From contig NC_057922.1 of the NCBI RefSeq assembly GCF_018873765.1, positions 18,195,563-18,259,562 of the forward strand: a stretch of DNA of 64,000 bases. The letters are read 5' to 3'. Every line of letters begins with the position of its first letter. The stretch's first letter is position 1. Positions 1-64,000 of this stretch are shown one piece after another. The notes under the pieces were generated by a model. That model saw only the letters and a program-made list of their open reading frames with translations, was not told the DNA's origin and did not search any database. A program made the position numbers and the translations under genes. This DNA is from Telopea speciosissima. Lineage: Eukaryota; Streptophyta; Magnoliopsida; Proteales; Proteaceae.

Positions 1-3000
1 AGAGAAGACTTCTGCAAAGGTCTCCAAGCTGAATAGATACAAGAATAAAAAAACAAAAGAAAGTGTTACTTGAACATCAGAAGACATAGATAGCTAGAAA
101 GCCAAATCATTATAACATGTAATTAGAAACAAAATTTTCATGTTTTGAGATTGGAGACCTAGTCCGTGTGAAAAGAACGCCATTTAGCCGGACAAATTGA
201 ATGCAGAATGCTTTAAAAATCTCAGGTATAGTTATCTCCTTGTTTGAAGTGACTTGAGTTTTGGTATCCTTTGATAAAACCTTTGCTTCCCCTTTTCCTC
301 TTCCTTTCCCAGTCATTCGCACAGGAACTGCCTTAACAGAAGCCTTCGTGTCCCTAGGTAGCTGTGAGTAGGTCTGACGGTTCTGCAACAGAGACAATGT
401 ACGTTAAAGACAAAATATATTGGGCCAGCAACCAAATGTATCCACAGTTGTCAGTAAAAAAATCCATCGGAAATACATGCATAAAGCAATAACACAGCTC
501 AATCTTTCACTTCATCTATCACCTCCACCAACTCCTAAGATCAAAATGGTCGACAAGCTCAGCAGTCCATTACAACAGTTATACACCTGTGCTTTTCCAT
601 GTCCTTCTCATTCTGGAAGCCATAATGGAAAAGACTTTCTCGGTGTTTGTCTACAATCTCCATTTGTTCACTTTACAACACAGTCTACCATTCTCCAATT
701 CCCCACTACATAACCTTCCCCATTAAAGTCACTTAGGCTTCTTCCCAATCTCTCAATCAGAAACCTAAACTGATTTTCGCATTTTCAAAAAAGTTATACA
801 TCACTAACACATTCAGAAATTGGCGTGGCAGATTTAGACAAACCATCTGATGTGTCAAATTTAGGATTCGTAGAATCATTAGTGTCCCCAGGTCTACAGC
901 AACACTGTATTTCACCAGAGACTGACTCTTCTTCAAATGCTAACTGTTGAAATTCCAATGTTCTACTCAAAGATTCCTCTTATCATACAGGGAGGGGTTA
1001 TGAACTGAAACTAATCAATTAATTGAGATAATATGGAAAATTAAAAGTGGCATGCCATCTCAGCTTCTACAAGTAAACTTGCAAAGGCTGTCTATATTCC
1101 TTAGCTCAAGTAGCAAACTCATTCTCATGCATAGTACCATATGTTGCCACAAACATTAAGTTAGAATAAACAAAAAAAAAAAAAAAACCAAATCAAATAG
1201 ACATTATGGATAGTGAGAGAGCAGCAGTATTTTATACAAATAACAATTCTTTGATACCGTGTCCGTACATTATACAATGCTCTTATAAACCAAAAAGAAA
1301 TTGAAGACTACCAACATTTATACATATTTATCACCATAAATGTATCTATCAGTGACAAGCCTATAGCCATCTACAGTTGAATAAGTGGCATACATAGAAT
1401 CCAGGACAACTTTCACCCACATGATAAACTTCCGAAACTCAACCAAAAAGAGAAGGATAAACAAGGGCACTAAAAACAACACGTACAATAAACACATATT
1501 CATACTGATTTTCATGCATAAAGTAATACCTTCTCAAATGCAATAATCAAGTTGTCCCTTGCAGTAGAAAAAGGACTATCCACAGCCAGACTCCTAAAGT
1601 ATCGGTAAATTGCCACCAAATCATCTCCTGAATAAGAAGCCAGTATGGCAAGCTGAGAGCAGACAAAGGATGTATACCATGCAAAAGATTAGAATCACAA
1701 CAGAACAGAGAACCGAAAAATACGGGAAAAATGGATATGCGATACAAAATTAGTTCAGAGCTAAGTTCAGCATAATGGAACTAAAAGAGAAAAATACCTG
1801 ATGATGGGGATTGCCACTTGAAGGCCACAGTGAAGCAGCCTGCATATAGTAACTTGAAGCAGCTGTATAATCACGCGTTTTGGAATCACCCTCTCCATAC
1901 AATCCTTTGTACCGTGCAAGGTCCCCCAAATATATCAGACAACGGTGACAGGACAACAAGCCTTTCTTCACCTCAGTAGACTTCTTTGCATCTTTTGCAA
2001 GAATGGTTTGATTCTCTGGATCATCAGAGAAATAACCCAGAGGCAGCCCATATTTTGCTCTAATCTTCAATATTAGATCATGATAAAATCCAGTTGCTTC
2101 TGAAAGAAAGGTTTTAAACTGAGAACGGATTTTAGCAATACGATCAGGACGAGCAGGGCCTTTCCGACCTGGAGAAGTGCTCGACACTGTAGAAGCAAGA
2201 GCAGCACTGAAATGTGCTCTCAGCTCCTCAATTCTCCTGTAGTGCAATTGCCATAGTGCATACTCTATATCATGTTGTTCAGAAAAAGCATGATCCTCAA
2301 GAATTATGGCTTCATAGTTCTCACGCATCTGTTGCCATGCATTGGGATCTGAGGGGACTCTTGCCCGCACTGACTTACGGCGCTTATTCTCCAACTCAAT
2401 ATTCTGTGTAAATAATAATTTCAATCAATACATAATACCTTTAAACATGAAAGAAACTTTATTGGAAAGATCCTTCACTTCTAATATCAACAAAGAGAAG
2501 TGAATATACGGCTCACATGTTCTGACCTCTATTTCAATGCTCACAAAAAAAAAAAAAAAAAAAAAAAAGTGATAGCCCAATACTGTTAAGGTTGAAACGT
2601 CATCCAATTTGCACACCTTCATATCTCCAATGTGGAGGAAGGGGAAGTGCTGAAACTTAACAAAATACTTGTCTGATAAAAATAAGTTTTAGCACTCCCG
2701 TCTCCGTCCAAGGATACCACAAATATTTGTATAAAGTCCCAGGCGAAAAAAGATGATAAACATCTATCAAAATTTCAATAAGTGTCAAACTTTAATTCAA
2801 TTCCAAGAATAGAATCAATTAACTTTTAACAGTTCAACTGCCATGTAAATCCTTTGATATGAATAAGAAATTCCTTCCCTAGGGTAAAAGAAAGCAGACA
2901 AAAAGGATAAAAAAGTATACAATATCTAACATCTCCTGCTGCCAGCCAACTAACACATCCTCCCCTTACAGAAATGACCCAACTCCAATGTAAACTACCA

Positions 3001-3547
3001 GGGCAACAACCCTCCATTTCTCAATCATAATAAACACCACAAACTCCGCACCAACAATCTCTCCTCTCAATTCATACTCTTTTAGAACATATCAGTCGTG
3101 AAAGCTTCGCCACAAAAATCCCAGAAATCATAACAAACAACCAAATACATATATGCACATTATTAATTAATGAATGTGTTAATATCCAACAGACTTTTTC
3201 CTATTATCAGATAGTAACAATGTGATAACAGAAGACTCCCATCATTTCAAGCCAAGATGAAAGAATGGGTGGGGAAAGTATTGGCAATTAGTTTTTTTTT
3301 TTTCCAAAGATTGTACACCATCCTTGTGATCCAAGATCTGGCTTACATAGGACAAAACCCACATCCTTGAGCAACCAGAATGAAACAACTTTGTTTCCTA
3401 TGAAAATGCAATGCATTGTAAAAAAAAAATCAGATTTAAAAAGAGGCAATGTGTTCAACAAAAACAATAGCATACCTTGTTGTAAAGACGTTGGACAAGC
3501 TCCTGTGATGGAGCAGCAGACAAGTTATCCATCGGAACAGTCATCAT
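1..3547 (-). CDS. SMG7: SMG7 (EST1-like NMD factor), 5' half, cut by left edge
   Basis: SMG7 binds phosphorylated UPF1 and drives nonsense-mediated mRNA decay in the cytoplasm; in plants it is also needed to exit meiosis. Coding exons read on the minus strand are 3476-3547, 1798-2403, 1530-1652, 159-382 and 1-28, giving about 351 residues with all phases matching; the rest lies beyond base 1. The N-terminus reads MMTVPMDNLSAAPSQE, followed by ELENKRRKS and the EST1/14-3-3-like helical repeat region, including RYKGLYGEGDSKTRD, NPHHQLAILASYSGDD and TGKGRGKGEAK, all typical of plant SMG7. The start is the tandem ATGATG at 3542-3547, the first ATG in this frame after the leader acceptor. Introns have GT-AG ends. 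Identification is by remembered family motifs, not a search, but is nearly certain. Confidence 0.95.
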
Positions 3548-3551
3548 CCAT
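3525..3551 (-). promoter_or_regulatory. Short upstream ORF overlapping the SMG7 start
   Basis: In the proposed leader the first ATG is at 3549-3551, four bases before the SMG7 ATG and in another frame. It encodes eight residues (MDDDCSDG) and stops with TAA inside the SMG7 coding region. If the leader is as drawn, a scanning ribosome meets this ATG first, so SMG7 translation would need leaky scanning. This is visible in the sequence; any effect is inferred. Confidence 0.5.
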
Positions 3552-4320
3552 CAAATATGTTCAAGATGCACTCCACTTGCAGGACAACACAACTTCAACA
3601 CAAGCAAATATTATTAAATCTGCACAAAACCTGAATTCATCACTTAAAAAGGGGAGCAAAAAGTGTGTAATCGATGGCAACACTGAACCAACTACTTCAA
3701 TTTATTTCCATAATTAAGCAAATACAATTCAATTGTTTCTTACAATTATGAAGATATACCCTCCTCTACCAGCGTGACATATAAATATTACCCTGATCAT
3801 ATAGAGTTAAAAAGCAAGGCAAAACAGGGGAGAACTGCTGAACTGCAAGCATCTGAAATTTTTTAGGCGTTGCACTGAGAAGACAACTGCTGATGACATG
3901 GAATATGTTTGGACCACCAGATCATGGTAGTTTGCCAGGAACACAACTAAAAATTGCTTGTCTATGGAACATTTGGTAAATTATAACAGAAGGAAAATGG
4001 CAGTAAGATACCTTTCATCCCTTATTGATAAAATAACTACTCTGATTTACAGCTTCAACAAATATTGTCTTCTATTTGATGGAACCAAGCTGGTGTACCT
4101 TTCTATTAATTTTGAGTAGTAGCAAGAAAGATGCCGCATAACTTCTGAGACAGCTAACCTCAGCTTCCAATGAACTACACCTAAAAGAAAATGTTTCTTC
4201 GACCCAGACACTCCTGAAGGCTCTGATTGTTTAGGCGTAATTTTCACTTTGAACATGTAAAATTTTTCAAAATGTAAAATTTTACGCCGAAAAGGGGAAA
4301 AACATTTTATTCCACGCTTT

Positions 4321-4469
4321 TTTTTTTTGGTAATTGGGAGCTTTACATATATATTTGATAGAAGGGGAGGGGATAAGATACCAGCCAAGAGACTCGAACT
4401 CAAGACCTCTTGGTGAGCATGGGCATGAAGCGCACCACGGCTCACCAACTGAGCTAAGCAATTGTTGGT
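4321..4469 (-). mobile_element. tRNA-derived SINE with target-site duplication
   Basis: Read on the minus strand, the element has a pol III box A (TAGCTCAGTTGG, 4445-4456), a box B (GAGTTCGAGTC, 4391-4401), a non-tRNA body, and an A tail after AATTACC (T-run 4321-4328 on the plus strand). The direct repeat ATTCCACGCTTTT lies on both sides (from 4309 and from 4470), which is the target duplication of LINE-assisted retroposition. Total length is about 150 bp. It sits in the SMG7 leader intron in the same orientation as the gene. There is no aminoacyl stem, so it is not a tRNA gene. Confidence 0.85.
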
Positions 4470-4483
4470 ATTCCACGCTTTTT

Positions 4484-5760
4484 AAATATATCAGGATCAG
4501 GAAGTCGATATTCAGATAATGGTTCCCACTGCCACTTCCCCAATCTAAAAAGGTTTTTTTTTTTTTTTTTTTTTTTTTGGGGGGGGGGGAGGGCAAAGGG
4601 GATCATTTTAAGGGGTAAGAATTGGCTTTTATTCTAGTAAAAGAGGGGGTGTCTTCAAGGAGGCATCATGGCCTTAATTCGATGGCTCCCATGCTTATTT
4701 GGCAAGACTATCGATATGTGAGGACCACGTGGGAGTTGGGATGATTGCGCATGCAATTAATAGGCTGAGTTGGTACTTCAAATTTAGCCTCTTCATGGTA
4801 CAAAATTGTATGGTACTCTTTTGATGTACCAGACAACTTTATGAGCAGTCTCTTTTCCCCCTCTTGCATGGTTAACATTCAAAACTTGATTCCGAAGGCA
4901 GACCCATTTTCCCTTTCACCATTCAACTTTCAGCCACTCAAGATTTTCCTAATACTCAATTGTAACAAATATGCCATAGGAAAGATAATTCCAACTAGCT
5001 AGTAGCTACGTTGGATGATACCACAAATATATCTTTTACTAATACTATCCATCATCAGAGTCAAGTGAAATCCATATCGGAAGCAGAACCAAAACCAAGA
5101 ACTATCAACAATAATACCATATAACTAAATAAAGCCTTAGCCCAACTCAATGGGTCAGCTACATGAATCCTGTTTTGCCTATCAACTCTATAAAAAATAA
5201 GACTCCTGAGCAGGTTATTTTTATCAAACCTATTGTATTAAAACAGCAGAATGATTTTTTTATAACAGAAAGCAAGATTGGTTTCATTTAAAGATAATAT
5301 TCTGGAAAAGGTTCAGATAATGATCATGAGAATAATGGAATTTTCTTTGCCATTGACATGGCTTGATAAAGAAAACAAAGTATCTATCAGCTTTCAAATC
5401 CCCAGCAAACGGCCTTGATCAAACCGCGTGAAACCTTCTGACTGGCAGAAACATAATCCAACAGGAGAAATACCCACCAACAACCATCATTTAACAATAA
5501 ACTCACAAAAATCAACAAAATAATTCAATAAAATGCTAAAAGCAAGACCGCAAACTTACAACACGGTGAAACTAAACAATAAATTTGATAATATGAGGAA
5601 ATTTTTCTCCTTTTTCAAGCGATCCTATAAAATTTTCCAAGAACCAATTCCCTTTTATGATTATGCACTAAAAACCTCTAAAAGATTTATGTTATCCACC
5701 ATAAATTTTCCTAAACAAAGAAAAGGAGGAGGGGGGCATACTAGATCAAATTTTACAAAA
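4484..5760. other. SMG7 leader-intron remainder, no gene seen
   Basis: This is AT-rich intronic sequence. It includes a T-run directly joined to a G-run at about 4555-4589, which on the minus strand is a poly-C/poly-A junction like retroposon tails elsewhere in the window. Short open frames have no recognisable product. Confidence 0.5.
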
Positions 5761-6696
5761 TAAAAAATCTCAAAACACAGCAGATACAAGATCGGATGCG
5801 GTGCAGCCTTCAGACGAGAGAGTAGGAGAGGGAGAGAAAAATCTAACCTTTTGAATCAAAGCGAAGGAGATCTCGAACTCCGCTGAACAGGTCGCGATCG
5901 AAACCCCTCTTTTGATTATTGATTTTTCAGATACCCAAAGAATTCCCCGTGAGTAGAGAGAGATTGAATTGGGGATTTAGGGAAGGAATCTAGGGTTTCA
6001 AGTGTTTTTTTTTTCCATTGAACAAGCTTTTCTTGCGTTAGGTCCAGGCGCCGACGACCCTGACTCCTTATATATATTTACCCCTTTCTTCTCTCTCTGC
6101 CTTTTTTTGGTTTTTTTGGTTTTTTCTTTTTTGGGTAGACTTATAGGAGGAGTAGGAATCGGTTCGGGCAGTGAGCCGGACCGATTAACTCGACTATATA
6201 TATGGATGGCAATGAGAGGGTTCTCTAGTAATTTAACAGGCCGATCAACCTCGTGAAATCCGCTACATTGATGGGTCAATCTACGGTGTCCACATTGTGA
6301 GGTGCAAATGCCACATCGAATCGTGATCACCCATCGTTCGCAAAATATCACCGCTGGATTGGAATAAGTAGTTGCGCTGCTACTAATGTCTAGATTTTAA
6401 TTTGTCGTTGCTACAAGATCCCTACTCCCTACTCCCTATTCGCTGTCGGTCAAATGACCGTAACACACAAGTAGGGGATGGCATGGATCTTCGCAGAGCC
6501 TAATAAACACCTTTTCGGGGGAGCGCAGGGGCCACTCACGCTGGCATCTCTGGGTGAAAATTCTGCCTTTCATGGGGGTTGGGGCAGTCATTTTACTCCT
6601 ACTTTTTTATCACATTTCAAAAAAATAAAAGGGTTCTAGTATTGTATTACGATTGGAAAACCCCTCATGTTCTTGAAAAAGTTCCCCTCTATCTAT

Positions 6697-6910
6697 CGAT
6701 CATTATCACCTACAATTTTGACACCATCCAATTCCCTACAATCCCTCACATGAGAGGGAAATGACCACTTACCCATTGCCTTGGGAAGCGTGTCCAGGCA
6801 ATGGGTAAGTGGTCATTTCAGCTCAGGCAGTGGGTAAGTGGTCATTTCAGCTCCCATGTGAGGCATTGTAGGGGAATTGGAAGGTGTCAAAATTGTAAGA
6901 GATAAAAATT
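6697..6910. mobile_element. Foldback MITE, Mutator-like, with 11-bp direct repeat
   Basis: The two halves are imperfect inverted copies: CTACAATTTTGACACC in the left arm pairs with GGTGTCAAAATTGTAAG in the right, and both contain GAAATGACCACTTACCCA in opposite sense. The element is flanked by CCTCTATCTAT at 6686-6696 and 6911-6921. The right arm holds an internal duplication of about 30 bp. A relative lies at 49322-49498. It carries no coding capacity. Confidence 0.75.
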
Positions 6911-7143
6911 CCTCTATCTATATACAGTTCACCGTTCATCCTAAGGTTGACAAACTTATCTTAGGATTTTAGTATGTTCCAAAAATACCTTCTCCATGTC
7001 TTCTCCTGCTTATAGCCTATCCTACACCTATGATGAATGGATTTTCATTTACCGTGGGTGAAGAGAAACTCAATCGTTTAATAATTAGTCTGGCTTTAAA
7101 AACTTTGGCTTGTATTATATTAATAAATTGATAAACATACCAT

Positions 7144-7786
7144 TACCATAGCCCATGAAGTAGCATTTTCATGCTAGGCTAATGCATCGAAAGGATACTA
7201 TGAAGAACAATGCTACCAACTGTTTATTTTCTTAGCTCTAATAAATTATCATTTTCATAATTTTTTTTAAGGGGAAAAAAAAAAAGATAAAGGGCTCTTG
7301 AGCCCGAAAAAAAAACCGCATTGTGTAGATGGAAGAAGTTACTCTGAAAGGTAATGGAAGCGCATACGAAAGCATCATATGGGTTGAATGTTTGCCTTTA
7401 ATGAGGGTATATAGGGCGGTCATTTCACTCTCATGTGTTTGGGTGCAAGAGCCACACTGCCTTTCAGGCTTACCATAGCCCATGAAGTAAGAGTTCACAC
7501 TAGGCTAATACATCAAAAGGATACTATGAAGAACGATGCTACTAACACCATTTATTTTCTTAGCTTTAATAAATTATTTTTTCATAAACTTTAAATAAAA
7601 AAAATAAGATAAGGGGTTCTTGAGCTCGAAATAAACGCGTGTAGATGGGAGAGGTTTCCTTGAAAGGTAGTGGAAGCACACACGAAAGCATCAACAGGGG
7701 CTGAATTTATGCATTTCATGAGGGTAGGGCAATCATTTTCACCCCCCATGTGTTTTGGTATAAGGGCCACACTACCTTTCACGCTT
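7144..7786. repeat. Tandem duplication of a 327-bp unit
   Basis: Copy 1 is 7144-7470 and copy 2 is 7471-7786, each beginning TACCATAGCCCATGAAGTA and ending with a GCCACAC...CCTTTCA segment. They differ by scattered substitutions and small indels, so the duplication is not recent. Each unit contains a CGGTCATTTC / CATGTGT motif also seen near 10,770 and 51,970, which suggests that the unit derives from a dispersed repeat. No gene is seen within it. Confidence 0.8.
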
Positions 7787-9285
7787 CTTTTTCCCTATAT
7801 ATAGACCTACTTAGATCACTAGACACCAGTGCTCCAAGTAGTTAAGACCAAAACCAGACCAATAAGCTGACCGATTCCAAATTTAAAATTCAGAACCATT
7901 AATTAATGGGTGGGACGGTTTCAGATCCTATTCGGTTCCGAGAACTATTATATGTGTGCTCTATGACTCAACAAACATATAGCCAGTTATCATAAAAATT
8001 TTCCTTCTTGATAAAATAATATGGGTTTTTCCTTTTTTGATGTTTTTCTTCTCACGGAATAGAGTTACAGCCATATACTTATGGTTGTGCCATCTTAGAT
8101 GAGTGTGTTTCAAGTATTAGACACAATAATGCATTATAATTTTGCACCAGAAAAACAGAATAATTTCATGCTGAATTATCATTACAAGTTAAATTTGTCA
8201 AATCCTTTTGGGTTTTCTAACCACTCCCCCACTCAAAGAAGAAAAAAAAGTCAAGTTTTTCAATGGTCATAGGATCATAAAATGATCAAGTGCCGTTGAT
8301 CAAGAGTGGCTCTCATGACACTTAAGCGGGCCCGTGCACTCTTGATGGCCCCACAATGTTGTAGCAAAGATCATGCCCATGGTCACAGACAATTATGAGT
8401 CAGATAAAGCCCATTTTATAAGCATATAAAAAGAAAAATGGGCTGAGCCTGGTTCAGCCCATCTACCCACTTAAGCAAGTGGGAGGATCCCAGCATCTGG
8501 AAGGCAATAAATGCCTTCTTAGTTCTTCCTCTTTCATTTATGAAAAAGAAATTCCATACATCCACAAACCAGAGAAAGAAAGCAACACAGAAAAAAGAAC
8601 TCAAACACCACCTTGCCAGGTCCTTTGGCTATCTTCGGAAGTCAACAAAAAGAAGAAAAAAAATAAAATTTGAAATTAATGAGAAAAAAAACAAATAAAT
8701 CTATTAGTACCTCATCACAAATTTTGTCTTATTATATTATTATGTTATTTTATTTTCTTGGCTTCCAAACATAGTTTAGTGAAAAAAATCTTCTTCATAG
8801 CTGACTACGCACTGAGCCCGAACTTCTCTCGCCTTCTTGGTAAGCGAACTTCTCACGCTCAGTGAGGTAAAAAAATCCGAGTATACGTGTACACATTATA
8901 ATTATTTTAATCATTAATTCTATTGCCATGAGAGCAAAATCCAGAGAAGTTGTACCCCATTTTAATATCAATGCAAGCTTGTAATTTGCATCCAAAATTT
9001 GATCTTAATTACTTCACAAACAAAATTTGTGCAGATAGAAGGAGTATTAAAATTGGCACAAACTAAGGCATGGACTAACAAGAGGGTGGATGGACTTACA
9101 TAGAAAGGTATTTGATTGAGTTAACATTTGAATTTGCTAAATGATTAATCTAGACCATGTATTATCTATCTAATAGTTAAAATTACTACATCATCCTTCA
9201 ACGTAGCATAATATATGGCCATGTAGGAACCCTTATTGCAAGCCAAATGACACATAGTTCTTTATGGTATATGGAATTTTTTTTT
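7787..9285. other. Intergenic, no gene seen
   Basis: AT-rich spacer. Open frames at 8416-8673 and 8795-8995 are short, lack recognisable domains and contain homopolymer runs. A short hairpin (CACTGAGC ... GCTCAGTG, about 8809-8862) is the only local structure noted. Confidence 0.5.
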
Positions 9286-9400
9286 TCTTTTATTTTTTTT
9301 TGGGGGGGGGGGTGGAGAAGGACGATTGCAAGCGCAAGCGAAATTGAAACCCACTGGGTCTTGCTAGGGTGAAACCACTATGGCACGCAAGTTCTGTAAA
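9286..9400 (-). mobile_element. Degenerate SINE-like retroposon
   Basis: On the minus strand a segment with a box-A-like stretch (CATAGTGGTTTCACC) and a box-B-like stretch (GTGGGTTTCAATTTC) is followed by a poly-C run joined to a poly-A tail. The layout matches the tails of other SINEs in the window. No clear target duplication was found, so this is a tentative call. Confidence 0.4.
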
Positions 9401-9739
9401 CCCCTCACAAAGGTTTAGGACTTTAGACAGGTAAAAAAAAAGGTGAATTAGTATTATCACTAAAGTTTGTTATTTTTCCCAAATGTCACAATGTATCTAT
9501 TTTACCATATGGATAGATGATACGTCCACTCTGACCGTCAAATTTCAATGTCCTAATTCAATCAAATACACCCTTTTGTATTGACCCATATCTTATGTAT
9601 GTTCATACATATGTACCATTACTCCAGACATCTCCCAATTCTTAATGGAAACATATAGTTTAGACTAAAAAAACTATAAAATGGGATGATTTAGATTTAT
9701 CTTGTAAACATCGACTTCCATTGTTAAATGTATACAAAT

Positions 9740-9985
9740 AATAATAAAAGGGTTAAATACATATACTCCCCTAAAATGTACCCAATATTCCTCATGCACC
9801 CCTATGATTCTGACAATTCTACACGCACCCCTTGAAGACTTGAAGTACACCCCCTACTTTTCAACCTAAAGCCATTTAAGTCCACACCGTTAATTTCAGG
9901 CTGTTGAATCATCACTATCAATAGCCGACTCCAACCCACCTACAATCATGGGTCCTCCCCCCCCCCCCCCCCCCCCACCTCAATC
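9740..9985. repeat. Possible single arm of a Mutator-like TIR element
   Basis: The text from GGTTAAATACATATACTCCC onward, with phrases such as TTAATTTCAGGCTGTTGAAT, resembles the long terminal inverted repeats of plant Mutator-like elements. No inverted partner was found in the window. It ends in a C-run at about 9956-9976. Confidence 0.3.
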
Positions 9986-9991
9986 CTCTCT

Positions 9992-10245
9992 CAAGATGAA
10001 TTGTGATGCTTCATGGAGCCCAGATCGTGAGAGATGCGGACTGGTTATTATTATTTGGGACCATAAAGGCCGGCCTATGTTTGCGAAATCTGAGATAGAT
10101 TCAACATTTTGGAAGCATTCTTGATGGTGAAGTAATGGCTATACGCAGTAGTATGTTATGTTGGAAGCTCTTTAATTATGTGTGGAATGCATCATTGTGG
10201 AGTCGGACTATAGGGAAGTTATATCATACCTCCAAGGTAGTGATA
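9992..10245 (+). pseudogene. LINE RNase H-like domain remnant
   Basis: Starting at about 9995 the frame reads KMNCDASWSPDRERCG, then DHKGRP, and after frameshifts GEVMAIRSSM and ECIIVESDYREVISYLQGS. These are the order and motifs of the RVT_3 RNase H-like domain at the C-terminus of plant L1-type LINEs (DGA-S ... EA-A ... VESD). A TGA and at least two frameshifts break it. It is an isolated, 5'-truncated fragment. Confidence 0.7.
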
Positions 10246-11745
10246 AAATGAAAATTAATTTTCATTTTTACTATTTTTACCATCTATGACCACTGTGTTC
10301 CCCCACAGAGAACAGTCTCCCTTCAATTAAATATCCACCCATTTATTTCCTTGTATCTTTAAAATTTTAAAATATTTATGTATGTCCATGCACCCTCTCA
10401 TAATTCTTAATTTTTTAAACTTTATTTTGCCCTTGAGGACCATCTACTGATCTACCACTGTTGCATCATTACAAGGAAAAACCCCATTGTTTGGGAACAT
10501 AAAGTTTAGGTCTTATCCACTAAACTAGCTGGCACTTTCATATTGCACTAGCCTTTGGGGACCATTAGCCTATTCTTAATTTTTCATTCTTCATTCTTTG
10601 GATATTGTATTTTTTTAATAAATAAGGTAAAATATTATTGTCATAATGGTTTGTGGTATCTCAAAACATTAGCAGACATACTAGCACCTTAATAAAGAAA
10701 GCACAAAGGAGTTATATATGACATGGGGAAATGTTCTCTGCACTCCTGCACCCAGACACAAGGCGGGTGGGTGAAATGACCACCCTACCCTCCTGATTGG
10801 CCGAAATGACTGCTGCACCCCCACCCCATGAGCAGCGCCCCGATATGATAAATAGAGGTTAAAATTGTTTTCACATTCTGTTTTTTCCCCTCTCCCATGA
10901 TCAAATTAACACCTTTTCTCATTTCTCGTTTTTGTGTTCTAACTTTCTCTGCGACTCGACAATGGTTATGATCCTTGGCAAACGACAACGATTTCCATTG
11001 CGTATTCAATAATCTCTAAGGTCCCAATGCGAGAATATTAATTCACCCTCATTTCTTACTCTTTTCCTCCCTTTTGGTTTTGTGATATTTCACATTCTCC
11101 TATTTATTGATGGACTGTAAAGATTCAATCCAAAAGGAGGGAAAAATAGAAAAGATAAGAAGTTATGCAAGGGGAAATAGACAAATTCTATACTAATCCG
11201 GTATTTCCCTACATCCACTACCTAGAGTTCCTCAATCTAGCTTTCCAAAAACAACCACTTTGATCTCCTCCAAAGTAGGGCAAGTCAAAAGCTCTGAGTT
11301 CTTAACATCAGATATCATTGGAGGAAAAAAGAGGCTCAATAATCAAAGGTCAATGGAGTTGGAAAAAGCTTTGTTATCCCTGGTAAATCATTCACATAGC
11401 ACCCATTTTAACTCCACTAGCTTTGATTGATTGCCACCCTTGCAAGCAATCAGTCTTGTCTACTAATAGAATTCACTTTATTTACCATTAGATGATTCAA
11501 TGTAAAATTGAGTAAGGAATTTTTTTTTTAAAAGAGAGATACTCTGTTGGAGGGAGTCAAAAAGTTTCAAAATTCATCGATACCAAATACTATAACATGC
11601 CTTGTATGTTTTTCTCGGCTTGAAATCAGTAGATAGTCTTTGATCCAATTATAGGGATGTTAAAAGCTGGACAATCATGAAAATAAGGTATCGCGCTACA
11701 TATGTATAACAAACATAAACATCAATAAGGGTATAAACCCATATG
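10246..11745. other. Intergenic, no gene seen
   Basis: AT-rich spacer. Around 10740-10840 is a dispersed-repeat motif (GTGAAATGACCACCCTACCC), related to the centres of the MITEs at 6697 and 49322. The minus-strand open frame at 10785-11009 overlaps that repeat and is not a credible gene. Confidence 0.5.
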
Positions 11746-11919
11746 CTATTTCGACTCATATATATAACCCTTCGAATAAGGTGTCCCTAGCTCTCCTGTT
11801 TGAAATGACCAAACCCCCCTGTTTTTGCTGGGCTGGCTCCTCCAGCTCCCGCGCCACGCCACAGCTAGAGGAGAGTCAAATTGGGAGTCAAAATATATTT
11901 GGTCTCTTAATCTCAGTTG

Positions 11920-13005
11920 TTGATGACTGAGAGAAGTACCTTTTTGGATTCGCCTGAGCTCATATGCTACTTCCACCATTGTTGGCCTTTCCTCTGGATT
12001 GCGTGCCATACATCTCCGTGCAAGCTCTGCACATGCCATTTTCTGCTCGTAATCGTTTCCTTCTTTCAAGATTTGTACTGTGAAGTACCTCCAAATACCA
12101 GCAGCACCATACGTATAATCGTCATCATCATCATCCGAATGATCCCTGATTATATAATGAAATAATTATAAAGTCTCTTACACGACAAAATCTCAAACAA
12201 TACCAGCGCAAAGCTAAATACATCGCTCTTCACCGTACATTTGCTGGTCTCCAAATACACAGGATCAAGGTATCCAAGAGTCCCCAGTGCTAACGTTTCC
12301 ACATATGTTTCACCCGGAGGAATGGATACAGAGTACCCAAACTCGGTTAGTTTGGCACCAAAGTGTTTATCTAAGAAAATATTACTGGGTTTGATGTTGC
12401 GATGGATGATGGGCCTGGAAGTACCTGTGTGGAGATAGGATATGGCGTCTGCTACCTCTATTGCAATCCTTAACCTGCTCTTCCACGACAATTCCTCCTC
12501 CTTCTCGTATATGTGATCAGAAAGACAACCATTCTCTGCAAATTTGAATACTAATGTAGGGGCTGGGGTCTCTAAGCAGCAACCCAAGAGTTTTAAAACA
12601 TTCTTGTGATTATTCATCTGCAATCCCACCACCACTTCGGTAATGGAGTCTTGCATATTATCCGATGATGATTTGCATAATTGCCAATTCTTGACAATTA
12701 CTTAACGATCATCGAGGTTCCCCTTGTACAATAAACCACGACTATCTTTAAGGCGTCTTTCTGGTGCATAGTTGTTGGTTGCCATCTGGAGTTGTCGCTC
12801 GGAAAAGGTACGATAGGAAGTCACGCAATTAACACCACCACAGGAAGAGATTAGCCCTTCCAATATCAGACCGCCATTCCTTATCATAAAACTATCATTT
12901 TCCGATCTTCCTTTTGCGAATCTGAATTTCCCCGTATTGGATTCTCTCTTCTTCTTCTTCTGCGTTTCTTCCCTCTTTGGGTATTCTAAAGCATCGCATG
13001 ATCAT
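11920..13005 (-). pseudogene. ZED1-related pseudokinase (RLCK XII-like), broken copy
   Basis: This is a disrupted sister of the intact gene at 21978-23075. It opens MIMRCFR at about 13005, loses frame in a glutamate-rich stretch near 12945, and resumes with GKFRFAKGRSEN and RTFSERQLQMATNNY. A TAA (about 12704) replaces the glutamate of DDRE just before the beta-3 lysine strand (VIVKNW). The kinase-like part then runs through NHKNVLKLLGCC, IIHRNIKPSNIFLDK and KLTEFG to CKRLYNY. A second frameshift near 12150-12170 precedes the final EQKMACAELARRCM ... EERPTMVEVAYEL. Like its sister it has HRN and EFG instead of HRD and DFG, so catalysis was lost before duplication. The original stop is also lost, which leaves an extended tail to 11746. 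Expression as a truncated protein cannot be excluded. Confidence 0.85.
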
Positions 13006-13399
13006 GCCTTGCTTCCTTGCGGTGAACTGAAGAATAAGATGATATATAGATCAAGTGATCAACAAGAAGAAGGAGATCTTGTTTAATTGCAGAGAATTAT
13101 GAAAAGAATCAAGCACAACACAACCAAGAAAATGAATACATCTTGATCATTCTAGTGTACTAATAAATAATAATGTCTTTAATTTGTTTGGTACTTGTAA
13201 GAGAAGAAGAAGAAGAAGAAGAAGATGATGTCAGAGAGAAAGGGATCTCTTCACAACAACCATAGCTTAGCTTTCATAGTTAGTGGTTTACTTGTCGTTG
13301 TCATTTGTTGTTTGTGGTTACCTGTCATTGTATTGTTAGCCACGTGTACTGTTATTTGTTTCCGTTTCTGTTACAAAATTATTGTATTATATATTCAGT

Positions 13400-16300
13400 C
13401 AGAAGTCAATAACCCCACAATTCTCACAAATATAAGCAAAGAAAATAGTCTTCATCCTTCACTATCCAAATCCGTATCAGTCCTCGACTTTGTTGTCACC
13501 TTCTTCCAAGAGACAACGCAGGGACTATGATAATGTTCCGGAACATATTGATGAGGTTGCTTTGGCAAATACATAAACTAATCCCGACTCTCAATCTTTA
13601 TTATCTTATGGCCCCGTGGTGGCTGGGGAAATCAACCCCATTGGTCATCATGAAGCTCTTAAGCTACAATTATCAAGGTTTGGGGAGCTCCGCGACAATT
13701 CAATCTTTGAAAAATCTCCTCAAGTTTGAGAGACCTCATCTTGTTTCCTTGATGGAAACAAGGAAGAACAGTCAAAGTCTTGAATATTTTAAAAGATGGC
13801 TTTCCCCTCAGGGCTGTTTTATCTTTGACCCTATCCATTCAGCTGGCGGCTTGGCATTATTTTGGTGGAATGATGTTCACATAGATATTCCCAGTGCAAC
13901 AAAACATTTTATTGATGCAAAGGTTTCTATTCCGGGATATCCATCATTTTTCCTTACTTGTGTCTATGGGAAATCAAGGAAACACCTCAGACATGTGGTA
14001 TGAGACTCTATTTCTTCTTCTTTTGGCTCTCAAAGGAATGAAAGCTGGCTTATGGTTGGGGATTTAACTCTTATCTTTCCTGGATGGAGAAATCAGGAGG
14101 CAGTCAGTCTCTGAACAAAGATTGTGAGACTTTTCAACATTTTATTAATGACTACAATCTCATTGATTTGGGATACCATGGGCCCCTTTACACTTGGAGT
14201 AATAAAAGGAACGACTCTGATCTGATTCGGGTTCGATTGGATAAAGGATTTGCTAATTTTGCTTGGGTTCAGGACTTCCCTGATTATGCAGTCTTCGTTA
14301 AAGCGGCCATTGGTTCGGATCATTCACCTCTCTGTGTAGATACTTTTGGTTGTATCCCTAAAAAGGCTAGGCCTTTTAGGTTTAAAGATATGTGGTTCAC
14401 TCACCCAGACTGTGGCAAAGTGGCTCAACAAGGATGGTGTTTTTCTCCCTTTGGTTCCCCGGCTCAACGACTCTATCAAAAGCTTGCCAACTCTAAGCGG
14501 GTTTTCAAGAAATGGAATCGGGAATGCTTTGGAAATATTCATATTAAAATTCAGCAATTAACAGAGGAGCTGGTCGCTCTTCAATCTCAATCTAGCTTTT
14601 CTCAATCTAAAGAAATTGAAATTATTAAGGCATTGGAGTGGGAACTTCAAAACAATGAATTATTCTGGAAGCAAAAATCCAGAATTGATTGGCTTCGAGA
14701 AAGAGATCGCAATTCAAAAATTTTCCATATGATGACTCTTAAACGCCAACATCATAATAAGATTCTGAAATTGAAATATCCAGATGGAAAGTGGACCAAG
14801 TCTAAAGGTGAAGTTCAAAATCTATTATGCAGCTATTTCAAAGAACTGTATAAAGCCGATCCTACCAATGAGGAGGCTACTATGGAGGTCACCCAAGGGA
14901 TACAACCTATCATTTCAGAGGATTTGAATTTTGGTCTCTGTAAGATTCCAGATATGGAGGACGTGAAATCTGCATTATTCTCTATGGCCCCACTCAAATC
15001 ACCAGGTATTGATGGTTTTCCTCCTTTTTTTTCAAAAATACTGGGATTTCCTTAAAGAGGATATTTTTGACTTTGTCAAAGATTTTTTTATCAATGGAAA
15101 TCTTTCACAAGCTTTGAATGGAACTCTCATATGTCTTATACCTAAATCCAAGGAGGTGGATTCTCCAAATCAGTACCGCCCTATCAGCCTGTGTTCAGTA
15201 ATGGTGAAGATTATTACAAAACTGATCGCCTTGCGTTTCAAAAAAGTTCTGGATTCAGTGATTGATCATTCTCAGTCAGCATTTATCCCTGGCAGGTATA
15301 TTTCTGACAATATCCTTATTGCTCATGCAATATTTCATTATATTAAACATAGAAACAGCAAGTGTCATTCTCAATTTATAGTCATCAAACTAGATATGCG
15401 GAAAGCATATGATAGAGTAAATTGGACTTTTATTGAAAAGATGCTTCTAGCATTGGGCTTTTCTGCAGCCTGGGTTAATCTTGTTATGTCATGCATTAGA
15501 TCAATCACCTACAGTCTTTTGGTTAATGGCTCGGAATGTGGCCTAATATCTCCTTCTAGAGGTATTCGACAAGGCGACCCTCTCTCACCGGCCATTTTCA
15601 TTATTTGTGCTCAAGCACTTTCAGCCACAGTTAATAAGGCAGTAACTAATGGCGAAATTCAAGGAATCCGAATTAAAAAGCGGGGCGATCAACTTTCTCA
15701 TCTGTTATTTGCAGATGATTGATTATTATTTGGAAGGGCACATATTAAAGAAACATTAGCATGGAAGTCATGCTTAGATCTATACTGTAAAGCTTCAGGA
15801 CAGCAAATAAATTTGAAAAAATCTTGCATCACTTTTATTCCAAATACCCATCATAAATTCAAGAGGTGGTTTTCTAGAATCTTGAAAATCCCCTATGGTG
15901 ATGGTCCCTCCAAATATTTGGGTTTACCAACTGAATTTGGAATGTCTAAGAGATTGATTTTTCAGAATGTTAAGGAACGGACACTCTCTAAATTACAAGG
16001 TTGGAAGAAATCTCTTCTCTATACAGCTGGTAAGGAGGTACTTATAAAAGCATCGGTGCTACCAATGACCAATTTTGCATGGTCCCATTTCAAACTTCCT
16101 AAAGCTGTTCTGGAAGACATTAAAAAGGCTACTTCAAACTTTTTTTGGGATGATTCTTCAGAGACTCATAAACTCCATTGGGTTTGTTGGGATAGACTTT
16201 GCACATCTAAACAAAAGGGGGGTCTTGGATTCAAAGACCCACATCTTCATAATCAAGCTCTTCTGGCTAAAACAGCTTGGCGGCTGTGGTCTTATCCATA

Positions 16301-17755
16301 TTCAACATGGGCTCGATTGATGAAGAACATTTACTTTCCAAATGTTGATTTTATGCAGGCCAAGGGAGAAGATGTCTTTCTCTTGGACTTCTTTGGATTG
16401 TAGGAAATGGTGAGAATATTTCTATATGGACAGATAACTGGATTCCAACTTCAAAGAATTTTAAAATTCTTTCCAGCAAACCAGTTGATTGTCCTTTGGA
16501 GAAGGTGTTTGAGCTTATTGACCATCGCACAAGGACTTGGAAAATTGATCTTCTGAGTGCCTTCTTTCTACCTGTAGATACAAAAGAGATTCTCAAAATC
16601 CATCTAAGTCTTTACCCACAAGAAGATAAATTGGTCTGGGGAGGCTCCAAATCAGGTATTTTTTCTGTGCGATCGATGTATCATATACTTACAAATCACA
16701 GGGATAAAACATATCAAAATAAGCCATCCTCTTCAACAGCTACAAAAAATAATCAATTGATGGAAGACTACTATTAGAAAAGAATTTGGAATGCTCAGAC
16801 TCTTCCTAAGATTAAAATGTTCTTATGGAAGATTTGTGCTAATGGCATTGCAACAGGTGAAGGCCTTCTCAAGAGAAAAATCCCTATAGATCCGCCATGT
16901 TTACGTTGTGGTTATCATACAGAATCGATGGATCATATTTTTCTTTCCTGCCCTTTCTCTAGGATTGTGTGGTTTGGCTCTTTGTTGGCCCATTTAACTC
17001 CACAAGTTAAAAATCCTTGTTTAAAAGATTGGCTTAAATGTTGGGACATCATATATGAGGAAGACAAAAAGCTGGCTCAAAATAGATTTTCTCTCACATC
17101 TTTCTTTTTTTGGTATATTTGGAAAGCTCGAAATGATCTTACATTCAAAAAACATCATTGATCTCCTGCTGAAGTTATTACCATTGCAAAGGAGGCATAT
17201 AAAGAATTTTGGGAAGCTACATCTTCTGCTAGTCAGACTCACCATCAATCTAAGGATTGCTCTTCAACTAAGCAGTTTTTATCAAACTCTCCTTGGAGGC
17301 ATAGGTTTAATTCTTCGAGATGAGTCGGACTTTCCTATTTCAGCCTACTCTTGCGGTATTCAATGTGATTCAGCAATTATTGGAGAAGCATATGCTATTC
17401 GATCTAGACTTCTTCATGCGGCTACACTTGGCTTCACCCGCGTGATGGTTGAATCGGATTGTCAAAAACTGATTAATCAATTATGTGCAGGATCACAAGT
17501 GGAGACTGGAATTTATAACATCTGTCATGATATTTTTTTGTTTGCAAATGACCTTTGTTTCTTGTAGTTTTTCTTATGTTCCAAGATCCTCTAATACTGT
17601 AGCGGATTCCTTGGCCAGGGCGGCCCTATCGATTGGGTCTCCGACACTGTGGCCAAGCACCTCTCAATGGCATTTGCAACTCTGTAATGCAGATGCCACT
17701 GCTTGTAATGACTCTTTTCATCAATAAAATTTCTTTCTACTAAAAAAAAAAAGAA
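13400..17755 (+). mobile_element. L1-type LINE, nearly complete ORF2, decayed
   Basis: From 13649 the frame begins with an endonuclease (SYNYQGLGS ... METRKN ... GGLALFWW), broken near 14001, then continues to FRFKDMW. The reverse transcriptase follows (YRPISLCSV, IPGRYISDN, KLDMRKAYDRVNW, GIRQGDPLSP, LLFADD), then the zf-RVT cysteine-rich region (LRCGYHTESMDHIFLSCP) and an RNase H-like domain (MVESDCQKLI; VPRSSNTVADSLARAA). Breaks include a frameshift in a T-run at about 15030, a TGA right after FADD (15720-15722) and several later ones. A frame ending at about 13567 may be the ORF1 tail. The 3' end is AATAAA plus an A tail near 17745. It lies between the two pseudokinase copies. The 5' limit and target duplication are uncertain. 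Confidence 0.9.
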
Positions 17756-17799
17756 GAAATTAGTCCTCATCCCCTCCTTATCATTTAATGACATGCGGA

Positions 17800-18255
17800 A
17801 GCTAAAATACGAATTTCAGGGCCCACCTCTTTTTCTACACCACTTCTTCCGCAGGGATGATGTAATTTCCATCACCGTCGACGACGAAGTTTCTACCAAA
17901 CGGAACCAGTGATCTTTCTTTGAAAAGAATCAATCCCCTTTGGTTTATTTAGATGGAAATTCTCATGTTCGGAATCAGGTCACGGGTTTAGAGGAACCGA
18001 GTCGAAATCGATCTGGATCGACTCTGGAATTGGGTTGTGATCACAGACCTAGCATCAGTATAAGGACCGATCGAAACTGAATTGCCAGACTCAAGATCGA
18101 CTGATCCGATTCGATTTTTTATTTCCTTCCGTGGCCCAAGGGCATATTGGTCAGTTCACTTGTAAAACATTATAAAATGTCAGTGGCGATTGACTCTTTC
18201 CGCCTACTATTCGTCCCCGTTGAATCTCTACGGACAGACGCCGTTTCTATAGGTA
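17800..18255 (+). promoter_or_regulatory. Promoter and leader exon of V-ATPase subunit G gene
   Basis: A TATA-like TTATAAAA at about 18170 would place the start near 18200. A short leader exon ends at about 18252 (CTATAG before gtacgg). The leader intron then runs to the TTTGCAG acceptor at 19511. The intron is T-rich and contains no convincing ORF. Inferred from consensus sites. Confidence 0.5.
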
Positions 18256-19517
18256 CGGTCTCCCCTCAAACATCTCTCTCCCTCTTCAATGTTCGGCATC
18301 TTATCCAACATTGGTTGTTGATCTTAATGGGGAAAATGGTGATATGAGGATATTGATGTTTTTTTTGTGGATTTTGATAATATAATTTGTTCGGTTCTCA
18401 TGATAATTTTGTCGTTTTTTTTTTCTTTCTTTCCCGATTGTACCAGTATTGCATTTTGTGGGTTTTTTGAGGAATGCCTAAGTACTGAGTTTATCTTTTC
18501 AAATTTGGTGATCGCACTTTGTTCCTCATCTTATGTTTAAGCAAATTGAGCTCAGATTTAGTGTTTTTCTGTTTATCATCTGGGCCTCATTGGGTTTATT
18601 GTAAGCTTATCGATGGCTGATTGTATGGTTATGCCATTAATGCTACTGGGAGAAAGGCACTAATCTCAGAAATTGGGTGTTAGTTACCTAGCCTCTGGAG
18701 GAAAGTCACTTCCGTGGTATGAGTTTCTAATTTGCATGCTTTCCCTCTTATATTCAGATACATTTTATATGGATTCTTTTGTTCCAATGACTCATATATT
18801 TTTATTGATTCTTTCTTTTCTAGTTTTGATTTCTCCTCCTTCTGCTCTCTGATTCAAGTTGGCATGAAAAGTGGCCTTCCCTTCTTCTTAGGCTTTAAGC
18901 TGTTCTATTATTAACTTAATATCATTTTGAACTAGCAGCTTCCGCCAACCTCTGCTATTTCAAAATGGAAATGCATCAGCACTATGTAAATACTGCATTT
19001 TGATCCACAAGGAACTTTTATCTGATTTTATGTGGTTGTAATTTCTTTCTGGACTTCCAGTTGCATTTTCCAGTTCTTTCTCAAATTGTAATATATGACT
19101 ATTATGCTATGATTCTCTTGCCCTGGGGATGATAAAGGTGTATACAGTGTGGTCACCACTCCATTCTTAATCTAACCAGTAAGAAAACAGAGGTTGTGTA
19201 ATCATCCCCCCCCAAAAAAAAGCTTTAGAAAAGGTATGTCAGGGAAGACCTTAATTCTCTAAACAAGCTCCAAGAAGCTGACCAACCAAATTAGGTCACT
19301 CCTCTTTAAACCCATGTACAGTTCTGAAACTTGTTTCGTTTTAGATTAATTTCTGCCTGATAGCTAAATTAATGTTTATTGTTAAGGAAGAGCAGTGGTC
19401 AATCCTGACGACTATGTTTCTTATTGAAAGGGTTTTGTTTCTCTATTCTCTGTTGATATATTGATTGGGTCTATCTTACTAAAAGAATGAATTTAATTGT
19501 GTCATTTGCAGTAAATT

Positions 19518-19605
19518 ATGGAGGCTAACAGGGGTCAAGGAGGGATTCAGCTTTTGCTGGCTGCTGAGCAAGAGGCTCAACACATCGTCAATGCTGCCAG
19601 AAATG
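19518..19605 (+). CDS. VHA-G: V-type proton ATPase subunit G, first coding exon only
   Basis: The exon encodes 29 residues, from [14 protein letters not shown] to [14 protein letters not shown], the highly conserved N-terminus of plant V-ATPase subunit G, a peripheral-stalk protein that ties the V1 head to the membrane sector on vacuole and trans-Golgi membranes. It starts six bases after a TTTGCAG acceptor and ends in phase 1 before gtaac, exactly where the family continues with alanine and the AKMARL coiled coil. No such second exon was found on the plus strand downstream, and the space is soon occupied by a minus-strand gene. The locus therefore appears truncated, or its later exons are far away. 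Read-through into the intron would give a 62-residue product. Confidence 0.8.
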
Positions 19606-19960
19606 GTAACAATTCACAACTTCTGCTCTTGTATCTTCTGGATCTTGTGATATTTGATATTAAAGGGTACATTTTGTTTGACCAGTCTGGACAAAACAGG
19701 GCATAAATGAAAGTTTTAGAAAATTAACCTAACAAACTTTCTTCATACTTTGTAGTATCAGAACTGAGTAACATTCTATTAAACATCACTAGAGCCTTAA
19801 AATCTGAGGAAAACTATAACACAAAAGAAAGTTCCAGCAAAACCCGAAGGATTGATAAGCCTGCCAGTCCCTAAATCTCTTGTCATCTGAAAGCCCATAC
19901 TCCACCAAGCCATAAGTTGGACTCTATAGTTCTATACTGAGGATCTCAAACGAGACTCCT

Positions 19961-20683
19961 CTAAACGTGCCTCAAGAAGCCCTTCTGTAGAGGTGGCTCA
20001 AATGTTGAGCCGAGGAACTCTTTCCCTTCTTCCTGGAAACAAGACACTGGTGCCTGCACTTGTGTGTCTTCCAGCACTGCCCCTACTTCATATGTCATCA
20101 CGTGAGTGGATATTCCTGCACATGGGAAGATGGAATTTTGTCTTGCAACGGAACTATATGAAAACAGGACCCCCCCCCCCCCCCCCAACAAAAAAAATAC
20201 CCTTTACCAACCGTCAGAGAAATCCCATCTGATGGGGAACTTGGTGACGACATCTTCGTAGTACCAAATGAAATCAACCTTCTCCCAAACATTGCAGAGG
20301 AACCCATCAGTGTAATCCCTTCCAAGGTAATTCGCTCCATCTAACCAATCCGGCCGAGGAATACCCACCTCGAAATACATTGTCCTACAAGCACTGTTCG
20401 CACCCAGCGTATAATAGAAGGAGGTCCCGTTATCCCACTCCACATCATACTGTAGCTCCCCTAGCTGCTTCTGCATTATGTTCACGTTCCTGCCCTTAGG
20501 CCAATCGTACCAGAGATCGGTGATCTGTAGATGGCCTGAGCTCAAGTTCATATACAGAAGCATGTGGAATTGCTCCGGCCATGCCAAGGGAGCCGGCGAC
20601 GACTCGGGCTGTTGAATTGCCAGAGAGCCGAGTTGATGGAATTGGAAGAGACACAAGATTAGTAGGAGTTTAAGGAACTTCAT
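19961..20683 (-). CDS. At4g14100-like secreted/membrane-associated protein
   Basis: There are two coding exons: 20212-20683 and 19961-20115 (208 residues in total). The start [20 protein letters not shown] is a clear signal peptide. The body has motifs of the plant family typified by At4g14100 and At3g23760: [70 protein letters not shown] and, after the intron, [13 protein letters not shown]. The donor that keeps frame is GACG before gttggt, and the acceptor is CCATGTGCAG. The intron holds a C16-18 tract. The function is unknown; an old 'glycosyl-transferring' label on the Arabidopsis gene rests on weak evidence. The upstream in-frame ATG at about 20824 would bury the signal peptide, so the later start is preferred. 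The gene looks complete and functional. Confidence 0.88.
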
Positions 20684-21084
20684 GGCTGGCTCCTCTCCTT
20701 TTGCTCCTGTTGGTTTTTCTTTTCTTTGTAACTTTTGTTGGTATGGATAAAAGGTTTTCTGCCACTCATTCTGAATTCCAGGTGGCTTAATAGTGTTCAT
20801 GGAAACCTGAACTTGGGTTGGCAAATCTTCCCAAATCCCAAAGTCATTTTCCTTCTTGTGTCACTTTCACATGGGAATAAGGGAATTGATGAGCAAAAGG
20901 CCACGACTTCAATGGGAGGCATCTTTGGCAGTTTAGCATTTTTCACTCACTAGGGAAAAGATTCTTGCGCAAAGACACAAGAAGAGGGCATAAAATTACT
21001 GTTCAGTCCATTCTGAAACAAAAAAAAATTATCCGTATCGATACCCTTATGCGTGCTTTCATTGATCCTATGCTGGTGCAAGGG

Positions 21085-21363
21085 CTACATGACCAAGCAA
21101 CAATCTTTTGCCAATAAATTATATTCTTCTTGACTATCAGATGGATTTGAATTCATATAAAGTTGGGTTGAGCTTGAGCCAACATTGCATTCATCTTGGA
21201 CTGGTACGATGGTCAAATCAGAGGACCTTCTATGTTTACCTCCTTTGCTGCCATTGCTATCATCACTTGTATAAGTCATGTCTATTGCCTCTGCTTCCTT
21301 CCATATTCTCGAGAAAGAATATGTTCTTGTGGGATCTACTTGGAGATTTTGTCTTCTTGCCAC
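21085..21363 (-). CDS. Unrecognised ORF ending in a CaaX-like motif
   Basis: This is a 92-residue frame, MARRQNLQVDPTRTYSFSR to LLAKDCCLVM. It has biased, plausible protein composition (serine/acidic middle, IWKEAEAIDMTYTSDDSNGS) and ends CLVM, which fits a prenylation CaaX box. The frame is open some residues further upstream, where an AG dinucleotide at about 21373 could be an acceptor, so this may be the last exon of a gene or a fragment of one. I do not recognise the family, and no neighbouring exon is evident. It could also be chance. Confidence 0.35.
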   Translation of the reverse strand: MARRQNLQVDPTRTYSFSRIWKEAEAIDMTYTSDDSNGSKGGKHRRSSDLTIVPVQDECNVGSSSTQLYMNSNPSDSQEEYNLLAKDCCLVM

Positions 21364-21977
21364 ATCATTTGAAACTTGATTAACTTAGAATTTCTCAATT
21401 CAAAGGTCTTGCATGACAAAGTCAAATATATTACCTCAATGCAAGTCTATTGCCCAAAAGGTATATGGTTGATAGTTGGAAGTATTATTCCCATCGTGAA
21501 AAAAAAAACTTATTTTTCTCTACAGGAGGAGCATCTGTAGAACCATGAAAAATCTCACATTGGAAATGTGTTATGAAATGCATATATATATTATGACTTC
21601 TCTTATTTGTCATGACTTGTTTTAAAACCATGATACCCACTTATCAAAACGAACAATATCATGTCATTTATGGGACTAGGTACATTGTGAAAAAATCAAG
21701 AGTTTATCAACACATTCTTAAATTGTTTATCGTTTATTACCAAGTAATAGCATATCTGTTGATTCAATATCATTAGTTGCCAAATCATGCATTAAAGAAA
21801 AAATAAGTCCAAAGTTAAGAACCCAAATTTAAAATATACTAGCAAAGCAAATAAGAGAACACGAAAAAGAACTAATATATGTCTCCGTGTTTGAGGCATT
21901 GAATCAAATATATTTGGTGTCTCTCTTGGTTTTAACATGCTAGAACATGAATAAGAAAGTCGTAAATTTTTGCAAAT
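21364..21977. other. Intergenic, no gene seen
   Basis: AT-rich spacer between the unrecognised ORF and the pseudokinase 3' end. No repeat structure was noted. Confidence 0.5.
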
Positions 21978-23075
21978 TTATGCTTGCAAATGATGACTGA
22001 GAGAAGTACTGGCTGGGTGGAGGATACCTTTTTGGATTCGCCTGAGCTCATATGCAACTTCCACCATTGTTGGCCTTTCCTCTGGATTGTATACCATACA
22101 TCTCCGGGCAAGCTCTGCACACGCCATTCTCTGCTCGCTGTTTCCTTCTCTTAAGATGTTTCCTTTGAAGTACCTCCAAATTTGATCTTCAAACGAAAGA
22201 TCTTTGTTATTACCTTCATCCAACTGTTCCTTATCCTGGCGCAAACAATTAGAAAGCCTCTTTCCCGACAAAATCTCAAACAATACCATCGCAAAGCCAT
22301 GTACATCGCTCTTCTCTGTACATTTACCGGTCTCCACATACACAGGATCCGCGTACCCATAAGTCCTCACCACAATCGTTTCTACATATGTTTCACCCAG
22401 AGGAATCGATAGAGAGTCCCCAAACTCTGTTAGTTTGGCACGGAAGTCTTTATCTAAGAAAATATTACAGGGTTTGATGTTTCGATGGATGATGGGCCTT
22501 GAAGTACCTGTGTGGAGATAGGATATGCCGTCTGCTACGTCTATTGCAATCCATAATCTGCTTTCCCATGACAATAGTGGACGATTCACGCCTTCGTATA
22601 TGTGATCAGAGAGACAACCATTCTCTGCATAATCGAATACCAGGGATGGGATTGGGGTCTCTAAGCAACAACCCAATAGTTTTAAAGCATTCTTGTGATT
22701 ATTCATCTGCAGTCCCACTACAACTTCGGTAATGGAGCATTGGATTTTAAACCAATTCTTGACGATAACTTCACGATCATCGAGGTTCCCCTTGTACGAA
22801 TGACAAAGGCCACTGTGAACAACTCTATTTCGAGCGTAGTTGTTGGTTGCGATCTGGAGTTGTCGCTTGGAAAAAGTACGATAGGGAGTGAAATTGATAC
22901 CACAGGAAGAGATTAGCCCTTCCAATATCAGACCGCCATTCTTTATCATGAAACTTTCCTCTTCTGATCTTCCCTCGGCGAATCTGAATTCCTTCCGAGT
23001 CGAGCTTGATTTCACTTCTTCTTCATCCACTTTTGTGTTTCTTCCCTTGCTGGGTTTCCTAAAGCATCGCATCAT
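21978..23075 (-). CDS. ZED1-related pseudokinase (RLCK XII-2-like), intact
   Basis: This is a single-exon, 365-residue protein. In Arabidopsis this family (ZED1, RKS1, ZRKs) acts at the membrane as adaptors that link pathogen-modified kinases to the NLR receptor ZAR1. Visible here: an N-terminal MMRCFRKP segment with possible membrane-targeting cysteine; RTFSKRQLQIATNNY (about 66-80); a degenerate glycine loop; beta-3 lysine K106 in VIVKNW; NHKNALKLLGCCLET; IIHRNIKPCNIFLD with N199 in place of the catalytic Asp; TEFG (217-219) in place of DFG; a C-lobe to EERPTMVEVAYEL. The loss of HRD Asp and altered DFG predict no phosphotransfer, as usual in this family. Length fits ZRKs. A related but broken copy lies 9 kb away in the same orientation, and upstream traces (GATCAAG-GATCA; CACAACACAACCAAGA) are shared, so the duplication included the promoter. 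Confidence 0.9.
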   Translation of the reverse strand: MMRCFRKPSKGRNTKVDEEEVKSSSTRKEFRFAEGRSEEESFMIKNGGLILEGLISSCGINFTPYRTFSKRQLQIATNNYARNRVVHSGLCHSYKGNLDDREVIVKNWFKIQCSITEVVVGLQMNNHKNALKLLGCCLETPIPSLVFDYAENGCLSDHIYEGVNRPLLSWESRLWIAIDVADGISYLHTGTSRPIIHRNIKPCNIFLDKDFRAKLTEFGDSLSIPLGETYVETIVVRTYGYADPVYVETGKCTEKSDVHGFAMVLFEILSGKRLSNCLRQDKEQLDEGNNKDLSFEDQIWRYFKGNILREGNSEQRMACAELARRCMVYNPEERPTMVEVAYELRRIQKGILHPASTSLSHHLQA

Positions 23076-23365
23076 GCTGGCTCTCTTGGGGTTGATATCC
23101 TACACGCCCACAACCCTTTCCCTAAAACTCCTAAATGAGAAAACGAAAATTAAGTGAAGATCAAGCGATCATTCACAAGTCACTAAGTCACTAAGTCACA
23201 ACACAACCAAGAGGTCAACGAAGAATTCTAGACCACATGGATCATCTGTACGTAGGTGGTGAACGTTGAGGTTACTATTTCCGATCCATGGTTACGAGAT
23301 ATTTGTTCATCTCAATCATGAGTTTTTCACGTTATCTTTAATAACTAGACTCAAAACCAATTTGG

Positions 23366-23527
23366 ATTCTCTATTGTCGAGCTGCCCGGTAGGACCGTGC
23401 TACTTAGACACGGTGCTGCATGTAATGTTCGCCTTACCCCTACCCAAATGCCTTGCCCCAGTGAGGGTAAGCCGATCTTTGTGCGCAGCACGATCCTGTC
23501 GGACAGCTCGTCAATAGAGGATCTGGA
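23366..23527. mobile_element. Foldback MITE, GGATYCTCTATTG-TIR family
   Basis: The left end CTCTATTGTCGAGCTGCCCG mirrors the right end when reversed (CTCTATTGACGAGCTGTCCG), and CGTGCT follows in both. A relative with similar ends lies at about 24857-25003. No clear target duplication was found. It sits upstream of the intact pseudokinase. Confidence 0.65.
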
Positions 23528-24519
23528 TCCACTCAAAACACCATTGGTTATGGTCATGGTCAAGGTACAGTTCAAAGTCAATGGTTAATCACACCATGAT
23601 TGGATCACATATCGGTATTTGAATGCATTACGTACTAGATGAGGCCGGATCCTCTGCACGTACTAGAGAGTAACTAGTTTTCATGTACGATCCTTATTTG
23701 ACACCTGCTCGATCTCTTGATTGAGGGCTTCTCTTCGTTATTTTATTTTCCTTCTTTCATATTTCTTCAATTTTACCTTTTGTTATTGTTTTTTTTTTTT
23801 TTTCTTTATTTATGAGAATGCAAAGAACTTAATTAAACAAAATGTTTTCAAAATTGTCCCTAAAACACACTTGAAGATCGATTAAGCTTAGCTTGCCTAG
23901 CACATTTATCTGCTATTGCTACTACCTTCTTGTCTTTCTTTTTGATACATATAGATCCAAAAGTATGCAATATGCATGAATTTCAAAATTATCATAAAAT
24001 AAATTATAATTCTCACAAGGCCATTCTTTAGGTTCTTTGCATCAAAATATAAACTACCTCTTGGGAATCCATCTAGATTGCTGTATGTGTCCACTCCTGC
24101 CTTACGCTCCTTGCTGTAAAGCCTGCCATAGCATCTGCAATTCTAATTGTTAAGAGTTTTCTACGAAACCATTGTTAACAAGTGTCACTAGAAATTGTGT
24201 ATTAGTTATCAAAATAGAGGTCCATCATACAAAACCAGTATTTGAGTCATCCATAGAAAATAAAAGCAAATGGAAAGAATCGAGAGGACAAAAGTTCTGT
24301 CAAATCTATAAAAAAAATTGGATTTTAAACAAAAGATTCAAACATATCTTCAAAGGAAGAGAAACATAGGTATTTAGACCTCAGTCCGAATGGCCTTGCT
24401 ACCAAAATCCTTTTAGAAAAGTCATATGAGAGGAAAAAGTATCATTCAATTTACACAAAAACAACAATAGGGGTTAGCATTAATGAATGGCATCAGTTTA
24501 CTCTTGACAGCTAATGCAC
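23528..24519. other. Intergenic, no gene seen
   Basis: AT-rich sequence with a T-run at about 23790. No coding evidence. Confidence 0.5.
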
Positions 24520-25600
24520 TTACTAATACTTTCCATAGAAAAACTTAGAATTAGGATGAATCTTTACATGCCAAATAACCTTCCATAACTTCCTTAAAGA
24601 GCATCCATTATTTGTTTGATGACAATGAATAGTCAACCATTTAACAACTAGTTTAGTAGAAAAATCCCCAAATCTCAATAAAGGGCAAAGCCATGAGTCT
24701 TCTATAGGAGAGGAACATAACTTTCGAATTTCATTTACAAAATTAGTTGGAAATAAAGCATTAAGGAATCCTATATTCCAAGCACCTTGCATTATTAACT
24801 CATTGACATTAGTATACACAGGATTAGGAGAAACCGAAGAAGGAAGGATATGGATCCTTTATTTCCGTGCACCCCACACATAGCAAGGTAGAAAAGACCG
24901 TCTTACCCCCGCTCGGGCAGGGGTAAGGCAGTCTTTTCACCACCTTGTTGTGTCTGCTGCACACGGCGCAATACGGGCAGCTCGGCAGTAGAGGGATCTG
25001 ACCCTCATTCTCAAAATAGAAGTATTAAAATCATCTCTTATTTTTCTACAAACCATGTTCCTAAATAAAGGCAAAATCTTAGTAATACTATTCCATATCC
25101 GCTCTTAGACTTGATAGACGTATGTAAAAAAGAAGTATGATTAAAGTATTTCCCTTTAAGAACCTTCACCCAAAGTTGAAGACGGCGGGTCAAAACTCTC
25201 CGTGCTAATTAAGTAATAATTCTTTATTACGGATAGTAAAAAGCCTAAACTCTAACCCTCCTAACCATTTGGGTTGGCAAATGTTTGACCAACTAACATG
25301 ATGCCATCTTTGCTTATCACCTTTCACACTTATCCAAAACCTTGAGTTAATTGAATCAAGTTTGGAACAAAATATATTGAGAATTAAGAAACAAGAACAA
25401 GACATCCAGTATGTTGGAATGGAAAAAATAAATCTACCAGCCAAGAGAGCATACGAATTTTCCAACTAACTAAATTCTTTTCAACCTTATTCACTAAACC
25501 TCGCCATACCTGAGATTTATTCTTACCCATAAAAACTGGAGTACTGTGTACATAAATCTGGCATAGGAACCACGCGACCAGACAGCATTCTTTTTTCGAT
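24520..25600 (-). pseudogene. L1-type LINE fragment, interrupted
   Basis: On the minus strand the C-terminal part of a reverse transcriptase is readable at 25205-25600 (FSIPTYWMSCSCFL; SRFWISVKGDKQRWHHVSW; QPKWLGGLEFRLFTIRNKELLL). A zf-RVT-type region follows at 24523-24819 (GAWNIGFLNALFP; FSTKLVVKWL; LWKVIWHVKIHPNSKFF). Frames change between the parts, and a MITE-like foldback (about 24857-25003) sits between them. It is a truncated, dead copy. Confidence 0.75.
24857..25003. mobile_element. Foldback MITE nested in LINE fragment
   Basis: The left end GGATCCTTTATTTCCGTGC resembles the reversed right end AGATCCCTCTACTGCCGAGC. The interior has a second inverted pair (AGACCGTCTTACCCCCGC and GGGGTAAGGCAGTCTTTTC). 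It is related to the element at 23366. The target duplication is unclear. Confidence 0.55.
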
Positions 25601-25749
25601 ATAGGTAAGTCTAAGGCTTTACGTGACCTGGGCTCATGCTCTATGCCAAGCTTGGCCCATTTATTCACTGGGCTTCACATCTCAATTCTTAGTTGGGCCG
25701 TTCTAATGAGAGAATTTTACGCGACTGTGCACACTCATCTCTCTCTCTC

Positions 25750-26463
25750 TGTATATGTCTCCCATATATAAATTAGAGAATTCACCCGTCGCACTCTTGT
25801 TTTGCTTTCGGAGAATTCCAGTCAGCTTCCCCCCGGCGAAAGTATGTCCCCCTTTTTTCCTTATTTTCTCCTTTAATTCGAAATTAACAAAAGAGAAATT
25901 AAAGAGAAGATATGAGGGTTAGTTCGTATTCAGATCTGAAATGAATTTCTGTTGATCTCGAAATTTTTTGTTGGAGAGATTCGTCGAAAGCTTGTGATGG
26001 TATTGTTGTTTTGATTTCATTTATGTTTAAACAGGTTGATCTGCATCTGCAATTTGAAGTTTTACGACGTCGTCTGTGATAATTTCTCTTTTTTATCATC
26101 TTGCAGTCAGTTCTCTGCTCTGTGTTCTAGATTTGTAATTTAGATATCCGTTAATTTCGTTCTTTGCTTTCAATTTCTTTCGAACTAATTGTTTATAGAG
26201 TTTTCTCTCTTTCTGCATTTTTCTTATAATCAACTTTTAGTAATGTTCTTTGCATGCTTTGGTTCGATTTTGCTTTAAGTTTCTATTACGAGTAGAGCGT
26301 ATTTTGTAGCCATTTTTCGGTATCTATATCGTTCTCTTTGTAGAATTGCTCATGCTGGGTATTTTGTTGAAATTCTTGGTAGGGTGACCATCTACTACTG
26401 ATAGCCGGTCTAACTGTTTTCAAGAAGGGAAGAAAGAGCAAAAGAGTCTGAACCTTGCGGCCC
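25750..26463 (+). promoter_or_regulatory. Promoter and 5' leader of Bet1-type SNARE gene
   Basis: A CT-rich stretch and TATA-like CATATATAAAT near 25765 precede a leader exon ending at 25841 (CGAAA before gtatgt). The leader resumes at 26383 after TTGGTAG and reaches the ATG at 26464. No upstream ATG competes in the second leader exon. Confidence 0.55.
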
Positions 26464-29400
26464 ATGAATCCCAGGAGGTTTGTCTCCGGTTACTTTCCCT
26501 TTGTCATTTGTCCTCTGCAATTTCATTTGGTCGGTGATTCAGTTCGATTATGATTAAGCTAATTCCCTGCCATTCTGCAACTCTTTAGTAGTTTCATTCA
26601 TCCTAGATTTGTAATTTTTTGTTGAATTAGATGATGTAATACATTCACGCTGGATTTGTAATTCTGGGCTAAATTTTCTGAAATAACAAGATAAAGAGAT
26701 TGTTGTATTTTTCCCTCTCCTCTTTTTTATTTTTCTTTCACACGTAGCTAAAATTTCTTGCTGTGTTCCTCAATTGTGCCTCATATTTTTTGTTCTTTTA
26801 AAAGGGTGTACCCAGTGCATGAGACTCCCGCCACTGCGGGGTCTGGGGTCATACTGTACACAGCCTTACTCCTGCTTTTGCAAAGAGGAACAATTGCCTT
26901 CAAATCTTCCACATCTGCTTACATTATAAAACTAAAGTAAAATAAAACTGTTTTCTTTTATATTTTGTCACTACAAAATGTTTTTGGTGGCCCTTATTGG
27001 TTCATTTTCTTCTCTAGTCACTGCTGGATTTTCTAGTTGTCTGTACTGATTTTTGAAGATAACTTAGTTCAAAGAGGGGTTTTGAATATTATGTTTAGTT
27101 ATTTGTGCAGACTGCATAACTTATTTCAAAGAGCGATTTTGAATTCCATGATTAGTTATATGTACAGACTGCATAATTTGTTCAGAGATTTTTTCTTAGA
27201 TTACTTATTTGCTTCTGTTGATATGATATTTTGTACTGTACTGTTTTACTGGAAGAATATAATTTAAGACCAAACCTCTCCAACTATATTTTTTATTTAG
27301 AATGTGGGCATCTGTATATCATAATTAATGGATAATGCCTTATCTAGTTGATGAACAGAATATTTCTTATGCCTAATGTAATCCAGTCTCCAACCAGAAA
27401 ATTCTAGTATAATAGTATTGAAGGATCGCAGAAACAGAAAAATAAACCAGAATGTAGAGAAAATTTGTAACTTAAGACAGTCAAATCAGAATGACCCATT
27501 AATTCAATTGAAATGCTCTATTCTACTCGTGGAACAGACCTGCAGAATCTAAACTAATTCTGATTACAGAATAAGTAGTTGCAACAAAGACTTTGTGCTA
27601 CGAGGAAAACTAATAGCAAAACTAGAATAGCAATATCGATCAGAAAATTTCAGATCTGATAGCAGAACTTCAGAAAGTTGAATAACAGAATCTGATGTCT
27701 CAATTTATAGCTAACTCAATAACTGAAGAGACAATAAAAGAACCTAAGTGAATCAGAATAGTAAAGAGGGATGCCCCAGAGAGTGTAGAACTAGCAGAAA
27801 CTGACCTGTGAACAAAAAAGAGAACAATGGAATCTCAAATTGATAACCACAAGTGAACAAGAGAAATAAATAATAGAATCCCACAAATCAGTGACCTGTT
27901 GAAGCTGCAAATAGAGTTAAATGAACCTTGTAGATGTAGGAAGAAACCCCAAATAAGGAGCACGATCAGAACAGAGAGAAAAGGAGATCGATCAGCTTTT
28001 AGGGTTTGGAAAACCCTAGTTTCTCTTGAGATTGATAGTGGGGGTTGTTCCCTGCTGTGTTGGCTGATGATGATGGATCTTGGCAGAAATAATTTGTTGA
28101 TGTAGTTTCAAGATATTAATGAGAACAATCTGCAGAAAAAAAATCCCAGCAACGTGAAGAACTCTTGATTGATTGGACAGCTTTAGGGTTTCTCTCTCTC
28201 TCTCTCTCTCTCTGATCGATTGGACAGCTTTAGGGTTTCTCTCTCTCTGATCGATTGGACAGCTTTAGGGTTTCTCTCTCTCTCTCTCTCTCTCAAATTT
28301 GAATTTGGAAATTGTTTCTAAATCTCCGATGGATATCGAATCGAATTCGGATATCGGCTAGGATAGCCGAATACGGATGCGGATAGTACTATGTTCGGAC
28401 CGAATTCGATCCGTTTACATCTCTAGCTTCTATGCTCAAAAGTTTTGGCAGAATCCAAGGGATATATTCCCTTTTAATACCAATCTCGTTTTCAGCCAAA
28501 AGACCCCCAAAACAGGGTTGCCACCAGCCTCTCTTTGGTTATCCCTTGTTGTGATTCAACTCCGAACATCAGCAGTATATGGACAGCAGTAAAGGATGAT
28601 GATTAATCCTTCCAAACCCAAGTTAAATCAATCTCAACAAACTCGTGTAACGATAGGAGAAAGAACACTTGAGAGAACAAAACAGAAAATAGAGAAGATA
28701 TGACCTTTCATTTCTCACCAATAGGCCTAGATCAGAATCCTTCCAATCCCCAGAGCTTCCCACTCTCAACTGAGTCTCACAGCAGCAATAAAGGCAATAG
28801 CCATTCATTTTTATTAATTCGTTGGACGCCAAGAATAGGCTACAAGCTTTGATTTGAAAAGAAAATAGTTCCTAGCTAGGTAAGAAACCTGTCTGAGCAC
28901 ACTTACATAGCCAATAGGAAACTTAAATGAAACTCTACACTAGGTAAAGGACTTAAACTTAAGTAAATCCTGTATTCCTACCTCCTACCCATAATTTAGG
29001 CCCATTACAAAGAAAACCCATTGGACCAAAGGCCCAACATATATATAACCCAACCCAAGGCTTGTTTTTACTAAAATAAGCCAATTCTATGTTTTATCTG
29101 CATCATTTTCTCTCTATAATTCATACCAAACTTGTTAGGGAGCAAAACTTAAAATTCTTGGTAGAAGGTGATGGTGGTGATGAGGATTCTTCATTTTCAC
29201 ATTCATTTAAAAGCAAAGTTACAAATTTCTCCATGGTCACTGCCTTAACAAGGCGGGAGCCTTCTACTTGCGTTCTTGGTCTTGACCTCAAACTTTTCAC
29301 ACGATCCCTATATCATGTATTCTCCTACCTTCACAAACCTCTCAAATGCAGTTTCCTTTGAAAGACACTTACCAAGTCTGCCCGCTACTTTCTTGGCTTT

Positions 29401-32400
29401 ATTTTCATTGGTATTCTTGCTTTACTTGTCAGAATTTCTAATTCTGTCTTCCTTTCCATGGATGGTCTCATTGGCCTGTTTGCCTGCTACTTTCTTTGGC
29501 ATTTGTGAGATAACCATGGTATAAATTGCAAGCATAATAATTCTTGTCATGCTTCACAACTCCTTTTTGTAAACTTCTTGTGCCTAGTTTAACGTCAAGA
29601 CTCATATGCAATGTACTGCCATCAATGACTTTGATCATCTTCAGCTACGAGTCAGCAGAAGCAGGCTACTACAGATCAAAGGTTGTATGAATCCCCCCAA
29701 AAAGAAATAATGGAGAATAAAAAGGAGAAATCAAAGGTAGGATAATAGCAGAAATCTGCTCTTCTGGTTATATGGCCAGGGGATTAAGTAAATTAAACCC
29801 ATGCTATTGATTAAAAAATCATATCTAGGGAACTATCTATCCTTCGATAACAAATATAACCTATAGTCCTAACAAAATTTAATATTATGGATCCCCCAAA
29901 ATCTACAAATGCTAAGTACTAGTGACGTTGCAGCATTATTGTGGCTAGACTGGCATGACCCGATCTAGAAACCGAAACCGAGGCAAACAAGAACCCAACC
30001 AGGATTTTTGGTCTAATTAAAGATATGTTTGCTGATGTGATGACTAGCATTAGAACGGCAGGGGGCCAAGACAGTGAATTCCCAATTTCAATTGGGTTAC
30101 ACCAAGGATCAGCTTTAAGCCCTTACCTGTTTGCGTTTATCACTGACGATCTAACCAGAGGCATACAAGATGAGGTCCCTTGGTGTATGATCTTTGCAAG
30201 TGATATTGCTTTAGTGGATGAGACTCAAGCAAGGATTGACACCAAAGTGGAGCTATGGAGATCAACTTTGAAATCAATAGGCCTGAAAATAAGCAGAACT
30301 AAGATTGAATATATGGTGTTTAACTTTAGCAACAGTGGGACGGATAATGAGGCAGTGAATATTGGTGAGAGGGAGATCCCACAAAGTCAGTATTTTAGAT
30401 ATCTGGAGTCAAATAGTAAATAAGGAGGGCGACATAGAGGACGACGTTTCCTAGAGGATTAAAATAGGATGGATGAAGTGGAGAAGTGCGTCCGGAGTTT
30501 TGTGTGATCGGCGTATCCCTTTAACGCTTAAAGGAAAATTTTATGGGACTGTCATTAGACCAGCTATGATGTACGGTGTGGAACGTTGGCTATGAAGTAG
30601 TGTCATATAAATAAACTTGGTGTGGCAGAGATGAGGATGTTGAGACAGATGTGCGGGAAAACTAGGTAGGATAATGTAAGAAATGACCATATTAGAACTG
30701 GATTGGGAGTAGCTCCGTTTCATGATAAACTTAGAGAGTCATTTGAGGTGGCATGGCCATGTTCAACGGAGGCCATCGGATGCCCCAGTTCAAAGGAGCG
30801 ACCTGATCCAGATTGAGGGAACCAAAAGAGCTAAGAGGCAGGACTAAGATAACCATAGGATAAGTGGTGAAGAAAGACATACTTAGCCTAGGCCTTACTC
30901 CTTGTATGACTTCAAATAGAGCTGAGTGGAGAGCGAAGATCCACGTGTTCGATCCCATTGAGTTGGGCTATGATGTTGTGACATTGATGTTAATACACTC
31001 CTTTCTCAAGGCCCGAAGCTCAGTTATGATGCGGTTCGTTGCTAAGTCGGGTCGATGCTCTAGAGTTTGTGCCATTGTTGTGTGCTTCTTCCCTTTAATT
31101 TTTGTTTCTTCTGGGCTCCATGTAGCTGACCGCATTTAGTTGGGATAAGGCTGAGTTGTTGTTGTAAGGGTTAGTAGGTATTTATTTATTTTCCCAACCG
31201 ATGGGGTACAGCTGAATGTTTTCCATATCAATCTTGTCTATTACTAATGATTGGGTGGGTCAAACTTGCTCCAATTAAAATTGGTATTCTTTTAATTTCT
31301 TGGGCGCACGATAAGAGTTATTAGGGTGTATGAATTGCTCATCCATCTTTTAAGTCCCAAACTCTCTCTCTCTCTCTCTTAGGAGTATCTGTGTAATCAT
31401 GTTGTTCTGATATATATTAATTGTCTTGTTTATTTTTATGTTCATTGCTTCCATCACTTATTTTTTATTTGTTGAGTTGCAGGGAATTGCGTAACCATAG
31501 AACCGCTCTCTTTGATGGCATTGAGGAGGGTGGGATTAGAGCCTCCTCATCATACTCTTCCCATGAAATTGATGAACACGACAATGATAGAGCTGTTGAT
31601 GGATTGCAAGACAGAGTCAATCTACTGAAGAGAGTAAGTAAAACAACTTTTGGTTACCTTAATTATATATTTGTGGCTTGTCTTCTTGACTATGGCAGGA
31701 TGTGTTCGTATTGTACCATAATACATGATTTGCATCTTGATTGATGGTGAAATTTGTTGTTTTAACTATATATAATTGTTTATTTTTCCATGTTATGGTT
31801 TTTTACGAAGTGAAGATGGTAAAGTACTAATAAGGGATGAGGACATTAAGGTGTGATGGAATAATTACTAAATGAAGACATTTCGAGTAATAGTGTCCTG
31901 GAAGGCTACATTACCCATCAAGATTCAAGACACATGTCATAAGTATTAAAAAAAATTAGGGTGTCTAAAGTAAAAGAAGCTTTAAGGAGGATGAAAGTAG
32001 GCTAGGCACTAGGTCTAGATGGGGTCTCAATAGATGTGTGGAAGAGCTTAGGAATTTGTGGTTTATCTTGGCTAACCAAGTTGTTTAATAAGATTATGAG
32101 CACAAGAAAAATGCTAGATGAATGGAGGAGAAGCATTGTGGTTCTAATTTATTAAAAAAAAAAATTGTGATATCTAAAGTTGCAATAACAATAGAGGGCA
32201 TAAAACTAATCAGTCATACTATGAAATTATGGGAGAGAGTTATTGAAACTCGCCTAAGATAAGAAACTACTATTACGGAGAACCAATTTGGTTTTATGCT
32301 AGGAAATCCACAACAGAACCTATTTAGTTAGGAGACTCAAGGATAGATTTTGAGATTGCAAGAAGGATCTCCATATGGCCTTTATTGACCTAAAAGAAGC

Positions 32401-35400
32401 TTATGATAGAGTCGCTTGAGAGTTAATCTGGCAAGTACTAGAGAAGAGAAGTGTTTCAAATAAAAATATGGACATTGTTAAAGATATGCATAATGGTGTG
32501 GTAACTAGTGTAACAACTGTGGGGGGGTCAAAGCAGTGAATTCCCAATTACAACTGGGTTAAATCAAGGATCAACTTTAAACCCTTATTTGTTTGTACTT
32601 ACCATAGATGATTTAAGGAGAGACATTCAAGATCAGATTTCTTGGTGTATGCTTTTTGTTGATGATATTGTTTTGGTGGATGAGAAAAAATTAACATCAA
32701 GTTTGAATTATGGAGATCTACCTTGGAATCAAAAGGTTTTAAGATAAATAGAACGAAAAGAGAGTATATGCTGTGCAACTTTAGTTACACTAGGTGGTGA
32801 AAATTGATGAGAGGGAGATTTCGCAAAGTGATTATTTTAGGCATCTTCGTTGAATCATAAATAATGATGGTGATATAGAGGACAATGTTTCATAGAGAAC
32901 TAAAATAAGATGGATGAAGTGGAGAGGTACGTCTGGAGTGTTGTGTGATCGACATATTCTTTTTAAACTAAAGGGAAATTTTCTAGGATAGTCATACGAC
33001 CAGTTATGTTGTATAGTGCGGAATGTTGGGCAGTTAGGAAGCATCATATAGATAAACGATGGATGTGTGGGAAAACTAGGAAGGATAAAGTAAGGAATGA
33101 TTAAATTAGAGCTGATTTGGGAGTAGCTCTAATACATGGTAAGTTATGAAAAAGTCGTTAGAAGGTGGCATGGCCATGTTCAACGAAGGCCGCTAAATGC
33201 TCCAGTACAGAGGAGTGATTTGATTCAGATTGAAGGAGCTAAAAGAGCCAGAGGCAGACCTAAAATGACTTTGGGATAAGTGGGGACAAAAGACATGCAT
33301 AGCTTAGGCCTTGTATGATGCAGCTTAGCCACCTAGATGGCTTATTTTAGTGGAAATATTGGGTTGGGTTATGTATGCATTGGGCCTTTGATTCCATGTG
33401 TTTTCTTTGTAATGGTCCACTTTTATGGGCCTAAAATATGTGTAGAAGGTAGGTAATGTAGTCCTAGATAGACAAGGGGTCTACTAGGAGCCATGTAAAA
33501 CTGGATCTGCTAAGCTACTGGTTTAGAGGGCAGATTTTGATGAACTTGGTCAAGACAAGGGTTAGACTTGGGGTATTGGGTTTGAATTTTATAGGGTAAA
33601 GCAGGGCAGGTTTAGGGGAGTCTAAAGAACCTGGTTTTGTGAGTTTTGAATGAGAATTTCAAAATCAGAAAAATTAGGGTTTCGGGTTTGGTTTTGGGGA
33701 AGGAGAAGGGGGTGAATTTTGGGTTTATAATGGGGGGTTGGTCCAAGGTTTGGATCGAATTTCCCAAATAGGGAGAGGAAGGTTCGATCCTAATATGGAG
33801 GGGTTTTGAGGGTAGGTTAGGTCTGGACAGGTTCTAGGTTATTTAGGGTTTAATGGATATGAGGAGGGATGTAGGATTTGAGGTAATAAATGGGACAGAA
33901 CTTAGGATCGAGTGAGGGGACTGGTCTAGGGATGCTGTGACTGAAAGTTGGATGGATTCTAATGGAGGAATAAGATGGAAAGTAATTGCAGCAATTAGAA
34001 ACACTTACTGGATTTGTAGAACAGCAACTAGAAACTGTAGAAGAGAACCTCCCGATCTGAACAGATGCAAAGAGTCAATCGGAGTCCACCGATTCCTTCA
34101 CCTTGAGATCCACAAGGCCTTCTTGAAGTAACTCTCAAGGAACACTCACAAAGGGAGCATGGCAGCAAAGCTGAAACAGATTTTAACAATAACCAAAAGT
34201 GGGGAGCCTCCCACGATTCTCTTAACTATTAATAAGATGGCCAAAGGCCCAAACCCTGATACAAGCTAAGTCAATCCTCTAAGGACCAATAGCAATACAA
34301 GATCCTCTAAGGAACAATAAAAATAGAAAACATAACTTAAACTGAACCAAAGGTTGAACCAGTTTGGTTCAACTTAAAACATTAAAAAAAAAAACACTTA
34401 GCTAAAAAACTAAGTATGTAAAACAGAAAATAAACTAAGATTAAAAATAACTAAGGCCTAATCTTGGGCTGTTTTATTTGCGGATGCTTGGATTTGCATC
34501 AGTAGGCATATGAGATTAGGCTTAGTTAGTTAGCTATTTAAGTTTTCCTATTTGTATTTTGATTCTTTTTTCAACTATGTTTTGTAATTAGCAATAGGAT
34601 TTAGTTTTCCTAGTCAGATTAGGATTCTTGTTTCATTTTCTATATATAGCTTGTAAGAGCCAAGGCTCATAACCCATAACCCAACCCAACCCGAGGCTTA
34701 TTTCCACTAAAAGTCTAAAATAAGCACTCTAGGTTACTTACCTGCGTCATTGTATTAAGTATGACCTCTAATAGAGCTGATTGAAGGGTTAACGATCCAT
34801 GTAGCCTACTCCATTTAGTTGGGATGGGATAAGGCTGAGGTGTTTATGTTGTAGTTGTTGTGGTCTTTTACGAAGTGAATAATTTGCATCTCGTGTATGT
34901 TCAAAAGTAAATAACATCCAAATTTTCCAGGGTAACAAGAACCCCTTTTGAAGTTCAAATCGGTTTCCAGTCATGAGGATATCTGGCTTGAAACCTTCTG
35001 CTGTATCCGGAAGTGGTTCTAAATTTGTTGTGTACCATAATTATAAATAGTGTGCAGTTTTCATGGATGGTGATCCAAAGAGGAATCGTTGGACAGGCAC
35101 CTATTCCTGCCACATGTCAGGTTGGAAGGGGCTGAAATTTTGTGGACATGTAGACCCCAAGGTCCCCTTCCTGGGTCTGCTAATGTGTCAAATTTCATCC
35201 CATATGGAATTGGCCAAGCGGAATAATATAATATTACTTTGAAAATCTGGGACAACAGGATGGTGCAGACCAATTCATGGATGGCTGAAATATATAATGG
35301 ATATCCTAATACAGGAGAGTATATTGTTGAATTGAGTTGAAACTCAACACTTGCCAAGTCAAGACCGTTTCTTAGATATCCAATGGTAGAAATTGCCCAT

Positions 35401-35611
35401 CATCTATCCAAGTCACAAAACTAGTTGCCCATCCAATACCGTTGTCCAGAAAACCTTTTGCCCCATAAATGCTTCCTTCATATTGGTCCTCACCATATTT
35501 TATGGCACATCTGCATTGCAAAAGTTCTTGCCTAAGCTAAGTTGGTAAGAAAGAGTCTGAGTGGTTAGTTTATTGGGTAATCAGGGTACATTCCCTTATG
35601 TAAAAAGGGTA

Positions 35612-35657
<46 letters not shown>

Positions 35658-36179
35658 GATCAATTAAGAGTTATAATTATAACAAAGTAGTGTACATGCT
35701 TCAAGGATATGCCACCAAAGCAAGTACTGATACATTTCATTAATATATGAACAGTTGACTGGAGATATACACGAGGAGGTTGAGAGTCATAACCGTGTAC
35801 TGGATCGAATGGTAAATTTAAACCAAATTATCTATAGTTGACTGAAAGGTATATTCTCGTCTTTTTTCTTACAAGGATTGTATTCATCAACCAGGGTAAT
35901 GATATGGATTCGTCAAGGGGAATCCTGTCTGGAACTGTGGATCGATTCAAGTCGGTATGCAGAGAAAATTCCTTGTCCTCTCTCTTTTTTTTTTTTTTTC
36001 TTTTCTTTTGAAATATGTCCTGCTCTTGTTGTACTCTTCTTTTTGAAGTGGATGTTTCATTATTAAATATGAACTCTTTACTGCTCTAGGTTTTCGAGAC
36101 CAAATCAAGTCGGAGAATGCTTACACTTGTGGCGTCTTTCGTTGTCATCTTCCTGATCATATACTATCTGACTAGATGA
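26464..36179 (+). CDS. BET11: Bet1-like Qc-SNARE (BET11/BET12 type)
   Basis: Bet1 SNAREs act in ER-Golgi and intra-Golgi membrane fusion. The coding exons are 26464-26477, 31483-31633, 35755-35811, 35895-35954 and 36090-36179, which give 123 residues, as expected for BET11/BET12; every junction is GT-AG and every phase agrees. The N-terminus is [20 protein letters not shown], followed by [20 protein letters not shown] and the SNARE heptads [20 protein letters not shown] and [20 protein letters not shown]. The C-terminus [16 protein letters not shown] is the tail anchor. Introns 1 (5.0 kb) and 2 (4.1 kb) are expanded by retroelements. Choice between BET11 and BET12 is not possible by eye. Confidence 0.95.
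27280..29105. repeat. Intron 1 repeat region with an element end related to 33316-34749
   Basis: The segment 28960-29105 is the reverse complement of the start of the 1,434-bp element (shared: GGCTTATTTTAGT, GGGTTGGGTTAT, TTGGGCCTTTG, TTTTCTTTGTAATGG) and ends CTGCATCA at 29105. The other end of this copy was not located. Within the region, 28170-28292 holds three tandem units of TTGGACAGCTTTAGGGTTTC separated by CT runs, and 28329-28425 carries a GGATATCGAATCGAATTCGG-type dispersed motif. No gene is seen. Confidence 0.5.
28193..28292. repeat. CT microsatellite with tandem TTGGACAGCTTTAGGGTTTC units
   Basis: Three near-identical units (GATYGATTGGACAGC plus TTTAGGGTTTC) alternate with (CT)n of different lengths in BET11-type intron 1. 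Confidence 0.8.
30010..31170 (+). pseudogene. RTE-clade LINE copy 1, 5'-truncated, in SNARE intron 1
   Basis: The reverse transcriptase part (30025-30423) reads [40 protein letters not shown] and [10 protein letters not shown], then [19 protein letters not shown]. These are RTE-clade motifs. The catalytic box should be FADD but is FASD here, so the first catalytic Asp is replaced by Ser. Downstream the frame is broken by stops. The 3' end has the RTE-style TTGGGATAAGGCTGAGTTG followed by TTG repeats (about 31140-31165). It is in the same orientation as the host gene. Confidence 0.8.
31960..33315 (+). pseudogene. RTE-clade LINE copy 2, 5' part, in SNARE intron 2
   Basis: Heavily mutated frames still read [37 protein letters not shown] and [20 protein letters not shown]. 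The catalytic FVDD is intact, but many stops interrupt it. DNA similarity to copy 1 extends through CGAAGGCCGCTAAATGCTCC and GCTTAGGCCTTGTA, where the nested 1,434-bp element begins. The 3' remainder resumes at 34755. Confidence 0.8.
33316..34749. mobile_element. 1,434-bp element nested in RTE copy 2 (TG...CA ends, 5-bp TSD)
   Basis: The element begins TGATGCAG and ends CTGCGTCA, and is flanked by TTGTA at 33311-33315 and 34750-34754; removing it restores homology with RTE copy 1. TG...CA ends plus a 5-bp duplication suggest a solo LTR. But the first and last about 70 bp are also inverted copies (CTTATTTTAG, TGGAAATA, GGGTTGGGTTATG), which an LTR should not need. A TATA-like CTATATATAGC near 34640 fits an LTR promoter. 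The interior has no intact ORF. The class is unresolved: solo LTR or non-autonomous TIR element. Confidence 0.75.
34755..34862 (+). pseudogene. RTE LINE copy 2, 3' remainder
   Basis: AGTATGACCTCTAATAGAGC and TTGGGATGGGATAAGGCTGA followed by TTG-rich sequence match the 3' end of copy 1 (about 30900-31165). It continues the copy interrupted at 33315. Confidence 0.75.
35604..35654. repeat. CT microsatellite
   Basis: An uninterrupted (CT)n run of about 25 units in SNARE intron 2, shortly before exon 3. Confidence 0.9.
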
Positions 36180-36898
36180 TCAATATATCAAAGATTTACT
36201 TAAGTGCAACTGCTAGGTTTGCTAGAATGCAAGGACCATTATCTTCTGGGTACATCTAATATCCAACTAGATAACAATAGTTCCCCCCCGCCTTCCCCTG
36301 TAAGATATATTCGTGTGCGAGTTCACGAGTACATTTCAGTGTATTCGACTTGTATGTGAAAAGGATTGCAGATCCTCATTTCCTGCATCGTTATATATTC
36401 TTTGCTCGCTTTTTTCCATTTTATTTTCCTTTTTGCTTGTTTTTCTTTTGCTGGAGAATTCCCATCTCATCTTGATTCAATACAAAGGTACCACAATTCA
36501 TTGGCCTTTTATTTTCAAGGAATGTCTCTCTGCTTTGTGTCTTGGATTCAGGAGGGCGTTTACCAACCTTAGGTATTCATTATCTCATCATTTGAGTATT
36601 GAAGTTTGATGATTCCTCCTTTTAAGTCGTGCATGAGGCACAGACCAGGACTATAGAATGAGTCTCGTACACACTGATCGGCTTGAAATTTGTCGGAGTG
36701 CAAGGTTTTTGTCTACCTTAAAATCTCAAACTGATTGCAGAGTAAATGCGTCCAAAAGATGAAGCTTCAGCATTCTTAAGCTTATATTGACATTCCACCA
36801 TTGTTTTAGTTTTCAAGGGAAGGAGTATCCTGTAGGTAAGGCTATGGAACGCTGTGTCCATTGTTTGTGTCAATGGGGAAGGTACCAGAGGGCAGCTC

Positions 36899-36991
36899 AG
36901 GTTCTCGTAAGACACCGATGGAATCCAATAGTCTGAAGGTAACATTCAGGCTATAAATTCCATCTGTGCGGCTCAGGCTGTACGAGAACCT
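36899..36991. mobile_element. Short MITE, AGGTTCTCGTA ends
   Basis: The ends AGGTTCTCGTA and TACGAGAACCT are exact inverted repeats, and GATGGAAT / ATTCCATC pair inside. It shares internal words with the element at 47919-48063. It lies downstream of the SNARE gene. No clear target duplication. Confidence 0.6.
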
Positions 36992-37092
36992 GCGCCAGAC
37001 TTGAAGGTACTACTCTCCACTACTCAAATGAAATATGTTACCTGTCAACCATAAGTGAAATTATGATCTACATTTCAAAGCTGAGTTAACTT

Positions 37093-37107
37093 TTTTTTGG
37101 GGTAAAC
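37093..37107 (-). mobile_element. Minimal retroposon tail between direct repeats
   Basis: A 15-nt insert (minus strand GTTTACCCCAAAAAA) lies between two 16-bp direct repeats, AAAGCTGAGTTAACTT (37077-37092) and AAAGCTGGGTGAACTT (37108-37123), which differ at two places. The tail sequence resembles SINE 3' ends in this window. It reads as an extremely 5'-truncated retroposon insertion. Confidence 0.5.
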
Positions 37108-37123
37108 AAAGCTGGGTGAACTT

Positions 37124-38481
37124 AAAACGTCAGAAAGGGGTCAATAGACAATAGTACCTCTGGGTCCTGGGAGCACCATTTTGTATGAATGCTGGAGAAG
37201 TTGAACGTGATGTGTCTTTGTGGAGGGTGGAGTTTGGATTTGGCTACTTTGATAACAATTGAGATTCTAAACTTTAGGCAGTGGGAACAGTAAAGAACCG
37301 CTGCAAATGTCATAAAAGACTTACATTTTGGTATCTTTTAACTACATCCAACAAAAGCTCTGGGAACCCAAACCATGTGATAGAAAGGTTGGCATTGATT
37401 GTAACTTGTGATATAAAATTCTTTCATTCCAAAACCCAATAAGCCCTGTTATCACTAAAGCAGACTTAACAACCCGGGCTTGCTCTTTGTTGTTGTTGTT
37501 GTTGTTTTATTATATTTTTTTTTAAGAAAAAAAAAAGACCTCAAACATTACTTATTTCTTCTGATGTTTACTACCAGCATTAGAAGGTAACCATAGGTAA
37601 GGCTAGAGCAAATACATTTATAGATCTTCCCATGGAATTTTTTTCAAGCTTTTCCAAAGAGCATTAACAAAAATTAGTTACATAAAAGTTCTTTAAGTTA
37701 GGAATATAATGAAACATCCACTTTAAAAAGAAGAGAACAACAATAATTTGAACGTTCTTTAAGTTCGCACAGTGGTAGGTGTTCCCATGCTTAATTGTGA
37801 GGTTTTATGTACACTAAACCTTGGAATTTAAGCATTTGATGTTTACTAGATAAAGGCCCCCTCAATTACAAGTCTTAAGAATTTGGCACTTGCTTCACCC
37901 ATTTAAGTAGATTTCGGTCTTTAATGTTATTTAATCCCTCAGCAAGTAAACTGAGCCTCATACAACTGGATAAACTATATCCAGATCAAAGAGTGTCTTA
38001 AACCATCAGATTGGTGCGCTAGAAGATCATGCCAAAACAATTGCCAAACAGATATTATGAAGAAAAAAAAACCGAGGAACGACAAGTACTCTCATTGAGT
38101 GGGGAAGCTTCTATCACTCATTTTGCCCTATTCTTTATATTTTGGACAACCCCCTCAGCTCAATGCACCACAACAATCAATCATCTGTTCGGCAACCATT
38201 TTTTTTGCGCATATCAGCTGTCATTAGCTTCCAAGCATAAACTGTAAAAGCTGAGTGAAGTTTGGAAGAGGGTATCAAATTTGAAGATTATTGGTAGCTT
38301 CAAACATTTGCAATCAAATTGTTTTAACTTTGCAAAGTGATTGAAAGAATAAAGTAGGAATCAAAAAGCTGCGATGGTTCTATGCAAAATACACAATGAA
38401 AACACATGTAACACTAAAGAACAACTTAGTTTAATTTAAACCTCAAATATGTTCACACACATGCACATTGACGTATGGAAC
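37124..38481. other. Intergenic, no gene seen
   Basis: AT-rich spacer between the convergent SNARE and ALG6 genes. It holds a (TTG)n run at about 37488-37505. The open frame at 38029-38247 has no recognisable domain. Confidence 0.5.
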
Positions 38482-40847
38482 TCAAACAAGTTTCTTTTCC
38501 TTCTCCATCCAAATAAGGCTGTTCAACAACCTCCACTGCTTTGTATTTGTGTAAACAGTTAGCAAAACAAATTGAGAGAAGCAAAGAAGCATAATCATGG
38601 CCTCAAAGATGAAAGGATACTTCTCTGGAGGTAAAAATGTCAAGTAGATGAGATGGAGTAAAACAGAGCACAAGAGAAGTAGGGACATCACAAACTCTGC
38701 CCATTTGGGGAGATAAACCTCTCTTCCACCTTGTCTGCCACCTGGCGAATAGTAAATAAGGAGGAACAGCGCAAGTAGAGCACTGTATGGTAAAATCAGA
38801 TGATCACGGCAAAGAAGGGGATACATTGAGAACATGGCATAAAATGTGAACCACTTGAAAAGAAGAGGCTCTTCCAAAGCCAACAGACTTGCCGGTAATA
38901 GAGGCAACAGGATAGACTTCTCATGAACTGTTATTTTTTCCATGGCCAAAATTGCAGCTAATTGTCAGAAAACATTCCCAAAAGAAGTCCAAGGGAAAAA
39001 AACTTAAAAAGAAAGAAAGATATTTCATAGATCATACCTTGGAATGAGAATAAGTAGAATGCAAATGAACTATTAAATAGTGCATATAGAAAACCCTGAT
39101 CACTTGGAGATCTTAGCTGCTGAACCATGGAGGGAAGAATACCAAGAACAGTTGCACTGAAGCTGACAAGCTTCAGTGATTGGGTTGTGAATAATTTCTT
39201 CCATTTTATAAGCACGGATGTGGCACACCAAAAGTTAGCTACATAATCCTCATATAGCCCTCTCTCGAAAGGAGCCAGGCGGAAGAGAACCTATGTCATC
39301 CATCAGGCTAATAACATAAATCGCCACAGCTAATATATCGCAGGAAGAAAATATAAGGATCAACAACCAAAGATTATATATATATTAGAGAAAGAGAGTA
39401 CAAACAAGAACATGATGGGATTCCATTCTGGCCTTACCTCCATAAAAGCTTCTGTTGAATAAAGATAAGGCCACCAGATAAGAATAAATGTTCCTATAAC
39501 AGTCAACCCCAGTTTTGACACCTCAAGCAGTGGATACCGAGACTTGAAGCATTTCCCCAAGAGATGGCTGAAAAATGCAGGTGCAAAATATGCACTCATC
39601 TGCAACAAACCAAAGACAATACACCCAAATATAGATCACTGCAGAGAATAATTACTTACATATTTATAAAAGGCACGTAAGGATAAGGTCATAACTCCAT
39701 GAAATTGTGACATATGATGTACATTACTCATATTGTTGCCAGATTTATCCAACAAAGGGTCCTTTGACCCATTTAATGATTGAGGCAGTGAGCAAGTCTT
39801 TCAAGCACTAGAACTTGAACTTCAAAGCCAACCAAAACATTTCAACTAACTAAGTTCATAAACCATGTGAATTCAACCATGCATAAACTAGAGAACTATA
39901 AAAGGGGGATAGAAACAAATAAAATCTAGGAAAGTGGTTCCCGCAGCACTAGAGAAAGAAACAAACCTGTTTATGGTTGAGTGCAAGGCTGAACAAGAAA
40001 CAAGCTACCAAATTGTTTTCAGAGAAGATGGCAGCAACAGCTCCAACTGTAAAGCCCAAACTAATGCAGTTGTACTGGCAAGGAACCCATATAAGTTTAC
40101 TCTCTTCTCCTGATGCATAGTATATAAAGTCGAAAAAAGCTGGAAGTAGAAACTTGAATTTTGATGCACAATTCCTTCAGACCTGAAAATGGCCATGATC
40201 AATTAGAATAAGACATGGGCTCGTCAAAATGATAGCAAGATGCCATGCGATGTCTTCTTTGCAGCCACTGCGGCGACCAGTGTAGTAGACCATGATGAAA
40301 AATAGAACTGCAGGGAAAAAAATGAGGGCATCGGAGGACAACACTGTCCATCTCATGAGAAGTTTTCTGCAGGAAAGAAGAGCTTCTAAGATCTTATCCC
40401 CAAAAAATAAAAATTTTATGTAATTAAGCATAAAAGAATTCAGAAAGTGATTGGAACTCGTCCAAGAGGGGATTCATGACCCCTGGAGGTGAAAAGGGCA
40501 ACAGAATCAGGATGGAAGTAGTTAAGGAAGAGAGCATGCACATAGCTCTGGTAGGCAGTGAGGGGAGGGTAGTCAAGGCCCCAATAGTGGAGATCATTGG
40601 TAGTGCTATTGCGGTACCATTCCCTGGTAGCAGTGTTAAGGGTGATCTCCATCCAATGCCTCTGCGCTTCATAGTCACCATACTTGGGCGGATCTCCAGC
40701 ACCTGAGTAGGGATGGAAGGAAACCCCCACCCGCACCAACAACGCAAATATGAAGATGCAAAGGAATGAAATCGCATAACTCCCATTAACCAACCACCAC
40801 CAAACATCACACTTATCAGCCTCCTTCTTCACCGTCTTCCTCCCCAT
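38482..40847 (-). CDS. ALG6: ALG6 dolichyl-P-Glc:Man9GlcNAc2-PP-dolichol alpha-1,3-glucosyltransferase
   Basis: ALG6 adds the first glucose to the lipid-linked N-glycan precursor in the ER lumen. The coding exons are about 40462-40847, 40183-40366, 39967-40074, 39438-39599, 39038-39290 and 38482-38927, giving about 512 residues. N-terminal motifs are PPKYGDYEAQRHWMEIT, WYRNSTTNDLHYWGLDYPPL and SRGHES; later come LLMRWTVLSSDALIFFP, CLILIDHGHFQYNCISLG, LNHKQMSAYFAPAFFSHLLG, RLAPFERGLYEDYVANFWC and HEKSILLPLLPASLLALEEP. It is multi-pass membrane throughout. Junctions 2 to 5 are clean GT-AG with matching phases. The first junction is odd: family alignment (LGKLLMRW) needs exon 1 to end at CTTGG, where the next bases are ACGAG, not GT; the nearest GT (after CGA) would shift frame. 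A sequence error, a variant splice site or a damaged gene are all possible. Confidence 0.92.
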
Positions 40848-41075
40848 TATTTCTCAGTCCACTCGTCCCCCTTCAACTCTGGAAAAAGCTGAAGCAACGT
40901 TAGGAAGAGATACAAAGGAAAAAAAACAAAACAAAAAAGAGGGATTTCTACCATACCAAGGTACCAACAATGATGGTTACGATTGAATCGCAGTAACAGT
41001 GAGCCTTGATGGGAAATTTTCCGGCAAATTACGTCAATCTCCGATCAGCTTTGATGGGGTGAAATTAGAAAAGGA
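40848..41075 (-). promoter_or_regulatory. ALG6 5' leader with intron
   Basis: Minus strand: a leader exon ends near 40961 (TACCTTG before gtatgg). A short intron of about 80 bp ends at TTTTTTCCAG (about 40881), and the final leader piece runs to the ATG at 40847. The transcription start is not evident. Confidence 0.5.
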
Positions 41076-41403
41076 GAAGTGAAGAATTGGGAGCGAGAGA
41101 ATGTGGGAGACCCCGCAAACAGTTGTTTTTGGGGTTAGGGAATGACTCGGCGAGTCAACGGATGAGTGAATACTCAATGGTCGCAGTGCAACTCCCAACG
41201 AGATTACGAGTTAGGTCATGTTTGGTTAGATTTGTCGGACTCCTGGTTGGAGGAATCAAAATCGGATCTTTTTTTTTTTTAGTTGTCCATAATTCATGTC
41301 CGATCTTTATTTTTTTCAGTTAGTAGAATATCAATGAAATTTATCTCTTGTAACAAGATCACCAAGTTTATTGAATAAAATACTTTAAAATAATCATGAA
41401 TTG

Positions 41404-42197
41404 TGTTGCGTGTAAAAACCTCTGATGTCCGGTTCGTCCATGGATAAGTCTGTAAAAATCAAGTGAGCACAAGAGAGCCGATGTGGCTCCGGCCTAAGAC
41501 TCTTCGACGTTCAAGTTAGGTCTCTGTCGCAACAGCGTAACAGCTTAGTGAAAAGTGAGTTGAGCGTTTGAGCTCCATACCTGGGTACTTATAGGATGAG
41601 ATGAGGCGGTTGGAAGAGTCCTTCTATGGTAAGAGTCCTCCGTTGGTGGGGTTCTTCCACGCGGAGCGGAATGGAGAGTTATTTTCGGAGTCGGACTCCT
41701 AAAGACGTAAGAGTCCTTGTGAGAGTGTGACTGTATCCTGTGATTGTCGGGGTGTGCTGATGTGGCTCCGTGATCCTCAGTGAACCGTTATTGATGCTTC
41801 TGGGGAGGGCTCGGCCTCATGCTCGGCCAGCGCGGTGTGGGAGTTGTTCCCGTCCACCGGTGTGAGCTCGGCTGAGCCCAAGCGCTCCGCTTATGGCTGA
41901 TTTGGGCGAGCTTAGCTCAGGGCTCGGCAGGCCTGATGTTCGGCCACGGAGCCCGGCCAAGTTAGAGACGGGGGATATCCTCTTCTTTAATCGATGTCTA
42001 GCTTAGCGCCGCACACCTGGTGCTCGGCGAGCTGAATGCTTGGTCGTGGTGCTCAGCCACGAGGGTGATGGAGGTGCTGCTACCTCTCCGGGTGATCGGC
42101 TCAGACCGGCCTCCAGTGACTCGGCTTGGTCCTCGGGTTTGGTCTCAGTACCTCCACGTGGCGTTCCATGGTTGGATGGGAGTTGTACGACACATCA
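41404..42197. mobile_element. Solo LTR, 794 bp, with 5-bp target duplication
   Basis: It begins TGTTGCGTG and ends CACATCA (TG...CA), and AATTG flanks it at 41399-41403 and 42198-42202. It is much richer in G and C than its surroundings (repeated GCTCGGC words at about 41800-42060) and has no ORF with retroelement domains. No second LTR or internal region is seen nearby, which fits LTR-LTR recombination. Superfamily not assignable by eye. Confidence 0.75.
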
Positions 42198-42549
42198 AAT
42201 TGTAGGAAATCTTTATTTCTTCTTTCTGATTCTAAATTTTAGAGTTCTCATCAATTTCAACTACTTGATGGAGGTTGATCCTGTGTTCGATTCCAAGTTC
42301 TTAAACCCTGGACTTGGGCTCCTACTTCTTGATTCCCAAAAGTCTACTTCTAATAAGTACGAGGGTTAAATTGTATGTGCCCAATCAAAATATTTAATTT
42401 AGAATCTTTATAGTTTAAATTTAAAGTTAAAGAAATTCTTGAAGTAGGAAGAGGGGGTACTTCTTGAGCCCCGACAATTAAAATTCTAAAGAAGGCTTCG
42501 TATTGTTGTGACCCATTATCTTCTCATAAACACTTAAAGGTCCCAGGAA

Positions 42550-42680
42550 TGAGTTTCTAGCTTAGTGACAGGCCTCCACCCTTTGAGAGTGGTGTAAGTC
42601 TAAAGGATCGAGTGATTGACTCTAACCCCACCCCCCCATCTTCTTGACTATAGCAGTAGTAGTTGTAGGTACTTATCAAT
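42550..42680 (+). mobile_element. Degenerate tRNA-derived SINE
   Basis: GAGTTTCTAGCTTAGTGAC (box-A-like at 42558-42569) is followed by a box-B-like GGATCGAGTGATTGACTC (42605-42622) and a C-rich stretch. The opening words GAGTTTCTAGC match the copy at 49567. There is no clear tail or target duplication. Confidence 0.5.
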
Positions 42681-44508
42681 AAGTGGGCCTAGTGCCCCTT
42701 GCTGGCCCCTCATAGAAGCAAATACCGATACTAATACTGATTACTAAAACCTTGTTTCGTAGTCGCTAACCAACGTGACCGATTGCTTTGCCAGAAATAT
42801 ATATCACCAGAGGTTAAGTGTCTCTCACTTTTTGCTCTCAAGATATAACTTTAGGTAAAACTAATTAAAGTGTTAGGACTCATGAGTTCCAGAGACTCCT
42901 CTATACTCTAAATTGAAGTGTATGCTTGCATGAACTTGTTCAGCTCTTGCTTCTCTGCTGTTGGAAAACCAACTTCTTCACACGCAATCATATAGCGTCT
43001 TTCTTTCAAAAAAAGGAAAAATCACTTGAAGTTGCTACCTTTTGTCGTGTCTATTTCAAATGGATCCGGTTGATTATCTGACAAGCCAATTAAGCAACCA
43101 AATATCTCTTTGTGATAATTTTGATTCCAATTTTGATTAACTTAGATTGCAAAGATGTTCTAATATGTTTTAAGTCAAAACCATTCAATTCGATCAAGTT
43201 AACTCCCCATGTAAGTTTACCAAAAAATCCTAAACTAAGGTATGTCAATGTAGATTCATTTAGCTCATTGGTTATGTACTAGGTGTCCATAGTAAGAGAA
43301 TCAAAATACATAGGATTTTACAAAATATATACAAATTACATAGCAAAAACCCTAACTCTAGAGATGTCTTCAATTTTGGTCCATGACGAATGAAGCATGA
43401 AGCGCATGACCCACAGTTGGTCTTACACAAGGCACATGAATTCCATTGCTTTGTTACTTGTTGTCATAAGTGGATGATCAAGAATATTGATCAACCAAGA
43501 AGTCATTACACACGGTCTATCCTACATTCTATAAAGTAAACAGGTGAGATAGATATAACAAAGAATAATAGCCCTTTTCACCTTTTGACCATTGTTGGAA
43601 AACCAAGTTTTGATTGGAGCGAGTTGCCCAAGTCGATCAAAATTTTAGAAAATCAGGTCAAGAGTCGTGTAGACTAGGTCTAAGTAAAAAATGACGAGAC
43701 TATGTCATAAATCGTCCAAGTCAAATAAGACTGGGTATTTTTACTTGAGTTATGACAAACTCAACGAGTTTAGTCATTTTTTAAGAAACCATAAAGCCGG
43801 TTCACTTAGAATATGAGTCGAATAAAATAGTAAACCCGTATTTTAAATTAGTAAGAAATCCTCAACTCTTGGACTCCTTTCTCTTGTTCAATGTTATAAA
43901 CTCAAAACACATTGATATATGATTCCTTGAATTTATTTTTTTCTGTATTTTTTTTACTAATTTATACATATTTATTGTCTTAAAGAAAAATTAAAAAGCG
44001 TGACTCGCTTTGATTGTGTTTGACAAGAATGAGTCACCAGGTTTTTCTGAAAGACGAGTCGAGTCAGAAAACCTTGTTTTCCAACCATGCTTTGAACACA
44101 ATTGAGGATTTACCAAAAGCTCATATTAATGTAATGCCTCAACAAGTACATCTTTTTAGGGTAAAACTTCATTTTTTTTTTAATATAAGATTTGGAAAAA
44201 AGATCCCTACTTGGTTGCGCTCCCTACGCTCTCTTCTCACAAGGCACCATGAAATCACGCTCTTACCCCCTGAATGGATACCGCGACATGCTCTCCCATT
44301 GGCCCAGACGCTGGTGTAGAGACCATGCAACCAAGCAGAGATTCTTACCCATAAGATTTACCTAAGATTCACCTTTTGGCTCTATTGGATTGCAAGAAAC
44401 AAAAAAATTGAAAGGAAGTGAAATTGATTTAAATAAGAATATTTAATGAGAATTCAAGGGTTATTTTTGTAGATACTTGCTAGTGATGCTCTAACAGCTG
44501 AATTCCTA
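42681..44508. other. Intergenic, no gene seen
   Basis: AT-rich spacer. The open frame at 44014-44319 has no recognisable domain. Nothing else is supported. Confidence 0.5.
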
Positions 44509-44518
44509 TGTAATTGAT

Positions 44519-44687
44519 GGATCTGGCTCTTCTCCAGGGAGCTCAGCGCCTAGGGAGTGCCTAGGGGGTATCCAAGAGTTGGGTTATGTCGCACACATTT
44601 TGGCACATGCCTAGAGATGTGTGCAGCACAGCCCAACGGCTGGATGCTCCCTAGGGGTGTTGGGCTTCCTGGAGAAGAGCTCAATCC
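44519..44687. mobile_element. Mutator-type MITE with exact 9-bp TSD
   Basis: A 169-bp foldback. The left end is GGATCTGGCTCTTCTCCAGG and the reversed right end is GGATTGAGCTCTTCTCCAGG; inverted similarity continues inward through CGCCTAGGGAG and GCACACAT. GTAATTGAT occurs immediately outside both ends (44510-44518 and 44688-44696). A 9-bp duplication is the mark of the Mutator superfamily. No coding capacity. Confidence 0.88.
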
Positions 44688-46317
44688 GTAATTGATAGAA
44701 CCTAAATCACTTTCCAGCATTCTTTTCAATCTTAATTTGGAGCATCAGAGTCCCACAACGATGAACTTCTTTCAATGTTATAGTGATTTTGATTATGACA
44801 AGCAGTGCAGTGATAATCATATTCTTATGACTCAAATACATAGATTCAAGAACAGCATTTTAGTTTTAGCTATCAGAAAAGTTCTACCCAACCTTAGACT
44901 CTCTCTCTCTCCAATTCACATGCAAAGAAGATATGGAAGTCTGCACCAAAAGAGGGTACACCTGAACTTTGCATCTTATAGAGTGAACAAGCGTTTGAAA
45001 ACATCTCTAGTGCCGATATGTAGCTCTCAAGTCAAAAGTGTTATTGTCATAGTACCTATCAAAAAAATGGCTCAAAGGTCGCAGCGCTCAAAACAATGAT
45101 GGCAGTGTTCCATCAATCTCAGTCATTGATTTTCTGTTATAAAATCTGACCCGTTCAATTTTTTAAAGCACAAACAAAATGGTGACCTTCTCTTGGTTTT
45201 CCCACCTAACCTGTACTTTGCCTTAATTACACCTTCCTCCCCTTAGTTTTCCCACCTTACATACCCCTCCCCATTACTTTGAAAATAACTACTATTACAC
45301 CCCTATCGTTACTGTCCGTCTGTTAAGTGCTGATGTGGCATAGTAAAAATTTTCATAATCCCCAAACTAAAACCCTGGGTCCTTGTGAGATGACCCATTT
45401 AGCCTTTTGATTTAATCCCCACACTAACCTTGGATCTATGTAAATAGACCCTTTTACCCTTCTTCTTTTTCTTCCTCCTCCTCCTCCTCCAATCCCGACC
45501 TTCTCCTACAAACTCCGGCAAGAACAAAAATGGAGTACCTCCATCTCTTCCTCTCCACTTCACGAAACCCTAACTGTAGGTAACCTAGCTGAACCTTCTC
45601 CTCCACTGTTGATCTTCTTTTTCTTTTCTTCTCCATCATTTTCTTCTTCCTTCTAACAATCGATATATCTTTCGAGCTTGTGGTGTTATAAACCAGAAAC
45701 CCTACTGAGGCTCCCATGGATAGTTAGAATCATTGTTTCGTAGGTTTCGAATCGTATGATCCATCAGGGAACATCGTTTCGTCATCGCGATAGCTGGTTC
45801 TTCTGGTTTCTTATTCTACGATTCCAGATCACAAAGCCCTAATTTTTCTACTGTTCCCCCCTCCCCCTCTCTTCTTCTTCACATATCTTTTGGAAATTTT
45901 CTCCTTGATAGCATTATCGATTTTAACACTCAACTATGGAATTAGGTTTTCAGTTCTCCATCCGGTTTACCTTTGTTTGCTTCTTCTTCTCTTTTTTATA
46001 TAGTTTGAAGGGGCCAATGATGAACTTTCTGACTCGAATACTCAATTTCTTGATTGGGTATGATGATTTTTAGTTGAATAGGAAGAGCTGCTTGCCTCTC
46101 TAGATATCATAAGATGATATTTGACTGAGCATAAATGTTTCAACATCCCCTTTCTTTTTAAATTTTCTTACTTTATTTTCTGTAATTTCCTACAACATTA
46201 TGGATGATGGGAATTTTGGTAAGAAGAATCGATTCTGATTGATGGTAAACCAGTTGAAGAACTAATGTCAAAGGGACAGAAAATCTAAAGAAAAATACGG
46301 TACTTCTCGGATCACTG

Positions 46318-46410
46318 AATCTCATACCATTGGGTTTCTTGTTGAGATAGAAATACGCAGCACCGACGCCGATGGCAACAAACGCGACAGCAATGCCCAC
46401 AATCTTTGGT
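46318..46410 (-). pseudogene. Captured exon resembling NADH-cytochrome b5 reductase N-terminus
   Basis: On the minus strand an open stretch reads IHSPKIVGIAVAFVAIGVGA followed by AYFYLNKKPNG and a gtatga donor. The hydrophobic helix followed by lysine-rich residues resembles the N-terminal anchor of plant cytochrome b5 reductase (CBR1-type). It lies inside the 45090-47285 element, so it is likely a transduplicated piece. No reductase domain follows. The match is short; another single-pass protein is possible. Confidence 0.4.
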
Positions 46411-46857
46411 GAGTGGATCTAAGAATGTCATTTTTTTAATCAAACTAGAAACAGCAAATCTTCAGAATCGTTAATGGAGGATTCAAAGGGAGAATGGGTT
46501 GGTTCTCTTTGTTACCCTCCCTCATCCTCTGTTTTTATCAGGCTACTACAATGATACCAGAGGAGAACGGTGGACGAGAAAAATCACCTGTATTTAAGAA
46601 ATTAAACGGCGGTGGAGGTGGCGGTCTTCCAAAGCCATATGCAAACCAGGCAGAACAACTTGCTTGTGCCCTCTATTTTTCCCCTTTAGACCACATTCTG
46701 CAACCAATCTGAAAAATGGAATGAGTTGATCTATAGAAGGTGTTTCCGGTTTCTCTGGTGCAAGTTCTCATGAAACCGTCTTTTGGGATCCTTAAATATG
46801 AGCTTTCTGTTTGGTCATTAATTGGTTAATATCAAATTTGAGTTTCATTGGCAGGTT

Positions 46858-46989
46858 AGACCCTCGTATATCATCATCCACGGTGACGGTGGTGATGGTG
46901 CTGGCGGTGGAGGAGGAAGAGGAGGCAGCGGCAATAGTGGTGGTGGTGGTGGTGCTGGCAGTGGAGGAGGAAAGAAAGAGGTGTTTTAG
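46858..46989 (+). repeat. GGT/GGA-rich, glycine-codon tract
   Basis: Low-complexity GGTGGTGG and GGAGGAGG repeats inside the long-TIR element. One frame reads GDGGDGAGGGGGRGGSGNSG and ends KKEVF-stop, preceded by a TTGGCAG acceptor-like site. It may be part of a captured glycine-rich exon or simple repeat. Confidence 0.4.
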
Positions 46990-47285
46990 GTTGAAGATGA
47001 TGAAAAGGGTAGAATAAGAAATGCAGTTTTAATTTGTTAGTAAAAGATAATATTGTCTTTTTAAACTATTAACTAACAACACCCTAACACCGTCAACCAT
47101 AAGGGGTCAAAATGTAAAATGGGAAAACCAAGGAAAGGAACGTGTAATTAGAGCAAAATACAGGTAAAGTGGGAAAACCAAGAGAAGGTGCACCATTTTG
47201 TTTGTGCTTTAAAAAATTGAATGGCTCAGATTTTATGTCAGAAAATCAATGACTGAGATTGATGGAGCACTGCCATCATTGTTTT

Positions 47286-47918
47286 ATAATGGCAGTGCTC
47301 AAGTGCTCTTTTGTATATATATATTTTTTTGGGTAAACAGCCATGGCCACTTTTTCTTATTTATGATCAGAGGTTTGATTTTTAGTTGTGGATTGGACAA
47401 ATAGAAGATCCAATATCTAAATGTAGCACGATAGGTAATGGTGTGTCTATTATGTATTGTTAAGGCAAGCTTTCATGTTGAAATAGAATTAATTTCACAA
47501 ACAGACACTAGACATGAAAGTTGATCCTCTAGAATCCTAAGAACAATCCCTACGTACCATATTGAGTGAGGGGGAAAAAAAAAGTACAAAAGAGGATCAT
47601 TCTGGTCAACTAAATCTAAGATATGAAATTAATTAAAGGAAAAATCTTGTTGTAATCAAAGAAGGTAGAAGTTATAGTTTTACTTTTTTGCCTTTTTAGT
47701 ATAATGGGATAGAGTTCTCTTCACTACCCAAGTGCAATTTTAGGCGAATGAGAGAATCTTTTTGGAATCTCACAATATCGGGAGGGGCATTTATGACATA
47801 TCACCCCTCACATGAATAGTGTGAAATGTGAGGGGGTGTGCAATTCATTTTTGAAATGGCATTTTGCACAATTTTTTTCCTAGTATAATATACTTATTCT
47901 TCTTGTGAGAGTAAAATC
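47286..47918. other. Intergenic, possible retroposon tail at its start
   Basis: At 47325-47339, the T-run joined to GGGTAAAC reads, on the minus strand, GTTTACCC plus A tail, like the tail at 37093. No direct repeats were found here. The rest is AT-rich without genes. Confidence 0.35.
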
Positions 47919-48063
47919 GAGGCTGGATCATGTTATCGTATGAGAACCATTCTCTTACACTTAAAGGCGCACATATGAAATCCGCCCACTCTATTGGATT
48001 CCATCTCTGTGCCCTTAGACATACGAGAATGGTTCTCGTACGATAAACCTGAACTGGACTCTG
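47919..48063. mobile_element. Foldback MITE, TATCGTAYGAGAACCATTCTC arms
   Basis: Left arm 47934-47954 and right arm 48025-48045 are inverted copies with one difference in 21 bases. Weaker inverted similarity extends outward. The interior word TTGGATTCCATCTCTGTG links it to the element at 36899. Confidence 0.65.
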
Positions 48064-49311
48064 TAAAATCTTGTCATTTCATGTGCGTAATGTAATTCAT
48101 TTTCAAATTATTTAGAAAACTTTTTTTTTTTTTTTTTTTTAATCATTGACTTAAAGAACTTTTGAGAATTAGACAAGGGACAATCAAAACTCAAAAGAAG
48201 GTTAGGACTTCTTAGAGCACCCACATAATGAATTTTTTCCTACTGATGTGATATGTAAAGTGATCCCTGTAATTCATTTACCAAGAGGCTTATTAGAGCA
48301 TGACCTAAACTCAAAAAATCCTAGGATAAAAACATCAGGTTTGAAATCTTGTAGAGTAGTAAGGATTTCGAGAGTCCAAATAGCTGTGAATTACCTCAGT
48401 TTTTGCATTGGGTTGGGTGGAGATCTACTGATCTAGGGCATCTATAGAATTTGAATCCTTATATCCATGCTTGAATTCCCAAAACTAATGAGTTGTAACC
48501 TCAGCTACAACTGTATACAACAAGGTTCTTAATCCTGGGATCGGTCAAGGCTGAAACCGATCCAATATGGATATGAATAGGTCAAAACCAGTTCTGATCG
48601 TTCAAAAATGGCAAAAAACTCGATTTTGCTTGGAATCGATCAATATCGGTTAGAGAAATATATTAAAAAAATAGTCATCACGGTTATGACAGCTGTCCTA
48701 ATCCTTAATTTTCTGTTGAGCTTATCTAATCCCTATTTTTGTGTTGAGTACTTGAATTTATCTTTTTTGCATGTTCAACCTCCTCACCCACTTCCGCCAT
48801 TATCTATAAAAACTCCACGTGTAATTCCTAATCAAAACTGGTAAGATCTTTCCCTTTTCTCTTGCTGATTTGAAGCTCTCAAATATCTAGATCACGGGAA
48901 AATCTGAGTTTTAAAACCCTAGATCAGTTTTTACATGGAATGTAGCACCGAAAAAAAAAATTTGTTTGCAGGGAACGAAATATTCTCTTAATTGAGTCCT
49001 CATTAAAAATGGTAAGATCCCTGCGATTTAAAGGCTAGGAAGGAAGAATAACAAAAGAAAAAATAAAATATGAGTTTTAACTTTTGTTGCATTCATCGTG
49101 AATGCACTTGATAATATAAGTAGATTTGCACGATGTCAACTTAAAATTGCATGTGAACATTCCTCATAAGACTCAAATTATTATAGCACACCCCCTATGA
49201 AATGTCTTATATATCCCTCTAGTTTTAGTGTTTTTCTATTATACTCCTCCTTAAAGGCATGAAACTGCACAACGGTATTGGAGGGAACCTTCCCCCTATG
49301 AGGCTATGAGT
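48064..49311. other. Intergenic, no gene seen
   Basis: AT-rich spacer with a T-run at 48121-48140. Short frames at 48248-48436 and 48608-48844 have no recognisable products. Confidence 0.5.
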
Positions 49312-49321
49312 ATATAGACCC

Positions 49322-49498
49322 GAATCGTTATCCCCTCCAATTCGCTGGCCCCTCCAATTCCTTCAATTCCTTACATGGGGGTGGAAATGACCACCCTACC
49401 CCCTACCCGAAAACACTGCCAAAGGTGGGGTCTACTCCCCCCTATTAGAGGAATTGGAGGAATTGGAGGTGCCCGTGAATTGGAAGTGATAATTATTC
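49322..49498. mobile_element. Foldback MITE related to 6697-6910
   Basis: Ends GAATCGTTATCCCCTCC and, reversed, GAATAATTATCACTTCC. The interior contains GAAATGACCACCCTACCCC and inverted CCTCCAATTCCTTCAATTCC, which correspond to the element at 6697. Flanks ATATAGACCC (49312-49321) and ATATAGACTC (49499-49508) form a 10-bp duplication with one mismatch. Confidence 0.72.
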
Positions 49499-49564
49499 AT
49501 ATAGACTCCAATAAAGTTTCTTTTTTTAATATTTTGTGAGCAATTGAAGTGGTTGATGTAACGA

Positions 49565-49682
49565 GGATGAGTTTCTAGCACAACGGTGGCAACTAGTTAG
49601 TGGAGGTCTAGCCTAAGTCCAAGGAGAGGTTGTGTGTTCGACCCTCCTATCCCTACAATATCTAAGGGTTCATTTTTTTGTC
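49565..49682 (+). mobile_element. tRNA-derived SINE remnant
   Basis: GATGAGTTTCTAGC leads into a box-A-like TAGCACAACGGTGG (49577-49590), then a box B GTGTGTTCGACCC (49632-49644) and CTCCTATCCC with a T-rich end. It has the same head as the copy at 42550. No clear target duplication. Confidence 0.55.
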
Positions 49683-51850
49683 AGATAAAAATGAGATAGG
49701 CAAAAAGGGATGGAAAAAGTGTACTATTTCCTCACAAAATACCAAGGATGTATGTATTTGGATACATGGGATGCGAAATTTTCAGACAAGTTCATTTAAA
49801 GCATTTATTCTTGTTTGGTGAGGTGGCACCCATCTGTTTCTCCATTCACTTTCAAAGTCCTACCAATTAACCAAAATTGGATTGGTAGACCTTTGGTACT
49901 ATTCATAAAAAAAAATTATTTTTGAGCCTATCTCTCACCTGTTCCTATCTCATTTCTTTTTCATGAAATCTCACCCCATGTCCATTTCAATTCTCTTTCC
50001 CACTAAATCCCTCCCCACTACAAAATGCATATTCTATTATTTCTTTTCCTTTTGTTTCCTTGTCAATCCGGTCCTACCTTCACAAGTTTCTCAACCCTCT
50101 CAATCCAGCAAACAAAAGGGGCTTAAACCCTTAAAGTAATACTAGTAGGTAGTAGTAGTGTAGTAATATGCGGGTCCATTGGACCCTCTACTGGGCTCTT
50201 ATGGGTCTTTGTTTTCCCCTCCTTGAGCGTCCTTTCAGATAAAGCTTACATTACTACCATTAGTAGAGTAGCTGGGGAAAAGAGCGAAAATGGCATAAGT
50301 TACTTTAGGATAGCTGGTGTAATCCATAAGACAAAACAGGAAAGCAAACCTACCCCTAGTTCTTTTTAAGGAGTGGTTGGAGTATTCCATGTTTGGACTT
50401 TGGAAGTCTAATTTAAAGTTCATAGATTAAGCCACACCGACAATGAGATTAAAAAAAAAAAACCAAAAAGAAAATAAATTTAGTACGGCAATTAGTAGTT
50501 CTGAACCTCTTTTTGCACATAGTGGATCGTATCAAAGGGGTGTCTATCTTAACAAGTCCTCGTTCTTCTCTGCGTCACTGACTTAACTGTTACAGTAACT
50601 TACGTCTAATAGCTGACACTTGTGCTTTTGTTGACTCATGTCCTTTACCTTTTTAAGTTATAAAATTTTCTCTTTTATCATCAAAAAAAATTAAATTTAG
50701 TAGGGCAATTGTGGGCAATAAGTTAGAATCAATGCTTGATGCAAATTTGGAAATTTATATTGGATATATAGGTGGAAATTGTTTTGTATGTCCCATTACC
50801 ATTTTAAGCCACATGGACAAATGATGTGGTAATTTTGATAGCTAGACTGAGAGAATATAGTATAGATAGCTATGTTAGATTTTATATTCAAATCTAATCA
50901 AATCTCTCGAGTCTATTCATGCACATCTATAGTACCCTGCTACCATTCACTCTTTAATAATTCTAAATTTTTGAAAACTCTTATTTTGTCAACACAAAAA
51001 CTCAACTCCGTTTGGATTGAAAACTTGACGTGATTTGAAAGCCTAGATAGAGATTAAAATGAAATTTATTTTATTATAGACAATTATTTATTAATAATTT
51101 TTATAAATATCCATTTCATTCTTATAATGCAATTTCACTTACAATTGTTGTTTGTTGGTATATGTATGTATTTATACCCTTTCAGAGAAAATTTATAAAA
51201 TAAAAAAACAAATATTAATCAATTACATACATGCACAATTTGATATTTAAGCACGAAATGGGGTGTAAAGGGAGCGAAATTTAGTTGAATTACATTTCAT
51301 CCTTCTTAATCTAAATTATTGGTTACAAATGGATAGGTGTGGGTGGTATATGCATATCATGCACATGTAAGCATGTCCTCTATTTACCCCCCCCCCCCCA
51401 AAAAAAAAAGCATGTCCCCTTATGACTAATGATACGTTATTGAATTTTATTAATTGAAAATATAAAAACTGTTACTTATGAGACACCAAGTTGGGTTTTC
51501 AAACTATTATTAACTATAAGAAAGCATTTTGTTTATGAAATATTTAATATATGAGAATTTACTATATGGGAAAAGGTTGGTTGACCGCCATGTACTGTAA
51601 GCTAGTGTCTATCTCTTTCTTCCCCTTTGGAAATGACTACACGATCCTCCTGTATGATACTCCATCCTATACTCTAATTGGTGTCACAAGTTAATTTATC
51701 GCACACGGACGATTTGCCTATCCCTCTCTCTTACTCTATTTATATATAAAATAAGAAATTCATCATGATGTAAGCCACCTAATAAATTCTTTTTGTTTTA
51801 ACGCAACCCCCTTTTTAACACACATTACAAAGGGAACATTTTGAAACTTT
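49683..51850. other. Intergenic, no gene seen
   Basis: AT-rich spacer with occasional homopolymers. The frame at 50235-50423 is unconvincing. A tiny tail insertion at 51379-51407 is listed separately. Confidence 0.5.
51379..51407 (+). mobile_element. Minimal retroposon tail (TTTACC, C-run, A-run) with TSD
   Basis: TCTATTTACC followed by a C-run of about 13 and an A-run lies between AAGCATGTCC at 51369-51378 and AAGCATGTCC at 51408-51417. The exact 10-bp direct repeat around a poly-A-ended insert of about 29 nt indicates a severely 5'-truncated retroposon. The tail wording resembles the SINE at 4321 (ATTACC plus A run). Confidence 0.5.
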
Positions 51851-51857
51851 CCAACTA

Positions 51858-52055
51858 GGAGGAGCATTCTCTGTGGGGGGAGTGTGGCCCATATGCGTAC
51901 ACTGGGGACAAAGAGAGTGTGAGCGGAAGCATCATGGGTGGTGGGACTTTCGCCTTTTATGGGGAGGGTGGGACGGTCATTTCGTGCCCTCCCCCCACAT
52001 TTTTTTTGGGCATGGGTGGTACACTCCCTCACAAAGAATTTTTCTCCTTTTAACT
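51858..52055. mobile_element. Foldback MITE-like repeat
   Basis: Left AGGAGCATTCTCTGTGGGGG with GAGTGTGGCCCATATGC partly mirrors the reversed right end AGGAGAAAAATTCTTTGTG with GAGTGTACCACCCATGCC. The interior has GGACGGTCATTTC, as in the 7144 duplication. The overlapping open frames on both strands are shadows of this repeat. Confidence 0.5.
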
Positions 52056-52643
52056 ATTACAAATGGGAGTGTCTGATTCTGAATGACACCTCTATAGGTG
52101 TACTTAGAACTTGACTACTCCTTCTAATTACCTTTTGTCTTATTTCCAAAAGTTGTTTAAGATAGAAGTATAAAAGGGATTTCAAAATAACTTGTGACAT
52201 ATTATTATGTCATTGTCAAAAGGTGTTATTGTCATGCACATTTTTTTCGGGTATGCATATAAAATGAATCTATTATCTTCATTAGAAAAAATATTTATCA
52301 TACTAAAAATGTAAAAAAATAAAATTACAAATTATTATTTTTTGTAGAAAATTTAAAAATTATTTTAACATCATGAAATTTGTCAATTGTTAAGGATAAG
52401 GATCCATTGCCATTTCAAATACTCAATTTGATTTGAATTAGTCAATTGTAACTAATTAGGTTTATCCCATTACATGCCGACTCCATTGAAATTAGCACTT
52501 CAATAAGTGGAAACTAATCATGGATTTTTTCTTTGCAACCATCAAAGTCGTATATCCCCCATTTTTATTAACCTCCAATGACATCAATTTGATGTTTGTA
52601 ATACTGGAGTTATTCCCCCCCACCCCCAAAACAAAAAACCAAC

Positions 52644-52683
<40 letters not shown>

Positions 52684-53764
52684 GTAATTTAATAATATTA
52701 AATAAAGAAATAATCTGAATTTATTTACCATGTAATTGATTAATTCTATGAATATTTTAAGAAAATCATTAAAAAACGAGTAGCATAGGGTATAAAAAAG
52801 ATTCTTTGAGCTACCGGAGCATGGTACACTAGCACCCTCAATGTTTGCTCTCTTCTTCACATTAAATAATTTCACTACCCTCCAATGTTTGATGTCATTT
52901 TGTTACACTTCCTTGATGCGCTCCCTATATGACTCACTCAGAGAATCCTCTACCTTTAGGATAATACAACACAACCATTGACATTAGAATTGCTTTTTAA
53001 GAATCGTTTAGATGCACACGTAAACAAAATAAAAAAATTAGTTTTCTATATCCATATGTCTTTGAGTAGAGGATAATTGTCATATGGTTCCATATGTTCA
53101 CCACGTCACATTCTCTCTCTATAATTTTTTATTTTTTGGCACGACTCGCTAATATCTCCTCAAGCTGGTAGTTTAGACTTCAGAGTGATTACATCATTTT
53201 TTGGGTCAAATCATAAAACCTCATTTTTTTTGTTAAAGAGAAAAGTTTCTCTTCACCAAATGGTGGTGAAGAGAATCGAAGGTCATCATTTTTTCCTTTT
53301 TGCCTTTTCATTCCCAAAAGCCCTGTCCAACCGCAATACATGCATAGGATCTTTCCATTTTCCCAGTGTAAGAATTCCTCCCGCACCTAGTGTCTCATCC
53401 AACTAAGGTGGTGCCTGCTTTGCATCCGTGAAATGCATTCTGGGACAATTTTGCATTATGAGATGATAATTAAAATGTAGTCTTTAAGATTAAAATCGTT
53501 CGTAAAATTTAAAGAATATGTATCAAGAATGCATACCAAATGCAGTCTAAAGGTATGAAATACAACCTGCTCGTAGTTGGTCCTATTACTCTTAGATTGC
53601 CATCCAACCACAATAAAAACATGGAATCTCTTGAAACGAAACATCTTTTTTAAATATATCACTTCAGATTTTATGTGGTTTTATTTTTTTGGATGCTATA
53701 GACTTTATATGGTTGAACCGAGTGGAAGTGTTTGATTGGATGTAATAAGGTCCATTCTTTAGGA
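52056..53764. other. Intergenic, no gene seen
   Basis: AT-rich spacer containing a long A-run (about 52645-52680) after a C-rich stretch. No coding support. The frame at 53185-53406 overlaps low-complexity sequence. Confidence 0.5.
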
Positions 53765-53773
53765 TAAATATCT

Positions 53774-55606
53774 GGGAAATTTTCGGCGCCACCCCCTCTG
53801 TTGGACCGTTATCTTAATGTCACACCTCTAAGGTCTAAAATTTCAATTCTGACCCAAAAACTAACGGGGTTAACTGTGTGTAAGTTCAATGACTAATATA
53901 CCCTTTACAAGACCCCGCCCGTCCCTGGGCTCCTCCGCCGCTGCTGCCATTCCCACCCAACAAATCCAACACCATCGCTGCTGCAAACGCATACCCAATC
54001 CCAGGGAAGAACCATGGCTGAAACAATGGGGCTCGATGATGTGGAGCTGAAACAATGGAGGTCAGTCCACTCTGAGCCAGGGAAAAGGGGAAAATACCAT
54101 GGCTGCATCACCTCTTCCATCTCCGGTAAGGTTGGATTCCCCCCCGGATGCCTTTCCTCTCTCTCTGATTTTCTTCTCTGATCTGTGGGCGGGGGCCAGT
54201 TGGCATCGACAGCCGGAATCTCAAATCGCTGCAACGATGCCTGGCGGCGATGATGCCTATGCTCATCTCCTTCCCATCGATAATGCCGATGACCTCCCGG
54301 ATGGGTGCCTGTCCTACATCTTCAAGTCTCTGGGTTCCCTAGATCTCGAAAGCTGCTCTCTCGTCTGCCGCCGTTGGCTCCGTGTAGAGAGTCAGTGTCG
54401 ACATCGCCTCTTCCTCAAGGCTGAATCCAATCTCCTCACCAGCATCACTTCTCTCTTCACTCACTACGACGCCGTCACCACACTCGCCCTCAAATGTGTT
54501 CGCAAAAGCATACCCATCCACATCAGCGACGACGCTCTTGTCCTCTTCTCTCTCCACTGCCGTAACCTCACTACCCTCAAGCTCCATTCTTGCCGCAAGT
54601 TAACCGATGTAGGCATGGCCGCTGTCACCGTCAATTGCAAGGGATTGAAGAAGCACTATTGTAATTCCTGCAAATTTGGTGCCAAGGGCATGAACGCTGT
54701 CATCGATCACTCTTCTTCCCTCGAAGAGCTCTCCGTCGTGAGTCTTGGCAAGCTCTATTGTAATTCCTCCATTGGTAAGTTCTTCTCCTGATTTTTCCCT
54801 TTCTCTTCTTTATTCTTCTGCTGTTTCCTGTGTTTTTTTTTGGCTTAATGTCTGCATTTTCTGTTTTTTTGGCTGTAAAATCAATCTGATGGTAGATGCC
54901 TCTTCTTTCAGCTGCAAGAGCTCAGAGATCTGTGTTGAAAAAATTCTTGATGGCTTTGTTCCGCAGGCACAAATGGAGAGAAGTAGGGTCTGAGAAAAAA
55001 ACAAGAAAGTTCAGTGGGAGATGGGTTCGGTTAAGGTCGAGTAAAGCTATAGGTAAATCCAGTGGTGGCTATGGTGGTTTCAATCGGTGGGTTTTGGATG
55101 TAGAAGAAAAGATAATAATAAAAAAAAAAAAAAATTAGAAAACCAGAAGAAGAAAAAGAAGAAAAAGAAGAAACAGAAGATATAGAAGAAGAAGTCGTAG
55201 GGTCTAGTTCTTCCTCGGCTCTGTGAAGGTCCAGCGATGGTGTCTCAGCTTCTTTGTCTCCCCAAAACCCTTTTGCCATTTTTCTTTTGTTTTTGAAATC
55301 TCTCTCTCAGTTGCAGAGAGGTGAGAGGTGACTAAATGAGCGTCTGCAAGGGTGGAGAGGTGAGAGATGGCAGCGGTGACCTAACTGCCCAGTGGCAGAG
55401 ATGGGGAGTGAAGAAGAAGATTAGGTTCAGTCGTTTTAAGGGGAAGGGCAAAATAGTCTTTAACAAAAATCTAACCTGCTGACATCACTAATTAACAGAA
55501 TAAATACTAATCCCGTTAATTTTTGGGTCAAAATTGATATTTTGGTGCTTAGTGGTGTGGCATTAATATAACGGTACAATAGAGGGGGTGTCGCTGAAAA
55601 TTTCCC
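53774..55606. mobile_element. Pack-MULE, 1,833 bp, exact 9-bp TSD
   Basis: TIRs of about 100 bp open GGGAAATTTTCGGCGCCACC at the left and, reversed, GGGAAATTTTCAGCGACACC at the right, continuing through CCCTCTRTTG, ACCGTTAT, TGACCCAAAAA and TTAACGGG. The exact 9-bp repeat TAAATATCT flanks both ends (53765-53773 and 55607-55615). There is no transposase. The interior carries a captured F-box/LRR fragment on the plus strand and possibly other pieces on the minus strand. The TSD length and long TIRs place it in the Mutator superfamily; gene cargo makes it a Pack-MULE. Confidence 0.92.
54099..55138 (+). CDS. Captured F-box/LRR (VFB/SKIP2-like) fragment in chimeric ORF
   Basis: The frame 54099-54791 contains an F-box (DLPDGCLSYIFKSLGSLDLE then SCSLVCRRWLRVESQCRHRL) and early leucine-rich repeats (HCRNLTTLKLHSCRKLTDVG; CNSCKFGAKGMNAVIDHSSS; LEELSVVSLG). 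These are close to Arabidopsis VFB/SKIP2 F-box proteins, SCF ubiquitin-ligase receptors. The parent family is much longer; most LRRs are missing. A gtaagt donor after 54774 and a TTCTTTCAG acceptor at 54911 would join, in frame, to 54912-55138, a basic stretch unlike any F-box protein (about 300 residues in total). All lies within the Pack-MULE. It is either an expressed chimera or a decaying fragment; the long open frame favours recent capture. Confidence 0.7.
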
Positions 55607-55648
55607 TAAATATCTTAACAAATAATTGGAAAAAGCCAGATTTTATCT

Positions 55649-55750
55649 CGCCACTCTTGGAAGGTGGGACCCACTGCAAAACACGAACCAAATATCGCCA
55701 TTCTTGGAAGGTGGGACCCACTGCCCCACCGCAAAACACGAACCAAATAA
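55649..55750. repeat. Tandem repeat of about 48 bp upstream of Fd-GOGAT
   Basis: CTTGGAAGGTGGGACCCACT and GCAAAACACGAACCAAATA occur twice in a row, the second copy with an insert CCCCACC. It lies about 0.9 kb before the glutamate synthase ATG, just outside the Pack-MULE. Confidence 0.8.
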
Positions 55751-56620
55751 ACCCTACATTGACCATCTTGATTTTGTTGGATGAAATCCTCTTTCTATAA
55801 CAGTGTAACGGGTAACGACCTCAAGTAGAAAAGCCAAGGTGGTGCCAAACACGTTGGTACCGTCTCACCAGTTTAAAGCTGCGCTGCATATTATTGTCCA
55901 GGTACCAAACAATCCTTCATGTATATTAAAATCTAACCCTTGACTGCCTTGGTCGACGAAGTGATTTGCATCGAACGGTCATGATTCACAGGGAACACGA
56001 AAGGATTTAACAGAGCAGAAACACTTTGTGACTTTCTCAATCTCAGATTCTTTTTTTTTTCTCCGTATAGTCTTTTTCAGATTCCCACTTCATGCGATCT
56101 GAAAACAAAGATTTCGTTCCTTTCGCAATGTCAATTGTCAGCGGTGGCCAAGGCCTTCCATTCTCACCGGGAACCGGTTGACGTAAGTGACATCAGCGTA
56201 AAAAATGCGTCAGTAAACCGGCTCGTGTCAAAATTACGAAAATCGCGCTCTCCCATTTTCTTGGTCTCTCTCGCTCATTGATCTAACACTCCTTCAAAGT
56301 TGAAATACCACCACCCTCATTCTTAAGTGAACTCCGGCATTCTTCACCGTAGATCATTACGAAATAAGAGATCAACGGTGTCAGATGTTGGAGCTCTTTA
56401 AAACTGTACACAAGAAATACACCAAAATGGAGCATTGTCTGTTCTGTAGACCACCACTACGGGAACGAGGTAGACGCGAGAGGAGGCGGGTGGTTCCGGG
56501 ACTCCCTCTTTTATCTTCACATCCATTTGTGCTTTCTTCTCCACACGATCATCTCCCGCTCTTCCTCTTAGTCTATTTCTTCTTCTTCTATTCTCTCTGG
56601 GTTTCCTTTGTTGATCAACC
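55751..56620 (+). promoter_or_regulatory. Fd-GOGAT upstream region and 5' leader
   Basis: The region becomes pyrimidine-rich close to the ATG (TTCTTCTTCTATTCTCTCTG at about 56578), typical of a plant leader. No clear TATA box was fixed. Several ATGs at 56385-56430 lie upstream and could be in or outside the transcript. Promoter elements are not assigned. Confidence 0.4.
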
Positions 56621-59600
56621 ATGGCTCTTCAGTCCATGGTTCCTCTGTCACAGCTTCTCTATTCCAATGGCCTCGCAGCCGGTGTTTCGCCTTCACCAGT
56701 GAAGGCAAGTCCAGTTTTCGCGGCACAAAGAGGACTTTTGTTCGCAGATTTCGCATGTCTGTGTTGTAAATCGAAGCGGACGAGACGGAGAATCGGAGGG
56801 GTCCGGAAAGGTCAGGGATCGTTACCGAGGAGCTGGTCGTCGGTGAAAGCAGTTCTTGACGTGGAACGCATCGACGTTGTTCCGAAGGATTCTATTGATC
56901 TCATTCGACATAACGAAACGAAGGTATGTAGCTTTTTGTTATCTGAATCGAGTTAGAGCTTGCATGAATTCTGTCTGTCTTCGGCATTCGTTACCTTGTT
57001 AATTGATTTTCGGCGTATAATGTGTTGGTGTTAGTGGAAGTTAAATCCCCAGTAGGTCGTATAGTTATTTTGGTTTTTGGATTTAGGCATTGATGATTGT
57101 GGTAATTCGAGTTTAGCGACTCTGTTGATTTGGAATTAGTGATCGAAGGTTAATAGTGTCAAGAGCCCTATATGAATTTGAAGAAGTCCTGGTGCAACAA
57201 TTTAATCACTAACAATGCTGCTGTAATGTTTAGAGTGAAGCAGATGGTGGAAATTGTTACGAAATAATAAGGTCACGGTGATTGAAAATGGATACGTGAG
57301 GTATTAAATACTTGGTGGGATGGCTTATGTAAGGGAGCCTGTAAAGTAGCATATATGGGATTTTCACGAAGTCTGTGTTGAGTAATCATAGGAATAGAAG
57401 ACAATGTGTTGGTTTATTTTATTTTTAGTTTTCCTTCTTTTCTGTAGGTGAGGTGGTCAGTAGGTAGTTCGTTAGTGTTAGAGCTCAAGGGTCTCCAGAA
57501 ATGATTTGGTCCCTGATCCAGGATATGACTCTCTCAGACTTCACCAGCAAAGCATTGGCATCTTCTTTATAGCACGGCAGCGCTTCCATTAAACATGGAG
57601 AAATATATAATTTCTAGATGATGAATAAAATTTTCTGGTCTACTACCGATATTATCTCCTACCTGCTATAATAGTTATAGCAACTCATATTGTTGATTCT
57701 TAATGTTAGTGGGTTGATCATCTTGTAACTCTTTACCTTTTTATTCCCTTATGTTTACCAATGGATAACCTTAATGCTTAAAAAGGTTATCCTCATCCCC
57801 TTGCTTGTATGGTTACACTGGTTCGCGTACTTTTCTTCCATCAAGTAACTTTAAGATGTATCCTGGAAACCTCAGAGTTCCATCTTTTTAATGAATGTAA
57901 TATTACAAGAGAGCTAAAAGAGAATATTATTTAGAAAATCCGAAAGATGAGGGTTGAGGGTGAGCAGAGATGTAAAGGCATGGGTACATGTAGGAATTTG
58001 AGCTTCCTTCATGCAATTGCGATTGAGATCTTTAAACATGAAGGATGACTTTGTAATCACAATATTAGCCTACAATTCCGACATGTTTCATTTTTGAAGA
58101 TAATAAATATTTTCCGTGTTTGGGTTAGATGCTCTAGCAAACTTGGGTACCCCGAGATCTCTGGTACTCCCTTCCTCACCTTCTCTGTACTACATGCTTA
58201 GATGTCATATTCTCTTTCCCTAGAGACATAGGTGTAGTACAACACAGGAAGATCCAGAGCATGATTTTGCATGTATCTTTGCATCGCATGAATGGTTCCA
58301 ATTTTCAGTTGATCTTCAATATCACATTCTATGATGAAGAACCTTACAGTATTCATTAAGTGTCCTGCAGATCCCTATCATGTGGATTCTGTCCCCCCCC
58401 CTTTTTCTTCATTGTCTTACTCTTATACCTCGCTGGCCTATGGGGATGGGTCTAATCAGGTAATATTGACAATATTTAGCCATTTCATTTTCCTGAGCAT
58501 TTAAATGACAAGCGATTCACAAGGGTCATTAACAGAGAGCCATTACAATTCACAATGGGCCCTTTTTGGCTGACTTGAATAATTTTAGCATTTTTAAGGT
58601 GTATTATGGTGAATTCTGTCCATTTCGTTTGTTTTGGTATTGTGCACTATGCTGGAGAACTAAAGTATGCTATTACCAATTTGTGACTTTGATATGGTAC
58701 TCTTATCAGGTTTCAAACTTGGAAGATATTATATCAGAGAGAGGAGCTTGTGGAGTTGGATTCATTGCAAACTTAGAAAACAAAGCATCATATGAGATTG
58801 TGAAGGATGCTCTTACAGCCCTTGGCTGCATGGAACATCGTGGTGGATGTGGGGCAGATAATGACTCTGGCGATGGTGCTGGACTGATGACTTCGATTCC
58901 TTGGGATCTGTTCAACAATTGGGCCAATACACAAGGGGTTGTTTCTTTTGATAAGTTACGCACTGGTGTGGGAATGATATTTCTTCCCAAGGATGAAAAC
59001 TCTATGAAAGCAGCCAAAAAAGGTAATTCTTCAAAGAAGTTCGAATAATATCATGTTCATATATCTTTAAGTTTTACCATGAGAACATTTTACCTATATT
59101 AAATATCATTAGGATTTGTATAGTTTGTTTCCTATACAATACAATGAAACTGGTAGCTATAACTTTGACCTCTAGAGTTTGATTGAAACAGATTCATGCA
59201 TCTCATGATTGGACTACATGGTTGAAGTGTAGAAGTACATTTTTTTTAGAAAATCAGTTACATATTGCACAAGCTTCTTACGCTTCTCGTATGATCAATT
59301 CTTCTTGGTGTTCTGTCCTCTTTTAGATCATGATGAATTCCGTTTGATTACATATTTCCTAATTTTTAATGTCTATTTTTGCATATAAGTTTCTCTTTCC
59401 ATGGATCAGCTTGCTCAAAGTTATTCCATTAGCCTATTGGTTGAATGTATTTTTGATAACCAATGCAGTAATGATGTTTCTTTTTCTTTTGAAAAAACTT
59501 GAGAGTAATTTCCTTGAACATTTCCGCAGTTATTGCAAATATCTTTAAAGAAGAAGGTCTTGAGGTACTTGGATGGCGACCTGTTCCTGTTAATATGTCT

Positions 59601-62600
59601 GTAGTTGGTTACTATGCAAAACAAACCATGCCCAACATACAGCAAATATTTGTAAAAGTTTCAAAGGAAGAGAACATTGATGATATTGAAAGGGAACTGT
59701 ACATCTGTCGGAAGTTGATTGAAAGAGCATCCAAGTCAGAAAAGTGGGGTGATGAGCTTTATTTCTGTTCTTTGTCCAATCAAACTATAGTTTACAAGGG
59801 TATGCTTCGCTCTGAAGTTCTGGGGCAATTTTATTCTGACCTCCGGCGTGATCTTTATAAATCTCCTTTTGCCATCTACCATCGGCGATATAGCACAAAC
59901 ACTAGCCCCAGATGGCCACTTGCACAGCCTATGAGGTTACTTGGCCATAATGGAGAGATCAATACAATACAGGTTTGCCTTTTCTTCTCCTGGCCTTTAT
60001 AGTTATTTATATGCCTTCAGTATGCATATATATGAAGTGGCAACTTTATGCAGGGGAACTTGAACTGGATGCAATCTCGAGAAACTTCACTCAAGTCTCC
60101 TGTTTGGCGTGGTCGTGAAAATGAAATATGTCCTTTTGGAAACTCGAAGGCATCTGACTCGGCGAACCTTGATAGTGCAGCTGAAGTATGACCTCCTAAA
60201 CAACTGTTATCTTTGCTGAGATAATTTGTTTATTTTCTTTACATGCCCTTTGTAAATTTCATATTTCTTTGCATGATTCACTGGGGAAGAAGGAAGGATA
60301 AGAAAAACTAGAGTTGTTTATGATTTGTATCGGTCCATATTCCTCTGAATTTGAGAGAATTGTATTCTTTTGTTATATTTTAATTATTGATACAATTATA
60401 TCTATACAAAATTATGAAGATATGGTTACAATAGTTCTCCTTTGATGGAACCATAACTCCATAAGAACTCCTAAGTCCTTTCAAGCTCTATGAAGCAGAT
60501 AATGAATCAGTTAGTAACTAAGAGATTTTTGTCGATCCAAAAAGTTAAAAAAAAAGGAAAGAATATAAAGTATACAGTTGTAAAAAATATACTGAAGTTC
60601 AAGTATCAGACTTTTTCAAGAAGTTTTAAGTTGGCAATTGTAACATAGCAAGGGTACTCGAAGAATAATGCCATGGTTGTAATACCAAGGAAAGCAAATT
60701 TTTGGAATATAAAGTGATCTCTTGAGTTTGGCAGGTTTGCTTGATTTGATTCAAGTTGAAACCACATCCAAGAGTTAAGCTGATCTTCATGTCATCACTG
60801 AGGAACAATCTGGGTGCTAAAAGGTGATGTGGTATAGCAGTTATTACATTTTGCAATAAATGGGCATTTTTAAGGAAGGAATAGATTTATTTCAGAGGAG
60901 AGACAAGAAGGATCCCAAAGTTATGTGCATTTATTCCTTTGTTATCTCTAAAGATATGGGCTTGAAGCTGAGTTTTGAAGTTCATCTCCAATTTAGCTCA
61001 ATAACAGAAACCTTGATGAGTATGTCTGTCTGATGGATTGTAGTTGGCTTGGTAGTGACTCGAGCTTGTAATCGTAGTTCAAAAACTCGCATTTCAGTCA
61101 AGATCGAAATTAGCTAGATTAGCGAAACTTCGACCGAAGCAGTGCATTTTTTTTCCGTGAGTTTCGTTTGGCCATTTCTGGGGGCAAACGGATGAAATGA
61201 CTGGAATTTTCAATCAAAATCACTGAAATGATCAAAATTTCGACAAAACAGTGCATTTTTTTCTGTGACCGAAATTAGTGAAATATCAACTGAAATTATG
61301 CTGCTTCTAGGTTTCGTCTCGGGCGTGTTGAAACTTGAAACTAGCGAAATTTCGCCGAGATTTCGACAAAATTTTGAACTATGCTTAGAATTCAAAATGA
61401 AGAAAGAAAGAAATGATGATAAATGTTCCCAACATCTCACAAGACTTTACGTCAAACTGAGGTTTGGATATTAGACATGCCTATCTAGCCCTAAATAGTA
61501 TAGAGATGAGCATTGCTGTTCCTTCGGTCAATATATTGGGGAGTAGACCCCTGGTCTTCATATATATGGAAAACAAAATTGCCTTTTTCCTCTTCATTGA
61601 AGTTCTGGTCAATGTAACCGGTTAGGTCCTTTCACACTGAAAGGGATTATGAGTAATGTTGATGGCAATTTTGCTGTTACAGTGCAGACTCTTAGGCATT
61701 AGAATATAAAACCCCAACAAGTTCATAAGACTCTTCAGAAGAAATCTCTCTCTCTCTCTCTCTCTCTCTGACTCGCACACACACACACATCGACTCATGG
61801 GAACATCTGTTAATATTTGGGGGAGATGCCAATACACATGGGATTACTTGATTGAATCAAGTTCTGAAGTTTGATACATGACCAATCAAGAGGATAAGTT
61901 ATCTATCTGATGGTCAGTTTGCCGTTCATCCACATGGCAGAATATAGGCGTCCTTGGAGAGAAGATATGTCAATGGGCTGTGGAGTTTACTCTCTCTTTC
62001 TTTCATTGTTTCTCCTAACTTTAAACATTTGATGCTATTGTTCTGAAAAACAGAAAAAACTGATGCTATTACACCATAATAACTGTTCCAAAGCTCTATT
62101 GGATCTGTTATCTGCTAATTCTTCTAAGAATTACATGTTTATTTCTCAGATTATTTCATATGTTTGTTTGGAGTTGACATGGTTCTCTTATTATTTATTC
62201 TGGTTTAGGCTTTATAGATCTTTTAAAGCCCTTTCTCAGTCTAATTTGGTTCCCTCTGGTTTTTACAGTTGTTACTAAGAAGTGGCCGCAGTCCAGAGGA
62301 AGCTCTCATGATTCTCGTTCCAGAGGCATACAAGAATCATCCTACTTTGACGATAAAATATCCAGAGGTAATTTATGTGGACAGTTACAGTTATGCAAAG
62401 TTACATCTACTTCTACTGTTATTTGCTTCCTTGCCATGGTGGCATGCACTTTTTTATTTTATTTTTTAATATAGAAGGCCCTCTGGAAAGGAAGTAATAC
62501 AAATTCTCCTACATTTTCTTAAATTTTTTTTTTCTTAAATCACCAACGTTGCCACTTTATTAGATATTTTTCAATTATGCTCATTTATCTCTTTCAGTAA

Positions 62601-64000
62601 TTTCTTTTCACTGAAAACAACTGAAAACAATAAGATGATAATAATCTGCACTTTTTGGTTGCAGTTCTCTGTATGTTGATTCCATTTTACTTGAAATCAT
62701 TATATATGAATGTCATAATATTTTTTTTTTCATTTGTAGGTTGTTGATTTTTATGACTTTTACAAGGGTCAAATGGAGGCTTGGGATGGCCCTGCTTTAC
62801 TCTTATTTAGGTAATACTTTGAAAGGAAACTAGCCTATTCACTATAATCGGATGTTTTAATTTGATGGTATAGTTGTCAAGGACGCCTAGGTGACGCCTT
62901 GGTTGCCTTGTTGGTGTTGCCTTGCTTCCAGGCCCCCTCCAACGTCTTGGGTCACCTAGATGCCATGGCAACTATGGTTGATGGTGTTTGTTTATTCTTT
63001 TGCAAACTTGCTGCTACCTATGTAAAGGAGCCAAATTTCTTGTTCTGCCCTTCAGAGGGTTAGGGTTGGGAGTTTCTGAGCCATAGGCAGTTTAGTTTCC
63101 TTAACCCTGTTAACTTAGTAGCTAGCTTGGTCTAGATTGTCTTCAAGACCTCCTGGATCATATGCCTGTCAAGTCTTATGAATTTAGTTATACATATTGT
63201 AAGCAATGGTCATGAAAGTAAAGCACTTAACTCTACAAATACCTTGATGGCTATGTGCTGCATCTCTAATTAAGTGATTTTTATCAGAGTCTGATGACCA
63301 TGTTATAGATTCCTATTCGTAAGAGTATATGTTCTAGTCAGATAAAGTCAAATTTTAATTAGGTCAAACAAATTTCAAAATTTCTGATTAGGTATAGCTA
63401 TGCAGTTCTCTGGTTTTCTAACAGCACTTAGCCTTGTAACCGAAGGCTTAAGCAATAAGAAGATTCCCAGAGCTAACCAGAATACTTGGGGCTTATTATT
63501 TTTCTTTTTTATCACTAAAATTCTCCATAACATATAGAATCAATGCAAATGTGTTACGAAATTTCTCCTCTATGAGTAGGGATGGTCAGATGTCAGGATA
63601 TGGGTCATGAGGTACTATTTATAAGTAGGTTCTGTTTGGATGGTGTTAAAGATTCTCTTGTGGGCTTTTACCTTTGAGATAATAATCGGAGCACTCTTTT
63701 CAATAATTACTTAATGATTGAAGCTTCTAGTTTCTTTTGTTGTTTATTTATTATTTTTCATTCATTTGTCCCAGTGATGGAAAAACAGTGGGTGCTTGTC
63801 TTGATCGAAATGGCCTTCGCCCTGCTAGGTATTGGCGGACAGTAGACAATGTTGTCTATGTTGCTTCTGAGGTCTGTTCTTTTATCTTCACTTAGGTTCT
63901 CATTTTGATGAGCATGCTGGGTTTGTGACTTTGTGTACTTGTCTACTTGAAGCTATTCAAAGTTGCTTTAGAACTTTGTAAGTTTAGATCTTAATAAGCC
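56621..64000 (+). CDS. GLU1: Ferredoxin-dependent glutamate synthase, 5' part, cut by right edge
   Basis: Fd-GOGAT makes two glutamates from glutamine and 2-oxoglutarate in plastids. The visible coding exons are 56621-56923, 58710-59022, 59530-59972, 60054-60185, 62269-62367, 62740-62810 and 63775-63871; all phases agree and all junctions are GT-AG. The first about 114 residues are a plastid transit peptide and pro-region. The catalytic nucleophile Cys115 opens [16 protein letters not shown], which becomes the mature N-terminus. Then [36 protein letters not shown] and [19 protein letters not shown] of the class II glutamine amidotransferase domain follow, then [20 protein letters not shown] and [20 protein letters not shown]. 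The central, FMN-binding and C-terminal domains lie beyond the window. Plastid Fd type rather than NADH type is chosen from remembered motifs. GLU1 versus GLU2 cannot be separated. Confidence 0.95.
61072..61384. repeat. Foldback-like repeat in Fd-GOGAT intron 4
   Basis: TAGTTCAAAA at the left and TTTTGAACTA at the right are inverted, with AATTTCG-rich words throughout and GCAGTGCATTTTTTT / ACAGTGCATTTTTTT repeated inside. It resembles a decayed MITE. The boundaries are uncertain. Confidence 0.45.
61746..61790. repeat. CT and CA microsatellites
   Basis: (CT)n at 61746-61770 followed by (AC)n at 61777-61788 in Fd-GOGAT intron 4. Confidence 0.9.
62869..62976. mobile_element. hAT-like MITE in Fd-GOGAT intron 6
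   Basis: The left end TATAGTTGTCAAGGACGCC, with CTAGGTGAC, mirrors the reversed right end CATAGTTGCCATGGCATC, with CTAGGTGAC. TTGATGG flanks it at 62862-62868 and 62978-62984, an approximately 7-8 bp duplication, which would suit a hAT-type element. Confidence 0.65.

What the first reader, a model, noticed from the sequence alone, without database searches (positions are those of the whole stretch)
53774..55606. Textbook Pack-MULE carrying an F-box gene fragment
Long terminal inverted repeats, an exact 9-bp target duplication (TAAATATCT) and a VFB/SKIP2-like F-box plus partial LRR inside, without transposase. The cargo keeps an open frame of over 220 residues, which suggests recent capture or selection. 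The duplication and TIRs are directly visible; the F-box family name comes from remembered motifs.
Basis: partly seen in the sequence, partly recalled or inferred. Interest (0 to 1): 0.7.

Follow-up and report, generated by a model that had tools for sequence, protein, structure and literature searches.

The report
Multi-copy Pack-MULE with F-box fragment
This is a plant jumping gene that picked up the front part of a host F-box gene and copied it around the genome; the stolen piece shows no sign of being kept for a function, so it is a good but ordinary example of a known kind.

Summary
At 53774-55606 there are 99-bp terminal inverted repeats (86% complementary) and an exact 9-bp target duplication, TAAATATCT. 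The element is one of at least 11 copies in this 823-Mb assembly. Nine of 11 copies have their own 8-9/9 flanking duplication; 0 of 110 mismatched left/right pairs do. Related TIRs flank ~7-kb elements with MuDR-type transposase domains, so this is a non-autonomous MULE. The nearest parental gene found is an F-box/LRR gene (L013, 412 codons) in a cluster on another large contig; it runs on past the captured part and shows no TIR match. Other interior pieces match other loci: the cargo is a mosaic made before amplification. Selection is not supported: across 11 copies changes fall evenly on codon positions (52/45/44), omega is about 1.2 (interval 0.79-1.83), and 7 of 11 copies have a broken frame. 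The open frame here is best explained by youth (nearest copy K2P 0.032). It lies about 1 kb upstream of an apparent glutamate synthase gene. Expression and small RNAs could not be tested. Verdict: genuine Pack-MULE, ordinary.

The parts
53765..53773 (.). left target site duplication TAAATATCT
   Evidence: 9/9 identical to 55607-55615
53774..53872 (+). left terminal inverted repeat (GGGAAATTTTCGGCGCCACCCCCTC...)
   Evidence: 86% complementary to right arm; family pattern 780 hits vs 0 in control
54027..54179 (+). left internal segment shared with other loci of the MULE family (L029, L030)
   Evidence: 86% to L029 over 154 columns; L030 matches el 2-406 at 70%
54193..54229 (+). captured 5' leader of the F-box/LRR gene
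   Evidence: 95% over 37 bp to L013 upstream of its CDS
54237..54749 (+). captured F-box/LRR coding fragment (171 codons from the native ATG)
   Evidence: 89.9% nt to L013 = C5:4960940-4961452; Pfam F-box
54099..54791 (+). 230-aa ORF containing the fragment; the fragment evolves neutrally across copies
54750..54771 (+). 22-bp near-repeat of 54651-54672 at the junction after the F-box fragment, recognisable in all 11 copies
54857..54977 (+). pieces matching L032 (97% over 67 columns) and an intron/exon boundary-like stretch of L033 (91% over 82 bp)
54972..55116 (+). piece matching L035 (93% over 145 columns), itself in a repeated stretch
55508..55606 (-). right terminal inverted repeat
55607..55615 (.). 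right target site duplication TAAATATCT
56621..59999 (+). flanking gene, not part of the element: putative first ORF at 56621 (no Pfam hit; its link to the exons is inferred) and GATase_2 exons at 58533-59999 (glutamate synthase-like; specific name recalled)

Best explanation
A non-autonomous Mutator-like element (Pack-MULE). A MULE of a large family (TIR GGGAAATTWTC...) acquired the leader and first 171 codons of an F-box/LRR gene of the C5 cluster type, plus pieces of other loci, probably by template switching during repair or replication (inferred). The finished mosaic was then mobilised in trans by MuDR-type transposase from longer relatives to at least 11 sites (shown: copies, TSDs, related TIRs; inferred: trans-mobilisation). 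The cargo has since drifted without detectable constraint (shown for the pooled copies). The reading frame here is open because the copy is young and has had few hits (inferred).
For: TIR and TSD. Eleven copies; 9 of 11 with their own TSD at 8-9/9, mismatched pairs 0 of 110. Transposase domains DBD_Tnp_Mut, MULE and SWIM inside L049 and L050, whose termini match at 72-83%; L050 has TSD 9/9. Parental-type gene L013 (91.4% to the copy consensus over 513 sites, 412 codons) continues past the capture boundary and matches the element only at el 420-456 and 464-976. The 11 copies share the same internal junctions, with a 22-bp near-repeat. Codon positions 52/45/44, omega 1.2, interval 0.79-1.83, frame broken in 7 of 11.
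Against: No empty site was found: joined flanks hit only the window's own flanks and one 46-bp match elsewhere. L009 has no clear TSD (5/9) and L005 has 7/9. L049 has no 9/9 TSD at the register I used. L013 may be a sister of the true donor: consensus and L013 differ at 44 of 513 sites, with changes polarised to both branches (16 element, 25 donor, 3 unpolarised), and a 300-bp fragment (L015) is almost as close (90.7%). The template-switch step rests on junction anatomy alone. The transposase frames of L049 and L050 are split (introns or damage, not resolved), so present activity is not shown.
Confidence: 0.96

Rival explanations
1. A functional, selected F-box gene carried by a transposon (domesticated cargo).
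For: 4 of 11 copies (L001-L004) keep the fragment free of stops and indels, and they group together (0.995 support) in the element tree. A GT...AG pair that could splice the F-box part to a second exon is present in 11 of 11 copies.
Against: omega about 1.2 for 117 distinct changes, and 1.39 for the 30 distinct changes of L001-L004. The putative second-exon peptide varies from 8 to 95 residues among copies. Most of the LRR region of the parental gene is missing (171 of 412 codons kept). Seven of 11 copies are broken. For the window copy alone (8 changes) the test has no power.
Confidence: 0.03
2. An siRNA source: the amplified fragments feed small RNAs that dampen the F-box/LRR cluster. This would be an effect of the Pack-MULE, not a different identity.
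For: At least 11 copies; about 90% identity to L013 over 513 bp; captured sequences acting as siRNA reservoirs in maize are described in a review (PMC13317346, passages seen).
Against: No small-RNA or methylation data here. Apart from L013 (90%) and L014 (85%), the gene-like matches listed share 72-82% with the element, so any effect would fall on one or few genes.
Confidence: 0.12
3. TIR and TSD are chance or an assembly artefact around an ordinary F-box pseudogene.
For: None found.
Against: At least 11 copies at unrelated sites with precise ends, 9 of them with their own TSD.
Confidence: 0.005

Closest known systems
Pack-MULEs of rice (more than 3000; PMC8903248, passages seen)
   Same: TIR homology to autonomous MULEs, TSD, captured coding fragment, no transposase. 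Here too the captured part is the 5' end of a gene and GC-richer (0.53-0.61) than the element ends (0.36-0.41); a preference for GC-rich sequence in rice and maize is stated in PMC3310237 (passages seen).
   Different: Nothing of principle; different plant, different donor.
Tomato PM-ZIBP Pack-MULE family (13 tandem-TIR copies and 1 single-TIR copy; PMC3310237, passages seen)
   Same: Multi-copy Pack-MULE family with one captured gene type; extra TIRs occur.
   Different: Here only one of the 11 copies (C6) showed an extra TIR, at one end.
Pack-TIR / FoSTeST elements of animals (PMC8277862, passages seen)
   Same: Chimeric interior, template-switching-like junctions, multi-copy amplification.
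   Different: Plant MULE family; capture step not observed.

Membership tests
Pack-MULE | Long terminal inverted repeats | tested here: met
   99 nt, 86%
Pack-MULE | Target site duplication of about 9 bp | tested here: met
   9/9 here; 9 of 11 copies with 8 or more of 9, mismatched pairs 0 of 110; L005 7/9 and L009 5/9
Pack-MULE | TIR homologous to autonomous-type MULE with MuDR-type transposase | tested here: met
   L049 and L050: terminal matches 72-83%; DBD_Tnp_Mut and SWIM above cut-off in both, MULE above cut-off in L049 (39.5) and below in L050 (24.5, cut-off 27.6); frames split, so activity not shown
Pack-MULE | No transposase inside | tested here: met
   Two ORFs searched in Pfam, no transposase; L049 and L050 match only the termini
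Pack-MULE | Carries a fragment of a host gene present elsewhere without TIRs | tested here: met
   L013, C5:4960940-4961452, 90% over 513 bp, gene continues beyond, no TIR match in the 5-kb locus
Pack-MULE | Single empty site in related genome | tested here: inconclusive
   Joined flanks find no second site in the same assembly; no related plant genome was available
F-box/LRR gene (cargo) | F-box and LRR domains | tested here: met
   Parental-type gene L013: F-box 26.7 bits and LRR_6 48.8 bits over cut-off (F-box-like 24.2 just under 24.3); fragment: F-box over, LRR under cut-off
VFB/SKIP2 subfamily (cargo) | Placement with Arabidopsis VFB1-4/SKIP2 in a tree | not testable with these tools
   No plant protein set held; name is recalled. 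Best PDB match is F-box/LRR-repeat protein 2 (6o60_C)
Functional chimeric gene | Selection on the frame | tested here: not met
   omega about 1.2, interval 0.79-1.83, pooled over 11 copies

The most novel reading that the evidence does not exclude
The family makes a spliced chimeric RNA (F-box domain joined over a GT...AG intron at 54775-54911 to a new 75-residue tail in this copy), or small RNAs, that interfere with the fast-evolving F-box/LRR cluster; in this window the insertion also changes the promoter of the glutamate synthase-like gene 1 kb downstream.
Probability: 0.06. Interest if true: 0.45.

Novelty: new member of a known kind. Interest (0 to 1): 0.15.

Why it matters
It is a well-anchored Pack-MULE family: copies, a parental-type gene and transposase-bearing relatives lie in one assembly. 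It documents a mosaic capture made once, then amplified, and decay of the captured frame without detectable constraint. It does not change any general view.

Tried and rejected
Selection on the captured frame: tested by codon position and by placing the same mutation types at random; rejected for the pooled copies. For the window copy alone (8 changes from the majority base in the fragment) there is no power.

Empty site: 300+300 bp of joined flanks searched in the own genome; only the two window flanks and one 46-bp match came back. Inconclusive.

Transposase source among the first relatives: ten ORFs from six relatives (L018, L019, L021, L022, L026, L028) gave no transposase in Pfam; L022 (4.7 kb) has gag and zinc-knuckle matches instead, a retrotransposon piece. 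The PF10551 search gave 150 scored matches of 827 candidates; compared by eye with the capped TIR lists, I saw none near a TIR. Four TIR pairs 6.8-8.5 kb apart stood in the part that was listed (a capped list); two were fetched and gave L049 and L050, whose MULE matches are too weak to have been in the list. The other two (starting at C4:61724813 and C6:28106126) were not fetched. L027 was fetched and showed one TIR only.

Chimeric spliced gene: splice-site motifs present in 11 of 11 copies, but the second-exon frame is not conserved.

Naming the plant: size (823 Mb) and 11 large contigs recall Telopea (Proteaceae); this is from memory. The 8 papers listed of 10 found included none with that genome as its title subject; not confirmed.

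Dating: K2P 0.032 to the nearest copy. With recalled neutral rates of 1.3e-8 to about 3e-9 per site per year this is roughly 1-5 million years; inference only.

Full report
Observation. The reported features are present at the stated coordinates. The arms 53774-53872 and 55508-55606 are 99 nt long and 86% complementary. The nine bases on either side are identical, TAAATATCT. The interior holds a 230-aa open frame, 54099-54791, with F-box and F-box-like domains above Pfam's cut-offs and a sub-threshold LRR.

Not chance. A search of the window's own 823-Mb assembly with the whole element gave ten further copies, eight of them over the whole or nearly the whole length and two (C11, C76) interrupted by insertions (the tool scored 40 of 580 candidates, so 11 is a lower bound). 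Each lies at a different site. Six of 11 have a 9/9 TSD, three 8/9, one 7/9, one 5/9; none of 110 left/right pairs taken from different copies reaches 8/9. A 25-base TIR pattern has 383 forward and 397 reverse hits with up to two mismatches, the reversed control none.

Family. Other elements with related termini but other interiors are common. Ten were examined for TSDs: six have 8-9/9 in register (L017, L019, L021, L022, L023, L026; that of L026 is a run of A), four have 3-7/9 (L018, L024, L025, L028). Of four TIR pairs 6.8-8.5 kb apart in the listed part, two were fetched. L050 has a 9/9 TSD, L049 does not at the register used. Both contain pieces with DBD_Tnp_Mut, MULE and SWIM matches, the domains of MuDR-type transposase; the MULE match of L050 is below the cut-off, and the pieces lie in separate frames. 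So the termini belong to a MULE family, and the window element is a non-autonomous member.

Cargo. Element positions 464-976 (window 54237-54749) match C5:4960940-4961452 (L013) at 89.9%, and positions 420-456 match its leader at 95%. L013 has a 412-codon open frame with F-box and LRR domains, in a region of C5 (about 4.91-5.07 Mb) with many related matches. L013 continues where the element departs, matches nothing of the element outside these two stretches, and is the closest of the 11 paralogous pieces compared (91.4% to the copy consensus over 513 sites; a 300-bp fragment L015 has 90.7%). In a FastTree of the fragment the split between the 11 element copies and the genes has 0.997 support; L013 branches nearest to the element, but its order against L015 is weak (0.696).

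Mosaic. Left-hand internal sequence is shared with other loci of the MULE family (L029, L030, L031), and the part after the F-box fragment consists of short matches to L032, L033/L034 (a stretch shared by the two loci that looks like an intron/exon boundary), L035 and others. L035 and L020 share 502 bp at 91% and 527 bp at 87%, so that source is itself repetitive. At the junction after the F-box fragment there is a 22-bp near-repeat of sequence 99 bp upstream, recognisable in all 11 copies (the upstream partner in L008 is damaged). This is what template switching would leave, and its presence in every copy shows that the mosaic was made before amplification. Template-switching origins are proposed for animal Pack-TIRs in PMC8277862 (passages seen).

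Selection. Against the majority base of the 11 copies, the 513-bp fragment has 141 changes, 52/45/44 by codon position, 99 replacement and 42 silent, 6 of them making stops; random placement of the same changes gives 93.5, 47.5 and 3.5. Counting each distinct change once: 82 and 35 (expected 77.5 and 39.5), omega 1.19, 95% interval 0.79-1.83. For the four copies with intact frames: 24 and 6 of 30 distinct changes, omega 1.39. Consensus against L013: 31 replacement, 13 silent, omega 0.96; polarised, the element branch has 10 and 6 (omega 0.72, not distinguishable from neutral, P 0.34) and the L013 branch 18 and 7 (omega 1.04). The fragment has fewer changes per site (0.025) than five of the six other parts (0.036-0.071), but the adjoining 977-1198, which lies outside the F-box fragment, is as low (0.023), so the low rate is not special to the coding piece. 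Seven of 11 copies have stops, frameshifts or inserts. The frame is best explained by youth, not selection; for the window copy alone selection cannot be excluded on so few changes.

Chimeric gene. GGTAAGTTC and TTCTTTCAG bound a possible intron of 136-140 bp in 11 of 11 copies (54775-54911 here) that would splice the F-box part to a second exon, but the downstream frame ends after 8 to 95 residues in different copies. I treat this as possible, unlikely.

Setting. The element lies about 1 kb upstream of an open frame at 56621, followed by exons with a glutamine amidotransferase class-II domain, apparently a ferredoxin-type glutamate synthase (specific name recalled; that the 56621 frame is its first exon is inferred). 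Effects on that gene are untested.

Comparison. [quoted passage not shown] The features that could be tested here are met, the empty site being inconclusive. The case is a new member of a known kind.

Noticed in passing
L012 3828-4034 (C6:56739090-56739296): The C6 copy has a third TIR (140-bp partial element end, 93%) just outside one end, and both ends are followed by TTATGTTTT: an extra-TIR form like those described in PMC3310237.
   Followed up: partly
L021 2968-4319 (C9:60645967-60647318): Another element with these TIRs and a 9/9 TSD carries a frame with an armadillo repeat (Pfam Arm 26.0 bits, cut-off 20.6): a second Pack-MULE candidate, with a weak plant U-box ARM match (18.4, cut-off 33).
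   Followed up: partly
C5:4.91-5.07 Mb and C9:5.61-5.70 Mb: Clusters of F-box/LRR-like matches; rough omega 0.49-0.88 between L013 and five paralogues, so they evolve fast.
   Followed up: partly
L033 3037-3198 and L034 2967-3128: Two loci share a stretch (82%) with a short open frame beginning MALFW seen by eye, perhaps an upstream ORF in a 5' leader; a piece of this kind sits in the element.
   Followed up: no
L020 1137-2955 and L035 2366-3396: Two stretches of about 500 bp shared at 87-91% between distant loci: another repeated, probably non-autonomous element that supplied or shares el 1199-1343.
   Followed up: no
L022 2795-3280 (C2): A 4.7-kb element of the same TIR family holds a retrotransposon gag and zinc-knuckle piece.
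   Followed up: no
window 55645-55749: Imperfect direct repeats (33 bp and 25 bp, about 50 bp apart) just right of the insertion.
   Followed up: no
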